In this document: one piece after another, positions 1 through 64,000 of the stretch
Numbering within the stretch: the stretch's first letter is position 1
Layout: each line of letters begins with the position of its first letter
Origin: Vulcanisaeta moutnovskia 768-28
GTDB taxonomy: Archaea; Thermoproteota; Thermoprotei; Thermoproteales; Thermocladiaceae
DNA length: 64,000 nucleotides
Direction: 5' to 3'
NCBI RefSeq assembly: GCF_000190315.1
Contig: NC_015151.1
Location: 744,001-808,000 of the forward strand
Notes under the pieces: model-generated
What the model was told of the DNA's origin: nothing
Databases searched by the model: none
The model's input: only the letters and a program-made list of their open reading frames with translations
Position numbers and translations under genes: made by a program

Positions 1-299
1 CATTCATGGTACTATACAATGCTGGCACTCAGGGAGTAATATCGGCACTGCCATACATAATAAATGGCTTTTTAATAGTCATAACTGCAAGGGGCTTCAG
101 GCCAAGAGAAACCTTGAAAAGGCCCGTCATTGTGAATGACGGTGTTATTCATGCAAATAAAATACCTGGATCACCAATTACCTTAGTTAAGTTAATAGTA
201 ATGAGGAAACCAAAGACTGAGAAGGAGGTTGTTAATGATATATTACTAATATTCCTAATAACAAGCCTAATTTCCCTCTCCCTGTTATTCATTGTTTAA
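1..299 (+). CDS. GlcNAc-1-phosphate transferase-like protein, C-terminal part (glycosyltransferase family 4)
   Basis: The frame is open to the left edge, so this is the 3' end of a gene that starts outside the window. The visible part has a hydrophobic segment (about residues 10-30 from the first Met), a polar loop containing NDGVIHANKIPGSPIT, and a last membrane helix in the final 20 residues. This layout resembles the C terminus of dolichyl-phosphate GlcNAc-1-P transferases (AglH/DPAGT1/MraY superfamily), where a loop with a GKL/DG turn precedes a SxTL(I/V)xL helix. That family puts the first sugar-phosphate on the polyprenol carrier for N-glycosylation. The catalytic aspartates would lie upstream, so the assignment rests on the tail only. 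Confidence 0.5.
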   Translation, partial: FMVLYNAGTQGVISALPYIINGFLIVITARGFRPRETLKRPVIVNDGVIHANKIPGSPITLVKLIVMRKPKTEKEVVNDILLIFLITSLISLSLLFIV

Positions 300-308
300 T
301 AAAGCTAA

Positions 309-743
309 TTACCTAATTGCAACAGCCTCCTTCACACTTATATTGTAACCCTTCGTAACGTATATGCTCTTCGTATTACTTAACTCCTTGAGAACACCAA
401 GGTAGAAGGTCGCCTCCATGAAGTCCGTCTGTTCCTCAAGACTCCTTGGCTTTCTTCTTCTAACCGTATTTATGAACTCCTCAATACTCATACCATACTT
501 ACGCTCTAGATCCCTAATCATTGTTCTGAATGTTTCTTGTCTATACTCACCATAATCATTAATGCAAGGCGGCGGACTTAACCCGATTTGCTTTGTTAAA
601 TTAACTATATATGGGCACGTTGCTGGGTCTCTACCGGCTGGGCAATGTTCCTGGCAAACAACCGTGGCATACCTCAGAATCCTCTCTAAAACACTTAATG
701 GCATTATTACATACTCCTCCTCTGGATCGAGCTTTATCTCCAT
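309..743 (-). CDS. Conserved hypothetical protein with cysteine cluster
   Basis: A 144-residue protein I cannot assign. It has an acidic N terminus, then a CQEHCPAGRDPATCPY segment (about residues 30-45) and another Cys near residue 60, a spacing that could bind zinc or a metal cluster. The rest is mostly helical and charged, with no membrane segment. It converges on the transferase gene and lies downstream of hutI on the same strand with a gap of about 43 nt, so the two could be cotranscribed. No function is claimed. Confidence 0.6.
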   Translation of the reverse strand: MEIKLDPEEEYVIMPLSVLERILRYATVVCQEHCPAGRDPATCPYIVNLTKQIGLSPPPCINDYGEYRQETFRTMIRDLERKYGMSIEEFINTVRRRKPRSLEEQTDFMEATFYLGVLKELSNTKSIYVTKGYNISVKEAVAIR

Positions 744-786
744 CGATGATCATTAATACGCATATTATATCAACTAAATAAAACTT

Positions 787-2037
787 TCAAGTGCATTCTT
801 TACTTATTATGGTACCACTTGGCGTTGATTCCAGGATCATGCCCCTCTTTATGACTATCAAGGCCTTATTCCTGCCTAATTCATAACTTAACCACCTATA
901 ATTAGGTACATCCCAAATAACGATATCTGCTAAGTAACCAGGTTGTAAGATACCCCTGTCTCTGAGGCTGAGACTGTATGCTGCATTGACTGTGGAGGCC
1001 ATTATGACTTCCATGGGTGTCATGCCGAGTAAGTATGTGGCTAGTTCCATTACGTATTGCATGTTTAGGGACCAGGAGTTTGGGCTGAAGTCCGTACCAA
1101 GTGCAATGGGCGCACCTGCGTTCCTTAATGCCTTAACCGGTGGTCTCTTGCTGCTCATTAGTGAGAGTATGGTCACGGGTAATAGGGTCGCTACGGAACC
1201 CCTCTCGGCAATCAATCTTACATTTTGTTCAGGTAGATTCAGTAAGTGATCAAGCGATGCAATACTAAACTCATTAATCAAGTCGCTGCATCCGATATAG
1301 GCTATTTCATCGGCATGAAGCCTAAGCCCAAAGCCTCTTCTTAATGCTTCTTTAAATAAATCCCTGGTCTCCCGTACTGTAAATGCGCCCTCATCACAGA
1401 ATACATCCACAAATTTTGCTAATCCTCTTGCATTGTCGAGGGAGTTTATCACGGCATTAATGTATTCCCTTCTATCCATGTTCCTTGGTGGTACGTGGAC
1501 TAGGTATGTTGGTATGATATCAATGGGTGCATTGACTGATGAATCATTGATTATCCTGAGAAGCCTTATTTCTTGGTCTGGATCAATACCGTAACCATTC
1601 TTAACCTCTATTGTGGTCGTGCCGTACTTCGCAACTTCAAACAACCTAGTAAGGAGTATCCTCCTAAGTTCATCATCCGTTGCACTAACTGTGGCGCTAA
1701 CAGTCCTATAAATACCACCACCCCTCCTAAGTATTTCCTCGTATGGAACACCCTCGAGCTTTAGCTCAAGCTCATCCTCCCTCGAACCAGCAAAGAGTAG
1801 GTGTGTATGTGGATCTACAAGCCCAGTCGTCACCAATGATTCCTCAGCAGGTATTCTACACTTACCCTCATACTTCCTACTTATGGAATCCCACGAACCA
1901 ACATCGGTTATCTTATCACCGTTAACCGCAATACCCGCATTCTCAAGAACTAAGATGGGATCCCCATATCTCCAGGGCATTGACTTAGCCGTGACTAACT
2001 GCCCTATTGGACCAATGAGTAGGGAGACCCTGTCCAT
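787..2037 (-). CDS. hutI: Imidazolonepropionase
   Basis: Hydrolyses 4-imidazolone-5-propionate to N-formimino-L-glutamate, third step of histidine degradation. The 416 residues match the usual length of this amidohydrolase-fold enzyme. Visible metal-site motifs are HTH in DPHTHLLFAG (His77, His79), a conserved His in YLVHVPPR, LHADEI, and the Asp in LGTDFSPN; the C terminus carries the strand typical of composite-domain amidohydrolases. The ATG at 2037 lies about 19 nt from a TATA element shared with gltX on the other strand. hutH, hutU and a hutG candidate lie within 17 kb, which supports imidazolonepropionase over other amidohydrolases. Confidence 0.93.
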   Translation of the reverse strand: MDRVSLLIGPIGQLVTAKSMPWRYGDPILVLENAGIAVNGDKITDVGSWDSISRKYEGKCRIPAEESLVTTGLVDPHTHLLFAGSREDELELKLEGVPYEEILRRGGGIYRTVSATVSATDDELRRILLTRLFEVAKYGTTTIEVKNGYGIDPDQEIRLLRIINDSSVNAPIDIIPTYLVHVPPRNMDRREYINAVINSLDNARGLAKFVDVFCDEGAFTVRETRDLFKEALRRGFGLRLHADEIAYIGCSDLINEFSIASLDHLLNLPEQNVRLIAERGSVATLLPVTILSLMSSKRPPVKALRNAGAPIALGTDFSPNSWSLNMQYVMELATYLLGMTPMEVIMASTVNAAYSLSLRDRGILQPGYLADIVIWDVPNYRWLSYELGRNKALIVIKRGMILESTPSGTIISKECT

Positions 2038-2056
2038 ACGCCGATTGCCAGCGTAT

Positions 2057-2066
2057 GTTTAAAAAG
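2057..2066. promoter_or_regulatory. Shared divergent TATA element between hutI and gltX
   Basis: The ten bases gtttaaaaag read ctttttaaac on the other strand, so both directions resemble an archaeal TATA box. It sits 21 nt before the gltX GTG and 19 nt before the hutI ATG, right for leaderless transcripts on both sides. The whole intergenic space is only 50 nt, leaving no clear room for two separate core promoters. Confidence 0.55.
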
Positions 2067-2087
2067 ATTTCATTTTAACTAATTAAC

Positions 2088-3854
2088 GTGTCCGTGGATA
2101 AGGATAGGATTAGGGATATTGCCCTAAAGCATGCATTAATTAATGCCGTAAAGTTCAATGGTAAAGCCAGCATAAATGCCGTTATTTCTAAGGTATTTGC
2201 TGAGGACCCTTCATTAAGGTCAGCGGCTAAGGAGGTTGCTCAGATTGTTAAGGAGGTTATTGATTACGTAAACTCCCTAAGCATTGATGAACAAAGAAAT
2301 TTACTAATGAGTAAGTGGCCTGAGGCCCTTGGTGAGAGGAAGGTTGAGTCCTATAGGAAGGGTATTGAGGATCTACCGTCGTTGCCTAACGATAATAAGT
2401 ATGAGGTGATAACACTCAGATTTGCACCAAACCCAGACTTTGTGCTGCACCTTGGTAGTGCTAGACCTGCCATTATTAATTATGCCTATAAGCTGAAGTA
2501 CGAGAGTTTAGGCAGAAAGGCTAAGTTTGTTCTTAGGTTTGAGGATACCGATCCAAGAACCAAGAGACCGCTTCCCGAGGCTTATGACGCGATTAGAGAG
2601 GATCTAAAGTGGCTTGGTATTAGGTGGGATGAGGAGTACATTCAATCTGATAGGATGGGTATTTACTATGACATTGCCAGGAAAATCCTTGAGAAAGGCG
2701 GTGCGTACGTTGCTGCAAAGGACACAGACTGTACGCCGGATGACTGGAAGAAGTCTAAGATGATGGGAAAGCCGTGTAAGAATAGGGAGGCCGACCCGAG
2801 TATTAACCTTGAGCTTTTCGATAAGATGCTGGAGGGGCGTTATAAGGAAGGTGAGGCTGTCATGGTAATAAAGACTGATCTTCAACATCCAGACCCAAGT
2901 GTTAGGGATTGGGTCGCCATGAGGATCATAGACACGACCAAGTACCCACATCCAAGGGTTGGTACTAAGTACGTTGTTTGGCCCACATATAATTTTTCAG
3001 TATCAATTGATGATCACTTAATGGGAGTAACACACATACTTAGGGCTCAGGAGCATTCCGTGAATACCATTAAACAATCCTTTATTTATGCGCACATGAA
3101 TTGGGAACAACCAGAGGCCATTCACTTCGGTAGACTCAGGATTGTGGGCATGACACTTAGTAAGACTAGGCTAAAGGCACTTGGTATTAGGTGGGATGAC
3201 ATTAGATTACCAACACTAGCTGGCCTTAGAAATAGGGGTATTCAGCCCGAGGCTATTTGGAACATCATGCTTCAAGTCGGTGTGAAGCCAACAGACGCAA
3301 CGATATCCTCAGCAAACCTATTTGCTGAAAATAGGAAAATAATTGAACCAAGGGCTAATAGATACATGGCCGTTATAAACCCTATTAAGGTAATAATTAA
3401 GGACGTTACCGAAGAATTAACAGCAAAACTGCCAATGCATCCATCGTACCCAGAGCGAGGATTTAGAACAATAACTCTCAAGCCAAGTAATAATGAGGTA
3501 ATTATTTTCATAAGTAGATCCGACTATGAGAAGGTTAGCGTAGGTTCGGTAATTCGTTTAATGGAGCTCGTAAATGTCGAAATAATCGAGAAAACAAGCA
3601 ACGCCCTAACTGCATATATGCATAGTAAAGATCTTGAGAGCGCTAAGAAGGTTAATGCGGTAATAATTCAGTGGGTACCGCCTGATGGATTGACAATAAG
3701 GATTGTAAGGCCTGAGGATTTAAGGCTTGTTGAGGATGAGGGTCTTGCGGAACATGCTGTTGAACAGGTGGCCAACGGCGAGATAGTACAATTCATGAGG
3801 TATGGCTTTGTGAAGAAGGTAGGTAATGATAGGTTTATTTATGTCCATGATTAA
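2088..3854 (+). CDS. gltX: Glutamyl-tRNA synthetase (archaeal, non-discriminating type expected)
   Basis: Charges tRNA-Glu, and in archaea with GatDE also tRNA-Gln before amidation; gatD is at 48071 in this window. The 588 residues show the archaeal GluRS N-terminal extension (about 1-100), the class I Rossmann signature FAPNPDFVLHLGSARPA, where the HIGH box reads HLGS, then RFEDTDPRTKRP, and MTLSKTRL as the KMSKS-like loop. The C-terminal half is the beta-barrel anticodon domain of archaeal/eukaryotic GluRS. Start is GTG, 21 nt after the shared TATA element. A short perfect hairpin follows the stop. Confidence 0.95.
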   Translation: MSVDKDRIRDIALKHALINAVKFNGKASINAVISKVFAEDPSLRSAAKEVAQIVKEVIDYVNSLSIDEQRNLLMSKWPEALGERKVESYRKGIEDLPSLPNDNKYEVITLRFAPNPDFVLHLGSARPAIINYAYKLKYESLGRKAKFVLRFEDTDPRTKRPLPEAYDAIREDLKWLGIRWDEEYIQSDRMGIYYDIARKILEKGGAYVAAKDTDCTPDDWKKSKMMGKPCKNREADPSINLELFDKMLEGRYKEGEAVMVIKTDLQHPDPSVRDWVAMRIIDTTKYPHPRVGTKYVVWPTYNFSVSIDDHLMGVTHILRAQEHSVNTIKQSFIYAHMNWEQPEAIHFGRLRIVGMTLSKTRLKALGIRWDDIRLPTLAGLRNRGIQPEAIWNIMLQVGVKPTDATISSANLFAENRKIIEPRANRYMAVINPIKVIIKDVTEELTAKLPMHPSYPERGFRTITLKPSNNEVIIFISRSDYEKVSVGSVIRLMELVNVEIIEKTSNALTAYMHSKDLESAKKVNAVIIQWVPPDGLTIRIVRPEDLRLVEDEGLAEHAVEQVANGEIVQFMRYGFVKKVGNDRFIYVHD

Positions 3855-3875
3855 TGCGTTGTTATATCAACGCAT
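3854..3875. terminator. Perfect 8-bp inverted repeat after gltX
   Basis: atgcgttg (3854-3861) and caacgcat (3868-3875) are exact reverse complements around a 6-nt ttatat loop, starting at the last base of the gltX stop codon. It could be a transcript-end hairpin or a protein-binding palindrome. No T-run follows directly, so intrinsic termination is only a possibility. Confidence 0.35.
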
Positions 3876-3911
3876 GAAATATAACACCATATCGCACATT
3901 GTGAGTTAATG

Positions 3912-3921
3912 CTTTTTATAT
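3912..3921 (+). promoter_or_regulatory. TATA box of thrC
   Basis: ctttttatat lies 27 nt before the ATG at 3949, the usual archaeal distance for a transcript with little or no 5' leader. Confidence 0.5.
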
Positions 3922-3948
3922 AGTAATACGGTAGAACCTAGGTCCCTT

Positions 3949-5037
3949 ATGAAGATAGAATATAGGTGTTCAAGATGTGGTTACACGATTGAGGCGACTT
4001 CATGGCTTTGGCAATGCCCTAAATGTGGAGGCCCACTTGATCTAGTAATTGAGGGATTAAAGTTTACTTTGAGTGAGTATAGGGGTTTATGGAGATTCTC
4101 AAGTGTAATACCTGCGAAACCCCTAGTTAGTCTTGGTGAGGGATTCACGCCATTAGTCAAGGCTGATTTCCTTGGTAAAGGCAGTTACCTAAAGCTTGAG
4201 TACCTTAATCCAACTGGTTCGTTTAAGGATAGAGGATCCGCGGTGGCCATATCAAAGGCACTAGAGTTTGGTGCTAAGGCTGTAGTTGAGGATTCAAGTG
4301 GTAATGCAGGTATATCAGTAGCTGCCTATGCTGCTACGGCCAGTATTAAGGCTAGAATTTACGTACCTAAGGATGCACCTGAAGGTAAGAAGACCCTCAT
4401 AAGATCATTGGGCGCTGAATTAATAGAGACCTCCTCTAGGACTGAAGCCAGTAGGGTGGCTATTAAGTCCGTGGGACCTAACGAGGTTTATATCGGGCAT
4501 GCATGGAACCCCTGGTTCTTACAGGGTACGAAGACCTTGGCTTACGAATTACTTAATCAAATAGGGCATGTACCCAATGCCGTAATTCTCCCGGTATCAG
4601 CTGGTACGTTGCTTCTCGGACTATGGATCGGCTTCAATGAGTTACTGGGTTTTGGTCTTATTAATAAAGTGCCAAGGCTTTATGCCGTTCAAACCCAGGG
4701 ATTTGCTGATCTATATGGGAGGATTCATGGGGAGTATTCGAAAGAGCCAACTAAGTTTGCGGATGCACTTAGGGTATCTAATCCGCCAAGGCTTGGTCAA
4801 ATGGTTAATGCGGTCACGGGTAGTGGGGGTGATGCATTGGTGATTGAGGATGATGAACTTTTACAAGCGTGGAAAACATTGTTAAAGAGAGGATACATAG
4901 TTGAGCCTAGTAGTGCAATAGCCCTTTCAGGCTACATGAAATTATTGAGTAATAATTATATAGGTAGTGATGATGAGGTCGTGATTATACTAACCGGTAG
5001 TGGCTTGAAGTATATAGATATAATGAGTAAGGTATAG
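3949..5037 (+). CDS. thrC: Threonine synthase
   Basis: Converts O-phosphohomoserine to threonine, PLP-dependent. The 362-residue protein starts with a zinc-ribbon-like segment (C7, C10, C23, C26) found on many archaeal threonine synthases. The PLP lysine is Lys93 in NPTGSFKDRG; the SSGNAGISVAAYAA phosphate/cofactor loop and a C-terminal LTGSGLKY glycine loop follow, as in fold-type II enzymes. Threonine dehydratases and cysteine synthases share the fold, but the zinc ribbon and the GEGFTPLV entry favour threonine synthase. It has its own TATA box. Confidence 0.88.
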   Translation: MKIEYRCSRCGYTIEATSWLWQCPKCGGPLDLVIEGLKFTLSEYRGLWRFSSVIPAKPLVSLGEGFTPLVKADFLGKGSYLKLEYLNPTGSFKDRGSAVAISKALEFGAKAVVEDSSGNAGISVAAYAATASIKARIYVPKDAPEGKKTLIRSLGAELIETSSRTEASRVAIKSVGPNEVYIGHAWNPWFLQGTKTLAYELLNQIGHVPNAVILPVSAGTLLLGLWIGFNELLGFGLINKVPRLYAVQTQGFADLYGRIHGEYSKEPTKFADALRVSNPPRLGQMVNAVTGSGGDALVIEDDELLQAWKTLLKRGYIVEPSSAIALSGYMKLLSNNYIGSDDEVVIILTGSGLKYIDIMSKV

Positions 5038-5060
5038 TTGAATATATTTAACAAGAGCAA

Positions 5061-5070
5061 CCTTTATAAA
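5061..5070 (+). promoter_or_regulatory. TATA box of the aminotransferase gene
   Basis: cctttataaa lies 22 nt before the GTG at 5093. Transcription would begin about 25 nt downstream, near 5090, which makes GTG 5093 a better start than the upstream TTG at 5084. Confidence 0.5.
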
Positions 5071-5092
5071 CGCTTACTATTCTTTGTGCATC

Positions 5093-6295
5093 GTGAGGAT
5101 ATCAACAAGAAGTAATGCATTTCCTGGATCAGCCATTAGGGGTGTTAATGAGGAGGTTGTTAGGCTTGAGAGTTCTGGTGTTAGGGTTTATGGCTTCCAT
5201 ATTGGTCAGCCTGGTCTTCCGCCGAGTAGGGAGTTGCTTCTTGAGTTTACGAAGGAGCTTCTTGAGAGACCCTTTGAGTATAGCATGTACACGCCGAGCA
5301 GTGGTATTGAGGAGTTGAGGGAGGCAATAGCCGAAGACTACACAGGGTACTCAGGGGTTAAGATAAGTAGTGCCAATGTCTCGGTCACCGCAGGCTCCGC
5401 AGAGGCTATCTTAGCAGCCTTTATGGCGATTATTGATGAAGGTGATGAGGTTATACTCTTCGACCCAACATACCTAATGTATGAGCCAGTCATTAATTAC
5501 CTGGGTGGTAAGGTTATCAGGGTTAGGGCTAGGGAGGAGCTTGGTTGGGAGCCCAGTGAGGAGGATGTTAAGGCCGTGATGAGTAGGAGGGTTAAGGCAA
5601 TAATAGCCGTTAACCCAGACAACCCAACAGGTAGAGTCCTTAGCGATTCCATGATTAAGTTATTGATTGACCTAGCCCGTGACTATGACGCATTCCTAAT
5701 CTATGATGAGGCGTATAGGCATCTTTATTATGAGGGCTCTCATACGTACGCCATTAAGTACGGTCTTGAAAACGTCATTGCCCTGAACACGTTCTCCAAG
5801 GACCCAGCAATGCCCGGCTGGAGACTAGGCTACGTAATAGCCCATGAGGACTTCATAAAGGTGTTTAATAGGGTTAAGCAGTACACGAACCTAAATCCAC
5901 CAACGCCTGCTCAGTACGCTGGTCTACTATACCTAAGGAAGTACAAGGAGAGGTACTTAAGTGAGACCTTGCCGATTTATAAGTCGAGGATGGAGACAAT
6001 GCACAAGGCTATTAGGGAATACCTATCCGAGGCAGTTGTCGTAAAGCCAAAGGCTGGCTTATTCATATTCCCGAATCTAGGATCGTATTTAAGAAGGCTT
6101 AATATTAATGATTATGAATTTGCAATGAAACTTGTTAGGGAGGCACATGTTGCTGTAGTGCCAGGATCGGCCTTTGGGGAGGTGGGTAAGTTCCATGTAA
6201 GGATGGCTTTTGCGAGGGAGAGTGAGAGAGATATCGAGGAGGGTATTAGTATATTGGCTAATTACCTATTAAGGGCCTTAGGGAGTTCTGAATAA
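5093..6295 (+). CDS. Class I/II pyridoxal-phosphate aminotransferase (aspartate aminotransferase-like)
   Basis: Probably moves an amino group between an amino acid and a 2-oxo acid, for example aspartate/2-oxoglutarate. Fold-type I features: the YTPSSGIEELREAI segment, VTAGSAEAI, the NPDNPTGRVL loop, YDEAYRHL with the cofactor Asp, the PLP lysine in NTFSKDPAMPGWRLGY, and RMAFARE near the C terminus with the substrate-carboxylate Arg. I prefer GTG 5093 over TTG 5084 because of the TATA spacing. Substrate cannot be read from sequence; its place beside hut genes and gltX suits glutamate metabolism, but that is inference. Confidence 0.85.
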   Translation: MRISTRSNAFPGSAIRGVNEEVVRLESSGVRVYGFHIGQPGLPPSRELLLEFTKELLERPFEYSMYTPSSGIEELREAIAEDYTGYSGVKISSANVSVTAGSAEAILAAFMAIIDEGDEVILFDPTYLMYEPVINYLGGKVIRVRAREELGWEPSEEDVKAVMSRRVKAIIAVNPDNPTGRVLSDSMIKLLIDLARDYDAFLIYDEAYRHLYYEGSHTYAIKYGLENVIALNTFSKDPAMPGWRLGYVIAHEDFIKVFNRVKQYTNLNPPTPAQYAGLLYLRKYKERYLSETLPIYKSRMETMHKAIREYLSEAVVVKPKAGLFIFPNLGSYLRRLNINDYEFAMKLVREAHVAVVPGSAFGEVGKFHVRMAFARESERDIEEGISILANYLLRALGSSE

Positions 6296-6344
6296 TCATT
6301 ATTAAGGAAAATAAATTAATTTACATTGTAGTACCTAGGATTAT

Positions 6345-7841
6345 ATGGTCGTGGAGATTGGAGCAGGCATGCACCTAACCTTGGATGACATAATCAAGGC
6401 CTCTAGGAATTATGAGGAGGTCAGGGTGGGTAATAATGCCTTGGATGCGATGAAGCGGTCCCGTATGGTTCTTGAGAATTTAATTCATGGTAATGTTAGG
6501 ATTTACGGTGTTAATACGGGACTTGGTGATTTATATAATGTAACTGTTAATCCCGAGGACGTAGCCAAGTACTCACTGGATATGCTTATTGATCACTCAA
6601 TGGGTGTTGGTGATTATGCACCTGATGACTGGGTTCGCGCTACAATGCTTGTTAGGGCCCATCAATTGTCCCTAGGGTACAGTGGTATTAGGAGCATTAT
6701 TGTAGAGAGATTAGTTGATTTTCTTAACATGAGGATAACACCGTTGGTTCCTAAATACGGTTCGGTAGGTGCTTCGGGTGATTTAGCGCCATTAGCGCAT
6801 ATTGCATTAGCCCTACTGGGTAAGGGCTTTGTTAGGTATCAGGGTAGGGTAATGCCCAGTATAGAGGCTCTAAAGTCAATTGGACTTAGTGAGTTAAGCC
6901 TTAGTTATAAGGAGGCTTTATCATTAATTAATGGAACTAGCTACAGTGCTGCAGTGGCTTCGTTGGGTATTTGGGATTCCTATAGGTTATTGAAGGCTGC
7001 ATTAGCGGTTATGGCACTGATGATTGAGGCATCACGAGCTAATATGGCATCGTTAAGTATTGAGGCAAATTCCGCTAAGTTGCATAGTGGTGAAATCGAG
7101 GTTGCGAAGATAATGAGTGAATTATTGAGTGACAGTAAGAATGTGAACACTAGTGGTAGGGTTCAAGACCCATACTCAATAAGGTGTATACCACAGGTCC
7201 TTGGTTCAGTACTTGACGCACTTATTTGGGTCCTACGTAACGTATTGAATGAGGTTAATTCCGTGAGTGATAATCCAATAATTGTTAATAGCGCTGTATT
7301 TTCGACATGTCACTTTCATGGTCAGTATGTGGCCTTATCAACGGACCTGCTCAACATGTCACTGGCTGTACTTGGCAATTTAATTGAGAGGCAGATAGCT
7401 CAATTACTTAGGAGGGAGATCAATGGCATTAATAATTACTTGGCCAATGGTCCTTGGCGTGTTGGCTTAATGCTTGCTCAGTATACTGCCGCGGCATTGG
7501 CAGCCAGGCTTAGGGAGTTATCGACACCATCAACCGTACAGAATATACCAACCAGTGGTTTTCAGGAGGATATTAACTCCATGAGCGCAAACTCAGCGAT
7601 AAAACTTCATGATGTTAACTCAATAATTACGCAATTAATAGCCGCGCTCGCCTACGTCACGTACTCAGTGATTAATGCCAACAATTCATGTTCAACTTGC
7701 GGTAAAGTAACAACACGCATTTATAAAACAATAAGTAAGTACGTGGTTAACGTTCAATCGCATCATGATGCAATAACCAAATTGATGAGTTCAATTGATG
7801 AGCTTTCAGGCATTATTGCCTTGAAGATCAATCCATGGTAG
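6345..7841 (+). CDS. hutH: Histidine ammonia-lyase
   Basis: Deaminates L-histidine to trans-urocanate, first step of the hut pathway. The 498 residues are normal for the family. The Ala143-Ser144-Gly145 triad in GSVGASGDLAPL would cyclise into the MIO cofactor, YGVNTGLGDL (54-63) is the conserved active-site loop, and QDPYSIRC with SDNPI complete the family signature. An aromatic ammonia-lyase with another substrate shares the fold, but hutU and hutI nearby support histidine. ATG 6345 follows an AT-rich element at about 6312-6320; a second Met at codon 9 is possible. The 3' end overlaps convergent rpiA by 14 nt. Confidence 0.93.
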   Translation: MVVEIGAGMHLTLDDIIKASRNYEEVRVGNNALDAMKRSRMVLENLIHGNVRIYGVNTGLGDLYNVTVNPEDVAKYSLDMLIDHSMGVGDYAPDDWVRATMLVRAHQLSLGYSGIRSIIVERLVDFLNMRITPLVPKYGSVGASGDLAPLAHIALALLGKGFVRYQGRVMPSIEALKSIGLSELSLSYKEALSLINGTSYSAAVASLGIWDSYRLLKAALAVMALMIEASRANMASLSIEANSAKLHSGEIEVAKIMSELLSDSKNVNTSGRVQDPYSIRCIPQVLGSVLDALIWVLRNVLNEVNSVSDNPIIVNSAVFSTCHFHGQYVALSTDLLNMSLAVLGNLIERQIAQLLRREINGINNYLANGPWRVGLMLAQYTAAALAARLRELSTPSTVQNIPTSGFQEDINSMSANSAIKLHDVNSIITQLIAALAYVTYSVINANNSCSTCGKVTTRIYKTISKYVVNVQSHHDAITKLMSSIDELSGIIALKINPW

Positions 7842-8529
7842 TAACTGATCCATCAATCCTACCAATTATCACCTTGGAAATCCTCTTACCACTAAATATC
7901 CCAACCTCAACAACCCCTGGTATTTCCTTAATAATTCTCTCCATATCATCAGGATTCATTACCGCCTTAGGCATATAATCTATTATGTAGTTGCCGTTGT
8001 CAGTAACGATAGGTCCCCTTTTGCCACTACCAAACCTTAACTCGGCTGTTCCACCAAGTTCTTCAAGTCTCGCCTTAATGATTGACCAGGCAAAGGGTAT
8101 TACCTCAATTGGTATTGGGTGCTTGCTCGGTATTGAGGGAAAGACTTTTGTCTCATCAACAATGACTATGAACTCCCTAGCCCAATAATCAATAATTTTC
8201 TCCCTGGTTAGGGCAGCACCACCACCCTTAATGAGGTTCTTCCTCCTATCAACCTCATCAGCGCCGTCAATAGCCACATCAACATGGTTAACTTGCCAAG
8301 GGTAGCGCAATAAATGCGCTAGTCCCAGTTTAATTATCTCGATCTCAGTTTCAGTCGATGTTGGAACTAAGAGAATTTCCTCAATGCTATCACTAATTAT
8401 TAATTTATGAAGTTCCCTGAGGAAGGCCATTGCTGTGGATCCAGTCCCAACACCAACCACGTACTTATCCCTGAGATACTTAATAGCTTCCCTAGCCGCT
8501 GCCTCCCTAGCAATAACTATGTTATCCAC
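7828..8529 (-). CDS. rpiA: Ribose-5-phosphate isomerase A
   Basis: Interconverts ribose-5-phosphate and ribulose-5-phosphate, supplying ribose for nucleotides and histidine. The 233 residues carry the RpiA hallmarks VGVGTGSTAMAF near the N terminus, VPTSTETE, DGADEVDRRKNLIKGGGAALTREKI with the catalytic Asp/Lys/Glu region, and DNGNYIIDY near the C terminus. The start is GTG. It lies 32 nt downstream of the DHPS-like gene on the same strand and may share its transcript. Confidence 0.95.
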   Translation of the reverse strand: MDNIVIAREAAAREAIKYLRDKYVVGVGTGSTAMAFLRELHKLIISDSIEEILLVPTSTETEIEIIKLGLAHLLRYPWQVNHVDVAIDGADEVDRRKNLIKGGGAALTREKIIDYWAREFIVIVDETKVFPSIPSKHPIPIEVIPFAWSIIKARLEELGGTAELRFGSGKRGPIVTDNGNYIIDYMPKAVMNPDDMERIIKEIPGVVEVGIFSGKRISKVIIGRIDGSVTTMD

Positions 8530-8561
8530 GGTATCAATAAAATACCTAATAATTTAAATGA

Positions 8562-9533
8562 TTACTTACCTTTAACAATCTTGATAAGCTCCTCATTACA
8601 TATACCAGGGTCCTTATTAAGGCATGATCTAAGGGCTTCAGCAACTTTAATGGCATCCCTACTCTCATGGGCATTATGAGTCCTAATGGCATCCGCACCC
8701 ATGATTACTGCAACAGTCTCCGCAGCAATTGATGCGAATAGTCTCTCCTCAGGCGGTGCATTCCTACGCATTAATCTCTCAAGAAATGACTTCCTGGAAA
8801 TACCAACAAGTACCGGCTTACCTACTTCATTCCTTATCCTGCCTATGCTCATTATAATTATTGAATCCCAGGAATACCACGGATACTTATTATCACCACG
8901 AATATACTCACCCCTCAACGGTTCACCACCTGTAAATAATGGATCCATACTTAATGGAGGCCATGCACCAACGCCTGGATCAATAACAATATTACCCTCA
9001 CTAATGCCACTACGTAATGCAATATCTAAGCTCTCCTTCAACGCATCTATAGTTCTAATGACTGGGTCATTACCTTGCGCAGGAACGATACGTTCTCTGG
9101 CCATGATAATAACGGATACTCCATGGTCGGCTATAACATGTGCCATATCATTATCGCCCTTTAATCCCGTGACATCGTTCACTACATCGGCACCTACATC
9201 CAACGCTGCTTCAGCAACCCTTGATCTAAATGTATCGATAGACACCGTCAAGTCAGGAAACTCCTTTTTCAAAGCCTTAATTATGGGTACGACTCTATTT
9301 ATTTCCTCATCAATGCTGATGATGGTCTTATTATACGGCGCCGTGGACATACCGCCAATATCAATAATATCGGCACCTCCAGATATCATGAATTCTGCGG
9401 CCTTAATAGCATCGTTAATTGTTTTCCTGACGGAGCCCTTAAAGAAGGATTCAGGACTTGCATTAATAACCCCAACTAGCCTAACTGGTTCGCCATCACC
9501 AATCCATAAACGGCCAAGCCTAGCCCTAGGCAT
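8562..9533 (-). CDS. folP: Dihydropteroate synthase-like protein
   Basis: A TIM-barrel pterin-binding protein. Family motifs: LVGVINASPESFFKGS near the start, GGADIIDIGGMST (pterin/diphosphate site), VSIDTFRS, VNDVTGLKGD, a long insert around DPGVGAWPPLS, GISRKSFLERL and RTHNAHES. Bacterial DHPS joins p-aminobenzoate to dihydropterin diphosphate; the archaeal relatives are linked to methanopterin-type C1 carriers, so the exact substrate is uncertain. I choose ATG 9533: a TATA-like cttaaaaaag (minus strand, 9565-9574) predicts a transcript start near 9543, downstream of the alternative TTG at 9551. Confidence 0.8.
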   Translation of the reverse strand: MPRARLGRLWIGDGEPVRLVGVINASPESFFKGSVRKTINDAIKAAEFMISGGADIIDIGGMSTAPYNKTIISIDEEINRVVPIIKALKKEFPDLTVSIDTFRSRVAEAALDVGADVVNDVTGLKGDNDMAHVIADHGVSVIIMARERIVPAQGNDPVIRTIDALKESLDIALRSGISEGNIVIDPGVGAWPPLSMDPLFTGGEPLRGEYIRGDNKYPWYSWDSIIIMSIGRIRNEVGKPVLVGISRKSFLERLMRRNAPPEERLFASIAAETVAVIMGADAIRTHNAHESRDAIKVAEALRSCLNKDPGICNEELIKIVKGK

Positions 9534-9582
9534 TGCAAAGTCTGTGAGCAAGGCTTATTATGTCTTTTTTAAGTGCTAATAC

Positions 9583-9978
9583 ATGGATATATCATTGAGT
9601 GAGCAGGTTCTCGTTTTACTTAGGGGGAGGGGTCCATTAACCGTTGAGGAAATCGCTTATTACCTGGGTAGAGATGTTAGGGAGATTGTCGAGGAAATTC
9701 AGTATATGGAACATGATAAATTAGTTACGAGAGTTAAGAAGGGCTTGATAATTAAGAGGGAGGTATTTGACCTAACACCGACGGGTCTTAAAGAGACTCA
9801 AAGGACTTATGAGAAGCTGAGAGGGGTCTTGGAAGGCATTATTGGTAGTATTAATACGATAAGTAATGAAAAACTTGAGGAATTGCTTAATCAGTACGTG
9901 TCATTAATACCATTAATGATAATCCTGAATCTAGTACCACTCGAATTATTGATGCTCATGGGGCTGACCTACTGTTAA
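9583..9978 (+). CDS. Winged-helix DNA-binding-like protein
   Basis: 131 residues. The first 65 or so fit a winged helix-turn-helix: a helix (SEQVLVLLRGR), the pair LTVEEIAYYLGRDVREIVEEIQYM, then a wing-like KLVTRVKKGLIIKREVFDLT. The C-terminal half is helical and ends in a strongly hydrophobic stretch (LIPLMIILNLVPLELLMLMGL) that could dimerise or sit at the membrane. Divergent from the DHPS-like gene with a 49-nt gap. A transcriptional regulator is likely; the target is unknown. Confidence 0.6.
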   Translation: MDISLSEQVLVLLRGRGPLTVEEIAYYLGRDVREIVEEIQYMEHDKLVTRVKKGLIIKREVFDLTPTGLKETQRTYEKLRGVLEGIIGSINTISNEKLEELLNQYVSLIPLMIILNLVPLELLMLMGLTYC

Positions 9979-10000
9979 TGGAGCCTGGTAATTCATGGCA

Positions 10001-11092
10001 TTAGATTACATGCAATAGAATTAGTACATAGGTTAAATAACCAATAAGTCCTATTAGGGCTACATCCCAGGTTAATCTTCCCTTAATTACGTGATAAAGC
10101 ATTGCAGAGGATATCACCTCAACAACCGCAACACTTACTAAAGCCTCAACACTCAGTAACCATCTGGTGGCCACAAGTGCTAATGCCGGGTATACAGTTG
10201 AGTAAAGGACTTTCTCACCAATTAGTGCAGCAACGGCCATTGTATCACGTTCCCTCCATGTCCATATTACCGCAGTTATTGATTCAGGAAGTACCGTAGC
10301 CGTCGGTACTATGATTATTGATAACCCCATCACATCAAGCATGAGGTACTTCGACAAATCAATAACACCCTCAACCAAGGCCTTAGAACCCACGAATAAT
10401 AACACCACGGAAATTACAAGCTGAAGAATAAAGGGCATAAACTCAATCCTATATCCCCTAATGACTCTGAGCATATAAAGTCCCTCGTAATCCTCAATCA
10501 CGAGACCCTGCCTACTCCTCATTACGTGTACATACAGTAAGTAAGCCGTAACCAAAAACACCGCTACCAAGTACCTAATCACCAGTGACCTAATGAGTGC
10601 GGGTAAAAGTACGGTGGGAAATAGGAGTAGGACTACGATAAATGGTATTATCAATGCCTTATCAACCTCAAGAGCAGTATCGCTTCTACGCCGTAAGTAA
10701 AAACCAATAGCGGCCACTATGAAAATAATCGGGTATATAATGGTGGATACCACAAAGGGTTCCCCGATAATGGTACCCACGGCTACATCCTCACCAGATA
10801 CACCACCATAGAACAACAAGGCTATTAGAAATACTATTAGCTCCGGAAGTGATGTAAGAATGGGTGATAACACGGCACCAACAAAGGAAGAACCAATCCT
10901 GTATCTATGACTAATGTACTCCATTGAGTTAGTGAAAAGCCAACCACCAATAAGCACAGAAAGAAATCCCGCAAGCATGTATAGGGTAATTATTAGCACT
11001 TTATCATCCCAAGTTAAAATAATGAAAGGACAACATTTAATAAGTCCAACCACTACAAAAGACTTGATGAGCTTACCAGCAAATCTCTTCAA
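10001..11092 (-). CDS. Sodium/calcium exchanger family membrane protein
   Basis: About ten hydrophobic helices arranged as two inverted repeats. The first alpha-repeat is [21 protein letters not shown] and the second [21 protein letters not shown]; both keep the polar TSLPE / TVLPES signature of the Ca2+/cation antiporter superfamily, with the glutamates expected in the ion site. It probably exports Ca2+ or another cation in exchange for Na+ or H+. The reading frame from 11092 overlaps the SOD gene and its promoter on the other strand, so the real start may be GTG 10999 or ATG 10978, which removes a poorly hydrophobic N-terminal stretch. Confidence 0.8.
11035..11043 (+). promoter_or_regulatory. 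TATA box of the superoxide dismutase gene
   Basis: atttaataa lies 23 nt before ATG 11067 and so marks that Met as the start, although the frame is open for 51 codons upstream. It falls inside the annotated 5' end of the divergent exchanger frame. Confidence 0.45.
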
Positions 11093-11696
11093 AAGATACG
11101 AATTACCACCACTACCCTATTCAATAAATGCCCTAGAACCGCACATAAGTGGTCAAGTAATCGATGTACACTACAACGGTCACCATAAGGGCTATGTAAA
11201 CGGAGCCAACGCTACAATAGAAAGACTTGAGAAGATAATTAAGGGTGATGTAACTAGTTACGACATACAGGGATTACTGAGGAACCTATTCTTCAATGTC
11301 AACGGCCATAAACTCCACACGCTATACTGGAATTCAATGGCGCCATCAGGAAAGGGTGGAGGAACACCAGGCGGCTACCTAGGCGACCTAATAAAGAAGC
11401 AGTTTGGAAGCTTTGATAGGTTTAAGGCATTATTCGCAGAGGTCATGAGATCATTACCAGGCTGTGGATGGACCGTACTCTACTACGACCCAGAGTCTGG
11501 GAACCTGGAATTCACAACCTTCGAAAACCACTATAACCAACACATCGCAGAGCTACCAGTTCTCCTAATAGTCGATGAATTCGAACATGCCTATTACCTT
11601 CAGTATAAAAATAACAGGAATGGCTACATAGATGCCATTTGGAATGTGCTGAATTGGGAGGAAGCCGAAAATAGACTTAGGAAGTACATGAAGTAA
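11067..11696 (+). CDS. sod: Superoxide dismutase (Fe/Mn family)
   Basis: Dismutates superoxide to oxygen and hydrogen peroxide. With ATG 11067 the protein is 209 residues, the usual size of archaeal Fe/Mn SOD. The four metal ligands are in place: His26 in LEPHIS, His84 in GHKLHTLYW, and Asp170 and His174 in [28 protein letters not shown] is the classic N-terminal signature. There is no signal peptide, so it is cytoplasmic. Fe versus Mn use cannot be read with confidence. A T-rich stretch follows the stop. Confidence 0.95.
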
Positions 11697-11767
11697 TTCA
11701 TAACAGGGTAAGGACACCTCAAAATAAGCCTTATTTTTATTATCTATTTTCCTAAGTTACCATAAAA

Positions 11768-12664
11768 TCATACTTTATGAACCCACACTGCATTAATTAT
11801 TATTGCTGATGCGAGCATGCTCGTCACGTCATTGATGTCGAACGGCGGCGTGACTTCAACGACGTCGAAAACCCTAGGCGTTAATCTAGTGCTTAACTCA
11901 CGGATGAGCCTAATTACCTCCCTTGATGTGAAGCCGCCGGGTGATGGACTATTAACGCCAGGTGCGAAGGCTGGATCAACAACATCAAGGTTAATACTTA
12001 AATGAACAATCCTATTACCAATACTACTCGTAATCTCATTAACCACAGCATTAATACCCATGGAATCAACCTGGTCAATGGTATATATATTGATACCTAA
12101 TTTCCTAGCCTCATTAAATAAGTAGGGTGCGTTTGAGTATGTCCTAACACCGATTATGACTATGTAGGCATTAGGGTCGACATCCTTAATCCACCTAATT
12201 ACTTGCCCACTGGTTAAACCCTCGGTAACGATCCTAACGTCAGGGTGAGCATCAAGCAGTATATATGCTAACCCATCATTAACTACTCTCTTTAAGCCCC
12301 TGAATGCAGCATAGGATGATGTGCTATCACCACCAATCACAACTAACTCCCTAACAAGGCCCAGGGCCTCACTAACAGTCTCCTCAACCCTATGCCAAGT
12401 CTCATTATGATCACCAACAACCACATCAACATCACCAAGATCAATGATCGAAGTATTGCCAAGGATGTACGGTGAGGAGTAAAGCCAGGACCTAACCCTG
12501 GAGGGAGCAAGCCTAGAGCCAGGCCTAGTACCGACAGCCCCATCCCAGGGAACACCGAGAATACCAACATCACCACTAATCCAGCCCCTCCTAACAACCT
12601 CGCCAACCCTAACGTCACTAGGATCCTTAATGAACTTATACATGGGCTCCCTAACAAACCGCAT
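11768..12664 (-). CDS. hutG: Arginase/agmatinase-family ureohydrolase, probable formimidoylglutamase
   Basis: 298 residues with the ureohydrolase fold. In this neighbourhood the best guess is formimidoylglutamase, which splits N-formiminoglutamate into glutamate and formamide, last step of the short hut pathway; agmatinase or another guanidino hydrolase is the alternative. Motif 1 reads GGDST (112-116) where Mn enzymes have GGDH, so one ligand His is Ser114. Motif 2, DAHPD (138-142), is intact. Motif 3 reads SINLDVVDPAFAPG (223-236), with Asn225 where the first ligand Asp is expected and Asp227 kept. Two of six usual metal ligands are therefore changed, both on the first metal site. Confidence 0.7.
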   Translation of the reverse strand: MRFVREPMYKFIKDPSDVRVGEVVRRGWISGDVGILGVPWDGAVGTRPGSRLAPSRVRSWLYSSPYILGNTSIIDLGDVDVVVGDHNETWHRVEETVSEALGLVRELVVIGGDSTSSYAAFRGLKRVVNDGLAYILLDAHPDVRIVTEGLTSGQVIRWIKDVDPNAYIVIIGVRTYSNAPYLFNEARKLGINIYTIDQVDSMGINAVVNEITSSIGNRIVHLSINLDVVDPAFAPGVNSPSPGGFTSREVIRLIRELSTRLTPRVFDVVEVTPPFDINDVTSMLASAIIINAVWVHKV

Positions 12665-12709
12665 ACAAAACAGACAATGATAATGAGGTTAAAAGCACTA
12701 CATTACGAA

Positions 12710-13117
12710 TTAAACCTCAAGAACTCTAACACCAACCTTCTTAGCCCTTATCCTGAGCTCCTCATCAAACGTGAACAACGGCTTACCCAACGCATATGCA
12801 GTTCCTAATACCACTAAGTCGTTAAAACCACCAAGTCCCCAACCAGTACTCTGCATCATACGTAACACCCACTTAATAATATCATTATCGCATACTAAAA
12901 CCACCTTCCTATGGTTAATTAAACTACCTAAAATGTCCATAGCGTGATCCCTCGGCACATTGACAGACCTAAAGAACCAGACCAGCTCATAAATAACAAT
13001 GTGATGTAAGAACCATCTGTCCAAACTATCTAAAACCCTGACTGCCCTGGTATGTTCCCTAGAATCCTCAACTATGTAAAATATCAACGCATTAGTATCA
13101 ATCACTGCCTCCGACAT
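12710..13117 (-). CDS. PIN-domain ribonuclease toxin (VapC type)
   Basis: 135 residues with the PIN acidic layout: VIDTNALIF near the N terminus (first Asp), an Asp/Glu-bearing middle helix, GFNDLVVLGTAYALG and LFTFDEELR toward the end. VapC proteins are Mg-dependent RNases, often cutting tRNA or rRNA, held inactive by the partner antitoxin. Its start overlaps the upstream AbrB-type gene by 20 nt, the usual coupled antitoxin-toxin order. Confidence 0.82.
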   Translation of the reverse strand: MSEAVIDTNALIFYIVEDSREHTRAVRVLDSLDRWFLHHIVIYELVWFFRSVNVPRDHAMDILGSLINHRKVVLVCDNDIIKWVLRMMQSTGWGLGGFNDLVVLGTAYALGKPLFTFDEELRIRAKKVGVRVLEV

Positions 13118-13337
13118 TACTCATCAAACCCTCCTCAATGAGCCTATCAATATCACTGATCGTTAACTCCCTACCCAACCTAATCATTGGTATTTCCTGA
13201 ATTACCTTCCTAAGGATAATACGATCATCATCAACCTCGACACTCAATAAATCACCAACCTTAATCCCAAGCCTCTCCCTAACGCTTGCGGGTATCGTAA
13301 CCTGGTAATTTCTAGTAACCTTAACCAGGATTTTCAC
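13098..13337 (-). CDS. AbrB/SpoVT-type antitoxin (VapB type)
   Basis: 79 residues. The first 45 form a swapped-hairpin AbrB domain: VTRNYQVTIPASVRERLGIKVGDLLSVEVDDDRIILRK in pattern, with the conserved VTIPxxVRxxLGIxxGD core. The remaining acidic tail would wrap the PIN toxin encoded immediately downstream with a 20-nt overlap. AbrB antitoxins normally repress their own promoter; the 190 nt upstream are very AT-rich. Confidence 0.82.
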   Translation of the reverse strand: MKILVKVTRNYQVTIPASVRERLGIKVGDLLSVEVDDDRIILRKVIQEIPMIRLGRELTISDIDRLIEEGLMSNVGGSD

Positions 13338-13528
13338 AATAAACTAAAAAATTACTTTTATAAAAATATTTCTACTAAGTTAAAATAATTAACACATAAG
13401 AGCACTTTTGTACTTAATTAAAGTCTTTACAATAGATTAATATTTATTATCATAATTTTAGAATTTATCAATAATAAATTAATTATATTGATTTAGGGTT
13501 TTTAAATATTATTCTGCATAAGAATATC

Positions 13529-15064
13529 TTGCGTAATGCAATAAGTCTTATTTTTGACAATTACAAGGATATGCCGATAAATATGGCAACCCAAGCAGCA
13601 GCAAAGATTGACTGGTCGTCACTATGGAAGAAAGAGGACTGGTGGGCACTTTGGATCGGACTTCTCATTTTTCTCTTATCATTACCTGGTTATTATGGTA
13701 TTTACCTACTTGGTTGGGTTCCCAGGGTCTCGGCACCGTGGTTAAATCCTTCAAAGAGTATTGTGGTTGTTGGGCAAGCGTTGACAATGACTAAGGCATA
13801 CCTGGGTTTAAATCCACTGCTTAGCGTGATCCTGCTCTACCTATTCCTGCTGGCGATCCTCACGTTCGCGGCTTGGTCAATGGGACATAACGTTAAGAGA
13901 TTCATGGCTAGCTTCACAATAATGTTCATTCTAACATTCGGTTTCTGGTGGCTCTTTGGCTATGCATACTTTAACGCTACACCTGACCAATATGCTAAGC
14001 TTCACATTACTTGGTCAATACCCGTGGGAGCAGACGGTATACTAATATACCTACTACTCATAGGCTTATTTATATCCAATGTAATATTCTACAAGAAATT
14101 ACCGGCGGTTCTAGAAACCGGTGCTAGAACCGAGTGGTACATAAAGACCGCAATAGTTCTTCTTGGGGCCTTGATTGGGGCATCATCTCTCAGATACATA
14201 ACGCTGGCTGTGGGTCTTGTGGAGAGATCGTTAATAGCCATAGTCGCCGCCTACCTAATCTACTGGCCAATCTCATACCTAGTATCCCATAAGGTGTTTA
14301 AATTAGATAATAAGTGGGCAGCAACACTGGCATCAGGCGTTAGTATATGCGGTGTATCGGCGGCCATAGCCACAGCCGCAGCAATAGGCGCCCCATCAAT
14401 AGTGCCAGCTACCATTGCATCAATAATTGTGCTATTCGCAGCCGTAGAATTAGTGGTACTACCATTCGCAGCTGCCACGTTCCTAAAGTGGGCACCATAT
14501 GCGGCTGGTGCCTGGATGGGCCTATCCGTTAAGACCGATGGTGCAGCTGCAGCCAGCGGCGCTTTGACTGATGCCCTGATTAGTGCTCAGCCAGGCCTTG
14601 CTGCCTATAAGACCTGGGTATTGACAACGGCAGTCATGAATAAGGTATTCATTGATATATGGATTGGACTATGGGCATTCATACTGGCTGTGATATGGGT
14701 GACCAAAGTTGAAAGAAGACCTGGAGAAAGAGTTCCCATGATTCAGATTTGGTTTAGGTTCCCCAAGTTTGTGCTTGGTTACCTGGCTACATGGTTAATA
14801 CTATGGGGTGTTGGTTTCGCAGTTGGCGCTGCCGTATCGTGGAAATTCATGACCGGCGGCATAACGCCACAAACAGAGTTATTTAGGTACTTCTTCTTCG
14901 CCCTAACCTTCATGTCAATAGGGCTAACGACCAGGTTCAAGACACTCGCTGAGATAAAGGCTGGGCGTATGATAGCTGCATACGTAGTATCACTAACAAT
15001 CATAATACTGATAGCCCTAGGCCTATCAATAGCCTTCTTCGCAGGCTTACCACCACCTAAATGA
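13529..15064 (+). CDS. Putative sulfate/sulfite exporter family protein (UPF0324/YeiH type)
   Basis: A polytopic membrane protein of about 510 residues with 11-13 hydrophobic segments. The stretches LASGVSICGVSAAIATAAA and GAWMGLSVKTDGAAAASGAL match the two signature helices of the UPF0324 family. It probably exports an anionic sulfur compound, but no substrate has been shown for the family at large. Start choice is open: TTG 13529 is 28 nt from the first base of tttaaatatt (13501), consistent with a leaderless message, while ATG 13571 or 13583 gives a more ordinary N terminus. Confidence 0.75.
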   Translation: MRNAISLIFDNYKDMPINMATQAAAKIDWSSLWKKEDWWALWIGLLIFLLSLPGYYGIYLLGWVPRVSAPWLNPSKSIVVVGQALTMTKAYLGLNPLLSVILLYLFLLAILTFAAWSMGHNVKRFMASFTIMFILTFGFWWLFGYAYFNATPDQYAKLHITWSIPVGADGILIYLLLIGLFISNVIFYKKLPAVLETGARTEWYIKTAIVLLGALIGASSLRYITLAVGLVERSLIAIVAAYLIYWPISYLVSHKVFKLDNKWAATLASGVSICGVSAAIATAAAIGAPSIVPATIASIIVLFAAVELVVLPFAAATFLKWAPYAAGAWMGLSVKTDGAAAASGALTDALISAQPGLAAYKTWVLTTAVMNKVFIDIWIGLWAFILAVIWVTKVERRPGERVPMIQIWFRFPKFVLGYLATWLILWGVGFAVGAAVSWKFMTGGITPQTELFRYFFFALTFMSIGLTTRFKTLAEIKAGRMIAAYVVSLTIIILIALGLSIAFFAGLPPPK

Positions 15065-15123
15065 GGTGATGAGTAATAACGAACTTCAAAATTAAAATTA
15101 ATAATTTCGATTCCTCTCCACGA

Positions 15124-16146
15124 GTGGCGCAGATCGAGGTATCAACTTCATGCAATGCATCATGCATTTACTGTCCAAGAACGGTACTGAGGAGTGATTG
15201 GATTTCTAAATTCATGAACCTGAGATTATATCGTAAAGTAATAGGGGAATTACTAAGCATGGGGTCAATAAATTACGTACATTTACAAGGGTGGGGTGAA
15301 CCATTACTACATCCAAACTTTATGGACATGATCGGTGAGATTCGGGGTAAGGTTGACTTTGGTCTCACGACAAATGGATTATTACTAAATGAACACTATG
15401 CGAGTAAGTTGGTCTCCTTAGGTATTAACGTTATAGCGGTAACTTTCGCAGGAGCCAATGCACTAACGCACAACGTTATAAGGGTTGGGTGTGATTTTAA
15501 CGTGGTCGTTAATAACGTAAAGAGACTTATTGAGACGAGAAATAAGTTAAGAAGTGGTGTCAGAGTGGTAGCGAGTTTTATCGCATTGTCGATGAATATC
15601 CATGAACTACCAGACTTTGTCTATTTATGCCATAAGTTAGGCATTGATGAGATAGTCATCGACAACTTATCATATATACTAAATAAGTACATGCTTAGAT
15701 GGAGAGCTTTTACGGACCCTATGGAACAGGAATTAAGAGTCTTTAAACGCGTGATTGATATTACGTTAAGGAGGGCTAAGGAGTTGGGTATTAAGGTGTT
15801 TCCTTACTCATTAAGTTGTTGGGAATTGATTGAATGCCCGGAAAGACCTACTGAGACTATATTCATAGGCGTAAATGGTGACGTTTCCCCATGTGTCTTT
15901 CTAAACCTACCAACCAGGGGCGATAGCATACCGCGGTGCTTCATGGGCAAGTGCTTCAGGGTAGAAAAAACAATCTTCGGAAATGCAGATAAGGATAATA
16001 TCATTAATATATGGAATGATGAGGACTATAAGGAATTTAGGTATAGGTTCATAAGAAGAAGATCTCAAGGACCTAACTGGGAGTATGGTATTGACTTAAT
16101 GCCGCCTAGCCAATGCATCACGTGTTATAGGTTATATGGTGTTTGA
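15124..16146 (+). CDS. Radical SAM protein with SPASM-like C-terminal cysteines
   Basis: 340 residues. CNASCIYC (CxxxCxxC) at residues 10-17 ligates the SAM-cleaving 4Fe-4S cluster, the GE-type strand follows as HLQGWGEPLLHP, and TTNGLLLNE and the TIM-barrel strands are recognisable. The C-terminal third carries CWELIEC, CVFL, CFMGKCF and CITC, suggesting auxiliary clusters as in SPASM enzymes that modify peptides or other substrates. The substrate is unknown. GTG 15124 is the only standard start; the frame is open upstream to 15073 without one, so the N terminus may be longer. It follows the exporter gene by 60 nt. Confidence 0.78.
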   Translation: MAQIEVSTSCNASCIYCPRTVLRSDWISKFMNLRLYRKVIGELLSMGSINYVHLQGWGEPLLHPNFMDMIGEIRGKVDFGLTTNGLLLNEHYASKLVSLGINVIAVTFAGANALTHNVIRVGCDFNVVVNNVKRLIETRNKLRSGVRVVASFIALSMNIHELPDFVYLCHKLGIDEIVIDNLSYILNKYMLRWRAFTDPMEQELRVFKRVIDITLRRAKELGIKVFPYSLSCWELIECPERPTETIFIGVNGDVSPCVFLNLPTRGDSIPRCFMGKCFRVEKTIFGNADKDNIINIWNDEDYKEFRYRFIRRRSQGPNWEYGIDLMPPSQCITCYRLYGV

Positions 16147-16346
16147 TTCCTATTAATATCATGATTTATGATCACATTATATGAAGCATTTCAGATCTTC
16201 AAATGATGTGCGACCGTCAATTAATACCTCGTACTTAACGCCTTAAATTACCATGTCATTAATGCGGGTGAGCTTAGGTGTTGACATGCAAATTGAGAAC
16301 CATCAGACCTCATTGCTAGATACAAAATTAAACGCTGAATAATGGT

Positions 16347-17533
16347 ATGAAGTATTTAAGGCATAGCGTGAAAAATAGCTCAATGAGTAAGTGTAAAATA
16401 TGTGGCAGGGATTGGCTGGTCTCAGAAGCCTTAGGCGTTTGTGTTAACTGCATTAGGAGTAGGCGCGAAGATGCTCTTAACATAGTGAGGAGAAATAGGC
16501 AATTATGGAGGGTCAGGCTTGGTTTAGAAACGGAGCCACCAAAGGATGGATCAGTTAATTGTCACCTGTGTGTCAACGAGTGCCGTATATCTAAGGGCTC
16601 GAGGGGCTTCTGCGGTGTTTGGATTAACGATGGAAGGTTAAGGCCCTTGGGTGGTGAAGGCAAGCTAATCTTAATGACCTACCTTGATCCATTACCAACC
16701 AATTGCGTAGCGACACCTGTATGCCCAGCGGTGGGCTGGGGCTACCCTGAATATTCATTATCAAGGCATGGCGAGTATAGTTACTACAACCTGGCAGTAT
16801 TTATGGGCGGTTGTGAACTTGACTGCGCGTTTTGTCAGAATTACGAACATAAGGTCTGGATAGCCCATGGTAAAGTGAGCGGTCTATTAAGAGTTACAAC
16901 CCTTGATGAGTTGGTTAGGGGAGGCTTTGAACCCGAGGATTACCTGCGTTTGTTACTTTGGAGGTGATCCAACGCCGCAATCGCCGTTATTAGTATTAAC
17001 TTCACGAAAGATATTCAATGAGGCCTTAAAGCATGGTCAACAACCCAAGAGAATTTGTTGGGAGACTAATGGTCTCGCGAATCCCTTAATCATGAGGGAG
17101 ATGGCTAAGTTAAGTCTCATCTCTGGTGGAATTATTAAGATTGATTGGAAGGCTTGGAATCCAGGTGTTTATGAAGCGCTGACAGGAGTTAATGGTGAGA
17201 AGGCAATTAAAAGCTCATGAAAAACACCGATTTAGTAGCTAAGATGGCCCGTGAAAGACCCGACCCGCCATTACCCGTCGTAAGCATTCTATTGGTTCCG
17301 AGCTACATCGATGCTGAGAAGGTTAGGGGATTGCTAGTTACGTATCATCGCTGGCTAGTAAGTATGATGTTAATATACCCATTGTGTTATTGGCATTTCA
17401 CCCAGACCATTTAATGAGGGATTTGCCGCCAACGAATATGCGTCATATGAATGAGGCAGTGAGAATTGTTAAGGAGGTGGGTATTAAGGAGGTTTACATA
17501 GGCAATGAGTGGCTGTTGGGCACGTATTATTAA
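16347..17533 (+). pseudogene. Radical SAM protein pseudogene (PflX / AmmeMemoRadiSam type), three frameshifts
   Basis: The remains of a roughly 390-residue activating-enzyme-like radical SAM protein: an N-terminal CKICG zinc-ribbon-like part, CHLCVNECRISKGSRGFCG, the cluster motif CELDCAFCQNYEH, CVCYFGGDPTPQ and a C-terminal HLMRDLPPTN block. The frame is broken three times: an extra G in the gggg run near 16918, a missing A in the aaaa run near 17209, and a missing base near 17340. Each shift joins two segments that read as one protein. The last frame ends at TAA 17531-17533. All three breaks are single-base, so sequencing error is possible, but no other gene nearby of similar length shows this. 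Confidence 0.75.
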
Positions 17534-17581
17534 TTCATTATGGAAAAATAAAAATATGCTAACACATACCCTTTAATCACT

Positions 17582-19444
17582 ATGTCTGTTCCTCAAAAGT
17601 ACAGGGGCAGACCTATTGAGGAGTTGATCTCGGCTGGTTATTATGATCCTGAGACTAGGACTGTTCACGTCATCACAGGCACGGAGCTTCACGTACATAG
17701 CCGTGACTGGCAGCTTGAGGGTCCGCTGCGGATGCTTTTTCATGTGCTTGACCCTGCGGTGGCTAAGGACCCGAAGAACCTAATTGTGTACGGTGGTACT
17801 GGCAAGGCTGCGCGCTCGTGGGATGACTTCGAGGCTATTGTAGACTCATTACTAACGATGGATAGTGAGGACACGCTGGTCATACAGAGTGGGCAGCCCG
17901 TGGCCATTTGGAAGCTCGGTAAGCACGCGCCGAGGGTCTTAATGAGCAATGCAATGCTAGTCCCCAAGTGGGCTGATTGGAAGATATTTTGGGAGCTCGA
18001 GGCCAAGGGATTGATAAGCTTTCACCAGATGACGGCTGGCTGCTGGGCATACATCGGCACCCAGGGCATTCTCCAGGGGACTTATGAAACGATTGGGGCG
18101 GCTGCGGATAGGCACTTTGGCGGCTCGCTCGAGGGTAGGTTAGTGGTTAGCGCTGGGCTTGGCAACATGGGTGGTGCACAGCCGCTGGCCATTAAAATGC
18201 TTGGTGGTGTGGCCTTGATAGCTGATGTTGATAAGAGGATGATACAGAGGATGATAGACACAGGCTACCTTGACACGTGGACGGATAACCTGGACAAGGC
18301 CATAGACATGGCACTCGACGCCAAGGAGAGGCGGCAGGCAACGAGTATTGGCGTTCTCGCCAATGCGGTAGATCTACTTGAGAAGTTGGTTAAGGAGAAC
18401 ATAGTCCCCGACATACTCACAGACCAGACGCCCGCCCACGACCCATTATCCTATGTACCCCAGGGACTTACTGTAGAGCAGGCTGAGCAGTTAAGGAGGA
18501 GTGATCCGGAGAAATACATACTATTGGCTAAGGAGACCATGAAGAAGCACGTGCAATTAATGCTTCAGTTACAGGCTAGGGGTGCCGTAACCTTCGAGTA
18601 CGGCAACAACCTCAGGAAGCAGGCATACGATGCTGGTGTTGAGGACGCATTCAAGATACCCGGGCAGATGGAGTACATGAGACCATTGTTTGAGGAGGGT
18701 CGTGGACCATTCAGGTGGACAAGCCTAGTCGGTGATCCAAACGACATATACAAGTTGGACGACGTATTAATAACGCTCTTCGAGAAGAAGAACCCAAGGC
18801 TAGTCAGATGGATCAAGAATGCCCGCCAGTACGTAAAGTTCCAGGGACTACCCGCCAGGGTAGTTTACTTAGGCTATGGAGAGAGGGCTTTGTTTGGCAA
18901 GATCGTTAGTGAGATGGTTAGGAAAGGCGAGCTAAGCGGGCCAATATGGTTTGGCAGAGACCACCTGGATAGTGGTTCTGTAGCATCGCCATTTAGGGAG
19001 ACCGAGGGAATGCTCGACGGCTCAGACGCAATTGGGGACTGGCCAATACTAAACTACGCACTTAACACGGCAGCCGGCGCAACCTGGACATGCTTCCACC
19101 ACGGTGGCGGTGTTGGTATTGGCTACTCCATCCATGCTGGTTTTGGCATGGTTGTTGACGGTACCGAGCTTGCTGAGGAAAAGGCCCTTAGGGTCTTCAC
19201 CGTTGATCCAGGAAGTGGTGTCGTTAGGCATGCACATGCTGGCTATCCGAAATCCCTAATGGTCGCTAGGGAGAAGGGTATTAGAATACCAATCATTGAT
19301 AGGCTTGAGGAGAAGAGTAAGCGCGTGATTGAGGAGGCGTATAAGGAGGGTAGGATTAGTAAGTTCACGTATGACAGGGTCAAGAAGGACCTTCAGGAGT
19401 ATGAAGCTAGGAAACAGAACTACAGAACACCATTCAATACTTAA
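17582..19444 (+). CDS. hutU: Urocanate hydratase
   Basis: Adds water to urocanate to form imidazolonepropionate, second step of histidine degradation, using tightly bound NAD+ as an electrophile. At 620 residues this is a long-form urocanase; bacterial ones are near 555. VYGGTGKAARSW, TAGCWAYIGTQGILQGTYET, the NAD loop SAGLGNMGGAQPLAIKMLGG (190-209), GPFRWTSLVGDP and FHHGGGVGIGYSIHAG are family signatures. Where bacterial enzymes read FCxGxGPFRW, this one has Glu371 in place of the reactive Cys. By eye the gene is richer in G+C than its neighbours, and it lies between degraded genes. ATG 17582 follows an AT-rich element. Confidence 0.93.
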   Translation: MSVPQKYRGRPIEELISAGYYDPETRTVHVITGTELHVHSRDWQLEGPLRMLFHVLDPAVAKDPKNLIVYGGTGKAARSWDDFEAIVDSLLTMDSEDTLVIQSGQPVAIWKLGKHAPRVLMSNAMLVPKWADWKIFWELEAKGLISFHQMTAGCWAYIGTQGILQGTYETIGAAADRHFGGSLEGRLVVSAGLGNMGGAQPLAIKMLGGVALIADVDKRMIQRMIDTGYLDTWTDNLDKAIDMALDAKERRQATSIGVLANAVDLLEKLVKENIVPDILTDQTPAHDPLSYVPQGLTVEQAEQLRRSDPEKYILLAKETMKKHVQLMLQLQARGAVTFEYGNNLRKQAYDAGVEDAFKIPGQMEYMRPLFEEGRGPFRWTSLVGDPNDIYKLDDVLITLFEKKNPRLVRWIKNARQYVKFQGLPARVVYLGYGERALFGKIVSEMVRKGELSGPIWFGRDHLDSGSVASPFRETEGMLDGSDAIGDWPILNYALNTAAGATWTCFHHGGGVGIGYSIHAGFGMVVDGTELAEEKALRVFTVDPGSGVVRHAHAGYPKSLMVAREKGIRIPIIDRLEEKSKRVIEEAYKEGRISKFTYDRVKKDLQEYEARKQNYRTPFNT

Positions 19445-19515
19445 TTACGGCTCCATGATAAAGTATTTAGCGTTTAAACCAGGATGAATTTTATCCTTAT
19501 TATTGGGTCTATTAT

Positions 19516-20298
19516 CTAGTATTTGCCGTAGTACGTTAACCACCCTACGATACCATCAAGTTTATCAACAGCATCAAGTATCTCACTCATTGTTACCTCG
19601 ATTCCGTATTGCCTAAAGCCCGTTATTAGGAATTGAACTGAAGCGTCCCTATTGAACGGAGTTATCGTTAGTTCCTCGATGAATCTCCCGTAAAGTGGTG
19701 ACTTGGGGTTTTCGAGACCTAGAAAACCGTGTAGTAGTCCAACTTCAGAGCCTGTTAATATTACCTTAACATTGCTTAGGTTATCGTATGTATAGGTAAG
19801 TATCTGTGTGAGGTCGACCTTGCCAAATCCCTTTAACATCCTAAGTATTTGGGTCTCATCTATCGCTATTACTATTTGGTATAGGTTTTTAGATAAGGCG
19901 TTTAGTAAATCCACCAGGTAAACGCTCCTCCAATCAACCTCAATATTAGGTTCAATACCACTGCCGAATACGTTTATGCCTCGAATAATCTTCGCGATAT
20001 TCCTAATAACGTTCTCAAGTCGCCACTTAATGGACAACTCAGTTAGACAATTCGATATTAATTAGTAGAACCTTCTTTTCGTGAAGTCATTCTCAAGGGT
20101 CCTAGCGTCAATGTAGCAATACGGTATGTTTACTTCATTTAGGGCAACCCTCAGTACCGATGTCTTGCCGACACGCCTAATTCCGTATATTTCAAGGAAC
20201 CTTGACCTACCCCTTATGAAGTTTAGGATGCTATCTACCTCGTTGTCTCTGTCGAAGAGGCCCTCTCTCCTCGTTTTTGGCTCTATGTCGAATAACAT
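19516..20298 (-). pseudogene. Archaeal AAA-type ATPase pseudogene: internal TAA and truncated C terminus
   Basis: An archaeal-ATPase family protein in one reading frame, interrupted by a single TAA at 20062-20064. The first part has the RREGLFDRDNEVDSI entry and the Walker A-like GIRRVGKTS; after the stop the frame continues unbroken through LISNCLTEL, a Walker B-like IVIAIDE, VILTGSEVGLL and GRFIEELTITPF. Intact members carry another 100 or so residues with a winged helix; here the frame ends soon after GIVGWLTYYG. Thus it has two independent lesions. The stretch after the stop could also be translated from TTG 20037 but would lack the P-loop. Confidence 0.75.
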
Positions 20299-20365
20299 GG
20301 AATACTCACCCCTGTATATAATACACAGGGGTGCTTAAATCCCTGAACCTAGAAAAATGAGTCAG

Positions 20366-20375
20366 CTTTTAAATA
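20366..20375 (+). promoter_or_regulatory. TATA box before the retropepsin-like pseudogene
   Basis: cttttaaata lies 29 nt before ATG 20405. It falls inside the longer open frame starting at 20357, arguing that ATG 20405 was the original start. Confidence 0.4.
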
Positions 20376-20404
20376 CCCTCATTAGTAATACCTTGGTGCA
20401 GCAG

Positions 20405-20937
20405 ATGAGCAGTAAGAAGGAGCTTCCTAAGCTTGAGGTTAAGGGCTTCGTTGGTTATATTAGGTATATTGCTTATTTAGGGACTTATGATGAGTATATT
20501 AGGGGCTTGAGTAGGGATGACCACTTGGTTAAGGATCGTAATAAGAAGGGAAAATAACGAAGTCATTACCTGCGCCCCCGCCAATACTGGGTTTGAAGGT
20601 TTAGGACCTGGTATACTAATGCCTATTGATGTTGCCCAGAGACTTGGGCTTAACCTATCGGGTGGTGATGCTGAGGTTTACGCCATTCGTACGGCTTCAG
20701 GGATTGCCCCCAATATATCGTTTTAGGGAGAGCATCAACGTTAAGGTGTTAGTCAGTGATAGAGATACGCCCATCGTTAGGTTGATACCCATTGTTTCTG
20801 AGTCTGTGGATTACGTACTTCTTAGTGATAAGGCTTTAACGGAGTTAGGCATAGTGATTATTGACGCGAGTAATGGCATTTGGTGCTTTAGGGATGAGTT
20901 AGGAAGGGCCTTTAGGGCCTCATGCACGCCTGGTTAG
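20405..20937 (+). pseudogene. Retropepsin-like (clan AA aspartic protease-like) pseudogene, two frameshifts
   Basis: Three overlapping frames together read as one protein of about 175 residues. The first runs from ATG 20405 through LPKLEVKGFVGYIRY; the second, after a shift near 20545, holds APANTGFEGLGPGILMPIDVA; the third, after a shift near 20712, continues as RESINVKVLVSDRDTPIVRLIPI and ends at TAG 20935-20937. The NTGFEG...LMP block matches the DTG loop of archaeal aspartic-protease-like proteins, with Asn at the catalytic Asp. The 3' end overlaps the convergent ferritin-VIT gene by 4 nt. It is probably non-functional. Confidence 0.6.
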
Positions 20938-22061
20938 GTTATTGCTACGTGTAATATTTGATGCGCTATTGTGCCTATTGTGTATGTGGCTGCAGCTGCA
21001 CCTAGGGATAGTAATATGTTCATAGCCATTGTATGGGCTATACGGCCGCTTCCTGATATTGCCGTTAATAGGCCACTTATGGCCTGTGCTAGAGCCACGA
21101 GCACTATCGATATGTATAGTGAGCCTACGTTGCCGATTATGTGGCCTAGTAATGGGAATGGCGCTATTACGAGTAATGCACCTATTAGGTAGAATATGCC
21201 CGTGTATAGGGCTGATTTCCCAGGGTTCTCGAGCGCCTCTTCGGATAGGCCAATCTCGCTTACTTCCGTTATCCTTTTGCTTATGTTCACATCTGTTGAT
21301 AAGCTGGGGGCTATTTCACTAGCTGTTTTTTCGCCAATACCCATTTTATTTAGGGCATTCTTAACCCTCCTGGTTCTATCCTCTATGTCAAGGTTCTCGA
21401 GTTCTATATCTATCTTTGACAACATGGTCTCCCTAATATCCCTCTGGGCCTTTGTCGACATATAAGCGCCTACGGCCATTGAAAGCGTGCCCGCAGTACC
21501 AACTATTAGGCCAGCCAGTGTTATGAGTATGGGATTAGCAACGACAGGGGCTAAACCAGCCACTGCAGCTAACACCTCCACTAGACCATCGCTCATTCCG
21601 TACATGGCATCCCTAATATTATCGATGAATGCTTCGAACCTCGACTCTTCCTCCTTAAAGACCTCCTCATGCGAGACCTCATCAAGTAGTATCTCCCTAA
21701 GCCTATCTGTATATGGGCCAAGCGCATTCTTCCTAACCATCTCACCATACCTCTCAATAGCCTCAACCTCCGCACTCTCCCTCAACTTAACGAGAAAACC
21801 AAGCCCAAATAACCTCCTAATTAATACTGAGAACATGACTGAGAACCTGGAGGACCTTACATTACTAACATCAATACCTACTTGATCAGCAATAAATCTC
21901 CAGAACTCAGCGTGGCTAGTCTCGTACTGTGATAACTTTAACAATTCCTTTCTTAATTCCTCATTATTCTCAATCTTAGCGAGTGCTGCGTAGATCTCAG
22001 CATCCGTTAGCTCATCCTTATAATTCTCAATGACCTCATCTTTGCTAAGTCTTAACTGCAT
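20934..22061 (-). CDS. Ferritin-like / VIT1-CCC1 family iron or manganese transporter fusion
   Basis: Two domains. Residues 1 to about 145 form a rubrerythrin-like four-helix bundle with ExxH pairs (YETSHAEFW, LLDEVSHEEVF) and further glutamates in YKDELTDAEIY and ESAEVEAIERYGE, expected to bind a di-iron site. The rest matches the VIT1/CCC1 membrane transporter, with MYGMSDGLVEVLAAVAGLA, AGTLSMAVGAYMSTKAQRDI and a C-terminal pair of helices. Members with this fusion (MbfA-like) export or sequester Fe2+/Mn2+ and protect against metal and peroxide stress. ATG 22061 starts close to the acidic first helix, as in the family. Confidence 0.85.
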   Translation of the reverse strand: MQLRLSKDEVIENYKDELTDAEIYAALAKIENNEELRKELLKLSQYETSHAEFWRFIADQVGIDVSNVRSSRFSVMFSVLIRRLFGLGFLVKLRESAEVEAIERYGEMVRKNALGPYTDRLREILLDEVSHEEVFKEEESRFEAFIDNIRDAMYGMSDGLVEVLAAVAGLAPVVANPILITLAGLIVGTAGTLSMAVGAYMSTKAQRDIRETMLSKIDIELENLDIEDRTRRVKNALNKMGIGEKTASEIAPSLSTDVNISKRITEVSEIGLSEEALENPGKSALYTGIFYLIGALLVIAPFPLLGHIIGNVGSLYISIVLVALAQAISGLLTAISGSGRIAHTMAMNILLSLGAAAATYTIGTIAHQILHVAIT

Positions 22062-22141
22062 CTATCACCTACGTAAGTACTTGGTTTATTAAATCTATAT
22101 TCTGGGATAATTTATAAAGGAAATTAGAAATAGTTCGCTGT

Positions 22142-23371
22142 ATGGTATTTCCACTGGATGGTTTACAGGACTATCAATTAATATTTAAGCCGGAACATGA
22201 GATCCTAAGGAAGAGCATTAGGGAGTTTCTCGAGAGAGAGGTTTCTCCTCATGCCCTTGAGTTTGATGATAAGGATGAAGTACCTAGAGACATATTAAGA
22301 AAGCTTGGGGAACAGGGATTGTGGGGTATTGGCATTGATGAGAGCCTTGGTGGTCAGGGTGGCGATACAGTATCAGCGGTCATATTGATGGAGGAGTTGA
22401 GCAGGGTAGCACCGCCTCTGGCCGTTATCCGCGGTACCAATGACTTATTCGTAACGCCCCTTCTCCTCTTTGGTAGTGATGAGTTGAGGAGGAAGTACGT
22501 ACCACCAATAGCTAGGGGTGAGGCCTTTGGTGCCCATGCCATGACGGAACCATGTTGCGGTAGTGATGTTGCAGGTATACAGACGAAGGCTGTTAGGAGG
22601 GGTGATAGGTGGATTATTAATGGTAGGAAGATCTTCATTAGTAATGCCGACATTGCTGATTACATAATGGTCTTTGCAAGGACAAGCGAGCCGCAACCAA
22701 ATAGGCGTTGGTTTGGGATATCAGCCTTCATAGTTGAGAAGGGAACTCCTGGACTTAAGATTGGTGCTAAGTTTGAGAAGAGGGGTTTGAGAGGTAGTCA
22801 TGCTGTGGAGGTTATTTTTGATGATGTTGAGGTTTCCGACGAGAATAGGGTTGGTGATGTTGGCATGGGTTTCATAATAGCCATGGAGACCTACGACAGG
22901 ACCAGGGTTGGTGTTGCGGCGCAGGCACTTGGCATGGCACAGGCGGCCTTTGAGAAGGCCTTCCAGTACTCATTACAGCGCACGGCCTTTGGTCAGTACC
23001 TAGCCAGTTTTGAAGCCATACAATTTGGCCTTGCTGAGATGATGGCTGAGTTGATGACGGCGAGGTATCTAACGTACTTAGCGGCTTACCTGGCTGACCA
23101 GGGTAGGGAGGAGTTTAAGTATGTGGCTAGTCTGGCGAAGTTTTATACCACTGAGGCTGCGGAGAAAATAGTTTCTAAGGCAATTGATGTTCATGGTGGT
23201 GTCGGTGTAATTCATGAGACTGGTATAGAGAGGTTTCTTAGGGATGTTAAGATAACGGAGATTTACGAGGGTGCCAATAACATTCAGAGAGTTGTGGCCT
23301 TTAGACAGTTGATAAGGACGTTGACGAAGAAGGGCATTCTAAATCCTGATGTTGCTAAATCAATAACTTAG
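22142..23371 (+). CDS. Acyl-CoA dehydrogenase
   Basis: FAD-dependent alpha,beta-dehydrogenation of an acyl-CoA. 409 residues with the N-terminal helical domain, the middle barrel signature HAMTEPCCGSDVAGIQTKA and WIINGRKIFISNADIADY, DRTRVGVAAQALGMAQAAFEKA, QYSLQRTAFGQYLASFEAIQF, and the C-terminal DVHGGVGVIHETGIERFLRD. The Glu in IYEGANNIQR is at the usual catalytic-base position. The substrate chain length or branching cannot be read here; an amino-acid-derived acyl-CoA is possible. Convergent with the nitrilase-family gene, overlapping by 4 nt. Confidence 0.9.
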   Translation: MVFPLDGLQDYQLIFKPEHEILRKSIREFLEREVSPHALEFDDKDEVPRDILRKLGEQGLWGIGIDESLGGQGGDTVSAVILMEELSRVAPPLAVIRGTNDLFVTPLLLFGSDELRRKYVPPIARGEAFGAHAMTEPCCGSDVAGIQTKAVRRGDRWIINGRKIFISNADIADYIMVFARTSEPQPNRRWFGISAFIVEKGTPGLKIGAKFEKRGLRGSHAVEVIFDDVEVSDENRVGDVGMGFIIAMETYDRTRVGVAAQALGMAQAAFEKAFQYSLQRTAFGQYLASFEAIQFGLAEMMAELMTARYLTYLAAYLADQGREEFKYVASLAKFYTTEAAEKIVSKAIDVHGGVGVIHETGIERFLRDVKITEIYEGANNIQRVVAFRQLIRTLTKKGILNPDVAKSIT

Positions 23372-24162
23372 GCATTAGTCACGCTTATTAAAACATTATT
23401 TATCAGATATTCATTTCTTAGGTCATTGATATACCCCCTTCGGGAACGTGCATACTCAATCTCATTATAATTAAGGACAGCCGTAAATAGTCCCTCAATA
23501 CCTGGTTCAATAATTAATACGAACTCGCCGTTAGGTGACGTTATAAAACTACCACCGAGTACATCACGGTTATCTGGATACTTATACCCTGTACCCATGG
23601 CTGATGCGAAGTATGCCGAGTTCTCAAATGCCCTTACTAGGCCTAGGCTTCTCCATAGGGGTACTCTATCAATGCTTATGCTGCTGGGGTTAGCTATTAT
23701 GTCTATGCCGTGCTTAGCCATTAGCCTGGTTAATTCAGGATATAGTACATCAACACATATTATGCAGCCTATGTACCAATCATTTATTTTAATAATGCCA
23801 AGTCTATTGCCATTACTTATTTCTGCTCTCTCGCCAGTTGCCCTAGATGGATAAATCTTTTCCGAGTAATTAACGAGCCCCTTCTCATTGATCATGGGGC
23901 ATATACTTACATTCCTATTGTTGGTATTAACGTAAACAGCACCACCAATTATTAAGGCACCTGTGTTATTAGCGAGTTCCTTAAGCAGGCTTACGTATTC
24001 ATTGAATTCCTCACTACTAAGTACCTTTACTCCAACCCAGTTTTCAGGTAGGATTATTAAATCCGTTGATAGATCCCTAGTTTTAGCCCTTAACCACGCA
24101 ACGCCCTCATTATAGTTATTAAATCTCCTCGTTTGAGCAATAGCTACCTTAAGCCTATCCAT
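23368..24162 (-). CDS. Nitrilase-superfamily carbon-nitrogen hydrolase
   Basis: 264 residues with the complete Glu-Lys-Cys triad: Glu40 in ILPENW, Lys102 in YSEKIYPS and Cys136 in GCIICVDVLYPEL. These enzymes hydrolyse amides or carbamoyl groups and are usually cytoplasmic oligomers. The substrate is not evident. Since HutG would release formamide, an amidase is worth testing for that role, but nothing in the sequence ties it to formamide. It lies 4 nt downstream of the Elp3 gene on the same strand, so the two are probably cotranscribed. Confidence 0.85.
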   Translation of the reverse strand: MDRLKVAIAQTRRFNNYNEGVAWLRAKTRDLSTDLIILPENWVGVKVLSSEEFNEYVSLLKELANNTGALIIGGAVYVNTNNRNVSICPMINEKGLVNYSEKIYPSRATGERAEISNGNRLGIIKINDWYIGCIICVDVLYPELTRLMAKHGIDIIANPSSISIDRVPLWRSLGLVRAFENSAYFASAMGTGYKYPDNRDVLGGSFITSPNGEFVLIIEPGIEGLFTAVLNYNEIEYARSRRGYINDLRNEYLINNVLISVTNA

Positions 24163-24166
24163 ATAC

Positions 24167-25693
24167 TTAACCCATTATTAAACTCTCATTACTTGAAGAT
24201 TGATCATTCAGGTTGGGTTCTGTCAATATTGACTTTCTAAGGTCCTTAAACATATAGAAACTCCCTGGATACTTCCTATAACCAAGCATTCTATAGTACT
24301 CCCTAACGCCGACACCTGATATAACGAGCATCCTATAGGCATTAAACTCCTCAAGAGTTATGTGCTCAGCCCTCGCCATCAATGCCCTACCAATACCACG
24401 ATGTTGCCACCAAAACAAATCAGTGGTCTTACTACCAATTGGTAGTTCAGGACCATAAACATGTAATTCCCTAATCAATGCAGTCCTCCCAACCTTTATC
24501 TCAGGCCTATGCGCATTAGCACTTGGTATCCTAAGCCTCAGTATTCCGTAGAGCGTGTCCTCATCATCAGTAGCCTCTAGGAACACCTCATGACCACTCG
24601 ATGCCTCATAATCAATCCTATTAATCATTAGTCTCCTCGGTGTTGGTACTAGGCCCTTCTTTATGTACTTATGACCAACCTCACGGCACCTAATCTCCAC
24701 ACAATTAAGGCCTAGTTCCTCCATATCCTTAAGCACTACTTCTCTCATATTACCTATTTTTGGCCCATCAACAACCCAGTGAAGTGGTATGTCCCTACCA
24801 AACCTCATAACCCTGACCCATCTGGGTATTGAAGCCATGATACGGGCCAGGAGCCAGTGCCAAGTCTCCTCATCATAACTCCTATAAAGGCCCTTTAACC
24901 ACTCCTCGTATAACTCGGTGTCCTTTACCACAAAGGTTGGGTAAACCTTAATGCAGTCGGGCATGAAGCTTGGGTCACTGAATATTGTCTTTACCATCTC
25001 GAGATCCCTATCTGGTGTTGATCCAGGGAGCCCTGGCATTATGTGGTAGCAGACCTTATAGGCAGAGTCCTTTAGATACTGGGTCGCTTCAATGACTTCC
25101 TTAACACCATGACCCCTCTTAACTCTCTTAAGTACATCATCGTATATAGACTGAACACCAATCTCAACCCTAGTAAAGCCGAGTCTCAGCATAATATCTA
25201 TGTGCTTAGGCTTCACGAAGTCCGGCCTAGTCTCTAGTTCGAGAGCTACAACTCTAATTCTTGCCTTCTCATTGCGTTTATGTTCATACTCAATACTGGT
25301 ATTATCAATGGATTCCGTGCCTATGAATGGATAATCATTAACAGCCTTGAATGCATTGCCAACAAACCACTCAAGGTATGACTCAGGCAGTGAGGTCACT
25401 GTGCCGCCCATTATTATTAGCTCAACCTTAGATACTGGATGATGAAGAGCTTCGTATTGCCTTATCCTAGCCACCACCTGCTTGTATGGATCGTAATTCA
25501 ATGGTGCTGCCCGTAATACCACAGGCGAGTCCGGGAGGTAACTCTTTGGCGTGTTTGTCTTTTTTCCACCTGGGCAGTATATGCAATTGAATGGGCATGC
25601 CACGGGCTCAACCATTATGGCAATTGGAACTACCCCAGATATCGTCCTAGTGGGCTTTAATCTATTAAGTAATGCATTACTTAGGCTATTCAT
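24167..25693 (-). CDS. elp3: Elp3-type tRNA uridine(34) carboxymethyl-forming acetyltransferase
   Basis: Builds the cm5U modification on wobble uridine 34, using radical SAM chemistry and acetyl-CoA. 508 residues. The N-terminal half has the Elp3 cluster motif CPFNCIYCPGGKKTNTPKSY, MGGTVTSLPESY and GVQSIYDDVLKRVKRGH, which are specific to Elp3 rather than other radical SAM proteins. The C-terminal part is a GNAT domain with WWQHRGIGRALMARAE as acetyl-CoA binding loop. Single-subunit Elp3 is normal in archaea. Cotranscription with the downstream amidase-like gene is likely. Confidence 0.95.
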   Translation of the reverse strand: MNSLSNALLNRLKPTRTISGVVPIAIMVEPVACPFNCIYCPGGKKTNTPKSYLPDSPVVLRAAPLNYDPYKQVVARIRQYEALHHPVSKVELIIMGGTVTSLPESYLEWFVGNAFKAVNDYPFIGTESIDNTSIEYEHKRNEKARIRVVALELETRPDFVKPKHIDIMLRLGFTRVEIGVQSIYDDVLKRVKRGHGVKEVIEATQYLKDSAYKVCYHIMPGLPGSTPDRDLEMVKTIFSDPSFMPDCIKVYPTFVVKDTELYEEWLKGLYRSYDEETWHWLLARIMASIPRWVRVMRFGRDIPLHWVVDGPKIGNMREVVLKDMEELGLNCVEIRCREVGHKYIKKGLVPTPRRLMINRIDYEASSGHEVFLEATDDEDTLYGILRLRIPSANAHRPEIKVGRTALIRELHVYGPELPIGSKTTDLFWWQHRGIGRALMARAEHITLEEFNAYRMLVISGVGVREYYRMLGYRKYPGSFYMFKDLRKSILTEPNLNDQSSSNESLIMG

Positions 25694-25813
25694 TACCTGC
25701 AGCTATAGGTCCTTTATGGGTCTTTAAAACGCTTTCATCATTTATAGCAGGTAATTTAATATTGATCGCATCATAGGTTTTTAAACCAAGTAGTGATGTT
25801 TTAATTGATATAG

Positions 25814-27685
25814 GTGTCGGGAATTAGGTCATTAATTAAGAGGTATTTTCCATATGACGTATTTAGGAAGTATCAGTGGGAGATAGCCAGGGGTATTTAT
25901 GATTCATTATCAAGTGGTAAAATTGCGCTAATTGAGGCGCCAACAGGTGTTGGTAAGACGGCAAGTGCCTTAGCGGCTTCATTAGCATATGCGGAGGAGA
26001 GTGGCGTTAAGGTTCTATTTCTGATTAGGACTAAAAATGAGGCTCAGGCGCCAATTAGGGAGTTACGTAGGTTAAGGGATAGGGGCGTTGATATTGATTA
26101 TGTGATAATTAGGAATAGACCAGATATGTGCTGTATGGTTAGTACACGTAAACTCCCATACGAGGAATTCCTTGAGGAGTGTAGGTTTTTGAGATCAAGT
26201 GACGAATGCCCCTATTATTCCAATATTAGGAGAGTTGATGTTAATAGTTTAATGCTTCATATAATGGATAATACAGGTAGTATTAATGAGTATGTATCAT
26301 CATTATGTGCACTCAATGTTTGTCCTTATGAGGTATCCAGGATGTACCTGGATCGGGCTAAGATCGGTATTATGACCTATTACTACATCTTTAGTATCAA
26401 TAAGCCTGAATCCATAAATATTGATGTTAAGAATTCCGTTTTAATAATTGATGAGGCACATAATTTACCGGATGCAATAAGTGGATTGAATACTATTAAC
26501 CTACCCTTGGCCTCGGTAATTGCCTCGATTGCTGAGGTTAAGAAGTTAATTGATGATGAAGAACTGAAAAATAGAGTTCTCAGGATACTAAGGGGTTTAC
26601 AAACATACATGGTTAAGTTAAGTAGGATTCTTGAGGAGGAGACGATGGTATCACTGGAGTTGGGGGATGTCCTTCAATTCTTTGAGGATTTCCAAGCAAT
26701 AAAAGATGCCTATTATGAAATAATTAAGAAGAAGAGAAGTGCTGGTGTTCCAATACCATATACACCACTATCCCGCCTATTGGATTTTCATAAAGCCGTA
26801 CTCAATAAGGTGAGTGGTTTCAGCGTATTTCTTGCCAGGGACGAGCAAGGAGTCTCCCTTGTTTATAAGTGCGTTGACCCATCTGTAGTAAGCAGCTCCG
26901 TAATTAATGATGCAAATGGCGTTGTACTTATGAGTGGTACATTACCACCAAAGGATTACGTAGTGAGCATGCTGGGTATAAATAGGGATGTTGTTGAGTA
27001 TAGGATTGGCTTTAGAGATTATGTTAAGTCTGAGAATTATGAAGTCCTGGTTTATGATGGTATTACCACAAGATACGTGGAAAGGGATGAGGAGGAATAC
27101 GCTAAGATCGCTGATGTGCTCAGTAGAATTTACCAGGCATATACACTTGATAAGGCAATACTATCAATATTCCCATCATACGTAGTCCTCAAGGCCGTTA
27201 GGAAATACCTAAGTCCAGGTGTTAAGTACGTAATGGAGCTAGGTAGTACGTCAATTGATGATTTAATCAGGGATTTAAGGAGCAACCGTAGAAAATTAAT
27301 AATGGCTGTGGCTGGTGGTAAACTTGTTGAGGGTGTTGAATATAGGCTCGGCACCGAGAACCTACTCGGCCTTATAATCATTATTGGTGTTCCATACCCA
27401 GAACCTAATGATTATCTTGATGACATAATGGAAATTCTGGCGGCCAGGCTTAACGATAGGAGGATGGCTTGGGAATTAACGTATCAATGGCCTGCCATAG
27501 TTAGGATTAAGCAAGCAGTGGGTAGGGCCTTTAGGTCTGAGGATGATAAGGCATTAATAGTGCTCATGGACCGTAGATTTAGGGAAATGAGGCTCGCTAA
27601 AATATTCGAGGATTATTTCGGTAAGTATGTCATTGTTGATGAGAAGGAATTAATTAATGAAATCAAAAACTTTACTCCTCGTTAA
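25814..27685 (+). CDS. xpd: XPD/Rad3-family Fe-S DNA helicase
   Basis: A superfamily 2, 5'-3' helicase expected to act in DNA repair. 623 residues from GTG. Walker A is APTGVGKT (42-49), the DEAH box is at 213-216 in LIIDEAHNLPDA, and motif VI is QAVGRAFRSEDDKALIVLMDRRF near the end. Between motifs Ia and II lie Cys106/107, Cys123, Cys132 and Cys165/170, the spacing of the XPD iron-sulfur domain. VVLMSGTLPPKDY and GGKLVEGVEY are other XPD markers. Its last 14 nt overlap the convergent proline-rich gene. Confidence 0.93.
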   Translation: MSGIRSLIKRYFPYDVFRKYQWEIARGIYDSLSSGKIALIEAPTGVGKTASALAASLAYAEESGVKVLFLIRTKNEAQAPIRELRRLRDRGVDIDYVIIRNRPDMCCMVSTRKLPYEEFLEECRFLRSSDECPYYSNIRRVDVNSLMLHIMDNTGSINEYVSSLCALNVCPYEVSRMYLDRAKIGIMTYYYIFSINKPESINIDVKNSVLIIDEAHNLPDAISGLNTINLPLASVIASIAEVKKLIDDEELKNRVLRILRGLQTYMVKLSRILEEETMVSLELGDVLQFFEDFQAIKDAYYEIIKKKRSAGVPIPYTPLSRLLDFHKAVLNKVSGFSVFLARDEQGVSLVYKCVDPSVVSSSVINDANGVVLMSGTLPPKDYVVSMLGINRDVVEYRIGFRDYVKSENYEVLVYDGITTRYVERDEEEYAKIADVLSRIYQAYTLDKAILSIFPSYVVLKAVRKYLSPGVKYVMELGSTSIDDLIRDLRSNRRKLIMAVAGGKLVEGVEYRLGTENLLGLIIIIGVPYPEPNDYLDDIMEILAARLNDRRMAWELTYQWPAIVRIKQAVGRAFRSEDDKALIVLMDRRFREMRLAKIFEDYFGKYVIVDEKELINEIKNFTPR

Positions 27686-28367
27686 TATTTTCCTCAGAGC
27701 CTTCCTGCGACTGCTCCTCACCGGCTTCACCACCTTCCTGTGCGGCATACTGTTGTTGCTGCACTTGCTGGGGCTTTATCTGCGGTGGTCTTGGTGGCGC
27801 CAATATTCTTTCTGGGTTTTGTTGAGGTTGTGGCATATATTGTGGAGTCGTTGGCGCTGCGGCAGTGGCTACGGATTGCGATGTTGATTGTTGTTTCATT
27901 ATCCTTGATATGTATTCGAATCTCCTATCGAGGCCCATGGCTATTTGATACATGGCTATAAAACTAATTATTAATGCTGCAGCAATGGCTATTAAGGATG
28001 CCATAAATGCTATTGAGGAGTATGGCACATAAGCATCGCTTGTTGTTGGGAATAGGGTTATGGCTGTTATTACGAATACAATGGCTATCAACGCAAGTGG
28101 TATACCTAGGTAAAGCACGAGCTTGCTTAAGCTGGGTGTTAGCTCCTCAATCCTAGGCTGCTGAGTTGTTGGTCTAGTGACTGGTGCTTGCCTTGGAGGT
28201 AATTGAGGTGGGGGTTGATAGGTTTGTGAGTATGGAGGTGGTGGAGGTGGTCTATACTGAGGTGGAGGTGGCGGCGGTATCTGTGGCGGTGGTGGAGGTG
28301 GATAAGCTGGGTATTGCTGGTAAGGTGGTTTCCTGGTCTGTTTCTCTTCTGGTTTTTTCTCGCTCAT
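27672..28367 (-). CDS. Proline-rich membrane protein
   Basis: 231 residues in three parts. Residues 1-75 are low-complexity, dominated by Pro, Gln and Tyr with runs of six prolines. Two membrane helices follow (about 83-107 and 118-146), separated by a short loop. The tail is Gln/Pro-rich, then acidic (EEGS-type residues). No enzyme motif is visible. Archaeal and bacterial proteins of this layout can act as membrane scaffolds, but the function here is unknown. The ATG lies in an AT-rich 78-nt gap shared with the divergent topoisomerase gene. Confidence 0.65.
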   Translation of the reverse strand: MSEKKPEEKQTRKPPYQQYPAYPPPPPPQIPPPPPPQYRPPPPPPYSQTYQPPPQLPPRQAPVTRPTTQQPRIEELTPSLSKLVLYLGIPLALIAIVFVITAITLFPTTSDAYVPYSSIAFMASLIAIAAALIISFIAMYQIAMGLDRRFEYISRIMKQQSTSQSVATAAAPTTPQYMPQPQQNPERILAPPRPPQIKPQQVQQQQYAAQEGGEAGEEQSQEGSEENINEE

Positions 28368-28445
28368 TTATAACACCATTAATTATTAAGCTTTATAATT
28401 AATAAGTTAATAAATGTTTCGAAAAAGAGTTGGTGATAAGGGTTA

Positions 28446-30302
28446 ATGATTATTGATTCGCTGGTTGTTGCTGAGAAGGATTCAGTGGCTAGGGCCATTG
28501 CCAAGTACCTAGCCCAGGGTAGTATAAGTATCAGGAGGATTTACGGTATTAAGGCATACTGGTTCACGAGAGACAATAGGCAGTGGGTTAGTATTGGGCT
28601 TAAGGGACACATAATGAATGTTGATTTTTCTGAGGAGTTAAATAAGTGGCATTCCGTAGAGCCATCGAAGCTATTTGACGTTGAACCGATACTAGTGATT
28701 AGGGGGGATGATTTAAACTACGTGAGGGCATTAACACACTTAGGAGCAAGTGCTAATACGGTGTACTTAGCCCTAGACGCTGATCCTGAGGGTGAAGCCA
28801 TAGCCTATGAGGCCATGTTTGTTATAAGGAACGTAAACCCAGGAGCAGTCTTCAAGAGGGTTTTATTTTCAGCAGTGACTAGGAACGCCATCATAGAGGC
28901 CTTCAACTCACCAACGAACTTAAACCCTGGTCTTGCCAAGAGGGTCTTCACAAGGATGGTCCTAGACCTAACACTAGGTGCCGTCTTCACTAGAGCATTA
29001 ACCCTCAGTGTTGAGAAAATCGATAGAAAAGCACTATCGAGGGGGAGCTTCCTCAGTTATGGACCGTGTCAGACACCGGTACTTAACCTCGTCGTGCAAA
29101 GGGCTCTTGAGAGGGAGAACTTCAAGCCTGAGAAGTACTATACATTGCACATAATTGTTGATGCCGATGGAAAGAGGATAATGCTTGATCATGATGGTGT
29201 ATTTAAGGACAGGCAGGAGGCTGAGAAGATACTGAACCTAGTAAGGAGTATGGCCAAGGCTAAGGTAATAATTGCCAGTTATAAGGAGGATTTCCTGGGT
29301 CCCCCTGTTCCTCTCGATACAATAGAACTTGAAAGAAGAGCCAGTAGGTTCCTGAACATTAGGCCTAAGGCGGCTCTTGACATAGCTGAGGAACTTTATA
29401 GGCATGGCTATATTTCATACCCTAGGACCGAGACGACTATTTATCCACCAACACTAAGCCTTAAGCAGGTACTCCTTGAACTTACCCATGGTGAGCATGG
29501 TGACTATGCAAAGACATTACTGGGCATGACTATTAAGCCAACTCGTGGTAATAGTAACGATGGTGCGCATCCACCAATATACCCAACAAGAGGTGTTTCA
29601 AGGCAGGAGTTGCTTAGGTACTTCAAGAATGAGAGGTATTGGAAGATTTACGATTTAGTGGTTAGGCACTTTATGGCTACGTTAAGTCCTCCTGCCCGTA
29701 TTGAGAGACAGAGAATAGTTGTTGAAGTTGTTGATCATAGATTTAGTACGGATGGATTAAGAATGATTGATAAGGGCTACCTAGTGATTTACCCATTTGA
29801 AAGTCCAAGTGAGAAGGTACTACCAAGGGTGAAGTTAGGTGATGAGTTAAGTATTATTAAGGCCTGGGTTGAGGAAAGGGAGACTGAACCACCACCATAT
29901 CTATCAGAGTCGGAATTGCTTAGGTTAATGAGGAAATACGGCATTGGAACTGACGCGACAATGCAGGATCATATTCATACGAACATAATCCGTGGATACT
30001 TTAGGGTCAGGAATAAGCAATGTATACCAACGCCATTGGGCAAGGCAGTAATAAACGTATTTAGTAAGACAGGTGGTGAGCTCATTGATCCATGGTTTAG
30101 GTCACGCATGGAGAAGGCTCTCATGGAAATAACAAGTGGTTCACTAAGGCCCACTGATGTATTGTTTACATTTAAGAGTGAGGCCAGGAAGATATATGAA
30201 AAGTTCATGAATAGGCAAAATGAAGTCGCTATGGAGCTCATAAAGGCATTAAAGGAATCATTAAGTAAAACTAACAGGAATAGTAACAGGAAAGTATCAT
30301 AA
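28446..30302 (+). CDS. topA: Type IA DNA topoisomerase
   Basis: Relaxes or decatenates DNA by single-strand passage. 618 residues: the TOPRIM domain opens with SLVVAEKDSVARAIAKYL and contains LALDADPEGEAIAYE with the metal-binding DxD; the active-site Tyr is in GYISYPRTETTIYP at about residue 320. The ending lacks the long zinc-finger region of many bacterial TopA proteins, so it is closer to the topoisomerase III type. It has no helicase domain, so it is not reverse gyrase. A GGTGAT Shine-Dalgarno-like element lies 7 nt before the ATG. Confidence 0.92.
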   Translation: MIIDSLVVAEKDSVARAIAKYLAQGSISIRRIYGIKAYWFTRDNRQWVSIGLKGHIMNVDFSEELNKWHSVEPSKLFDVEPILVIRGDDLNYVRALTHLGASANTVYLALDADPEGEAIAYEAMFVIRNVNPGAVFKRVLFSAVTRNAIIEAFNSPTNLNPGLAKRVFTRMVLDLTLGAVFTRALTLSVEKIDRKALSRGSFLSYGPCQTPVLNLVVQRALERENFKPEKYYTLHIIVDADGKRIMLDHDGVFKDRQEAEKILNLVRSMAKAKVIIASYKEDFLGPPVPLDTIELERRASRFLNIRPKAALDIAEELYRHGYISYPRTETTIYPPTLSLKQVLLELTHGEHGDYAKTLLGMTIKPTRGNSNDGAHPPIYPTRGVSRQELLRYFKNERYWKIYDLVVRHFMATLSPPARIERQRIVVEVVDHRFSTDGLRMIDKGYLVIYPFESPSEKVLPRVKLGDELSIIKAWVEERETEPPPYLSESELLRLMRKYGIGTDATMQDHIHTNIIRGYFRVRNKQCIPTPLGKAVINVFSKTGGELIDPWFRSRMEKALMEITSGSLRPTDVLFTFKSEARKIYEKFMNRQNEVAMELIKALKESLSKTNRNSNRKVS

Positions 30303-30334
30303 TACTTTTATTCCTGAGCAATAATTAGGGCGTA

Positions 30335-31006
30335 ATGAATAGTCATATTACTGATCTACTTAGGAGTCGTGTCAATGATATTTGGTATAGAATATTTAAT
30401 CATCCATTTGTTATTGAATTATTCAACGGTACGTTACCACTTGAGAAGTTTAGGTTCTACGTTATTCAGGATTACAATTACTTAATAACATTAACAAAAT
30501 GCCAAGCCATAATAGCATCTAAGTTTGAGGATCCAACAACCATGAGAAAGATCCTTGAACTTGCGCTTGCTGATGTATCCACAGAGCTTGAGAACTACAA
30601 TAAGCTACTTAATACTCTTAATCTAAGTTTTGATGATGCTATTAGGATAAGACCGAGTCCTACAAATATTGCGTATATGAACTTCCTATTGACTACATGC
30701 ACCTTAGGCAGTCCATACGAGGGCTTAGTGGCGATATTACCGTGTTACTGGACTTACCTGGAGATCGCTAGGTACCATGTGGAGAAATTAAGGAGTAATC
30801 CCATTAAGATTTATAGGGATTGGGCCTCGATCTACTTAACCCCTGAATATTCAGGTATAGTTGATAGTCTCAGAGTGATAATTGATAAAGCCAGTGATTA
30901 TTTAATGAGGGACTTCGACAAGCTACTGAATATATTTAGGCAGGCCAGTGTTTATGAGTATTTATTTTGGGATATGGCATACAGGCAGGAACAATGGGTA
31001 TTATAA
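30335..31006 (+). CDS. tenA: TenA-family thiaminase II / pyrimidine salvage protein
   Basis: 223 residues, all-helical heme-oxygenase-like fold. The family salvages thiamine breakdown products by hydrolysing aminopyrimidines. Key features: FRFYVIQDYNYLITLTK near the N terminus, a Glu/Asp-bearing helix, Cys137 in ILPCYWTYLEIA at the usual catalytic Cys position, and the C-terminal helix YEYLFWDMAYRQEQW with the conserved Glu. It lies 32 nt after topA, possibly in the same transcript, though the functions are unrelated. Confidence 0.88.
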   Translation: MNSHITDLLRSRVNDIWYRIFNHPFVIELFNGTLPLEKFRFYVIQDYNYLITLTKCQAIIASKFEDPTTMRKILELALADVSTELENYNKLLNTLNLSFDDAIRIRPSPTNIAYMNFLLTTCTLGSPYEGLVAILPCYWTYLEIARYHVEKLRSNPIKIYRDWASIYLTPEYSGIVDSLRVIIDKASDYLMRDFDKLLNIFRQASVYEYLFWDMAYRQEQWVL

Positions 31007-31034
31007 TTTTAATAAACTAATACCAATACCACCC

Positions 31035-31820
31035 TTACCTGGGCATGCTTGAGAGGTGCCTCGCTGCTGGCAGTATTGTTGTTCCTGCGTCTATTACGAA
31101 TACCTGGCCCGTTATATTTCTCGCAGAATCACCCACGAGGAACGCCACTAAATCAGCAACCTCCTCAGGCTCTATTATACGGCCAGTCAGTGTACCAGTC
31201 TTAACCCACTCCTCCTCCTTAACATTAAGCACCTGCAGTAGGCTCATACCCAACTTGGTCTTGACAAGGCCGGGGGCTATTGCATTAACGGTTATGCCAT
31301 AGGGCGCCAACTCAGCTGCCAGGGCCTTTGTGAATCCTATCAGGGCAGCCTTCGCCGTTGCGTAGGGAACATTGTATGCTGCGCCCATTATACCCTCTAT
31401 CGAGCTCATGTTTATGATCCTGCCCCAATTATTCTTGATCATGTGAGGCACGGCGAATTTAGTCAGTAAGTAGGCTGACTTCAGGTTCGTGTTTATTATC
31501 TTATCCCACAAACCCTCGTCAATGTCTACGAAGGGTCTCATTATGCCGAGACCAGCGTTATTAACGACAACGTCAACAGAGCCCCACTGCTTAATTGCCT
31601 CATCAATCATGGCCTTTGCACCATCAGCTGTAGCAGCATCAGACTTAACAATTATCGCCTCACCACCAACACTCTTAATCAAACTCATGGTCTCCTCACC
31701 CTCCTCATCATGCCTCTTATAATTAACAACAACGCCAAAACCATCCTTAGCCAACCTAACGGCAATAGCCCTACCAATACCACGACCCGAACCTGAAACA
31801 ACAGCAACTCTCCTAACCAT
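31035..31820 (-). CDS. Short-chain dehydrogenase/reductase (3-oxoacyl-reductase like)
   Basis: 261 residues with the classical SDR pattern: GSGRGIGRAIA as the cofactor loop, NNAGLGI, the catalytic Ser in NMSSIEGI and the YxxxK in YATAKAALIGF, and APGLVKTK. An Arg in NYKRHDEE after the second strand favours NADP(H). It resembles FabG-type 3-oxoacyl reductases, but SDR substrates cannot be assigned from this alone. It converges on tenA with a 28-nt gap. Confidence 0.88.
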   Translation of the reverse strand: MVRRVAVVSGSGRGIGRAIAVRLAKDGFGVVVNYKRHDEEGEETMSLIKSVGGEAIIVKSDAATADGAKAMIDEAIKQWGSVDVVVNNAGLGIMRPFVDIDEGLWDKIINTNLKSAYLLTKFAVPHMIKNNWGRIINMSSIEGIMGAAYNVPYATAKAALIGFTKALAAELAPYGITVNAIAPGLVKTKLGMSLLQVLNVKEEEWVKTGTLTGRIIEPEEVADLVAFLVGDSARNITGQVFVIDAGTTILPAARHLSSMPR

Positions 31821-31896
31821 ATCAAGTGGCTAGGTTAATAAGAAGTGAATTAAGCGTTACCTAGCTAATAATTATATAGTTAATATAGTATACGTA

Positions 31897-32961
31897 TTAA
31901 ATAAGTTTACCAATGTATATATTATCACTGTTTTCAATTATCTTAACCTTAACCTGATTTTCAATTAGTATTGATTCCATATGGGGATTAGCTATTACCG
32001 TAATAACTCTATCGTGTATTACCGAGTCCTTTATTGGCAATATAATACCTAGGAATTCACCTCTAATTATCCCCCTGCTAATTATCTTAACCTTAACCTC
32101 ATCACCAATAGGATATGGCTTAGGCAATTGAGGGGCTTTATGTATGTTTAATTTCTCATTAGTAGCCGTTAACTTAACGCCCAACTCCCTCTCCAGGTTC
32201 TTGATTTTTTCCCAGAATTCTTGCCATGTCATAATCCTAACCTTCACCTTTCTACCTCTCTTATGCGGTATATACTTTTGAATAAGTACGGGTGGTAACT
32301 CACCCTTGCCTAGTCCTACATTTGTAGCCCATCTAATGATCTCAACTATATCATTATCATTTATACCAGGTAACCAAACGGGGGATGCAACAACATTAAT
32401 GCCCAACTCAAGTGCTAGTGATACTAGTTCCTTAATGTGATCTACATCATACCAAGAAGCCCCACTTACTTTCCTGGCCAATTCAGGATTTAATGAATCA
32501 ATACTTAGGTTTATCCTATCTAAACCTGCCTGTGCCAATTCCTTGAGTTCATCCTCACTAAACATGTATAACCTAGTCTGCATGGATACTGTAGAAATTC
32601 CGTTTATTGCCTTAATACCACGAATAAGATTGACCAGGTATGGATAAACGCCTGGTTCACCCATACCATCAATATGGGCCTCAATATCCATCGTTCCCTT
32701 AAACCTAACGACCTCCTCCAACGCCGCTAATAATGTCTCAGGATCATCAATGAATTCTGCCCACCTATTTGTTGATTTTGGGCCTGCATTAACCGAGCAA
32801 TATATACAGGATAATGGGCATAGTGTTGTTGGCCTAACCTCTATTACATTCGTACCTCTATCAACTATGCCGAAGGCTAGAGTACCTACCTGAGGTGTAT
32901 CCCTATCTACCCTGATTACTTTCCTGATTCTCTTAACCTCATCAATACTCCTCTTCCACAT
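31897..32961 (-). CDS. Radical SAM protein (COG2100-like) with C-terminal OB/TRAM-like domain
   Basis: 354 residues. CPLSCIYCSVNAGP holds the CxxxCxxC cluster motif at about residues 48-55, HIDGMGEPGVYP is the GE strand, and MQTRLYMF, NLSIDSLNPE and ASPVWLPGIND follow as in the archaeal Fe-S oxidoreductase group I know as COG2100. The last 75 residues (from GDEVKVKIISRG) form a beta-rich module like a TRAM/OB fold, which in other radical SAM enzymes binds RNA. That points toward a tRNA or RNA substrate, an inference only. No recognised partner is adjacent. Confidence 0.78.
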   Translation of the reverse strand: MWKRSIDEVKRIRKVIRVDRDTPQVGTLAFGIVDRGTNVIEVRPTTLCPLSCIYCSVNAGPKSTNRWAEFIDDPETLLAALEEVVRFKGTMDIEAHIDGMGEPGVYPYLVNLIRGIKAINGISTVSMQTRLYMFSEDELKELAQAGLDRINLSIDSLNPELARKVSGASWYDVDHIKELVSLALELGINVVASPVWLPGINDNDIVEIIRWATNVGLGKGELPPVLIQKYIPHKRGRKVKVRIMTWQEFWEKIKNLERELGVKLTATNEKLNIHKAPQLPKPYPIGDEVKVKIISRGIIRGEFLGIILPIKDSVIHDRVITVIANPHMESILIENQVKVKIIENSDNIYIGKLI

Positions 32962-33057
32962 TGTGGTCCCGGCATGTCTCGGTTATGCGTTTACTAATTC
33001 CTATGATTTAGCAAAATAGGGTTTTAAACTCAAAGGGTTACATATTTGTGGACGTAA

Positions 33058-33732
33058 ATGATTAGGATAAATGTAATAGATAAATTAAATGTGTTTAGGA
33101 TCAATGTGAAATCAGTGGCTGTTTTACCCATTGAGTCCTTTGACGCGTTATTAGGTAATAGCATTAGAATAAACATAATGGATATGCTCAGTAGAGGTCC
33201 CATGACAGTTACGTCATTGGCGCAGGAGTTAGGAATGCTTAAGGGCGTTGTTCATAGGCATGTGAAGGCGCTCGAGGACTTTGGTTGGGTTAGGCAATTA
33301 AACAATGATGAAGTAAAGACTGTTGGATTAAGTAGAGAGGCCAATAGGATATACTATGTGCCATCGGCCATGGTTTACCTGGGGTTTAAGCTTGAGGCTA
33401 ATGAGCATGGTATGAAAATAATAATACCCGCTAATTATGGTGCTTTCGTAGATGTCAGAGGCCGTAAGTTCATATTACTAACACCAACATTCTCGAACCA
33501 TGAATGTAGGAATTCATGTCCTTCACATGAAGCATGCCTCGACTGGATTAAGAGAATTGGAAAGCAGTATCACATAAGTGTTGATTATGATGATGCAGGT
33601 AGGGCGCTTATGTACCTATATACACAGTTAATACTTAAGGAGTTTAGGATAAACATGATAAACAACGCAATAATGCTTGACAGCCCGCGCCTAAACTCTA
33701 TTTTCATGAAGCATGCAAACCTAGCCCTCTAA
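33058..33732 (+). CDS. ArsR-like winged-helix transcriptional regulator
   Basis: 224 residues. Residues 30-90 contain SIRINIMDMLSRGPMTVTSLAQELGMLKGVVHRHVKALEDFGWVRQL in pattern, a clear ArsR/HTH_20 helix-turn-helix with wing. The C-terminal half, starting with YYVPSAMVYLGFKLEANEHG, holds a Cys group in HECRNSCPSHEACLDW that might bind a metal or cluster. So it may sense a metal or redox signal; this is inference. It converges on the next gene with a 12-nt overlap. Confidence 0.75.
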   Translation: MIRINVIDKLNVFRINVKSVAVLPIESFDALLGNSIRINIMDMLSRGPMTVTSLAQELGMLKGVVHRHVKALEDFGWVRQLNNDEVKTVGLSREANRIYYVPSAMVYLGFKLEANEHGMKIIIPANYGAFVDVRGRKFILLTPTFSNHECRNSCPSHEACLDWIKRIGKQYHISVDYDDAGRALMYLYTQLILKEFRINMINNAIMLDSPRLNSIFMKHANLAL

Positions 33733-34446
33733 TACAACTAGGTAATTCCTGAAGCCCGTAACCCTGCTTAATTCATACCACTTATCGAGCGATGGGTAAT
33801 ATTGCTTAATCACCATGGTATTAACGCCACCGATAAGCAGTATATTGTCATTATCACTAATTACCTTAACTATAAAGCCGCATTCATCAAAGATCAATTT
33901 CCATTGCTTAATGATGAACTCACTCATGCAGTTACCCTGGAATGATGGAATTAATCCTCCCTCTATACCGAATACTTGAATTTCATTATTAGTGTCGGAG
34001 TACAATAATCTACCTGAGAGCCCTAATGCTCTCATTATCCTAAGCGCATAGCTGCTGGGCTTGATTCTATGTGGTTTGATTCTCATAAGCCTTACAATAA
34101 TGATTAACGCCTCATTGGATTTCACGTGGGTTTTTACGTCTATGCCTTCCTCATACCATGAAATACTAATGTCACAATTATTCTCCGTAATTACTACAAA
34201 TAGTCCTTTTAATTCATTATTTATGTGTGTAAGGTATCTTCCATAGATTATTCCATTACATGGTAAATGAAGTATTACTCTTGTTCCGTATAATTGAATA
34301 TCCTCATTATTAAAGGCATACCCTGTGTCCCTAGTTATTGAGGTTACGTTTTCCCTGGGAATCACGTATATTGTTAGCCCTGCCTTGTCATAACCTACCC
34401 TAAAGCTCTTAATTAAATCCTCAACGTTCACGTTACTACTGCTCAT
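33721..34446 (-). CDS. Hypothetical protein
   Basis: 241 residues I cannot assign. The first 80 residues contain GLTIYVIPRENV and GTRVILHLPCNG, and the middle has MRIKPHRIKPSSYALRIMRALGLSG, a basic helical patch. No membrane segment, signal peptide or metal motif is visible. It is divergent from RNase Z (59-nt gap) and converges on the ArsR-like regulator. Confidence 0.55.
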   Translation of the reverse strand: MSSSNVNVEDLIKSFRVGYDKAGLTIYVIPRENVTSITRDTGYAFNNEDIQLYGTRVILHLPCNGIIYGRYLTHINNELKGLFVVITENNCDISISWYEEGIDVKTHVKSNEALIIIVRLMRIKPHRIKPSSYALRIMRALGLSGRLLYSDTNNEIQVFGIEGGLIPSFQGNCMSEFIIKQWKLIFDECGFIVKVISDNDNILLIGGVNTMVIKQYYPSLDKWYELSRVTGFRNYLVVLEG

Positions 34447-34505
34447 TCCACTTTAATAATCCAAGAGGATTCCTATTTAAATAAACCTGGTTAATTCATG
34501 GTGAG

Positions 34506-35429
34506 ATGCTGATAAAGGTTACGTTTTTAGGAACAGGTGCAGGAACACCAAGTAGAGATAGGTACTTACCCGCAATATTGGTTGAGGATGGTCAAAGGAA
34601 GATACTGCTTGATGTTGGTGAGGGCATTCAATACAGGCTTCTTGAGATTGGCGTAAGCCCATTGAAAATAACCCATGTGTTCATTACGCACATGCATGGC
34701 GACCACATATTTGGATTACCTGGATTACTAGCCACTATGGCAATGCTTGGTAGGGAGGAGGACTTGGTGATTAGCGGTCCTCATGGAATAGTAAACTTCG
34801 TGAAGAGTAACATGGAGATTGTTGGTGATCCACCATTTCATGTACAAATCTACGAGATAGAACCCTCAGAGGGGATTAAGGATATTATTAATGAGGAGAA
34901 TTTTAACCTACAATGCGTATTGGCGAAACACACGGTACCCGACTGTGCCTACTCCCTTAATTGGAGAACATATATAGGTAGGTTCAATCCAGAGAGGGCT
35001 AGGGAATTGGGTGTTCCTGTAAAGTATTGGAAAAGGTTGCATATGGGTGAGGTTGTTGTTCTTGATGATGGCAGGGTTATAAAACCCGAGGATGTTGTTG
35101 AGGTTAGGAGTAGTGGTTTAGTAAGGCTTGTTTATACTGGCGATACTGCACCCAGTGATTCTGTCATAAACATAGCTAGGGATGCCCAGGTACTTATTCA
35201 TGATTCAACTTTCTCGGCTGTTGAGGATCACAGCATGGTTTGGAATCAAGGTCACTCTAGATCAATAGACGCTGCTGAGATTGCTAGAAAAGCTGGCGTC
35301 AATAGGTTAGTATTAACACACATTAGTAATAGGTACTCTGATCCAGAGCTACTGGCTGTGGAGGCATCGGAGGTTTTCACGAACGTCATAGCCGCCAGGG
35401 ATTTAATGAGCCTGGTGATTTTCTCATAA
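34506..35429 (+). CDS. rnz: Ribonuclease Z
   Basis: Cuts precursor tRNA at the 3' end of the acceptor stem. 307 residues of metallo-beta-lactamase fold: FLGTGAGTPSRDRYLPAIL opens the protein, the zinc motif THMHGDH has His62, His64, Asp66 and His67, then FGLPGLLATM, the Cys/His region at AKHTVPDCAYS, YTGDTAPSD, LIHDSTF and VLTHISNRYSD. These are RNase Z markers rather than general lactamase ones. GTG/ATG placement is clear, with gtgag just before the ATG. Confidence 0.95.
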   Translation: MLIKVTFLGTGAGTPSRDRYLPAILVEDGQRKILLDVGEGIQYRLLEIGVSPLKITHVFITHMHGDHIFGLPGLLATMAMLGREEDLVISGPHGIVNFVKSNMEIVGDPPFHVQIYEIEPSEGIKDIINEENFNLQCVLAKHTVPDCAYSLNWRTYIGRFNPERARELGVPVKYWKRLHMGEVVVLDDGRVIKPEDVVEVRSSGLVRLVYTGDTAPSDSVINIARDAQVLIHDSTFSAVEDHSMVWNQGHSRSIDAAEIARKAGVNRLVLTHISNRYSDPELLAVEASEVFTNVIAARDLMSLVIFS

Positions 35430-35434
35430 ATGAA

Positions 35435-36265
35435 TTAATCACCACCATCACCGCCTATGAACGGTTTTAAGTATTCTGTTATTTTAACTAGTTCATCAAT
35501 TCCCAATTGCCTAACCCGTGCATTCACATTAATATTAGCCTTCATCAGGGCATTTACCGCATCAGAGCCAAGGTATTTATTAAGCACCCACCTAAGGACC
35601 CTATTCCTATGCCTAAAGAGTACGTTGGTCACTGATTCGAGAGCCTTCATATCGCCATAACAAGGCTCCTTCTTGGTCATCATTACTAATGATGAGTAAA
35701 TTTCAGGGCTTGGATAGAAGGAATCAGGTGGGTACGTGTTTAAGATACTCACGAAGTAATTACACTGGGTAATTATACTTAACCTACCATAATCATCGCC
35801 ACCAGGTTTACTAATGAGCCTATTAGCCACCTCCCTCTGTATTGTTAATAAAGCCCTTGGAATTCCCTCCCTAATTATTCTTATTATTAATGGTGATGTT
35901 ATTGAGTACGGTACATTAGAAACAATAATATCGACTTGAGGCCATGGTATTTCCAAGGCATTACCCTGAATTATAGATATATTATTTAATTGGTTCAAAA
36001 CGCGTTCGGCTATTCTTACGAGTCTCCCGTCAATTTCAACAGTAATTACTTGTGACGTTACCTTGGCTAGGTAATAAGTTAATATTCCGATTCCAGTACC
36101 AATCTCAAGTACGTTTGAATTCAACGGCACATGACTAATAATATCCCTTATAACCATTGGATCAACAACAAAATGCTGACTCAGTCTTTTTCTCAACCTT
36201 AACCTATACTTCATAATTAAGTTCATTAGGTCCTCTTTAGTAACTGTCTCAAGGTCAGGAAGCAT
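35435..36265 (-). CDS. ksgA: 16S rRNA dimethyladenosine transferase (KsgA/Dim1)
   Basis: Dimethylates two adjacent adenosines near the 3' end of small-subunit rRNA. 276 residues: RLSQHFVVDPMVIRDI at the N terminus, SAM-binding LEIGTGIGILTY (53-64), the acidic VEIDGRLVRIAE, the catalytic NLPY-like loop as VSNVPYSITSPL, and a helical C-terminal domain with FPSP-type FYPSPEIYSS. All are diagnostic for KsgA/Dim1. Divergent from the HD gene with a 66-nt gap containing TATA-like sequence. Confidence 0.93.
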   Translation of the reverse strand: MLPDLETVTKEDLMNLIMKYRLRLRKRLSQHFVVDPMVIRDIISHVPLNSNVLEIGTGIGILTYYLAKVTSQVITVEIDGRLVRIAERVLNQLNNISIIQGNALEIPWPQVDIIVSNVPYSITSPLIIRIIREGIPRALLTIQREVANRLISKPGGDDYGRLSIITQCNYFVSILNTYPPDSFYPSPEIYSSLVMMTKKEPCYGDMKALESVTNVLFRHRNRVLRWVLNKYLGSDAVNALMKANINVNARVRQLGIDELVKITEYLKPFIGGDGGD

Positions 36266-36331
36266 TACTCAGTATTCCCCTGAGAAATCAATACTAATAA
36301 GCTTTTAAACAGGTTTTTCGTTTCAATCGAA

Positions 36332-36937
36332 GTGTCATTGTTGATAAATGCGGTCTCAATCGTGGATACAATACTTAACACACCAAGGATTGGTTGGATA
36401 CAACGTGGAATCCCGCAAGTCATTGCTGAAAGCGTTGGTGATCACGTACTGCTTACGAGTTATATCACATTAATTATATGTAATGAGGTTAAGAGAATTA
36501 ATGATACCATTGACGTGAGCAAGTGCGTTTCTATGGCCCTTATTCATGACGCGCACGAGGCATTGGCAGGTAATGTGGGTAATAATGTGAGGTTATTAAT
36601 TAATGAATGGAGGGATTTAGAGGCTAGGTTATTTGATGAGCTTGGGTTTCCCGAGGAATTACGTAATTACTTTAGGGAGTATAGGTATGGATTGAGCGTT
36701 GAGGGTAGGATTGTGAATCTTGCCGATAAACTAGCAACATTTATTAGGGCATGCATTTACGCCAAGACTGGTTATGACACGAGAGAATTAATTATTAATT
36801 ACAGGGAATTAGTGGAAAAGTTATTGAATGAATTCACAGATAATATTGGGCAAGTCATTAATAACATCGTTAACCCTATTCTTTCATGGTGTGATGACCG
36901 TACCGTCACTAGTACCCTCAGTAATGAGTCTCCTTAA
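36332..36937 (+). CDS. HD-domain phosphohydrolase (YfbR/HDDC2-like)
   Basis: 201 residues. The metal-binding pattern is His in AESVGDHVLLT, the HD pair in ALIHDAHEAL, and the last Asp in IVNLADKLATF. This subgroup usually hydrolyses 5'-deoxynucleotides or other nucleotides. Start is GTG 36332. The 3' end overlaps the convergent UMP kinase gene by 54 nt, so the last 17 residues may be a run-on. Confidence 0.8.
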   Translation: MSLLINAVSIVDTILNTPRIGWIQRGIPQVIAESVGDHVLLTSYITLIICNEVKRINDTIDVSKCVSMALIHDAHEALAGNVGNNVRLLINEWRDLEARLFDELGFPEELRNYFREYRYGLSVEGRIVNLADKLATFIRACIYAKTGYDTRELIINYRELVEKLLNEFTDNIGQVINNIVNPILSWCDDRTVTSTLSNESP

Positions 36938-37561
36938 TGAGCTTAACTTACCGCAACCAATCACGTAGATCGTAATACCGCTCCTCTGGGCTATGCTTAA
37001 TGCCCATGGGTCGAGTAAGTCGTAAGTACCTGCCACCGTCCTTGACCTAAGTATAGCCATTAACTCACTAATGCTCACTTTATCGAGTTTCCTGGCGTTG
37101 GAGTCAACCCTCGGATCGTTCGTATAGACGGCATCGATGTTTGCGCAATCAATTAGTCTCTTAATACCTAAGAATTCACTGATGAGTAGTGCTACCGTGG
37201 CCGTTGATTGACCTGGTTGGAAGCCACCCGTGATTACTAACCTACCTGTTGACCACGCCCTAAAGACCTCATCAAGGTTCGTGGGTATCGGTAGGTAGGC
37301 AATATCACTGAGTGCGGCAGCTAATAACTGGGCATTTAACCTGCTGGCTGATATACCGAGCATGTCTAATAATGATTCATTTATGTTAATCTTCCTGCCA
37401 AGCTCTATGTACCTACGTGCGAGAGAACCACCCCCAGTCACTATTGCCATCCTATAACCGTTCTTCCATAATTCACGAATTAAATCCACGTATTTAGGTA
37501 ATAAATCCTCACTGTCAAATAGGTGCCCACTTAGTTTTAATGTGAATGATTCCCGAATCAT
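36884..37561 (-). CDS. pyrH: Uridylate kinase (archaeal UMP kinase)
   Basis: Phosphorylates UMP to UDP; amino-acid kinase fold. 225 residues, matching archaeal PyrH. Signs: SGHLFDSEDLL at the N terminus, AIVTGGGSLARRYIELGRKI, ITGGFQPGQSTATVA, IDCANIDAVYTNDPRVDSNA, and TYDLLDPWALSIAQRSGI. The archaeal short form lacks GTP-regulatory features of bacterial PyrH. It lies 27 nt downstream of the hypothetical gene on the same strand, possibly in one transcript with Cren7. Confidence 0.92.
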   Translation of the reverse strand: MIRESFTLKLSGHLFDSEDLLPKYVDLIRELWKNGYRMAIVTGGGSLARRYIELGRKININESLLDMLGISASRLNAQLLAAALSDIAYLPIPTNLDEVFRAWSTGRLVITGGFQPGQSTATVALLISEFLGIKRLIDCANIDAVYTNDPRVDSNARKLDKVSISELMAILRSRTVAGTYDLLDPWALSIAQRSGITIYVIGCGKLSSLRRLITEGTSDGTVITP

Positions 37562-37588
37562 TCATTGATTTCATTGTGCAATGCTTTC

Positions 37589-38107
37589 TTAAACTTTCCT
37601 AACCAAGTCACTTATAGCCTTAGTAATGCCATTAGAGACGTAAATTGGCAAGTCATTAAGATCTAGGCCCGGCATTGCATTGTCGCATACGTACTGTAAC
37701 TTCTCAAGATTTTTTGCCAGGAATTCCTTAATTTCATCATAATGATCAGCACCTATTAATGGTTGCATGTAAGAATCTATTGAGCAATCATTATCATACC
37801 ATTCCTTAAAGAACTTAGCTGATGCCACCAATTTATTAAATTCATCAACAGTAATTTCCTCATTATTAATCACAATTATTACCTGCGTATTAAGAAATTT
37901 CTTAATTATCTTAACCTTAATAAGCCCCAAGTCACAGGGCCTCTTTGATTTAATGCATTGAATAATATCCTCACCAATGCTTAGTATGTTCATTAGATCC
38001 CTATTTCTCTCATACTCACGCTTACACCTACAAATTTGCTGAATAACCTTAACAAAGCGTGATCTATACTCCTCGGTTAAAGCCTTAATGGCATCGTAAC
38101 TATGCAT
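37589..38107 (-). CDS. Hypothetical helical protein
   Basis: 172 residues, mostly helical, with scattered cysteines (RCKRE, IQCIK, CDLGL, CDNAM). No family recognised and no membrane segment. It sits between the Cren7 and pyrH genes on the same strand with gaps of 53 and 27 nt, so all three may be one unit. Confidence 0.55.
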   Translation of the reverse strand: MHSYDAIKALTEEYRSRFVKVIQQICRCKREYERNRDLMNILSIGEDIIQCIKSKRPCDLGLIKVKIIKKFLNTQVIIVINNEEITVDEFNKLVASAKFFKEWYDNDCSIDSYMQPLIGADHYDEIKEFLAKNLEKLQYVCDNAMPGLDLNDLPIYVSNGITKAISDLVRKV

Positions 38108-38160
38108 TTTAGGTTTAAATCATGGGTTTATTTTAAAGATATCCTTATTAATTGAATGAA

Positions 38161-38343
38161 TTATTCAGCCTTACCAATAGCCTTCCTAACTACCTTACCA
38201 CCAGGACACTTAAACAACCCAATTATTACGCCTCTCCTACCCTTTGGAGCAAGCATCCAAACCTTAACTGGTTTGAGTTTCATTGATTGGCCATCACACT
38301 CGACTTCATACTCCTTCTCCATGTAACTTGATAGCTCCGCCAT
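38161..38343 (-). CDS. creN7: Chromatin protein Cren7
   Basis: 60 residues, the size of Cren7. The core [30 protein letters not shown] matches in pattern the Cren7 SH3-like DNA-binding sheet with its VWxLAPKGRxGVxIGLFK motif. Cren7 is a small, basic, minor-groove-binding protein of crenarchaea that bends and constrains DNA. Here the N-terminal 20 residues are unusually acidic. Its own promoter is likely in the AT-rich upstream region. Confidence 0.88.
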
Positions 38344-38752
38344 TGTACTTTAGTAATTATTCTATCCTTAATAAATAATCATAACCGTAAACAATGCATA
38401 AATTAATATTTATAATGCTCTTTCTACGCGGGTAATTACAACAAGGAGTATAGCAGAGTAATTATTGTTTAATGGTAATAATTCTATTTTTTACGGTAAT
38501 TAATACCAACTTCATTATTGAGTAAATAGGTAAGGTATTAAGGACTATGAATATAAGCATCGTTTAGGTTAAAGATGGAATTAATATTATTGAAAAGACT
38601 TTTAAGGTGAATCATAGTTATATAATTTAGGTGCTGATTAAGGGATGAGGGGTTCCAAGCGCTGATCGAGGGATGAATTAATGGGTTAGGTAATATATTT
38701 TATTGAACATTATGATAATAATTATAAATCCGTAGAGTTAATGTAGTAATTG
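38344..38752. other. AT-rich intergenic region with an imperfect direct repeat
   Basis: No open reading frame with coding character. It must contain the promoters for Cren7 (leftward) and the oxidoreductase (rightward). The only structure seen is a 16-nt direct repeat, gctgattaagggatga at 38633-38648 and gctgatcgagggatga at 38661-38676, 14 of 16 identical, 28 nt apart, with a TATA-like ttatataat just upstream (about 38619-38627). CTGA and GATGA cores recall C/D-box RNA elements, but a complete box set is not present. Confidence 0.35.
38721..38729 (+). promoter_or_regulatory. TATA box of the 2,4-diaminopentanoate dehydrogenase-like gene
   Basis: attataaat lies 23 nt before ATG 38753, favouring that start over the TTG one codon earlier. 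Confidence 0.45.
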
Positions 38753-39754
38753 ATGGCGATCAAATCCGTGATTTATGGTGTGGGTCCTATTGGTCAATTA
38801 ATAGCCAGGATTGCAGTTGAGAGGGGCTTTGAGATTGTGGGTGCGGTGGATATTGATCCTCAGAAGGTTGGTAAGGATCTTGGTGAGGTAATAGGATTGG
38901 GTAAGACCCTGGGTATTAAAGTGGAAAGTGATGCTGATAAAGTCCTTAAGGATTCTAACCCAGACATCGTTCTTCACTCAACAGGTAGTTTCTTTGATAA
39001 GGTGTATCCACAAATAATGAAGGCCGTTAAGGCCAACGCAGACGTAATATCCACATGTGAAACCCTATCATGGCCCTGGTATAGGTATTCAGACCTGGCA
39101 GAGCTTGTTGATAGTTACGCGAAAAATCACAATGTAACCATACTAGGTGCCGGTGTTAATCCAGGTTTCGTATTCGATGCGTTACCGGCCGTGCTTTCAG
39201 TAACGTTAACAAGGCTTGATAAGATCACTGTAATCAGGTCATTGGATGCCTCAAAGAGGAGGTATTCCTTCCAGAAGAAGATTGGTCTTGGAATGACTCC
39301 AAGCCAGTTCAATGAGGCGTTAAGTAGGGGTGAGATAACGGCTCACGTTGGTTTTGCAGAATCAGTGCATCTTTTAGCCAGTATAATTGGTCTTAAACTA
39401 GATAGGGTCGAGGAAGGTCAGGAGGCTTTAATTGCAGAAAAGCATTATGAGACGCAGTACTTCAAGATGGAGCCTGGGCAGGTCAAGGGAGTGGTTGGTC
39501 ATGGAAGCGGTTTCATTAATGGCAGGGAGATTATAAGAGTTGAGCTGAGGGCCTGTGCAGGTTGTGAGGATTTTGAGGAGGTTAGACTTGAGGGCGAGCC
39601 ATCGATTACCTGGAGAAGTACTGGTACGGCAGGCGATCCAGCTACGGCCGCAGTAATAATTAACCTAGCACCCAGGGTATTAGATGCAAGACCTGGATTA
39701 ATAACACTCAAGGACTTAATAAACTACTCATATTCAGTGTTGACTTCAAAATAA
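38753..39754 (+). CDS. NAD(P)-dependent amino-acid dehydrogenase-like protein (2,4-diaminopentanoate dehydrogenase type)
   Basis: 333 residues. The N-terminal Rossmann domain has VIYGVGPIGQLIARIAVERGF, AVDIDPQKVGKDLGEV and LHSTGSFFDKVYPQI; the middle has SWPWYRYSDLAELVD and GVNPGFVFDALP. This is the DapB-like family that includes 2,4-diaminopentanoate dehydrogenase of ornithine fermentation. In a crenarchaeon without obvious ornithine-fermentation genes nearby, the substrate is uncertain. It stands alone, followed by a paired inverted-repeat region. Confidence 0.75.
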   Translation: MAIKSVIYGVGPIGQLIARIAVERGFEIVGAVDIDPQKVGKDLGEVIGLGKTLGIKVESDADKVLKDSNPDIVLHSTGSFFDKVYPQIMKAVKANADVISTCETLSWPWYRYSDLAELVDSYAKNHNVTILGAGVNPGFVFDALPAVLSVTLTRLDKITVIRSLDASKRRYSFQKKIGLGMTPSQFNEALSRGEITAHVGFAESVHLLASIIGLKLDRVEEGQEALIAEKHYETQYFKMEPGQVKGVVGHGSGFINGREIIRVELRACAGCEDFEEVRLEGEPSITWRSTGTAGDPATAAVIINLAPRVLDARPGLITLKDLINYSYSVLTSK

Positions 39755-39766
39755 TTTAATGGGCCA

Positions 39767-39827
39767 CATGCTAAGTTATTTTGCATTGCCCTTTCAGTGT
39801 GTCGTTACCTCACCCCTACTTAGCATG
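39767..39827. repeat. Perfect 10-bp inverted repeat between convergent genes
   Basis: catgctaagt (39767-39776) and acttagcatg (39818-39827) are exact reverse complements separated by 41 nt. They lie between the ends of two convergent genes. The arms could close a long-loop RNA hairpin or mark a two-way transcript end. Confidence 0.4.
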
Positions 39828-39838
39828 CCTATGTAAAT

Positions 39839-39869
39839 CCCTTAATAATTATGGAAGTCTTATTAAGGG
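39839..39869. terminator. Perfect 10-bp inverted repeat over the stop of the DUF1616-like gene
   Basis: cccttaataa (39839-39848) and ttattaaggg (39860-39869) pair exactly around an 11-nt loop. The right arm includes the TAA of the minus-strand gene ending at 39863. A stem at the end of the fdh-linked transcript is the natural reading, though archaeal termination depends mainly on U-tracts. Confidence 0.4.
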
Positions 39870-40789
39870 AATGATTGACTCGTAGCATTAAGTGTTAGAT
39901 AAACGTACGTGTTTAGGTACTTAAGTTCTAGATTATTTGGGTCATACATCCATAAAGTTGCAAATACCCTGTAATTACCCGTCTTATTAATACTTAGGGT
40001 TATTCCCTGTACCCAACTCTCATTATTGAGGAGTATTCTTTGTAGTGTCATTATTGGTGTGGCGTTTAATGGCGGTTCTATGAAGCTTGTATTCGTAACA
40101 TAAACATAGACAACAAACCAAATGGGTCTCCCCATACCATTATATACATATACACTTACGTTGATCGGTTCATCAGGGTAGACAATACTTGGGTATTGCG
40201 TTATTGTACCGTTAGGTCCAAGAAACGCTATTGCTGCATATGGCTCAATCGCATACCTATTTATTGCTGGATAGAAGGAAAAGAATACTAGGAATACCAC
40301 GATTATGGCAGCTACCACGGCGAGAACCTCCTCATTAAATAGCATAGTCCTTGACTTGCCGCTCCCCTTAATAACCTTATAATGACTCCTAAATTTAATA
40401 ATCAATTTACCAATGATTCGCTCCCTCATTAAATACATGACTATTAGGGTTATGATTACAATTATAGAGATAATACCAGGCAGCACCATGTATATGATAC
40501 TCACATAAAACGACCCCCTCAATGACTGCGTGTCCTTAATAACCTCATTAGCAAGTGACTGAGCACCTGTATAATTTCCACTTTCCATTAGTACTATGGC
40601 ATTATTAAGTAAGGACACGTCCTTAGTGACATTAACACCATTAGCGCCTAAGTATGAAATATCCCTATAGGCTATTAAAACCGTATTTTGCTGTGAATAT
40701 GAACTAACATCTACAATAACTAGCAACAATGCAGTCAACACCAGGGCAAGCCACATCCATCTACCCTTCAACATCACAATTTTGCTCAT
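39863..40789 (-). CDS. Membrane protein with DUF1616-like extracytoplasmic domain
   Basis: 308 residues. Membrane segments lie near residues 11-30, 96-120 and 155-180; a loop with NxT/NxS sequons sits between the first two. The C-terminal 130 residues, from YPAINRYAIEPYAAIAFLGPNG, are beta-rich with many Asn glycosylation-type sequons and resemble the DUF1616 domain of archaeal surface proteins, so that part is probably outside the cell. It is last in a minus-strand run after the Tat-exported beta-helix protein (26-nt gap), and the two may act together at the envelope. Confidence 0.6.
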   Translation of the reverse strand: MSKIVMLKGRWMWLALVLTALLLVIVDVSSYSQQNTVLIAYRDISYLGANGVNVTKDVSLLNNAIVLMESGNYTGAQSLANEVIKDTQSLRGSFYVSIIYMVLPGIISIIVIITLIVMYLMRERIIGKLIIKFRSHYKVIKGSGKSRTMLFNEEVLAVVAAIIVVFLVFFSFYPAINRYAIEPYAAIAFLGPNGTITQYPSIVYPDEPINVSVYVYNGMGRPIWFVVYVYVTNTSFIEPPLNATPIMTLQRILLNNESWVQGITLSINKTGNYRVFATLWMYDPNNLELKYLNTYVYLTLNATSQSFP

Positions 40790-40815
40790 TTAAACTCCTA
40801 GTAATAAATTCTTGC

Positions 40816-42558
40816 CTAGGTCATTGGTATCCATGCCCAATTCGGTGGCTGCGTGTAATTAATCGCTATGGAGTCCCCTGGATCCAGTAGGAAGCATTCA
40901 CCATTTATTGATTGCGGTGTTGATGATTGAAACGCAATGATTGATTGCCCAGCCTTGGTTATCGTTACCTGGCTTACTGACCCACCGTATAGACACACCG
41001 TGACTGGCACTGGGTAGGTATTAACTACCTGCGACCCTGAGCTGGGCACGGACGGCGTAGTTACCGTGGGTACCCAACCAATGTTCCTAATAGCATACAT
41101 TAAAGAAACATTACTGTAACTAACGGGTGTGGTGACTCCCGCGAAGTAATTATCATATAGGTATGCTGAACTGCAGCTACTGATACCTATGCCCGTTGAG
41201 TAGCCGGCAATGGTGTTGCCCCTGAGTATCAAGTACTTGGCGTTGCTTATGCTTGGGCCGTTTGCACTACTTGTTTGGTTCCCGAATTGGAATGCGCTGT
41301 TTATTATTGCGACGCTGTCTACGCCGTTTATGTTGTATGGGCTTGAGCCAGCCGTGGTCACCTGGTCCCTGAAGCTGGCGCCAATTATCACTAACTCGGC
41401 CCCGTTACCCGGCGTTGATGACACTCTCAGTGTGCTTTTGGACCCAGCCATTACTACGGAGTCCTGTATCGCCAATGTGCCCTGGGTGTTTACTGCGGCG
41501 TTTATTGCGTTCGCCACGCTACCCGTGATTGCGGTGCCCGAGATAATGACCTCACGACCAGCCGTGCTTATGGTGGCGTTCACACCGTAACCACCACTCA
41601 CGGTTGGGAAGGTTATTGTGCCCCCATCAATCAATACATCACCATCATTTATGAGCACGCCATTGCCCGCATCTATTATTGATGATCCGTAAATAACAGT
41701 ATTCGTTGATGATGAAACCTCAACACCGTAATTACCACTCCCCCTGAGCGATGAGTAACCGATGAGCACCGTGTCTGAGCCACCCACGTAAACCCCAATC
41801 GAGTCACCCTCACTCACCACGTTACTCACAATCACGTTGCTTGAATTAAGCACACCAACCGCGCCGGGCCCATTCGTGCTATATATTGAGTCGATCCACA
41901 CGAACTTGGCGCCACTCACTGCAATGTTGAATTGATTACCAACACTGTACGTGTTATTACCCGCATTCCCATTAAAGCCAACCCTCCTAAGCCACATGTA
42001 TGACCCACTAATCACGAACAACCCCTGCCCCGAGGAGCTAACGGCGCTATTACCCACTGTGAATATTGTGCCCGTCGGATCCTCACCCTCAATAATGATT
42101 AAGCCAGGTGTGCCACTGCTTGATGTGTTATTGATTGTGACGCAGGGATATGAGGTACATACATACACGCCATTTCTAATGAGGACTCTACCACCATTAC
42201 TGCCTAATTGATTGATGGCGTAGGAAATCGCCGAGCCCGGGTCACTGGATTGATAAATTGTTTGACCGCTCGAATTCATTACGTAGTAATTCCCATTATT
42301 GATGAAGATTATATAATCGTAGCCCTGAGGAATGCTCTGTGCCGGGCATGGAGGGCAACTACATGAGACACCACTGGTCGGCGTAGTAGTGGTGGCATTA
42401 GAAGGGATTTGCGGGCATTTAGGGCATGGTGGGCATTTAATGAGCTCCTTACCAATCTCGTAACCAATAACGCCAGCACCGATGGCTACTGTACTAGCGA
42501 CTATAGTCTCTAGGAACCTACGCCTAGATCTATTAATATCTTTATTACCACTAGCCAT
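40816..42558 (-). CDS. Tat-exported right-handed beta-helix surface protein
   Basis: 580 residues. The N terminus has the twin-arginine motif SRRRFLE (11-17) followed by a hydrophobic segment (about 18-34), so folded export through Tat is expected. Then comes a Cys-Pro linker (CPPCPKCPQ at 42-50 and CSCPPCP at 66-72) with a Thr-rich spacer. From about residue 100 the protein is Ser/Gly/Asn-rich with repeating VxIxxSxF and NxVIxxS turns, as in pectin-lyase-like beta-helices. No catalytic residues of a known polysaccharide lyase are evident. It lies 27 nt downstream of the formate dehydrogenase gene. An adhesin, coat or carbohydrate-binding role is possible. Confidence 0.7.
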   Translation of the reverse strand: MASGNKDINRSRRRFLETIVASTVAIGAGVIGYEIGKELIKCPPCPKCPQIPSNATTTTPTSGVSCSCPPCPAQSIPQGYDYIIFINNGNYYVMNSSGQTIYQSSDPGSAISYAINQLGSNGGRVLIRNGVYVCTSYPCVTINNTSSSGTPGLIIIEGEDPTGTIFTVGNSAVSSSGQGLFVISGSYMWLRRVGFNGNAGNNTYSVGNQFNIAVSGAKFVWIDSIYSTNGPGAVGVLNSSNVIVSNVVSEGDSIGVYVGGSDTVLIGYSSLRGSGNYGVEVSSSTNTVIYGSSIIDAGNGVLINDGDVLIDGGTITFPTVSGGYGVNATISTAGREVIISGTAITGSVANAINAAVNTQGTLAIQDSVVMAGSKSTLRVSSTPGNGAELVIIGASFRDQVTTAGSSPYNINGVDSVAIINSAFQFGNQTSSANGPSISNAKYLILRGNTIAGYSTGIGISSCSSAYLYDNYFAGVTTPVSYSNVSLMYAIRNIGWVPTVTTPSVPSSGSQVVNTYPVPVTVCLYGGSVSQVTITKAGQSIIAFQSSTPQSINGECFLLDPGDSIAINYTQPPNWAWIPMT

Positions 42559-42585
42559 CTTCTCATTGACTAAATATTTTTAGCT

Positions 42586-45279
42586 TTAAGCATTAACCTT
42601 CTCAATACGAACCCTTGTATCTTTATACGCAGGCGTTTTTGTAATTGGATTAAGCACGGCTGGAACCAGCGTATTCGCCAATAGCTCTGGATAATGAAAT
42701 GTCGTGAATAATACTCCCCTCGGAACCCTAGTTGACGCCTTGACCCTAGCCAATACCTCACCAGCAGGTGAGAGCAACTTAACAACCTCGCCATCCTTAA
42801 TGCTCTCAGCCCTCATGTCCTCAGGATTCATCTCAACAACAGGCCCCCTCCAAATGACCCTAAGTACTGGTGACCTAGACGTCATGGTCGCAGTATGATA
42901 CTGCGCCCTCTCCCTACCAATAATTAACGAGTACGGATAAAGTCTCTCCACAACCACATCAAAGCCTCTCCAACTAACCACCCTAAACCTAGCCCTACCC
43001 CTCGGAAATCCATCAGCATATAGTATTAGAGTACCTGGACTAGACTCACTCGGCACCGGCCATTGAAGTCCACCCTCACGCTCAAGTCTCTCATGGCTTA
43101 ATCCACTGAATACTGGTGCTACCCTCGCCATATCCCTCATTATGTCAGTACTATCCCTAAGGCCCATGTCATAACCAAGCTTCCTAGCTAACTCAACAAA
43201 GACCCACCAATCAGGCTTAGCATCACCTGGTGGATCAACGACCTTCCTCGTTAATTGAAGCCTCCTCTCCGTATTCGTGAATGTACCGTAATCCTCAAGA
43301 GCCGCAGATGCCGCTGGTAATACCACATCGGCATACTCGGCAGTCTCAGTCATGAATATGTCCTGGACGACCAGGAACTCCAACTTACTCAACGCCTCGG
43401 CAACAGCCTTACTGTCTGGGTGAGATCTAATACTATTCTCACCAACTATGTAGAGCATCTTAATCAAGCCTCTCCTAGCCATATCAATCATCTCAGTACT
43501 CCTAAAACCAATAAAGGATGGTAACTTACACCTCCAAACCTCCTCAAAGCGCCTCCTAACCTCCGAATCCATCAAAGGTTGATAACCAGGCAACCTACCT
43601 GGTGCACAACCAACATCAGCCCCTCCCTGAACATTATTTTGCCCCCTAAGTGGCATTAAACCTGCACCTGGTTTACCAACGTTGCCAGTTAGTAATGCCA
43701 GGTTTATCAGTGCTGATACGTTTTCTGTACCATTCTCATGCTCCGTGATGCCAAGGGTCCACATAATCATTGATGGCTTCTCAAGCGCATAAAGCCTAGC
43801 AACCTCCTTAATAACGTCCTTAGGTACTCCGGTTACTTCCTCGGCAAAATCCAGAGTAAATGCATCAAGGCTCCTTACCCAATCCTCAAAGCCCTCGGTG
43901 TACCTACTAATGAATTCTTTATCGTACCAGCCCATGTCAATTATGTACTTAGCCATTGCTGAGAATAGTACGACATCCGTACCAGGCCTAATGAGAAGTT
44001 CATACTCAGCGTACCTGGCCAACTCAGTGTGTATTGGGTTAACGATTATTAAGTGAGCACCCTGCTTAGCAGCCCTCTTGACGTAGGCGGCGATGACTGG
44101 GTGTGTTTCATTCATGTTGGAGCCAACTACAATTATAGTCCTTGAGTTTAATACATCCCTTATGGGGTTGGTCGCCGCGCCGTAACCCAGTTGCGTGGCT
44201 AATGACCATGCTGACGGTTCATGGCATAACGTGGCTGATTGATCGATGCTGTCAGTACCGATGGCGCATCTCATGAACTTCTGAAATGCGTAAATACTCT
44301 CGTTAGTGCTTCTATCACTCATTATACCTCCAATGGCGGCTGGTCCATACTTGTCAAGGATCTCCCTAATCTTACTGGCTATTATGTCTAGGACCTCCTC
44401 CCACGTGGCCTCTCTAAATACCTCGTGAATGGGCCTACCATTTAACGGGCCTTTGGGAATTCCAGTTCTCCTAATCAATGGTTTTGTAAGTCTCTCAGGA
44501 CTATTAACATAGTGATACCCAAACTTACCCTTAATACAGAGCTTGCCCTCATTTGCGGGTCCATAGGCACCCCTAGCCCAAATAACTTTGTCGTCCTTAA
44601 TTCCATACTCGACTTGACACCCAGTGCCGCAGTATGGGCATGTGGTCTCAACAACCTTATCAGCAGGTACCCAATCCCTTTCCATTAATGCCCCGGTTGG
44701 GCATGCATCAATACATGCGCCACAACTTACACAGCTTGATACGCCCATTGGAACATCAAGATCAAAACCAACCCTAGTATCCAAACCTCTGCCTATGACT
44801 GTAATGGTATCATTACTCTGATCAATACTGCAGGCAATTACACACTTCCTGCACATTACGCAAGCCGATGGGTTAAATACTATTGCTGGGTGTGTGTCAT
44901 CGATCTTGATGTCTGGTATTATCGGCGCTGGTTCAAGGCCGTACTTAATGGCGTAATCACATAATCTACACCTCATTTGCTCCTCCTTACTCCTGTGGGT
45001 ATGATTCTTCAGTAAGAGCCTTAGTAAGGTTTTCCTAGCCTCAGTAGCTCTTATGCTCTCGGTCTCGATCTTCATACCCTCAGACACCTTGGTTATGCAT
45101 GAAGGCATTAACCTACCATTAACCTCAACAACACATATCCTGCAAGAACCATTTGCATATCCCTCGTAGTAACATAACGTTGGTATCTCAATGCCGTACC
45201 TCCTCGCCAGATTAAGTATTGTCTCACCATTAGCGGCTTCAACCTCTCTGCCATTTAGGACTACCTTAACCATACCCAT
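42586..45279 (-). CDS. fdhF: Formate dehydrogenase large subunit (molybdo/tungsto-bis-MGD oxidoreductase)
   Basis: Expected to oxidise formate to CO2. About 897 residues: a 2Fe-2S domain (CYYEGYANGSCRICVVEV), a His/Cys 4Fe-4S region, two ferredoxin clusters (CVMCRKCVIACS and CVSCGACIDACP), the Fe-S entry CPYCGTGCQVEYG with KLCIKGKFGYHY, then bis-MGD domains. The active-site residue is Cys in DQSATLCHEPSAW, not Sec. NuoG-like proteins share the N-terminal domains, but the full catalytic domain and Cys favour a formate dehydrogenase. I choose ATG 45279, sharing one base with the upstream TGA (tgatg) and preceded by aggtg; the frame runs open to 45306. No signal peptide, so cytoplasmic. Confidence 0.87.
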   Translation of the reverse strand: MGMVKVVLNGREVEAANGETILNLARRYGIEIPTLCYYEGYANGSCRICVVEVNGRLMPSCITKVSEGMKIETESIRATEARKTLLRLLLKNHTHRSKEEQMRCRLCDYAIKYGLEPAPIIPDIKIDDTHPAIVFNPSACVMCRKCVIACSIDQSNDTITVIGRGLDTRVGFDLDVPMGVSSCVSCGACIDACPTGALMERDWVPADKVVETTCPYCGTGCQVEYGIKDDKVIWARGAYGPANEGKLCIKGKFGYHYVNSPERLTKPLIRRTGIPKGPLNGRPIHEVFREATWEEVLDIIASKIREILDKYGPAAIGGIMSDRSTNESIYAFQKFMRCAIGTDSIDQSATLCHEPSAWSLATQLGYGAATNPIRDVLNSRTIIVVGSNMNETHPVIAAYVKRAAKQGAHLIIVNPIHTELARYAEYELLIRPGTDVVLFSAMAKYIIDMGWYDKEFISRYTEGFEDWVRSLDAFTLDFAEEVTGVPKDVIKEVARLYALEKPSMIMWTLGITEHENGTENVSALINLALLTGNVGKPGAGLMPLRGQNNVQGGADVGCAPGRLPGYQPLMDSEVRRRFEEVWRCKLPSFIGFRSTEMIDMARRGLIKMLYIVGENSIRSHPDSKAVAEALSKLEFLVVQDIFMTETAEYADVVLPAASAALEDYGTFTNTERRLQLTRKVVDPPGDAKPDWWVFVELARKLGYDMGLRDSTDIMRDMARVAPVFSGLSHERLEREGGLQWPVPSESSPGTLILYADGFPRGRARFRVVSWRGFDVVVERLYPYSLIIGRERAQYHTATMTSRSPVLRVIWRGPVVEMNPEDMRAESIKDGEVVKLLSPAGEVLARVKASTRVPRGVLFTTFHYPELLANTLVPAVLNPITKTPAYKDTRVRIEKVNA

Positions 45280-46847
45280 CACCTGAAGTGAACACCAGCC
45301 CTGCAAACACCCTTAACGTGCTCCTCAAATTCATCCCTAAACTGACTAAGTGCGTCAAGGAGCACCTTACCAGCTGACATGCCTAGACCACATAATGAAG
45401 TATCCATCATGGTCTTCGCCACCGACTCAGCCCACTTAAGGTCCTCCTCATTCGCCTTACCATTACTAATTCTCTCGAGAATATTAACCAACTCCCTAGT
45501 ACCCAACCTACATGGCTCGCACCTACCGCATGATTCATGCGCAAAGAACCTCTCAACCTCGAGCATAACATCCACAATACACCTACTGTTAGATAGGGCA
45601 ATGATCACGCCAGGGCCCAGGAAAACACCTAGTTTTCTTGCTTCTTCGGGTGTAAGTCTCACCTTAATTCTCGAGGAGTGGACCAAGCCTGAGGAGACAC
45701 CACCAACAAAGACCGCCTTAACGTTTTCCTCCTTAGCACCTGCCTTCACTAATAATTCATTGAGGCCTATTGTTAGTTTCTCCCTGTAAAGTCCTGGCCT
45801 ATCAACATCGCCAGTGACGCAGAAGTACTTTTCTATCGTTATTTCCTTACCCTCATAATAATTACTGAGGAGTATGGGTATCGCTGCAGCGACCTCCACG
45901 TTAATCACAGCGGTGGGCTTACCGAACAAACCAGCCTCGGTGGGATCGGGAGGCCTTAAACGTGGCTCACCCCTGCCCCCTTCAATTGAATTTATTAACG
46001 CTGTTTCCTCACCAACAATGTATGGAGAACCAATAAGTGAAACAGTAATTGGAGGTAACTTACTAAGTAAGTCTCTGTTGGTTAGGAACGTCCTTAATTC
46101 ATCAAGTGCCCTCTCAATTACAGCCTTAGCATTTCTAAACCTCTCATTAACCGCGATTATAACCTCATCAACATTCAATGCAAGTGACAGCAGTAACGCG
46201 CCCTCCAGTAGTTGATGAGTGTTTCTCTCCATTATCAATCTATCCTTAAAACCACCTGGTTCTCCCTCATGCCCATTAACAATTAAGTACTTAGGTCTAT
46301 CGGCATTACTTGCCAAAGCCTTAAGCCTGGTCAGGGCACCACCACCGAGTAAGCCAACCTTAACGAGTAATTCAAGAATGAGGAACTTATTACCTTCATT
46401 GAGAAACTTCTCGAAGTACCTATAACCACTCCTCGCTATGTACTTATCGAGAGGTTCGTATTGAGACTGAACATAATCACTCCTTGACTCCCCAACCTCC
46501 TTAAAATCACCGTTAACAAACGTGTAATACCTATCACCCATCCTAACTGCAGGTCCCTTATCGCAATAGCCAAGGCAATACGTTACGGAGTACTTAATAC
46601 CGCGTCTCTCCAATTCTCTAGTGACTTCTCTGGCTCCCTTCAATATGCAGGGAAGGCCCATGCACACTTGAACCTCTGAGTAATCATGGAAGTAGAATGT
46701 GGATAGCATCTTAACCGTTGATAGGGGTAGGTTATGCTTCTCGGCAATTTTCCTAAGCTCATCATCTGACGTAATCCTCCTTTCAATTATCTCCTTACTC
46801 GTCTCACGCAGTCTTGCCCTATAATCCATGTTGAGAAAACCTGGCAA
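45279..46847 (-). CDS. Fused NuoE-NuoF-like diaphorase subunit of formate dehydrogenase
   Basis: 522 residues. Residues 1-125 are a thioredoxin-like 2Fe-2S domain (NuoE type) with Cys62, Cys67, Cys91 and Cys95. The rest is NuoF-like: GHEGEPGGFKDRLIMER (192-208) in the FMN site, a central SLBB region, and a 4Fe-4S motif SCGRCEPCRLGT with a final Cys in MDTSLCGLG. It would pass electrons between formate dehydrogenase and NAD(P) or another carrier. The loop that usually reads GRGGAGFPTGxKW is LLGGGALTRLKAL (167-179), so nucleotide binding may differ. The next gene starts on its stop codon. ATG at codon 7 is an alternative start. Confidence 0.85.
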   Translation of the reverse strand: MPGFLNMDYRARLRETSKEIIERRITSDDELRKIAEKHNLPLSTVKMLSTFYFHDYSEVQVCMGLPCILKGAREVTRELERRGIKYSVTYCLGYCDKGPAVRMGDRYYTFVNGDFKEVGESRSDYVQSQYEPLDKYIARSGYRYFEKFLNEGNKFLILELLVKVGLLGGGALTRLKALASNADRPKYLIVNGHEGEPGGFKDRLIMERNTHQLLEGALLLSLALNVDEVIIAVNERFRNAKAVIERALDELRTFLTNRDLLSKLPPITVSLIGSPYIVGEETALINSIEGGRGEPRLRPPDPTEAGLFGKPTAVINVEVAAAIPILLSNYYEGKEITIEKYFCVTGDVDRPGLYREKLTIGLNELLVKAGAKEENVKAVFVGGVSSGLVHSSRIKVRLTPEEARKLGVFLGPGVIIALSNSRCIVDVMLEVERFFAHESCGRCEPCRLGTRELVNILERISNGKANEEDLKWAESVAKTMMDTSLCGLGMSAGKVLLDALSQFRDEFEEHVKGVCRAGVHFR

Positions 46848-46923
46848 AACTTTAAAGGTATTTCGGGGACCGTAATGTGTAGTGGGTTATTAGGCTTAGT
46901 TATTTTGAGTATTTGGGTGTTAA

Positions 46924-47286
46924 ATGCTGCTTTCATATATTATTAATGATATGGTTAGGATCGTCAGAATCAATAGTTACTCAGATCTTGATAAAGTACT
47001 CACTGATTTAGGACCTGGCGAGTGCGCATTATTACTTACTAAGCAGGTTGATGATTCATTAAGGCATGTAGATGGAATCACCACGGTATTACTGAGGAGT
47101 ATTAGGGATAAGACCGAGGTTGATTACCTACTTGCCGCGGGTAGTAAGGTACTCTGCATATCCATGGATGGTTTTGGCTTACTCAGTGAGTATGCGCTCT
47201 CGAGGCTTAAGTATGTAATAATAACCCGCCAACCCACAGAATCAGACACCAAGCTCTTCAGGATACTACTAAACATAACTCAATAA
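46924..47286 (+). CDS. Hypothetical protein
   Basis: 120 residues, no family recognised. A Met at codon 10 (MVRIVRINSYSDLDKVL) gives a more natural N terminus. The pattern of short strands and helices (LTKQV, GITTVLLRS, VLCISMDG, YVIITRQP) suggests a small alpha/beta fold. It ends 2 nt before the convergent VapC-like gene. Confidence 0.5.
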   Translation: MLLSYIINDMVRIVRINSYSDLDKVLTDLGPGECALLLTKQVDDSLRHVDGITTVLLRSIRDKTEVDYLLAAGSKVLCISMDGFGLLSEYALSRLKYVIITRQPTESDTKLFRILLNITQ

Positions 47287-47287
47287 T

Positions 47288-47680
47288 TTACTCATTATCA
47301 AGCCATACCCTCTTCACCGTATTTACCCTATCAAAGTCCCTATCCTCACTTACAATTACGTTAACTCCATTATTTAGCATCACTGCTACATGAATGGCGT
47401 CGGACGGCTTCAACACACCTATGTACTTCTCAGCAGTTTCGTACTCCTTTAAACCAATGTTAAGAACCTTCACGTAGGGTAATACCACGTCATCAAGGAA
47501 TTTGATGGTATCTTCATACTTAATACCGTACTTCTTCCTCGAAATATGAATAACCTCATCGAGCACCAAAACGTCAGTGTATAACCTATCTCTCCTCATA
47601 AGGAGGCCCTTAAAGAATTTGATTACGTTTTCCTCACCTACATTCAGGTATATAAGTACGTTAGCATCTAAAAACATCAT
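47288..47680 (-). CDS. PIN-domain ribonuclease toxin (VapC type)
   Basis: 130 residues with the PIN acidic residues in order: Asp in MFLDANVLIYL, Glu in VLDEVIHISRKK, Asp in LKPSDAIHVAVM and Asp in VSEDRDFDRV. The fold is an RNase H-like nuclease; the partner antitoxin is encoded 6 nt upstream. It shares no obvious close similarity with the PIN protein at 12710 beyond the family motifs, so the two pairs look independent. Confidence 0.85.
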   Translation of the reverse strand: MMFLDANVLIYLNVGEENVIKFFKGLLMRRDRLYTDVLVLDEVIHISRKKYGIKYEDTIKFLDDVVLPYVKVLNIGLKEYETAEKYIGVLKPSDAIHVAVMLNNGVNVIVSEDRDFDRVNTVKRVWLDNE

Positions 47681-47686
47681 TCGATC

Positions 47687-47956
47687 TCACTCAAACTCAT
47701 CTTCCAGGCTTAATCCACTGAGCTCACCGAGTTTCGGCTTAACACGTATATAATTTTTAATAGCTTCTAAATGTTCTTTGATTTTTTTATCAAATTCTTC
47801 AATATCCATGCTCGATACTGACTTAATTATTATCTCACCATTCTCAGCCTTAATTATTAGTTCATCACCATCCCTAATACCTAGAGTCTCCCTAATGGCC
47901 TTTGGCAATGTGATACGGCCCCTCCTTACCTTAACTCGATACTCGAACTTACCCAT
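47687..47956 (-). CDS. AbrB/SpoVT-type antitoxin (VapB type)
   Basis: 89 residues: an AbrB swapped-hairpin domain at the N terminus with VRRGRITLPKAIRETLGIRDGDELIIKAENGEIIIK in pattern, then an acidic helical tail (EEFDKKIKEHLEAIKNY) that would bind the toxin. It precedes the PIN gene by 6 nt. Confidence 0.85.
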   Translation of the reverse strand: MGKFEYRVKVRRGRITLPKAIRETLGIRDGDELIIKAENGEIIIKSVSSMDIEEFDKKIKEHLEAIKNYIRVKPKLGELSGLSLEDEFE

Positions 47957-48070
47957 AGTTTATTTTTTCAAAATCTTTAGGTTTAAAGATTTACTTAACT
48001 ATTTCTATTAAATCATTATCGTAATAATCTAAGTTAACGCTTATATCTAAGGTATTCACGCTCTTATTCC

Positions 48071-49420
48071 GTGCTGAGCGAGGTAATAAGTAAGTGGGGT
48101 GTTAAGGTATTCGATACGGTCCGCATACACCTCAGGGATGGCACGACATTAGACGGCGTAGTACTGCCCAGGCCTGGCGTCGGTGATCCTAACGTAGTGA
48201 TTTTGAAGCTTGATAATGGCTATAACGTGGGTATTCATGTTAATAATATCGAGAAGATAGAGGTTTTGAGTCATGTTGAATCAAAAAGCGCAGTATCCAT
48301 ACCAATTGGTCAGTTCGTTAGGGCAGAATCCACAGGGCTTCCCAGGGTTAGGCTCGTGGCTACTGGCGGCACTATAATGTCCAAGGTTGATTACAGGACC
48401 GGTGCAGTATACCCAAGCTTTAGTATTGAGGACTTGTATGCAATGTACCCGGAGGTTAAGGGCATAGCCGATATTGAGCTCCTCAATTTAATGGCAATAT
48501 TTAGTGAGGATATGACGCCAAGGAGGTGGACCGAGATTGCTGAGGCGGCTTATAAGGCGTTTCTCGACGGTGTTTCCGGTGTCGTTGTGCTCCATGGCAC
48601 GGATACCATGCATTACACGGCTGCCGCACTCTCCTTCGCAATAAGGAATCCTCCAGGTCCAATAGCGCTCGTTGGTTCTCAGAGGAGTAGTGATAGGCCG
48701 TCTAGTGATGCCTTTGAGAACATGCTGGCCGCCGTACTTGTTGGTGCCAGGGCACCCTTCGCTGGTTCCTACATTGTAATGCATGCATCCACAAATGATG
48801 GTTTAATAGCCGTTCATAGAGGGACTAGGGTTAGGAAGATGCATACGTCTAGGAGGGACACGTTTATTAGCATTAATGATAAACCCGTGGCTTACGTGGA
48901 CATTAATAAACTCGAGATAGTGCTAAACACGAATAATTATACGACTCGATCTAAGGTAGAGGATACAGTATTAATGAATAAATTTGATGAGAAGACAACA
49001 TTGATTAAGTTCTACCCAGGTATGGACCCAGAAATACTTCACTTCCTAATTGATAGGGGGTATCACGGCATTGTAATTGAGGGTACGGGCTTTGGTCACG
49101 TTAGGGAGGAATTACTTGATCCAATAAAAAGAGCCATTGACAGTGGCATACCTGTGGTTATCACAAGCCAGACAATATTTGGAAGAGTGAATTTAAACGT
49201 CTATAGGAGGGGTGTGGAGTTACTGAGACTTGGCGTAATACCTGCCGAGGACATGCTGCCGGAGGTAGCCTTTGTTAAGCTTTCATGGGTGTTAGGACAG
49301 ACCAGGGATATGAGTGAGGTGAGGAGATTGATGCTGATGCCAATAGCCGGTGAATTAAATCTGAGGAGTGATATTAGCACATACATACTAAGGCCTGAGC
49401 TACCTAAAGTGAGCTTGTGA
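48071..49420 (+). CDS. gatD: Glutamyl-tRNA(Gln) amidotransferase subunit D
   Basis: Asparaginase-like subunit that releases ammonia from glutamine (or asparagine) for GatE to amidate Glu-tRNA-Gln. 449 residues from GTG. Residues 1-80 form the small beta-barrel typical of GatD (DTVRIHLRDGTTLDGVVLPR, GYNVGIHVNNI); the asparaginase core has LVATGGTIMSKVDYRTGAV with the catalytic Thr, VVLHGTDTMHYTAAALSF with the second Thr-Asp pair, and LVGSQRSSDRPSSDAFENM. The N-terminal barrel separates it from plain asparaginases. gatE is not next to it in this window. Confidence 0.93.
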   Translation: MLSEVISKWGVKVFDTVRIHLRDGTTLDGVVLPRPGVGDPNVVILKLDNGYNVGIHVNNIEKIEVLSHVESKSAVSIPIGQFVRAESTGLPRVRLVATGGTIMSKVDYRTGAVYPSFSIEDLYAMYPEVKGIADIELLNLMAIFSEDMTPRRWTEIAEAAYKAFLDGVSGVVVLHGTDTMHYTAAALSFAIRNPPGPIALVGSQRSSDRPSSDAFENMLAAVLVGARAPFAGSYIVMHASTNDGLIAVHRGTRVRKMHTSRRDTFISINDKPVAYVDINKLEIVLNTNNYTTRSKVEDTVLMNKFDEKTTLIKFYPGMDPEILHFLIDRGYHGIVIEGTGFGHVREELLDPIKRAIDSGIPVVITSQTIFGRVNLNVYRRGVELLRLGVIPAEDMLPEVAFVKLSWVLGQTRDMSEVRRLMLMPIAGELNLRSDISTYILRPELPKVSL

Positions 49421-49465
49421 AGTTTTGATGAGTATTTTTCGGTTAATAACAAAATCCCTCCTAAC

Positions 49466-50158
49466 TTAATCCATTTTAATATCGAGTTGACCTATTGGGA
49501 TTATTACCCAATCCCTCGTAAGCACTAGCTTATAGGCTAATACCTTAACTCCATGGTTAATGGCGTATTTAAGGGCTTCTGTAAACCTAGGATCAAGCGC
49601 TATATTAGGCATGAAGAGCTTCGCCCTAGTCCTAAAAACCAGGAAGAGTACGTGCGCCTCATAACCAAGCTCCACGGCCTTAGCCAACTCAAGCATATGC
49701 CTTGCGCCACGCATTGTCGGTGCATCCGGGAACTTAGCAATTCCATTCTCCTCAAGAGTCACACCCTTAACCTCAACAAGTGCATAATCACTGCTTGGTG
49801 ACTTAAGCAGTAGATCAAACCTACCACTACCGAAGTGAGGCTCCCTTCTAACAACCTCATAGCCATTCAAAACATAACCATTACTAATTAACCATGCTGC
49901 GATTTCATTATGTATCGCGGAGTTCACGAGTACGAGTTCATCACCAAGATCAACTGCAGTTAAGTAAAACCTGGTCTTACCCGTGAATTTTGAGTATGCG
50001 AAGAACCTAACGCCAGGCCTTAGGAGCTCCGTTAGCCTGCCAGGGTCATGAATGTGTACGAGCTCCTCCCTACCGTTAATAATTCCAATACCAACAAACC
50101 TATTCAACCTCTTAATGAAAATGCCCTCAGCATCTGGCTTCTTAATTATATAGCTCAT
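49466..50158 (-). CDS. sfsA: SfsA family protein
   Basis: 230 residues with SfsA markers: [62 protein letters not shown] and [30 protein letters not shown]. The last motif looks like a PD-(D/E)xK nuclease-type core, and an N-terminal OB-like part suggests nucleic-acid binding. The name, sugar fermentation stimulation, dates from an E. coli phenotype; the biochemical role is not settled. It converges on gatD with a 45-nt gap. Confidence 0.92.
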
Positions 50159-50215
50159 TATTAATCATCTCCGGCGCCGCCTTATTGATGCATTTCTTAA
50201 TTTATTAATCTGCGA

Positions 50216-52384
50216 TCAACTTATTTGGTTAATCACCACACCACTGAAATATACACCAGTTATTCCAGTCATGTTTATGCACCTAAGCATTATTGGATCC
50301 TCAGATGTACTATTAACAATCAATGTTAGTGCCACGCCGGTCCATTCATTGGGTTCCTTAAAGTAGGAGCAAAGTATTGGCGTTGATGCATATATTTGTG
50401 ATCCCGCAATATTCGATGCTTGAAGAATTCCTATTGTTCCATTACAAGGCTTCGTAACCGTGAAATACGCAGTCACGTTATAAGTGCCTGGTAATAACGT
50501 TAAGTAAAACGGACCAATCCAAAAAGTACCGGAGTAATCCTCCGGCCAATAATAAATAGCACCTTGAATCTTATTGAATGTCTTAGCATGCGTCCCAGGC
50601 CATAGCAGGAACTCGCTTGCTGGTATTACGTAGTTAGTAAGTGGGTCATACATAATAGGTTCACCATCATAACCTTTCTTGAATAAATAAGTACCATTGA
50701 CTGCGGCTAACATCCCATAGCCCTGAACCTCGGCTTTTAATAATCCAGCCTCAGAGCCTCTACTATCGATTGTCATTAATATGTAAGTGGCGTTAATATT
50801 AAGTACATATTCATTATAATTTGGCATTGACATTGGGAAGACGTACGCATTTATTCTATTTGCCAGGTGAGGAAATACACTATCAATTGTTAATACAGAC
50901 GCGTTGTTGGGTATTAACCTAACGAGTAGGTTTAGTGCCTTAACCCTCGTTGAGCTAAGGTATTTTATAAATACGTACAAGTTTTGTGATGCTGCAGGAC
51001 TTAATGGATTATATAGTGCAAATAATATAATACCAATGATTAAGGATGTGATTAATACATGCTTTATGTACTGTTTAGTATGCTTAATACTCATTATGTA
51101 CGCCACAAATAATTGAGGTATAACGTACATTGTATATTGGAGATCCAACATATAATAGGCGGGGTATGTCGATAAGAAAGAGAAGGCTGTGTATGGTACA
51201 GCAGGTAGTAACCATAATGGTGATAGTAATGATGGAAATAATGGCGCCCCAAGTATTGCGTAGTACATGATCTTCTGCTGAATGTTCGTAAGAATTTCCT
51301 GCTTAACGAATACCCAATACTTTATTGCATATTGCATGAAATTTATTGGATTACCTGAATAACCAGCTATGGTAGATGGATTATAGACAGCCAGTGATGA
51401 TTTATAGGGATTTAATATGCCCATTACTTTAGGCGTTATTATCATGTATAGAATAATCATAGCAACCAATAAAGTTATGTGAATCACGTGTTTACCTAAT
51501 TCTCTATTCTTAATGAGTATATATATTATTGGTATAATCATCGTTAGGGCAATTATTGGCGTATACTCAATGATCATGAGGAATAAAACCATCAAAGATA
51601 TTGCTAACACCCACCTTCTCATTAGTATAAGCAGTACTGTAGTAATATATAGCAATGGTATGAAAACTTCGACATGAAAATCATAGTAAAGGGGACTAGC
51701 TATGCCTGGGCTAATTAAGTACATTAATGAAGTTATGAACGCGATGCTCCTATCATGTGTTAGATGCGTACTCATAATGTATAATGGAATTACGGGTATA
51801 TAGAGTAGTATGGCTTGCAATACTAATAGTGTTAGTACGTGCGGACTTAAGTAGTATATTGGTACCAATGAAAAAAGTATTGGTGAATAGTGTGTCCCTA
51901 GAAAGCTTCCGCTTGGGTTTACGTAAAGCTCAACCGTGTAGTAAAAAAGCCTATGATAAAAAGCCACACTGAACAAAGCCTGTTCAAAAATACCCAAATC
52001 CCAGGCATAGGCGTTGTACGTTAGATACTTAATGTATGATAATGATGACCCCAATGCCATGAATATGGTCATTATGAGGATTACGACTAGGAAATACCCA
52101 TCTTTATGTATCAACTTAGTTATTTTATATATAATTGGCCCTAGCGCTATTGTTAGGCCTATGATGAATGTTACCGAGAATATCTTCTCGAGAATTAGGT
52201 AAAGACCTAGTGATATGGCATTAAGGTAGCCTAGAATCCAAACTAAATAGAATGGTATTATTAATAATGTACTCATTAATGAGTAGATTTTATTGTTCAA
52301 TTTCACGATAAAAGTAAAACTGAATGAAATACTTAAGCTTAACGCATCAAATAAGGACTTCCCACTATTCATGGGGTTTGTCAA
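50216..52384 (-). CDS. DUF2079 family polytopic membrane protein
   Basis: 722 residues with about 12 membrane helices followed by a C-terminal domain of some 200 residues carrying NxS/NxT sequons, likely extracytoplasmic. WDLGIFEQALFS and the GSFLGTHYSPILF loop early in the protein are typical of DUF2079, which resembles membrane glycosyltransferases of the GT-C kind using lipid-linked sugars. A role in surface glycosylation is therefore plausible but unproven. Its start overlaps the MFS gene by 20 nt (8 nt if Met5 is used), so translation is probably coupled. Confidence 0.75.
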   Translation of the reverse strand: MTNPMNSGKSLFDALSLSISFSFTFIVKLNNKIYSLMSTLLIIPFYLVWILGYLNAISLGLYLILEKIFSVTFIIGLTIALGPIIYKITKLIHKDGYFLVVILIMTIFMALGSSLSYIKYLTYNAYAWDLGIFEQALFSVAFYHRLFYYTVELYVNPSGSFLGTHYSPILFSLVPIYYLSPHVLTLLVLQAILLYIPVIPLYIMSTHLTHDRSIAFITSLMYLISPGIASPLYYDFHVEVFIPLLYITTVLLILMRRWVLAISLMVLFLMIIEYTPIIALTMIIPIIYILIKNRELGKHVIHITLLVAMIILYMIITPKVMGILNPYKSSLAVYNPSTIAGYSGNPINFMQYAIKYWVFVKQEILTNIQQKIMYYAILGAPLFPSLLSPLWLLPAVPYTAFSFLSTYPAYYMLDLQYTMYVIPQLFVAYIMSIKHTKQYIKHVLITSLIIGIILFALYNPLSPAASQNLYVFIKYLSSTRVKALNLLVRLIPNNASVLTIDSVFPHLANRINAYVFPMSMPNYNEYVLNINATYILMTIDSRGSEAGLLKAEVQGYGMLAAVNGTYLFKKGYDGEPIMYDPLTNYVIPASEFLLWPGTHAKTFNKIQGAIYYWPEDYSGTFWIGPFYLTLLPGTYNVTAYFTVTKPCNGTIGILQASNIAGSQIYASTPILCSYFKEPNEWTGVALTLIVNSTSEDPIMLRCINMTGITGVYFSGVVINQIS

Positions 52385-53534
52385 CTGACTTAACGTACCT
52401 CCTAAGGAGAACTAACGCCACTATTACTGGTGGTATCAACACAATGAAGGTATTCCTAATTCCTATCAAGTCGGCTATGTAACCTGTTATTGTCGGCGTT
52501 ATTATACCTATGAGCATCATGAATGAGAAGAACAGGCTATTGGCGGCATTCCTATGCTCCGGCTTGAATGCCCTTGATATGGAGACCACGGACAACGGGT
52601 ACGTAGTACCATGCGGGATACCCAGTATCAACAATGCTATGGCGTATACTAACGGCGCATTTGTCAGTACTATCGTGGACACACCAACTACGGTTATCAT
52701 TACTGCCGCAGCCATGTATGGCCAGAGCCTCTCTGCAGGCCTAATTGATAGGTATAGCCTGCCTAGGAATGATGTTACGAAGAACAGGGAAAACAGCAAC
52801 TCCACCTCGGAATAACTAAGTCCAAATGAGTCCCTTGCATATATGCCTCCAAAGGCCATGAGGAAGGAGAAAACCACATTATACGTGGCTATGTTGAGGA
52901 CGGCCGTTATAAAACCAGGGTTTGTCACAACACCTCTAGTACTAATTGCATGCCTATCGCCATCCTCTTGCGGAAACCTAACGAAGGGCGCCATTGCTAA
53001 TGCAAGTATTGGAAAGGCTGTGAAAAATAGGAAGGATTCCCTAAGCCCAAAATACCTCAGTATTAATGATTCAATGGCGGGACCCAGGATCAGGCTTATG
53101 CTTAATGACAACGTATAAATATTAAGTAGTCTTTCCCTGGCTACTCTATCTGGTAATAAACTTGCTGAGGTTATTACGTTGGGCATTAGAAAGCCCAGCG
53201 AGAAGCCGGCCACGGCCGACAATACCCAAATTGATAGTGGCGTTGAGAAAGCGAATACAGGAAATATGGCCGCATAAACTGCGGATGAGGCTATAAAGAT
53301 TATCCTCCTTACGTTAGCCTTAACCCTCGCATTTATAAAGCCACTACTGATGAATGTCATCATTGCCATTAGGGCCGAGATTAAACCGACTAACGTATTA
53401 CTGAAATGAAAGTTATACCTAACGAGTAGTGGTATTGTCGTCATTAACATGTTGTTAGAGGCCCTAATCGCTATTGTTAACGGGACAATTATCGAAATGG
53501 CCTCCATCAAACCTAAATATCGGCTTCTCGTCAT
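52365..53534 (-). CDS. MFS transporter
   Basis: 389 residues, 12 hydrophobic helices, with MFS layout: a GLISALMAMMTFISSGFINARVK segment at the helix 2-3 loop and a repeat in the second half (FVTSFLGRLYLS). Substrate unknown. Its ATG overlaps the stop of the upstream gene as ATGA, and its end overlaps the DUF2079 gene, so it sits in the middle of a tight three-gene unit. The upstream gene resembles a substrate-binding protein but lacks a signal peptide. Confidence 0.82.
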   Translation of the reverse strand: MTRSRYLGLMEAISIIVPLTIAIRASNNMLMTTIPLLVRYNFHFSNTLVGLISALMAMMTFISSGFINARVKANVRRIIFIASSAVYAAIFPVFAFSTPLSIWVLSAVAGFSLGFLMPNVITSASLLPDRVARERLLNIYTLSLSISLILGPAIESLILRYFGLRESFLFFTAFPILALAMAPFVRFPQEDGDRHAISTRGVVTNPGFITAVLNIATYNVVFSFLMAFGGIYARDSFGLSYSEVELLFSLFFVTSFLGRLYLSIRPAERLWPYMAAAVMITVVGVSTIVLTNAPLVYAIALLILGIPHGTTYPLSVVSISRAFKPEHRNAANSLFFSFMMLIGIITPTITGYIADLIGIRNTFIVLIPPVIVALVLLRRYVKSVDKPHE

Positions 53535-54199
53535 GGCTTATCCACGTAACTTCTAACAAGCCTTATAAACCCTGATATATCACCTGGGCTGTAAATACCG
53601 TAATCAACCCTCCTCAGTATATTCAGGACGAAGTCTCTAGGCAACTTAATCGGTAATTTACTAACTACGTAATCGGCGGAGTCAACTGGGTTTTCCCTGG
53701 CAATCCTAATGCCCGTATTATAAACATCTATGAAGTACTGCGGGTCACCATTAATCTGAGCACCACATGCACCTGGCGCATTAACTAAATCCTCAAGGAA
53801 TTCACCATCATGTTCGAGAATCCCCAGATTCAGCACCGCGCTTTGTGCATTACCAGTATTGAGCATGTTAAGTACTGATGGCCAATCATCGGCATAAATA
53901 AGCTCAGCCCTTAAACCACCCCTATCCAATAACGCCCTAGTGAGAACGTCAGCAGCACTGCCGCGTCTCCAAACGGCGATTCTAGGCCCCCTTAGCTCAG
54001 GGTATACAAACATTAGTTTCTTAACAGTCACAATATCAATCCTTAAACCACTCCTTATCAGTGATGTTAATGAGTCCGTAATCGCATATGCATTATGCTC
54101 CTCACCGCCCTTGCCAAAGGCTAGGTCCAGGTCTTTATGCTCTCCTGTTGCCAGTATTAATGGGTATGAGACTGGGCCTGGTGCGGTTATGATTTTCAT
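53531..54199 (-). CDS. DUF3834-like protein (periplasmic-binding-protein-like fold)
   Basis: 222 residues. The start KIITAPGPVSYPLILATGEHKDL, then GSAADVLTRALLDRGGL and a two-lobed alpha/beta pattern resemble small substrate-binding-like proteins of the DUF3834 group in crenarchaea, as far as I recall it. There is no signal peptide or lipobox, so it is probably cytoplasmic and may sense a ligand rather than deliver it. It is translationally coupled (ATGA) to the MFS transporter. Confidence 0.55.
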   Translation of the reverse strand: MKIITAPGPVSYPLILATGEHKDLDLAFGKGGEEHNAYAITDSLTSLIRSGLRIDIVTVKKLMFVYPELRGPRIAVWRRGSAADVLTRALLDRGGLRAELIYADDWPSVLNMLNTGNAQSAVLNLGILEHDGEFLEDLVNAPGACGAQINGDPQYFIDVYNTGIRIARENPVDSADYVVSKLPIKLPRDFVLNILRRVDYGIYSPGDISGFIRLVRSYVDKP

Positions 54200-54294
54200 A
54201 CTTATCGATATCGAAATAGATATTTAGTTTATAAAACTTATTCGCAGTCTCGTAAATCATAGCCTTAATAAATCATTGCCGGTTATGCTTTGTA

Positions 54295-56040
54295 TTAAGT
54301 CGTGTATATGAATAGGAGAGTAACCACTAGTATTAGGATCAGTAGTATTGTCCCCATTGCAAGGTAATCCCTTAGTGTATAATTCCCTGGATTATAAACA
54401 AGGAGGTTTGCAGGATGACTAAATGGCGTTAGGAACGTGGTTGTTGATGCCATGGCCACCACGGTCACTGCCAATAATGGATTCGGGTAAGTGAGAGCTA
54501 TTGGAGTCATTATTGTTGCGGCACTCACGTTATTTACGAAATTAGCTATTAACGCGGTTATTAGGAATAGTATGATTAAGGACCTGGGAAATACACCAGC
54601 TATTACCATTGATAACCCAGTACTACTCATCGCGTAGCCTAGGGTTAGGAATGATGCTATGAATATTAGGACTGACCAATCAACGTATTGGTAAATCCTC
54701 CTATAATTAACTACACCACTAAGCATAAGCACAATAACACCAGTGAGGAAGGCCAGGGCAATGTTCACGCCAAATAATGAGGCGATCGTGGCTCCAACTA
54801 GGACTGCAACGGATAAGGTGCCCTTCCTAACGTCAAAGAGCTTGGCGCCCTTCGACCTAAGTGGCACAAGTCCATAGTCACTCATGAATTTGGCAATACT
54901 TTCTTCATCACCCATGAGGAGTAATGCATCACCGGATTTGAGGATTACATGGGATATCCTACCGTATATCCTCCTACTCCCCGCAGAAATACCAACTATT
55001 TTAACTCCATACTTATTCAGAACGTCTAGGTCCGATATCGTGTAGTTAATGAGGGATGATGAACTCGTTATTAAAGCCTCAACAATATCCTTACCCTCAA
55101 TCTGGGTCGACTGAGGCACAAGGGTCAATCCCTTTACTGATGATATTATTGGTAACTTATCCACGGGTACTTCCATTATTAATGTAGCGCCACCATGTAT
55201 TTTACCCGACCTAGATAACCTCCTTGGTAGTATGGACCTTATCCTAATTCCATACTCTTTCTCAACCTCACGCTTGGCCTTACCAACCCATTCACAGTCA
55301 TCATTCACCTGTGCCTCGACGACGTACTCACCGATCTTCAAATCATCAACAGTAGTAACTATGCTCTCCCTATTCGGCAATAATAGATAAATTAGTAGTA
55401 GTGCTGGTATGCTCACGAGGATTATTATTAACCCTATATCTAGGAACTGAAATATTGACAAATACCTACCGAATCTCTCATACCAAAGCTGATCAATTAT
55501 TAAGTTCGTACTAGTACCGAATATTGTGTATCTACCACCAACAATGGCCGCATAAGAAAGCGGTAATAAGTACTTAGATAACCTCTTATTATGGTTCCTT
55601 GATACTGCGTACATGAATGGTATGAATATGGAGACCAGGGCTACATCGCTCATGAATCCTGATAATAATGAGGTTATTAGCATTACAATCAGTAGGAGCA
55701 AGTATTCATTCCCAAACACCCTATCCAACTCCTCAGCTAATCTATCAAGGAAACCCGACTCTTCAAGGGCCTTACTAATCACCATAACGCTACCGAGTAC
55801 GATAACCGTGGTAGAGCCAATAAATGCCAAGGCCTTTTCTGGGCTAATTACATTACCAATGATCAGCATTATCATTATAAGGAGGCCAATAACGTCATAC
55901 CTAATGATGCGGATTAATAATAGTATTATTGCTAGGATAAGTACTGCTAATACATAATACTCTGCGAATGAAAGACTTATCATTATTTTTAATGGTAGGC
56001 TAGGTGAGGGATTATTTAAGTAATTCGCACTAAATTCCAT
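54295..56040 (-). CDS. SLC13/DASS-type anion permease with internal TrkA-C domains
   Basis: 581 residues. Six helices, a soluble insert of about 200 residues (220-400) with two RCK_C/TrkA-C-like modules (GKIHGGATLIMEVP, RIYGRISHVILKSGDALLLMGD), then further helices. Signatures: AAIVGGRYTIFGTSTNLIIDQL with the SNT-like Na+ site, and NFVNNVSAATIMTPIALTY. Related permeases carry sulfate, dicarboxylates or other anions with sodium. The internal regulatory domains suggest ligand gating. It follows the SDR gene with an 11-nt overlap. Confidence 0.85.
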   Translation of the reverse strand: MEFSANYLNNPSPSLPLKIMISLSFAEYYVLAVLILAIILLLIRIIRYDVIGLLIMIMLIIGNVISPEKALAFIGSTTVIVLGSVMVISKALEESGFLDRLAEELDRVFGNEYLLLLIVMLITSLLSGFMSDVALVSIFIPFMYAVSRNHNKRLSKYLLPLSYAAIVGGRYTIFGTSTNLIIDQLWYERFGRYLSIFQFLDIGLIIILVSIPALLLIYLLLPNRESIVTTVDDLKIGEYVVEAQVNDDCEWVGKAKREVEKEYGIRIRSILPRRLSRSGKIHGGATLIMEVPVDKLPIISSVKGLTLVPQSTQIEGKDIVEALITSSSSLINYTISDLDVLNKYGVKIVGISAGSRRIYGRISHVILKSGDALLLMGDEESIAKFMSDYGLVPLRSKGAKLFDVRKGTLSVAVLVGATIASLFGVNIALAFLTGVIVLMLSGVVNYRRIYQYVDWSVLIFIASFLTLGYAMSSTGLSMVIAGVFPRSLIILFLITALIANFVNNVSAATIMTPIALTYPNPLLAVTVVAMASTTTFLTPFSHPANLLVYNPGNYTLRDYLAMGTILLILILVVTLLFIYTT

Positions 56041-56791
56041 GGGTTAGGTAATCAATCCTACCACCATCAGCAACTATGGTTTGTCCTGTGATGTACCTAG
56101 CCCTATCGCTGGCTAGGAAGAGCACGACATTGGCTATGTCCTCAGGCACACCGGTAATGCTTAACATGGTCCTTGATCTGACCAGAGACTTCGTCTTCTC
56201 AATCTCCTCGGGGTTCCTGTTCGCCGTGGTCATATCGGTCTCAATCCAACCAGGTGCAACGGCATTAACCCTAATGCCGTATTTACCGAGTTCAAACGCC
56301 ATGCGCTTCGTGAGTATTATGACCGCTGCCTTAGTTATTGCGTAATACGTAGTGCCCTCAAAGGCCGTGCCTATACCCGCATTTGAGGCTATGTTCACTA
56401 TGACGCCCTTCATCCTCTTTAACTGCGGCAGGAACTCAAGTGTCGTGTAGATAATGCCCTTAACGTTAATCCCCATCATTCTGTCAAATAACCCCTCATT
56501 ATAAGACTCAAGGGGCATTAAGTACATAACACCTGCATTATTAACTATGACATTGACATCACCAAATTTATCCTCAACGATCTCGGCAGCCCTCCTGACC
56601 TCGTCCCTATTCGCCACATCACACTTAATGGTCAATATCCCCCTTTTCTCGAGCTCCCTGGCCTTATCATCGCTCCTCGCGTACGTCACAGCAACACTAG
56701 CACCTTCCCTCAGGAATGCCTCCGCAATCGCCCTACCAATGCCTCGAGTACCACCTGTAACGAGAATCACCTTATTACTGTACTCGCCCAT
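56030..56791 (-). CDS. Short-chain dehydrogenase/reductase
   Basis: 253 residues, classical SDR: GGTRGIGRAIAEAF cofactor loop, CDVANRDE, NNAGVMYL, catalytic Ser in NIASNAGIG, YYAITKAAVIIL and APGWIETDM. The segment TYARSDDK after strand 2 places an Arg that favours NADP(H). The C terminus GGRIDYL is usual. It is coupled to the SLC13 permease downstream, so its substrate may relate to the imported anion. The exact reaction is not readable. Confidence 0.87.
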   Translation of the reverse strand: MGEYSNKVILVTGGTRGIGRAIAEAFLREGASVAVTYARSDDKARELEKRGILTIKCDVANRDEVRRAAEIVEDKFGDVNVIVNNAGVMYLMPLESYNEGLFDRMMGINVKGIIYTTLEFLPQLKRMKGVIVNIASNAGIGTAFEGTTYYAITKAAVIILTKRMAFELGKYGIRVNAVAPGWIETDMTTANRNPEEIEKTKSLVRSRTMLSITGVPEDIANVVLFLASDRARYITGQTIVADGGRIDYLTHGI

Positions 56792-56848
56792 ACGAACTTG
56801 AAAATGACCAAGTACTTATAAGAATTAATCTAAACATATAATAATTAA

Positions 56849-57574
56849 ATGGAGTTCCTCGTACCATTAAGCTCAGTGAGTGTTGGAGGTAGGACATTAA
56901 ATAACGTTAAGTTATCCATTAGTGATAAGTATGTTTTCATAATCGGTATTGGGCCTGACGGTAGTTATGAGGAGAGGCTCCTAGAGACTAATGGTGATGA
57001 TGTTCGAAAAATAATTAATGAAAACATTGATTATTTCAGGAAACTTCTTGATAAGTTGGATGGACTTGTTATAGGTATTGGGCGTGAGGTTAATGTTGAT
57101 ATTGCCATGAAAAATATTGAGCTTAAAGATCCTATTCAATACTTAATTAATAGGCTTAGTAATCATGACGAGTACCTTAAGCTTGTTGGTGATGGTTGGA
57201 GGAGGGTATTGGATTCCACGAGACTTGGTAGGGTTAGCGAGGGTCTCGCTGGTGGTGATAGGATTTACGTTACGCATATCGGTAATAATATAACACTTAA
57301 TTTAGTTGCTGAGCCTATTGAGGGTGGTTTTATTGAGGTTATTACGTACACGGAGGGTAAGGTCACGGGTATAGTTAGGGTTAGGGTTGGTGAGGACGTT
57401 GTTGTTAAGACCGACATTAGGTCACCATCATCATTAATAATACTATCCCAGGCCAGGGATATTAATAAATTAAGTGATAAATTAACAGGTACATTACTTA
57501 GGGTTAAGGATCACGTTACTAATACCGTGAATGAATTGCTAATGATAATGAGGACCTACGGCGTGATACAATGA
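56849..57574 (+). CDS. Hypothetical protein
   Basis: 241 residues, no family recognised. Beta-rich N terminus (VSVGGRTLNNVKLSISDKYVFIIG) and helical ends; charged, no membrane segment or cysteine cluster. It is followed after 23 nt by the zinc-finger-like gene and then, after another 36 nt, by the aminotransferase-like gene, all on the plus strand, which suggests one operon. Confidence 0.55.
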   Translation: MEFLVPLSSVSVGGRTLNNVKLSISDKYVFIIGIGPDGSYEERLLETNGDDVRKIINENIDYFRKLLDKLDGLVIGIGREVNVDIAMKNIELKDPIQYLINRLSNHDEYLKLVGDGWRRVLDSTRLGRVSEGLAGGDRIYVTHIGNNITLNLVAEPIEGGFIEVITYTEGKVTGIVRVRVGEDVVVKTDIRSPSSLIILSQARDINKLSDKLTGTLLRVKDHVTNTVNELLMIMRTYGVIQ

Positions 57575-57597
57575 TTAATAAGCTCTAAGTACTGGTA

Positions 57598-58035
57598 ATG
57601 CTTAAAGCCTTACCCTATGCATGTGTAGTCGTGACGAGTGAGCAGACGGAGATCCTAGGCCTTAGGAGGAGTGGTGAGATTAAGGGTAAGTATGTGGATC
57701 TCGTTGTTTACGTATCTAAGAGCGGCAATAAGGCGTTTCTTAGTGGTGTCATTAAATGCCCATTCACTGGTAGGGAGTTTAAGCTATACGTTACATCACA
57801 CACTGACCAGGTCAGGCTTGGCTTTATACAGCACCTTAGTGGTTTTAATGAGCATGTAATTAGGACTAAGGAGTATGGTCAGTGGTTCATTGTTAGGGTT
57901 GAGCCGTACTCAAGGAACTCATTCCATAGGAGGAGGTACTTCGTGTGCGCAAAATGTGGTTATAAATCAGTAAGGTTCATTGATGCATTGCTCCATCTAA
58001 TTAAGTTGCATGGTTTTCTAACAAGGCTCCCATAA
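57598..58035 (+). CDS. Hypothetical protein with C-terminal zinc-finger-like motif
   Basis: 145 residues. The last third has CAKCGYKSVRFIDALLHLIKLHG in pattern: CxxC then two histidines at C2H2-finger spacing (C-x2-C-x12-H-x4-H). The first 100 residues are beta-rich with no recognised fold. DNA, RNA or protein binding is plausible. Between two plus-strand genes with short gaps. Confidence 0.55.
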   Translation: MLKALPYACVVVTSEQTEILGLRRSGEIKGKYVDLVVYVSKSGNKAFLSGVIKCPFTGREFKLYVTSHTDQVRLGFIQHLSGFNEHVIRTKEYGQWFIVRVEPYSRNSFHRRRYFVCAKCGYKSVRFIDALLHLIKLHGFLTRLP

Positions 58036-58071
58036 CAATACTTAATAACTAGGCCATTACGTATTGGGTTA

Positions 58072-59430
58072 ATGAGTAATCTTAGTGGTAGAGTTCAGGA
58101 GCTGATTGATAAATACACAAAGATTTACATGGAGGGGACGAGTAAGTCCAGGGAATTATTCGAGAGGGCTAGGAAGGTGTTACCAGGAGGAACCACGTAT
58201 CAAATAAGGCACTTCTCCCCATACCCAGTTTACATAACGAGGGCTGGTGGTGCTAGGGTTTGGGACGTAGATGGTAATGAGTACGTTGATTACTGGATGG
58301 GTCATGGAACCCACATACTCGGTCACTCACCGGACTTCGTAGTTAAGGCTGTTAATGATGCAGCTTATGAGGGGACGCACTTGGGTTATCCGAATACTCT
58401 CGAGGTTGAGTACGCCGAATTACTAACGAAGGTTGTACCTAATGTTGATATGGTTAGGTTCTCAAATAGCGGTACCGAGGCTAATATGTACGCCGTTAGG
58501 CTTGCCAGGGCATACACTGGGCATAGGTATGTGGTTAAGATGGAGGGTGGTTGGCACGGTGGATATGACGGCTTGCATGTCGGCATTAATCCGCCATTTG
58601 AGGGTCCCGAGAGCCTTGGCCTACCTGCGGAGCACATTAAGTACACGCTTGTTGTTCCATTCAATGATCTTAACGCTCTGGAGAGGGTTCTGAAGGATTT
58701 TGATGTGGCTGCGGTGATTATGGAGCCTGTACTTGGTTCAGGCGGTTGTATAGAGCCACAGCCCGGTTACCTAAAGGGTGTTAGGGAGTTGGTAGATAGG
58801 TATGGGGCTTTGCTGATATTTGATGAGGTTATTACGGGATTTAGGCTAGCCCTTGGTGGTGGTCAGGAATTATTCAATACTAAGGCCGACATAGTGACGC
58901 TTGGTAAGATAGTCGGTGGTGGGTACCCAGGCGCCGGTGCCATTGCCTCTAGGTCGGAGATAATGGAGTTGCTCGACCAGGTTAAGAGGCCGAGTGCTAG
59001 GTCGAGGAGTTTCCACGGTGGTACATTCACTGGGAATAGGGTAACGCTTACGGCAGGTTATACACTCATTAATTACTTAAGTCAACATAGGTCATTATAC
59101 GAGGGGTTCAACAACCTATGGAATTGGGCTAGGGAGGGGCTTAACAGGGCCTGTGAGGATCATGGCAGGCTTTGTTGGGTAACTGGTGTGGGTAGTATGT
59201 TGGGTATTCACTTCACTAGGGATAGACCAGTAAATGCTAGGGTGGCATATACGGATAGAATTAATGAAGATCTTTATCACTTAACGCACCTGTACATGAG
59301 GACGAGGGGCATACTATACATGACCGAGCACATGCCACACCTACTACCATCAATGATACACACAAGGGAGCATGCAAATACATTGGTGGAGGAGTTCAAG
59401 GGTTTATTGAGTGAGATTGTTCATAAGTAA
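58072..59430 (+). CDS. Glutamate-1-semialdehyde 2,1-aminomutase-like class III aminotransferase
   Basis: 452 residues with the class III PLP fold. Family features: ARKVLPGGTTYQIRHFSPYP, YVDYWMGHGTHILGHSP, FSNSGTEANMYAVRLARAYTG, MEGGWHGGYDGL, the Asp251 in LIFDEVITGFR and the PLP lysine Lys279 in VTLGKIVGGGYPGAG. These fit HemL-type aminomutases, which make 5-aminolevulinate for tetrapyrroles. No other heme gene is nearby and several archaeal paralogues have other functions, so I leave the symbol blank. Confidence 0.8.
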   Translation: MSNLSGRVQELIDKYTKIYMEGTSKSRELFERARKVLPGGTTYQIRHFSPYPVYITRAGGARVWDVDGNEYVDYWMGHGTHILGHSPDFVVKAVNDAAYEGTHLGYPNTLEVEYAELLTKVVPNVDMVRFSNSGTEANMYAVRLARAYTGHRYVVKMEGGWHGGYDGLHVGINPPFEGPESLGLPAEHIKYTLVVPFNDLNALERVLKDFDVAAVIMEPVLGSGGCIEPQPGYLKGVRELVDRYGALLIFDEVITGFRLALGGGQELFNTKADIVTLGKIVGGGYPGAGAIASRSEIMELLDQVKRPSARSRSFHGGTFTGNRVTLTAGYTLINYLSQHRSLYEGFNNLWNWAREGLNRACEDHGRLCWVTGVGSMLGIHFTRDRPVNARVAYTDRINEDLYHLTHLYMRTRGILYMTEHMPHLLPSMIHTREHANTLVEEFKGLLSEIVHK

Positions 59431-59520
59431 TCTTGGTATATAACTCAGTCATGTCATTGTTACGTTTAAATAAAAATGAATAAGTCATGATTAGGTGTTT
59501 AAATTATTAAGGGAATAACA

Positions 59521-60087
59521 TCATGACCAGTACTTAGCCAGTTCATTCGCCGTTATTACTGGGAAGAACCTCCTCATGTTCATCAACGACCTCTCATGAG
59601 CCTCCCTATCATGTGATGATACGGCGTCGGATATTATAACCGGTATGAAGCCCAGGGCGTACGCATGCCTTGCACTGGTCTCAACACCAATATCCGTGGA
59701 AATACCCGTGAATACAACGGTATACCTCCCCGAATTCCTAAGCAGTAGTTCTACGTTTGTCCCAACAAAGAGTGACCAGGTATTCTTATTAATGACTACG
59801 TCATTGGGTTGAGGCTGAACTATTAACTCCATCTCCTCAGGCTTGAAGCCACCCCTCCACTGCATAATCCTAGTGGTTATTGGTTCAAAGCCACTTGGAT
59901 ATGGTGTAATCCTCGTAAATATTACTGGCACATTAACCCTCCTGGCGGCACTGATTGCCGTATCCAAGGCCCTTTGAAATTCATCCTTATTGAATATGCC
60001 GTTGAATAATGCCCTATGCATATCCCAAGCCACAAGAATTGAATTACTTGGTTTTAGTATTTCCCTAAGTACGTCAGGACTAACCAT
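59521..60087 (-). CDS. Isochorismatase-fold hydrolase without the nucleophilic Cys
   Basis: 188 residues. The fold is clear: Asp22 in VAWDMHRAL, Lys101 in INKNTWSLF, and the third motif [15 protein letters not shown]. In cysteine hydrolases of this family that motif reads TDxC; here residue 134 is Gly, as in true isochorismatases that need no Cys. So the usual amidase mechanism (nicotinamidase-like) is unlikely. A TATA-like element (minus strand, 60111-60119) and a 9-bp inverted repeat lie in the upstream region. Confidence 0.8.
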
Positions 60088-60089
60088 AC

Positions 60090-60145
60090 ACTACGCATAA
60101 CCATGCTTCGTATTTAAGCATTGCTACCTAGGCATCATGCGTAGT
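60090..60145. promoter_or_regulatory. Divergent promoter region with 9-bp inverted repeat
   Basis: actacgcat (60090-60098) and atgcgtagt (60137-60145) are exact reverse complements 38 nt apart, flanking tatttaagca (60111-60120), whose reverse strand reads as the TATA box of the isochorismatase-like gene. The left arm is next to the predicted transcript start. This looks like an operator pair, but no cognate regulator is known. Confidence 0.4.
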
Positions 60146-60186
60146 AAGTTTAATTACCCAAGTGCGGCTTTGTAATTACTAAGCAA

Positions 60187-60555
60187 ATGAGTTTGATTGA
60201 GTGCATAGTGGTTAGTGCATTGAGGAGGCTTGGCAGGGTAAGCCTAGATAGATTAGCGAAGGTAATCTTCCTAGTCGATAAGTTGGGTGGTTTCGATACA
60301 TTTAATTGGGATAGGATAGACCTGGTGATAACGAGCCCTGAGTTCATAAGCGTAATTGAGCAATTAACGAAGACCGGTGTTGTTAAGACAATAGGCGACT
60401 TCATAATACCCCTAAATAATGATTACGATCCAGGATGTGGATGGCTTGAGAACACTGTACAATCAATTATTGACTATGTAATTAAGAAGTATGGGGGATT
60501 AAGTGATGGTGAGTTGGATGACGTTATTGAATCAATAATGGAAGGTGTCTACTAA
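60187..60555 (+). CDS. Hypothetical protein coupled to Kae1
   Basis: 122 residues. The first part (ECIVVSALRRLGRVSLDRLAKVIFLVDKLGG) is helical and resembles a winged-helix or SocA/Panacea-like start; an acidic helical tail follows. No function assigned. Its TAA overlaps the kae1 ATG by one base (TAATG), so the two are probably translated together. Whether it has anything to do with KEOPS is open; its sequence does not resemble Pcc1, Cgi121 or Bud32 to me. Confidence 0.6.
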   Translation: MSLIECIVVSALRRLGRVSLDRLAKVIFLVDKLGGFDTFNWDRIDLVITSPEFISVIEQLTKTGVVKTIGDFIIPLNNDYDPGCGWLENTVQSIIDYVIKKYGGLSDGELDDVIESIMEGVY

Positions 60556-61559
60556 TGACACTAGTACTAGGCATCGAATCCACAGCACACACCTTTGGAG
60601 TCGGCATAGCCAGTGAGGATGGAATACTAATAAACATTAACGACACATACACACCACCACAGGGCGTAGGCATACACCCAAGAGCCGCCGCTGACCACCA
60701 CGTAATGATCGGCCCCAAACTACTCAAAGATGCATTGAGAAGACTTAACATAAGCATTAGGGATATTAATGCCATAGCCTTCTCCATGGGCCCAGGACTT
60801 GGCCCAGCCCTAAGGGTCGGTGCTACCCTAGCCAGGGCAATAGCCATTAAGTTCAGCAAACCACTGGTGCCGGTGCATCACGGCGTTGCGCATGTTGAGG
60901 TGGCTAGGTGGTCCGTCAGGTTCAGAGACCCATTAGTACTCCTCGTGTCTGGGGGTCACACGATGATTATAGCGCACTCGGGCAGGTCTTATGGTGTGTT
61001 TGGCGAGACTATAGACATGGCCGTGGGGAACGCCCTGGACTACTTCGCGAGGAGTGTTGGATTACCAAATCCAGGGGTGCCGCACTTAGAGGAATGCGCT
61101 GAGAAGGGTAGTAGGTACGTATCCCTACCCTACACGGTCAAGGGGCAGGACGTATCCTTCTCAGGACTAATCGAAGAAGCCCTGAGGCTCGTCAAGAAGG
61201 GCATTGCGCTACCCGATATATGCCTGAGCCTTGTCGAGACAGCCTACTCAATGCTAGGCGAGGTAGTAGAGAGAGGACTAGCACTAACCGGAAAGAAGGA
61301 GCTACTTCTGGCAGGCGGCGTGGCCAGAAGCAGGAGGCTCAGGGAAATCATGGACTGGATAGCAAAGGAATTCAACGCAAAACTCGGCATAGTACCACCA
61401 GAGTACGCGGGGGACAACGGAGGAATGATCGCACTAACAGGACTACTAGCCTACAGAAGCGGAGTAACAATAGACCCAACAGAAGCCGTAACAAGACAAA
61501 GATGGAGACTTGACGAGATCGAGACACCCTGGTTCGGCAAAGAGCCTTGGTTCGGCTAA
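60555..61559 (+). CDS. kae1: KEOPS complex ATPase-like subunit Kae1 (t6A tRNA modification)
   Basis: Transfers threonylcarbamoyl to A37 of ANN-decoding tRNAs. 334 residues of ASKHA fold: VLGIESTAHTFGVGIAS, the metal-binding HPRAAADHHVMIG, SMGPGLGPALRVGATLARA, VHHGVAHVEVARW, LVSGGHTMI, GETIDMAVGNALDYFARSVGL, and LLAGGVARSRRLREI with YAGDNGGMIALTG. No Bud32 kinase domain is fused. It is coupled to the small upstream gene. The 3' half is visibly richer in C/A codons than neighbours, without sign of a break. Confidence 0.95.
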   Translation: MTLVLGIESTAHTFGVGIASEDGILININDTYTPPQGVGIHPRAAADHHVMIGPKLLKDALRRLNISIRDINAIAFSMGPGLGPALRVGATLARAIAIKFSKPLVPVHHGVAHVEVARWSVRFRDPLVLLVSGGHTMIIAHSGRSYGVFGETIDMAVGNALDYFARSVGLPNPGVPHLEECAEKGSRYVSLPYTVKGQDVSFSGLIEEALRLVKKGIALPDICLSLVETAYSMLGEVVERGLALTGKKELLLAGGVARSRRLREIMDWIAKEFNAKLGIVPPEYAGDNGGMIALTGLLAYRSGVTIDPTEAVTRQRWRLDEIETPWFGKEPWFG

Positions 61560-61911
61560 ACTAATCCTTCTTGGGAATATGCCGCGGGCCTCGGTATTAT
61601 CTCCCCGGGGATGCCCATAGTAATGATTCACCTATTACGTGGGGCCGCCCTCATTGACTAGGAAGTTGATGCAATTGCTTAATTTTGGCATTCAGTTAAT
61701 GCACTTGATCCCTTCGTATTTATTGAATTGGTTTCTGCGTAGTAGGACGTCGGTGAGGTAGTGAGTTTTTGCGGGAATACCATGTTTTTAAATCTCTCCT
61801 TTTTCTTGCTGGTCTTCGAGGATAAATTCGACTCGTTTGAGGACTACCAGCACTTTATATTCGTGTTCTCTCCATCATTTTCTAGGCGAAGGTTTGGGTA
61901 TGTGACGAGAC
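61560..61911. other. Intergenic region, no supported gene
   Basis: About 350 nt between kae1 and the minus-strand cassette. The first 120 nt are G+C-rich, the rest ordinary. A 46-codon plus-strand frame from ATG 61782 to TAA 61922 has a plausible composition (Phe, Arg and acidic residues) but overlaps the end of the next gene, and its own TATA-like tttttaaat is inside it. I see no tRNA, no repeat and no box motifs. Confidence 0.3.
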
Positions 61912-62391
61912 TTATCTATTAATGGAAGTTATGTTAATGATAATTTTACCATTTGAGTATTCATTAAGGAGTTTCAAGTCCCTTATGTGCTCCCTGAACT
62001 TAATTATATGGTTTATCGCATCTTCAATTAATGAGACACCTAAACCGCAGATGTGCCGTTCTGCGGTGATTTCCTCCTTAAATAACCTAATTTCGCCAAG
62101 GGCAATTTTTGTTTTTTCGTAAGACCATCCAAGAGTAATCCAGCGTTTACCAAACCAAATACGGAGACCCAGCTCTTTAGCAGTATTAACGGCATTGCTT
62201 AGGTCTGGGCAAGCTATCTCAAGGTATTTAGGGTGATAGGGAATCATTAATTTACTACTTGCATGTATTGCTAATGCGGTCCAGCCAGTGAATGCGCAGT
62301 TCTGAGCGCCCAGGGCCTTTGCAACCTCGTTAGGTAGTCCAACATTATCAAATACTATACAACGGACACTAAATGTGAATTGCTTCGTCAT
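61912..62391 (-). CDS. Hypothetical protein paired with nucleotidyltransferase-like gene
   Basis: 159 residues, not firmly recognised. The segment CAFTGWTALAIHASSKLMIPYHPKYLEIACPD has the look of a degenerate nucleotidyltransferase-fold entry (cf. TGGTAL in AbiEii-like proteins), and the C-terminal half is helical. It overlaps the preceding gene by 23 nt, implying coupling. A two-component toxin-antitoxin-like or defence role is conceivable because nucleotidyltransferase genes are often paired this way, but there is no direct evidence. Confidence 0.5.
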   Translation of the reverse strand: MTKQFTFSVRCIVFDNVGLPNEVAKALGAQNCAFTGWTALAIHASSKLMIPYHPKYLEIACPDLSNAVNTAKELGLRIWFGKRWITLGWSYEKTKIALGEIRLFKEEITAERHICGLGVSLIEDAINHIIKFREHIRDLKLLNEYSNGKIIINITSINR

Positions 62392-62899
62392 TCAGCCTCA
62401 AACCAATCCTCTTAGCAATCTTTAATAAATCCTTATCAATACCAGCCTGCCGTGATCGCTTAATGAGGTAATGGATATCGAGGTTAGGTAATCTGAGTAA
62501 ATGCTTTACATCCTCTATGTCCTTTCTTTCACCGCTCATTAATTTAAGAATTATCAAATCCTCAATAGATGGAATTAGTAAATCTCCAAAGAATTTGGCT
62601 TTTTCTATAAATTCTTTGTCAAGCGTTAATGGCATATAATTAATATCAATATGGACATCATTTATATCGACATAAAATCCCCATTTTCTCCATTGTACGT
62701 TGTATCCTAGGTCTCGTAATTTATTCGTGATTAGGTCTCTAATTTCCACGCTGAATGGCTTATCTATTGTTAAATCCCAATCGCCAGTCTCCCTAACGAT
62801 GCCGTAAAACGCCAATGCCCTTGCACCTATTAGAAATACTCTAAATCCAAGCTGCTTAAGCATTGAGATTATTACGGAAACTGCCTGAGGTATCTCCAT
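62369..62899 (-). CDS. Nucleotidyltransferase-fold protein (AbiEii/DUF6036-like)
   Basis: 176 residues. FRVFLIGARALAFYGIVRETGDWDLTID is the nucleotidyltransferase core: a GAxAL helix followed by DWDLTID, giving the two catalytic acidic residues in DxD form. HIDINYMPLTL supplies a third acidic position. Then come PSIEDLIILKLMSGERKDIEDV, typical of AbiEii-like and MNT proteins. Such proteins can modify tRNA or proteins, often as toxins. Upstream on the same strand lies a 49-codon gene. Confidence 0.7.
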   Translation of the reverse strand: MEIPQAVSVIISMLKQLGFRVFLIGARALAFYGIVRETGDWDLTIDKPFSVEIRDLITNKLRDLGYNVQWRKWGFYVDINDVHIDINYMPLTLDKEFIEKAKFFGDLLIPSIEDLIILKLMSGERKDIEDVKHLLRLPNLDIHYLIKRSRQAGIDKDLLKIAKRIGLRLNDEAIHI

Positions 62900-62929
62900 T
62901 AATAATGTATTAAGCTCCTAAGATATAAA

Positions 62930-63079
62930 TTAGAATGCTCCTCTTAGCTCATTAATAATATCATTAATTGTTTTACCTATCCGCGTTATCCAATAGGTAG
63001 TGGTTGATGTGCCTATTAATTCTCCATCTCTATTTCTCAATTCAACACCTATCAATGACAGTGGCTCCTTCATATGCAT
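62930..63079 (-). CDS. Small 49-residue protein upstream of the nucleotidyltransferase gene
   Basis: An open frame of 49 codons from ATG 63079 to TAA 62930-62932. The product has the start MHMKEPLSLIGVELRNRDGE and ends in a helix NDIINELRGAF. An in-frame TAG lies shortly upstream, so it cannot be much longer. Codon choice and amino-acid mix look coding. It is 31 nt before the nucleotidyltransferase gene on the same strand, a usual place for a small antitoxin, but no known antitoxin motif is visible. Confidence 0.4.
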   Translation of the reverse strand: MHMKEPLSLIGVELRNRDGELIGTSTTTYWITRIGKTINDIINELRGAF

Positions 63080-63118
63080 AATCCTCGCTTTAGCAAATAG
63101 GCTAGAGAATGGCTAGAA

Positions 63119-63556
63119 ATGCAGGATGTCAAGGAGCTCATTGAGTTGGGCGCTGGCTTACCCGACGGCGAGAAGTTCAGAAGAATAATCGAATTAGCGT
63201 CAAAGGAAGTTAGGGAGCCTGGAAACTTGTCAATTATTGTGCCTGGAACAAGCGTTAGAATGAATGTTAATGTAAGGGGTGATTGCAGGGTTGTGCTTAG
63301 GGTGTGGAGAAAAGACGAAAGTGAAGCATTGAGGATTTATGAGGAGCTTAAGAGGGCTGGTTATGAGGTAACAATGTTCAGTAATGAGGAAGCCCACTTG
63401 GTCTTAATAACACATGCGAATGTTCGTGAAAACACAAGGCTTAGGGAGCCGGTTTGCCGAAAGCTGGATGAGTGGTTTGAGAACGAGAAGGATATAAAAA
63501 GAAAGGGGAGGATAGCCAAAACAATGCAGAACCTAAAGTGCCTCGACAACACCTAA
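63119..63556 (+). CDS. Hypothetical protein
   Basis: 145 residues, not recognised. Helix-rich and charged, starting with VKELIELGAGLPDGEKFRRIIELASKE and ending in a basic stretch (KDIKRKGRIAKTMQNLK). The middle has alternating strands (CRVVLRVWRK, YEVTMFSNEEAHLVLIT). No membrane segment. It stands alone, divergent from the nucleotidyltransferase cassette, and is followed by a run of T. Confidence 0.45.
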   Translation: MQDVKELIELGAGLPDGEKFRRIIELASKEVREPGNLSIIVPGTSVRMNVNVRGDCRVVLRVWRKDESEALRIYEELKRAGYEVTMFSNEEAHLVLITHANVRENTRLREPVCRKLDEWFENEKDIKRKGRIAKTMQNLKCLDNT

Positions 63557-63823
63557 CCCCGCCCAAACCCACGGGCCGACAAATTCTCTTTTTAAAAATC
63601 AAGGAAATGAAGAGTGCGATAATCGGTGCTGGGATTTGAACATAGGTTTTCGCAAAAGCCCATGGTCATTATAATGGAGTAGACGGTTGATAGTACCAAT
63701 TCCTTGGCAGGTTTATTGCTGCCTTATCGATATTGGAAGCCCTAATACCAGGTCTAGTAATATTCAGGACTGAGTTATGCAGGGTAATAATGGTGGAACG
63801 GGGTCCTTGGCGAGATGATTGAC
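63557..63823. other. Intergenic region with relic-like sequence
   Basis: It holds a short segment (63624-63640, minus strand ttcaaatcccagcaccg) like a tRNA T-loop and 3' acceptor side, and a 42-codon plus-strand open stretch at 63694-63822 with no start codon near its beginning. Neither is complete. I see no promoter that would fit an intact gene. Confidence 0.35.
63624..63640 (-). other. tRNA 3'-end-like fragment (possible old attachment site)
   Basis: On the minus strand ttcaaatcccagcaccg equals a T-loop (ttcaaat), the 3' T-stem strand and the start of an acceptor strand. The matching 5' T-stem (ctggg) is absent from the preceding bases, and a poorly paired anticodon-like loop lies too close (about 63645-63665). 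It is therefore a fragment or a decayed tRNA, not a working gene. Confidence 0.3.
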
Positions 63824-64000
63824 TTATTGGGTAGCGTGGGCTGGTTGATGGCGTGTGTAGAGTTCCATGAGCTTAGCCATGACCCTAGACGTCAACTCAT
63901 ACGTAGCCGCGATATTTGAGTTGAGGGACTGAAGCAGGTTAGCTACGTAATCAAGCCTGCCAACAACATCCTTGCGCAACTCATCAATCCTACTGCCTAG
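63824..64000 (-). CDS. Coiled-coil protein, C-terminal part
   Basis: A minus-strand frame open from the right edge to TAA 63824-63826, giving 58 residues. The product contains SRIDELRKDVVGRLDYVANL, then LLQSLN, SRVMAKLMELYTRHQ: heptad-like hydrophobic spacing of a coiled coil. The start lies outside the window. No function can be read from this end. Confidence 0.55.
   Translation of the reverse strand, partial: LGSRIDELRKDVVGRLDYVANLLQSLNSNIAATYELTSRVMAKLMELYTRHQPAHATQ

Follow-up and report, generated by a model that had tools for sequence, protein, structure and literature searches.

A formimidoylglutamase candidate of Vulcanisaeta moutnovskia that lacks two of the six ureohydrolase metal ligands

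Ureohydrolases and histone deacetylases (HDACs) share one fold, with two metals in the former and one metal in the latter. In ureohydrolases, two ligands are specific to metal A (the His of the GGDH motif and the final Asp of DxHxD) and two to metal B (the DxHxD His and the final Asp of SxDxD); the other two ligand Asp residues bind both metals (PMC10028609). HDACs conserve the MnB site of arginases as their Zn site (PMC5454378). The arginase of Z. mobilis has Cys at the His position (GGDCL) and has been shown by experiment to keep two metals and Mn-dependent activity (PMC6988801), Asn can stabilize binuclear centers (PMC7313459), and both noncanonical ureohydrolases without a binuclear center and a pseudoenzyme-enzyme pair exist (PMC11271267). 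A search of the literature for Vulcanisaeta hut genes or mononuclear ureohydrolases returned nothing relevant.

We analyzed a 64,000-nucleotide stretch of Vulcanisaeta moutnovskia 768-28 (here called the window; NC_015151.1, positions 744,001 to 808,000), the source genome of which is a single contig of 2,298,983 bases. A HutG homologue and formimidoylglutamase candidate is encoded at window positions 11768 to 12664. The preliminary description of this DNA had placed the gene correctly, and the open reading frame sits on the minus strand.

Metal ligands of the window HutG

The 298-residue product of this open reading frame matched a single Pfam family, Arginase (PF00491; E=1e-61), with residues 32 to 292 aligned to profile positions 2 to 277 of 280. 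This full-length match places the protein in the ureohydrolase superfamily and not, by sequence, in the histone deacetylase family. Its motifs read GGDST (residues 111 to 115), DAHPD (138 to 142), and SINLD (223 to 227). In the multiple alignment, four of the six canonical ligands are left (D138, H140, D142, and D227); Ser114 (AGC codon, positions 12323 to 12325, minus strand) stands in place of the canonical His, a position at which many HutG proteins have Asn, and Asn225 (AAC codon, positions 11990 to 11992, minus strand) stands in place of the bridging Asp. The active-site Glu, E270, is conserved. The preliminary description, which had proposed a HutG candidate without two of the six ligands and with DAHPD intact, is borne out, and both replacements recur in all ten complete orthologues. 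It had also assigned both losses to the first metal, which holds in part. Mapped onto the metal contacts described above (PMC10028609), site A loses two of its four ligands in all ten orthologues and retains D138 and D142, but the bridging Asp binds both metals, so site B is touched too; the metal-B set of D138, H140, and D227 is kept. Possession of four of the six ligands does not expel the protein from the superfamily; other ureohydrolases also depart from the set.

Among 55 aligned ureohydrolases, a survey of limited size with a bias toward archaea, the ligand string was H-D-H-D-D-D in 34, N-D-H-D-D-D in 9, H-D-H-D-C-D in 2, and S-D-H-D-N-D in 10, including the window protein. Loss of the His ligand alone is ordinary for HutG, because Asn occupies that position in the B. 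subtilis enzyme (3m1r), in haloarchaeal hutG, in an Acidobacteria hutG, and in the T. cruzi formiminoglutamase (GGGND in the native 4mxr sequence versus GGGHD in 4myn). The unusual step is the change of the bridging Asp to Asn, which among the aligned sequences is confined to the clade of the window protein. The alignment with other ureohydrolases that had been proposed as a check for residues restoring the lost ligands turned up no replacement ligand, and the multiple alignment contained no clade-specific Asp, Glu, His, or Cys near the metal site. An apparently independent GGDS in loci L070 and L071 was a local-alignment artifact; the multiple alignment reads GGDHS. In the Xanthomonas citri plasmid hutG (L096:2659-3594 and L104:577-1536), Cys is found at the position of the bridging Asp (TLCLD) and the other ligands are canonical.

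Window HutG has its fold, its surrounding pathway genes, and DAHxD in common with the HutG family (TIGR01227; B. subtilis 3m1r, T. cruzi 4mxr), several members of which have also lost the His ligand (to Asn), and it conserves the HutG positions R144, S152-G153, and N178. Unlike that family, it has Ser, rather than Asn or His, at position 114 and Asn for the bridging Asp at position 225. Structure prediction, which covered seven sequences, yielded a metal-free AlphaFold model with a confident ureohydrolase fold beyond the first 28 residues (mean pLDDT 80, pTM 0.82); the closest structures were proclavaminate amidinohydrolase and B. subtilis formimidoylglutamase (3m1r, TM 0.83). Proclavaminate amidinohydrolase (1gq6), which is also the closest solved sequence, and agmatinases share the superfamily fold; unlike window HutG, they have six canonical ligands in the aligned sequences and no link to hut genes. 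HDACs and acetylpolyamine amidohydrolases have the arginase-deacetylase fold in common with window HutG, and its surviving Asp-x-His plus Asp (D138, H140, and D227) correspond to the HDAC Zn ligands, beside a reduced site A. This likeness is one of the metal site only, whereas the sequence is plainly that of a ureohydrolase and keeps DAHxD, including D142.

Clade-fixed columns that differ from the two nearest sister groups include T46, S50, S114, T115, Q154, V155, A179, P180, N225, and N278, which together suggest, at the level of the alignment, a concerted remodeling of the active site; Y118, W158, and M283 are likewise clade fixed. By homology, several of the clade-specific columns belong to motifs lining the active site, and none of them supplies a strong metal ligand.

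Conservation, descent, and selection

Ser114 and Asn225 were present in 10 of 10 complete orthologues from Vulcanisaeta and sister genus g2. In the tree, these orthologues were monophyletic (support 100/100), lay inside Thermoproteota HutG (98/94), and stood apart from the agmatinase-like paralogues. Their neighbors were three genomes with Asn/Asp (G012 to G014), followed by two with His/Asp (G028 and G031). With a tree built without the two trait columns, at least four changes were needed at position 114 and two at position 225. Asn to Ser and Asp to Asn each take one transition, in agreement with the order H/D to N/D to S/N; its direction is read from tree position.

The ratio of nonsynonymous to synonymous substitution (dN/dS) between window hutG and its orthologues was 0.06 to 0.20, within or somewhat above the range for hutH (0.08 to 0.10). 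Synonymous codons vary at both sites (AGC/AGT for Ser114, AAC/AAT for Asn225), and D142, the site-B ligands, and E270 are invariant, D142 in all ten orthologues. The double ligand loss is real, common to the clade, and maintained by selection. Sequencing error, chance, and a pseudogene were ruled out as explanations: ten complete orthologues agree, synonymous codons vary, and dN/dS is low. The loci of genomes G016, G017, and G020 (L045, L046, and L050) have frameshifts that extend to many neighboring genes and look like assembly faults, not gene decay.

Readings of the altered metal site

We give close to an even chance to the reading that window HutG is an active formimidoylglutamase that relies on the metal of site B for catalysis and has a site A that is vacant or only weakly occupied. 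It would convert N-formimino-glutamate to glutamate and formamide as the last step of histidine degradation by an archaeal hut pathway. D138, H140, and D227 would hold the site-B metal in a set equivalent to the HDAC Zn site, and D142, a metal-A-only ligand in canonical enzymes, would orient or deprotonate the metal-bound water. From an ancestor with normal H/D ligands, the lineage would have acquired Asn/Asp, the state in which a sister genus is still found, and then Ser/Asn, the latter through two single-base transitions (AAY to AGY and GAY to AAY). Catalysis at site B is preferred because the HDAC-type set is kept exactly, while half of site A is lost. The strongest counterevidence to a site-B-only enzyme is the invariance of D142, a residue that should have been able to vary had site A been given up. 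D142 may serve in addition to hold the nucleophilic water, or a metal may still occupy site A via the Ser and Asn oxygens. Both Ser and Asn can bind metals, which counts against an empty site A.

Should catalysis rest on site B, window HutG may show how a two-metal enzyme works with one full metal site. More tentatively, and somewhat short of an even chance, we propose that in this clade of hyperthermophilic archaea a small number of single-base substitutions turned a binuclear ureohydrolase into an active mononuclear hydrolase with an HDAC-like metal site, and that a sister genus preserves the N/D intermediate to this day. A formimidoylglutamase with deacetylase-type ligands and with relatives at the H/D and N/D stages would make the step from two metals to one directly testable. 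Annotation by ligand motifs would wrongly label such a pathway enzyme dead.

A serious possibility, if one well short of even, is an active formimidoylglutamase that still holds two metals, in which D138 and D142 are joined at site A by S114 and N225 as neutral oxygen ligands and the second metal is bound more weakly or is a different one. The invariance of D142 would be expected of such an enzyme, and the native T. cruzi formiminoglutamase (4mxr) already has Asn in place of His; Hai et al. 2013 reportedly described for this enzyme a binuclear Mn cluster that includes N114 among its ligands. The Z. mobilis arginase, like window HutG, has a residue other than His at the first metal-A ligand and still holds two metals; unlike window HutG, it keeps the bridging Asp. 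The ability of Asn to stabilize binuclear centers counts in the same direction. We found no precedent, however, for loss of both the His ligand and the carboxylate of the bridging Asp. With one carboxylate charge removed, a second divalent ion should bind less tightly, and Ser is a poor neutral donor.

An unlikely alternative is that the protein is a catalytically dead ureohydrolase serving as partner or regulator of another ureohydrolase subunit, like MetCb for MetCa in metformin hydrolase. Loss of canonical ligands is common to window HutG and the pseudo-ureohydrolases (MetCb; the T. brucei arginase-like protein), and the precedents noted above (PMC11271267) favor a dead subunit. So does a third arginase-family paralogue with canonical ligands, present in G000 (L054) and some relatives, among them G025, where it lies ~3 kb from hutG (L041:13284-14243), and elsewhere distant or absent. 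Nevertheless, this paralogue was not found in the complete genomes G015, G018, and G002, and genomes that have no hut genes also carry the agmatinase-like paralogue, which is ubiquitous. A MetCb-like protein would combine loss of metal binding with an obligatory active paralogue; in window HutG, site B is intact with ligands that, like E270, do not vary, and no obligatory active partner accompanies it in every genome. The lack of a constant partner makes a dead subunit less likely, and no other formiminoglutamate enzyme was found. Less probable still is that the protein is not the pathway HutG and actively hydrolyzes some other guanidino or formimino compound. A score below the hutG equivalog cutoff and active-site loops that differ from those of the sister genus could be so read, but tree position, the operon setting, and the joint occurrence of the gene with hutI and hutU all favor a role in the hut pathway, and the distribution of formamidase homologues (see below) lies in the expected direction, a weak argument confounded by descent. 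A different substrate geometry, raised in the preliminary description, is disfavored, since the protein retains the positions conserved across HutG as well as its hut context.

The hut pathway around hutG

The window encodes hutI (imidazolonepropionase; positions 787 to 2037, minus strand), which scores over the TIGR01224 cutoff and has the HTH and HAD metal motifs, hutH (histidine ammonia-lyase; 6345 to 7841, plus strand), whose best NCBIfam families are HutH, below cutoff, and which has the Ala-Ser-Gly triad, and hutU (urocanate hydratase; 17582 to 19444, plus strand), over cutoff with 771 bits. Relatives have the genes syntenic or gathered in compact hut operons. Gene order in a sister genus is hutU-hutG-hutH-hutI, and in G028 and G031, from another family of the order, hutI-hutH-hutG adjoins hutU. 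Across 45 genomes of the order, hutG and hutU occur together in 17, hutG occurs without a found hutU in two, both incomplete, and hutU never occurs without hutG.

FTCD was not found in any of these 45 genomes, neither FTCD_N nor N-formylglutamate deformylase (FGase) was found in the source genome, and no second HutG was found. In the complete genomes G015, G018, and G002, just two ureohydrolases were detected, HutG and the agmatinase-like paralogue. Because alternative enzymes were not found and complete genomes have these two ureohydrolases, window HutG is the only good candidate for formiminoglutamate cleavage. TIGR01227 is its best family, at 158.5 bits, below the equivalog cutoff of 229.15; the crenarchaeal HutG proteins with canonical ligands that were tested also score below this cutoff. 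The earlier assignment to HutG is supported by gene neighborhood, co-occurrence, the failure to find an alternative enzyme, and tree position. Homologues of the FmdA/AmdA formamidases were found in 7 of 19 hut genomes versus 1 of 26 others (one-sided Fisher p 0.006, kinship ignored; in G015 the match covers a short fragment), which hints weakly, given the confounding by descent, that the product is formamide.

Between hutG and hutU, at window positions 13529 to 16146, most Vulcanisaeta genomes encode a PF03601 (YeiH-like) membrane protein and a radical SAM/SPASM protein, the latter, in the window, close to tungsten-cofactor maturases. Two overlapping open reading frames in different frames at positions 16347 to 17220 appear to be a single radical-SAM-related gene interrupted by a frameshift. 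In loci L070 and L071 (genomes G299 and G281), hutU is ~82% identical to window hutU and the adjoining hutG ~35%, while the hutU of related genomes is ~61% identical, which suggests that hutU alone was transferred.
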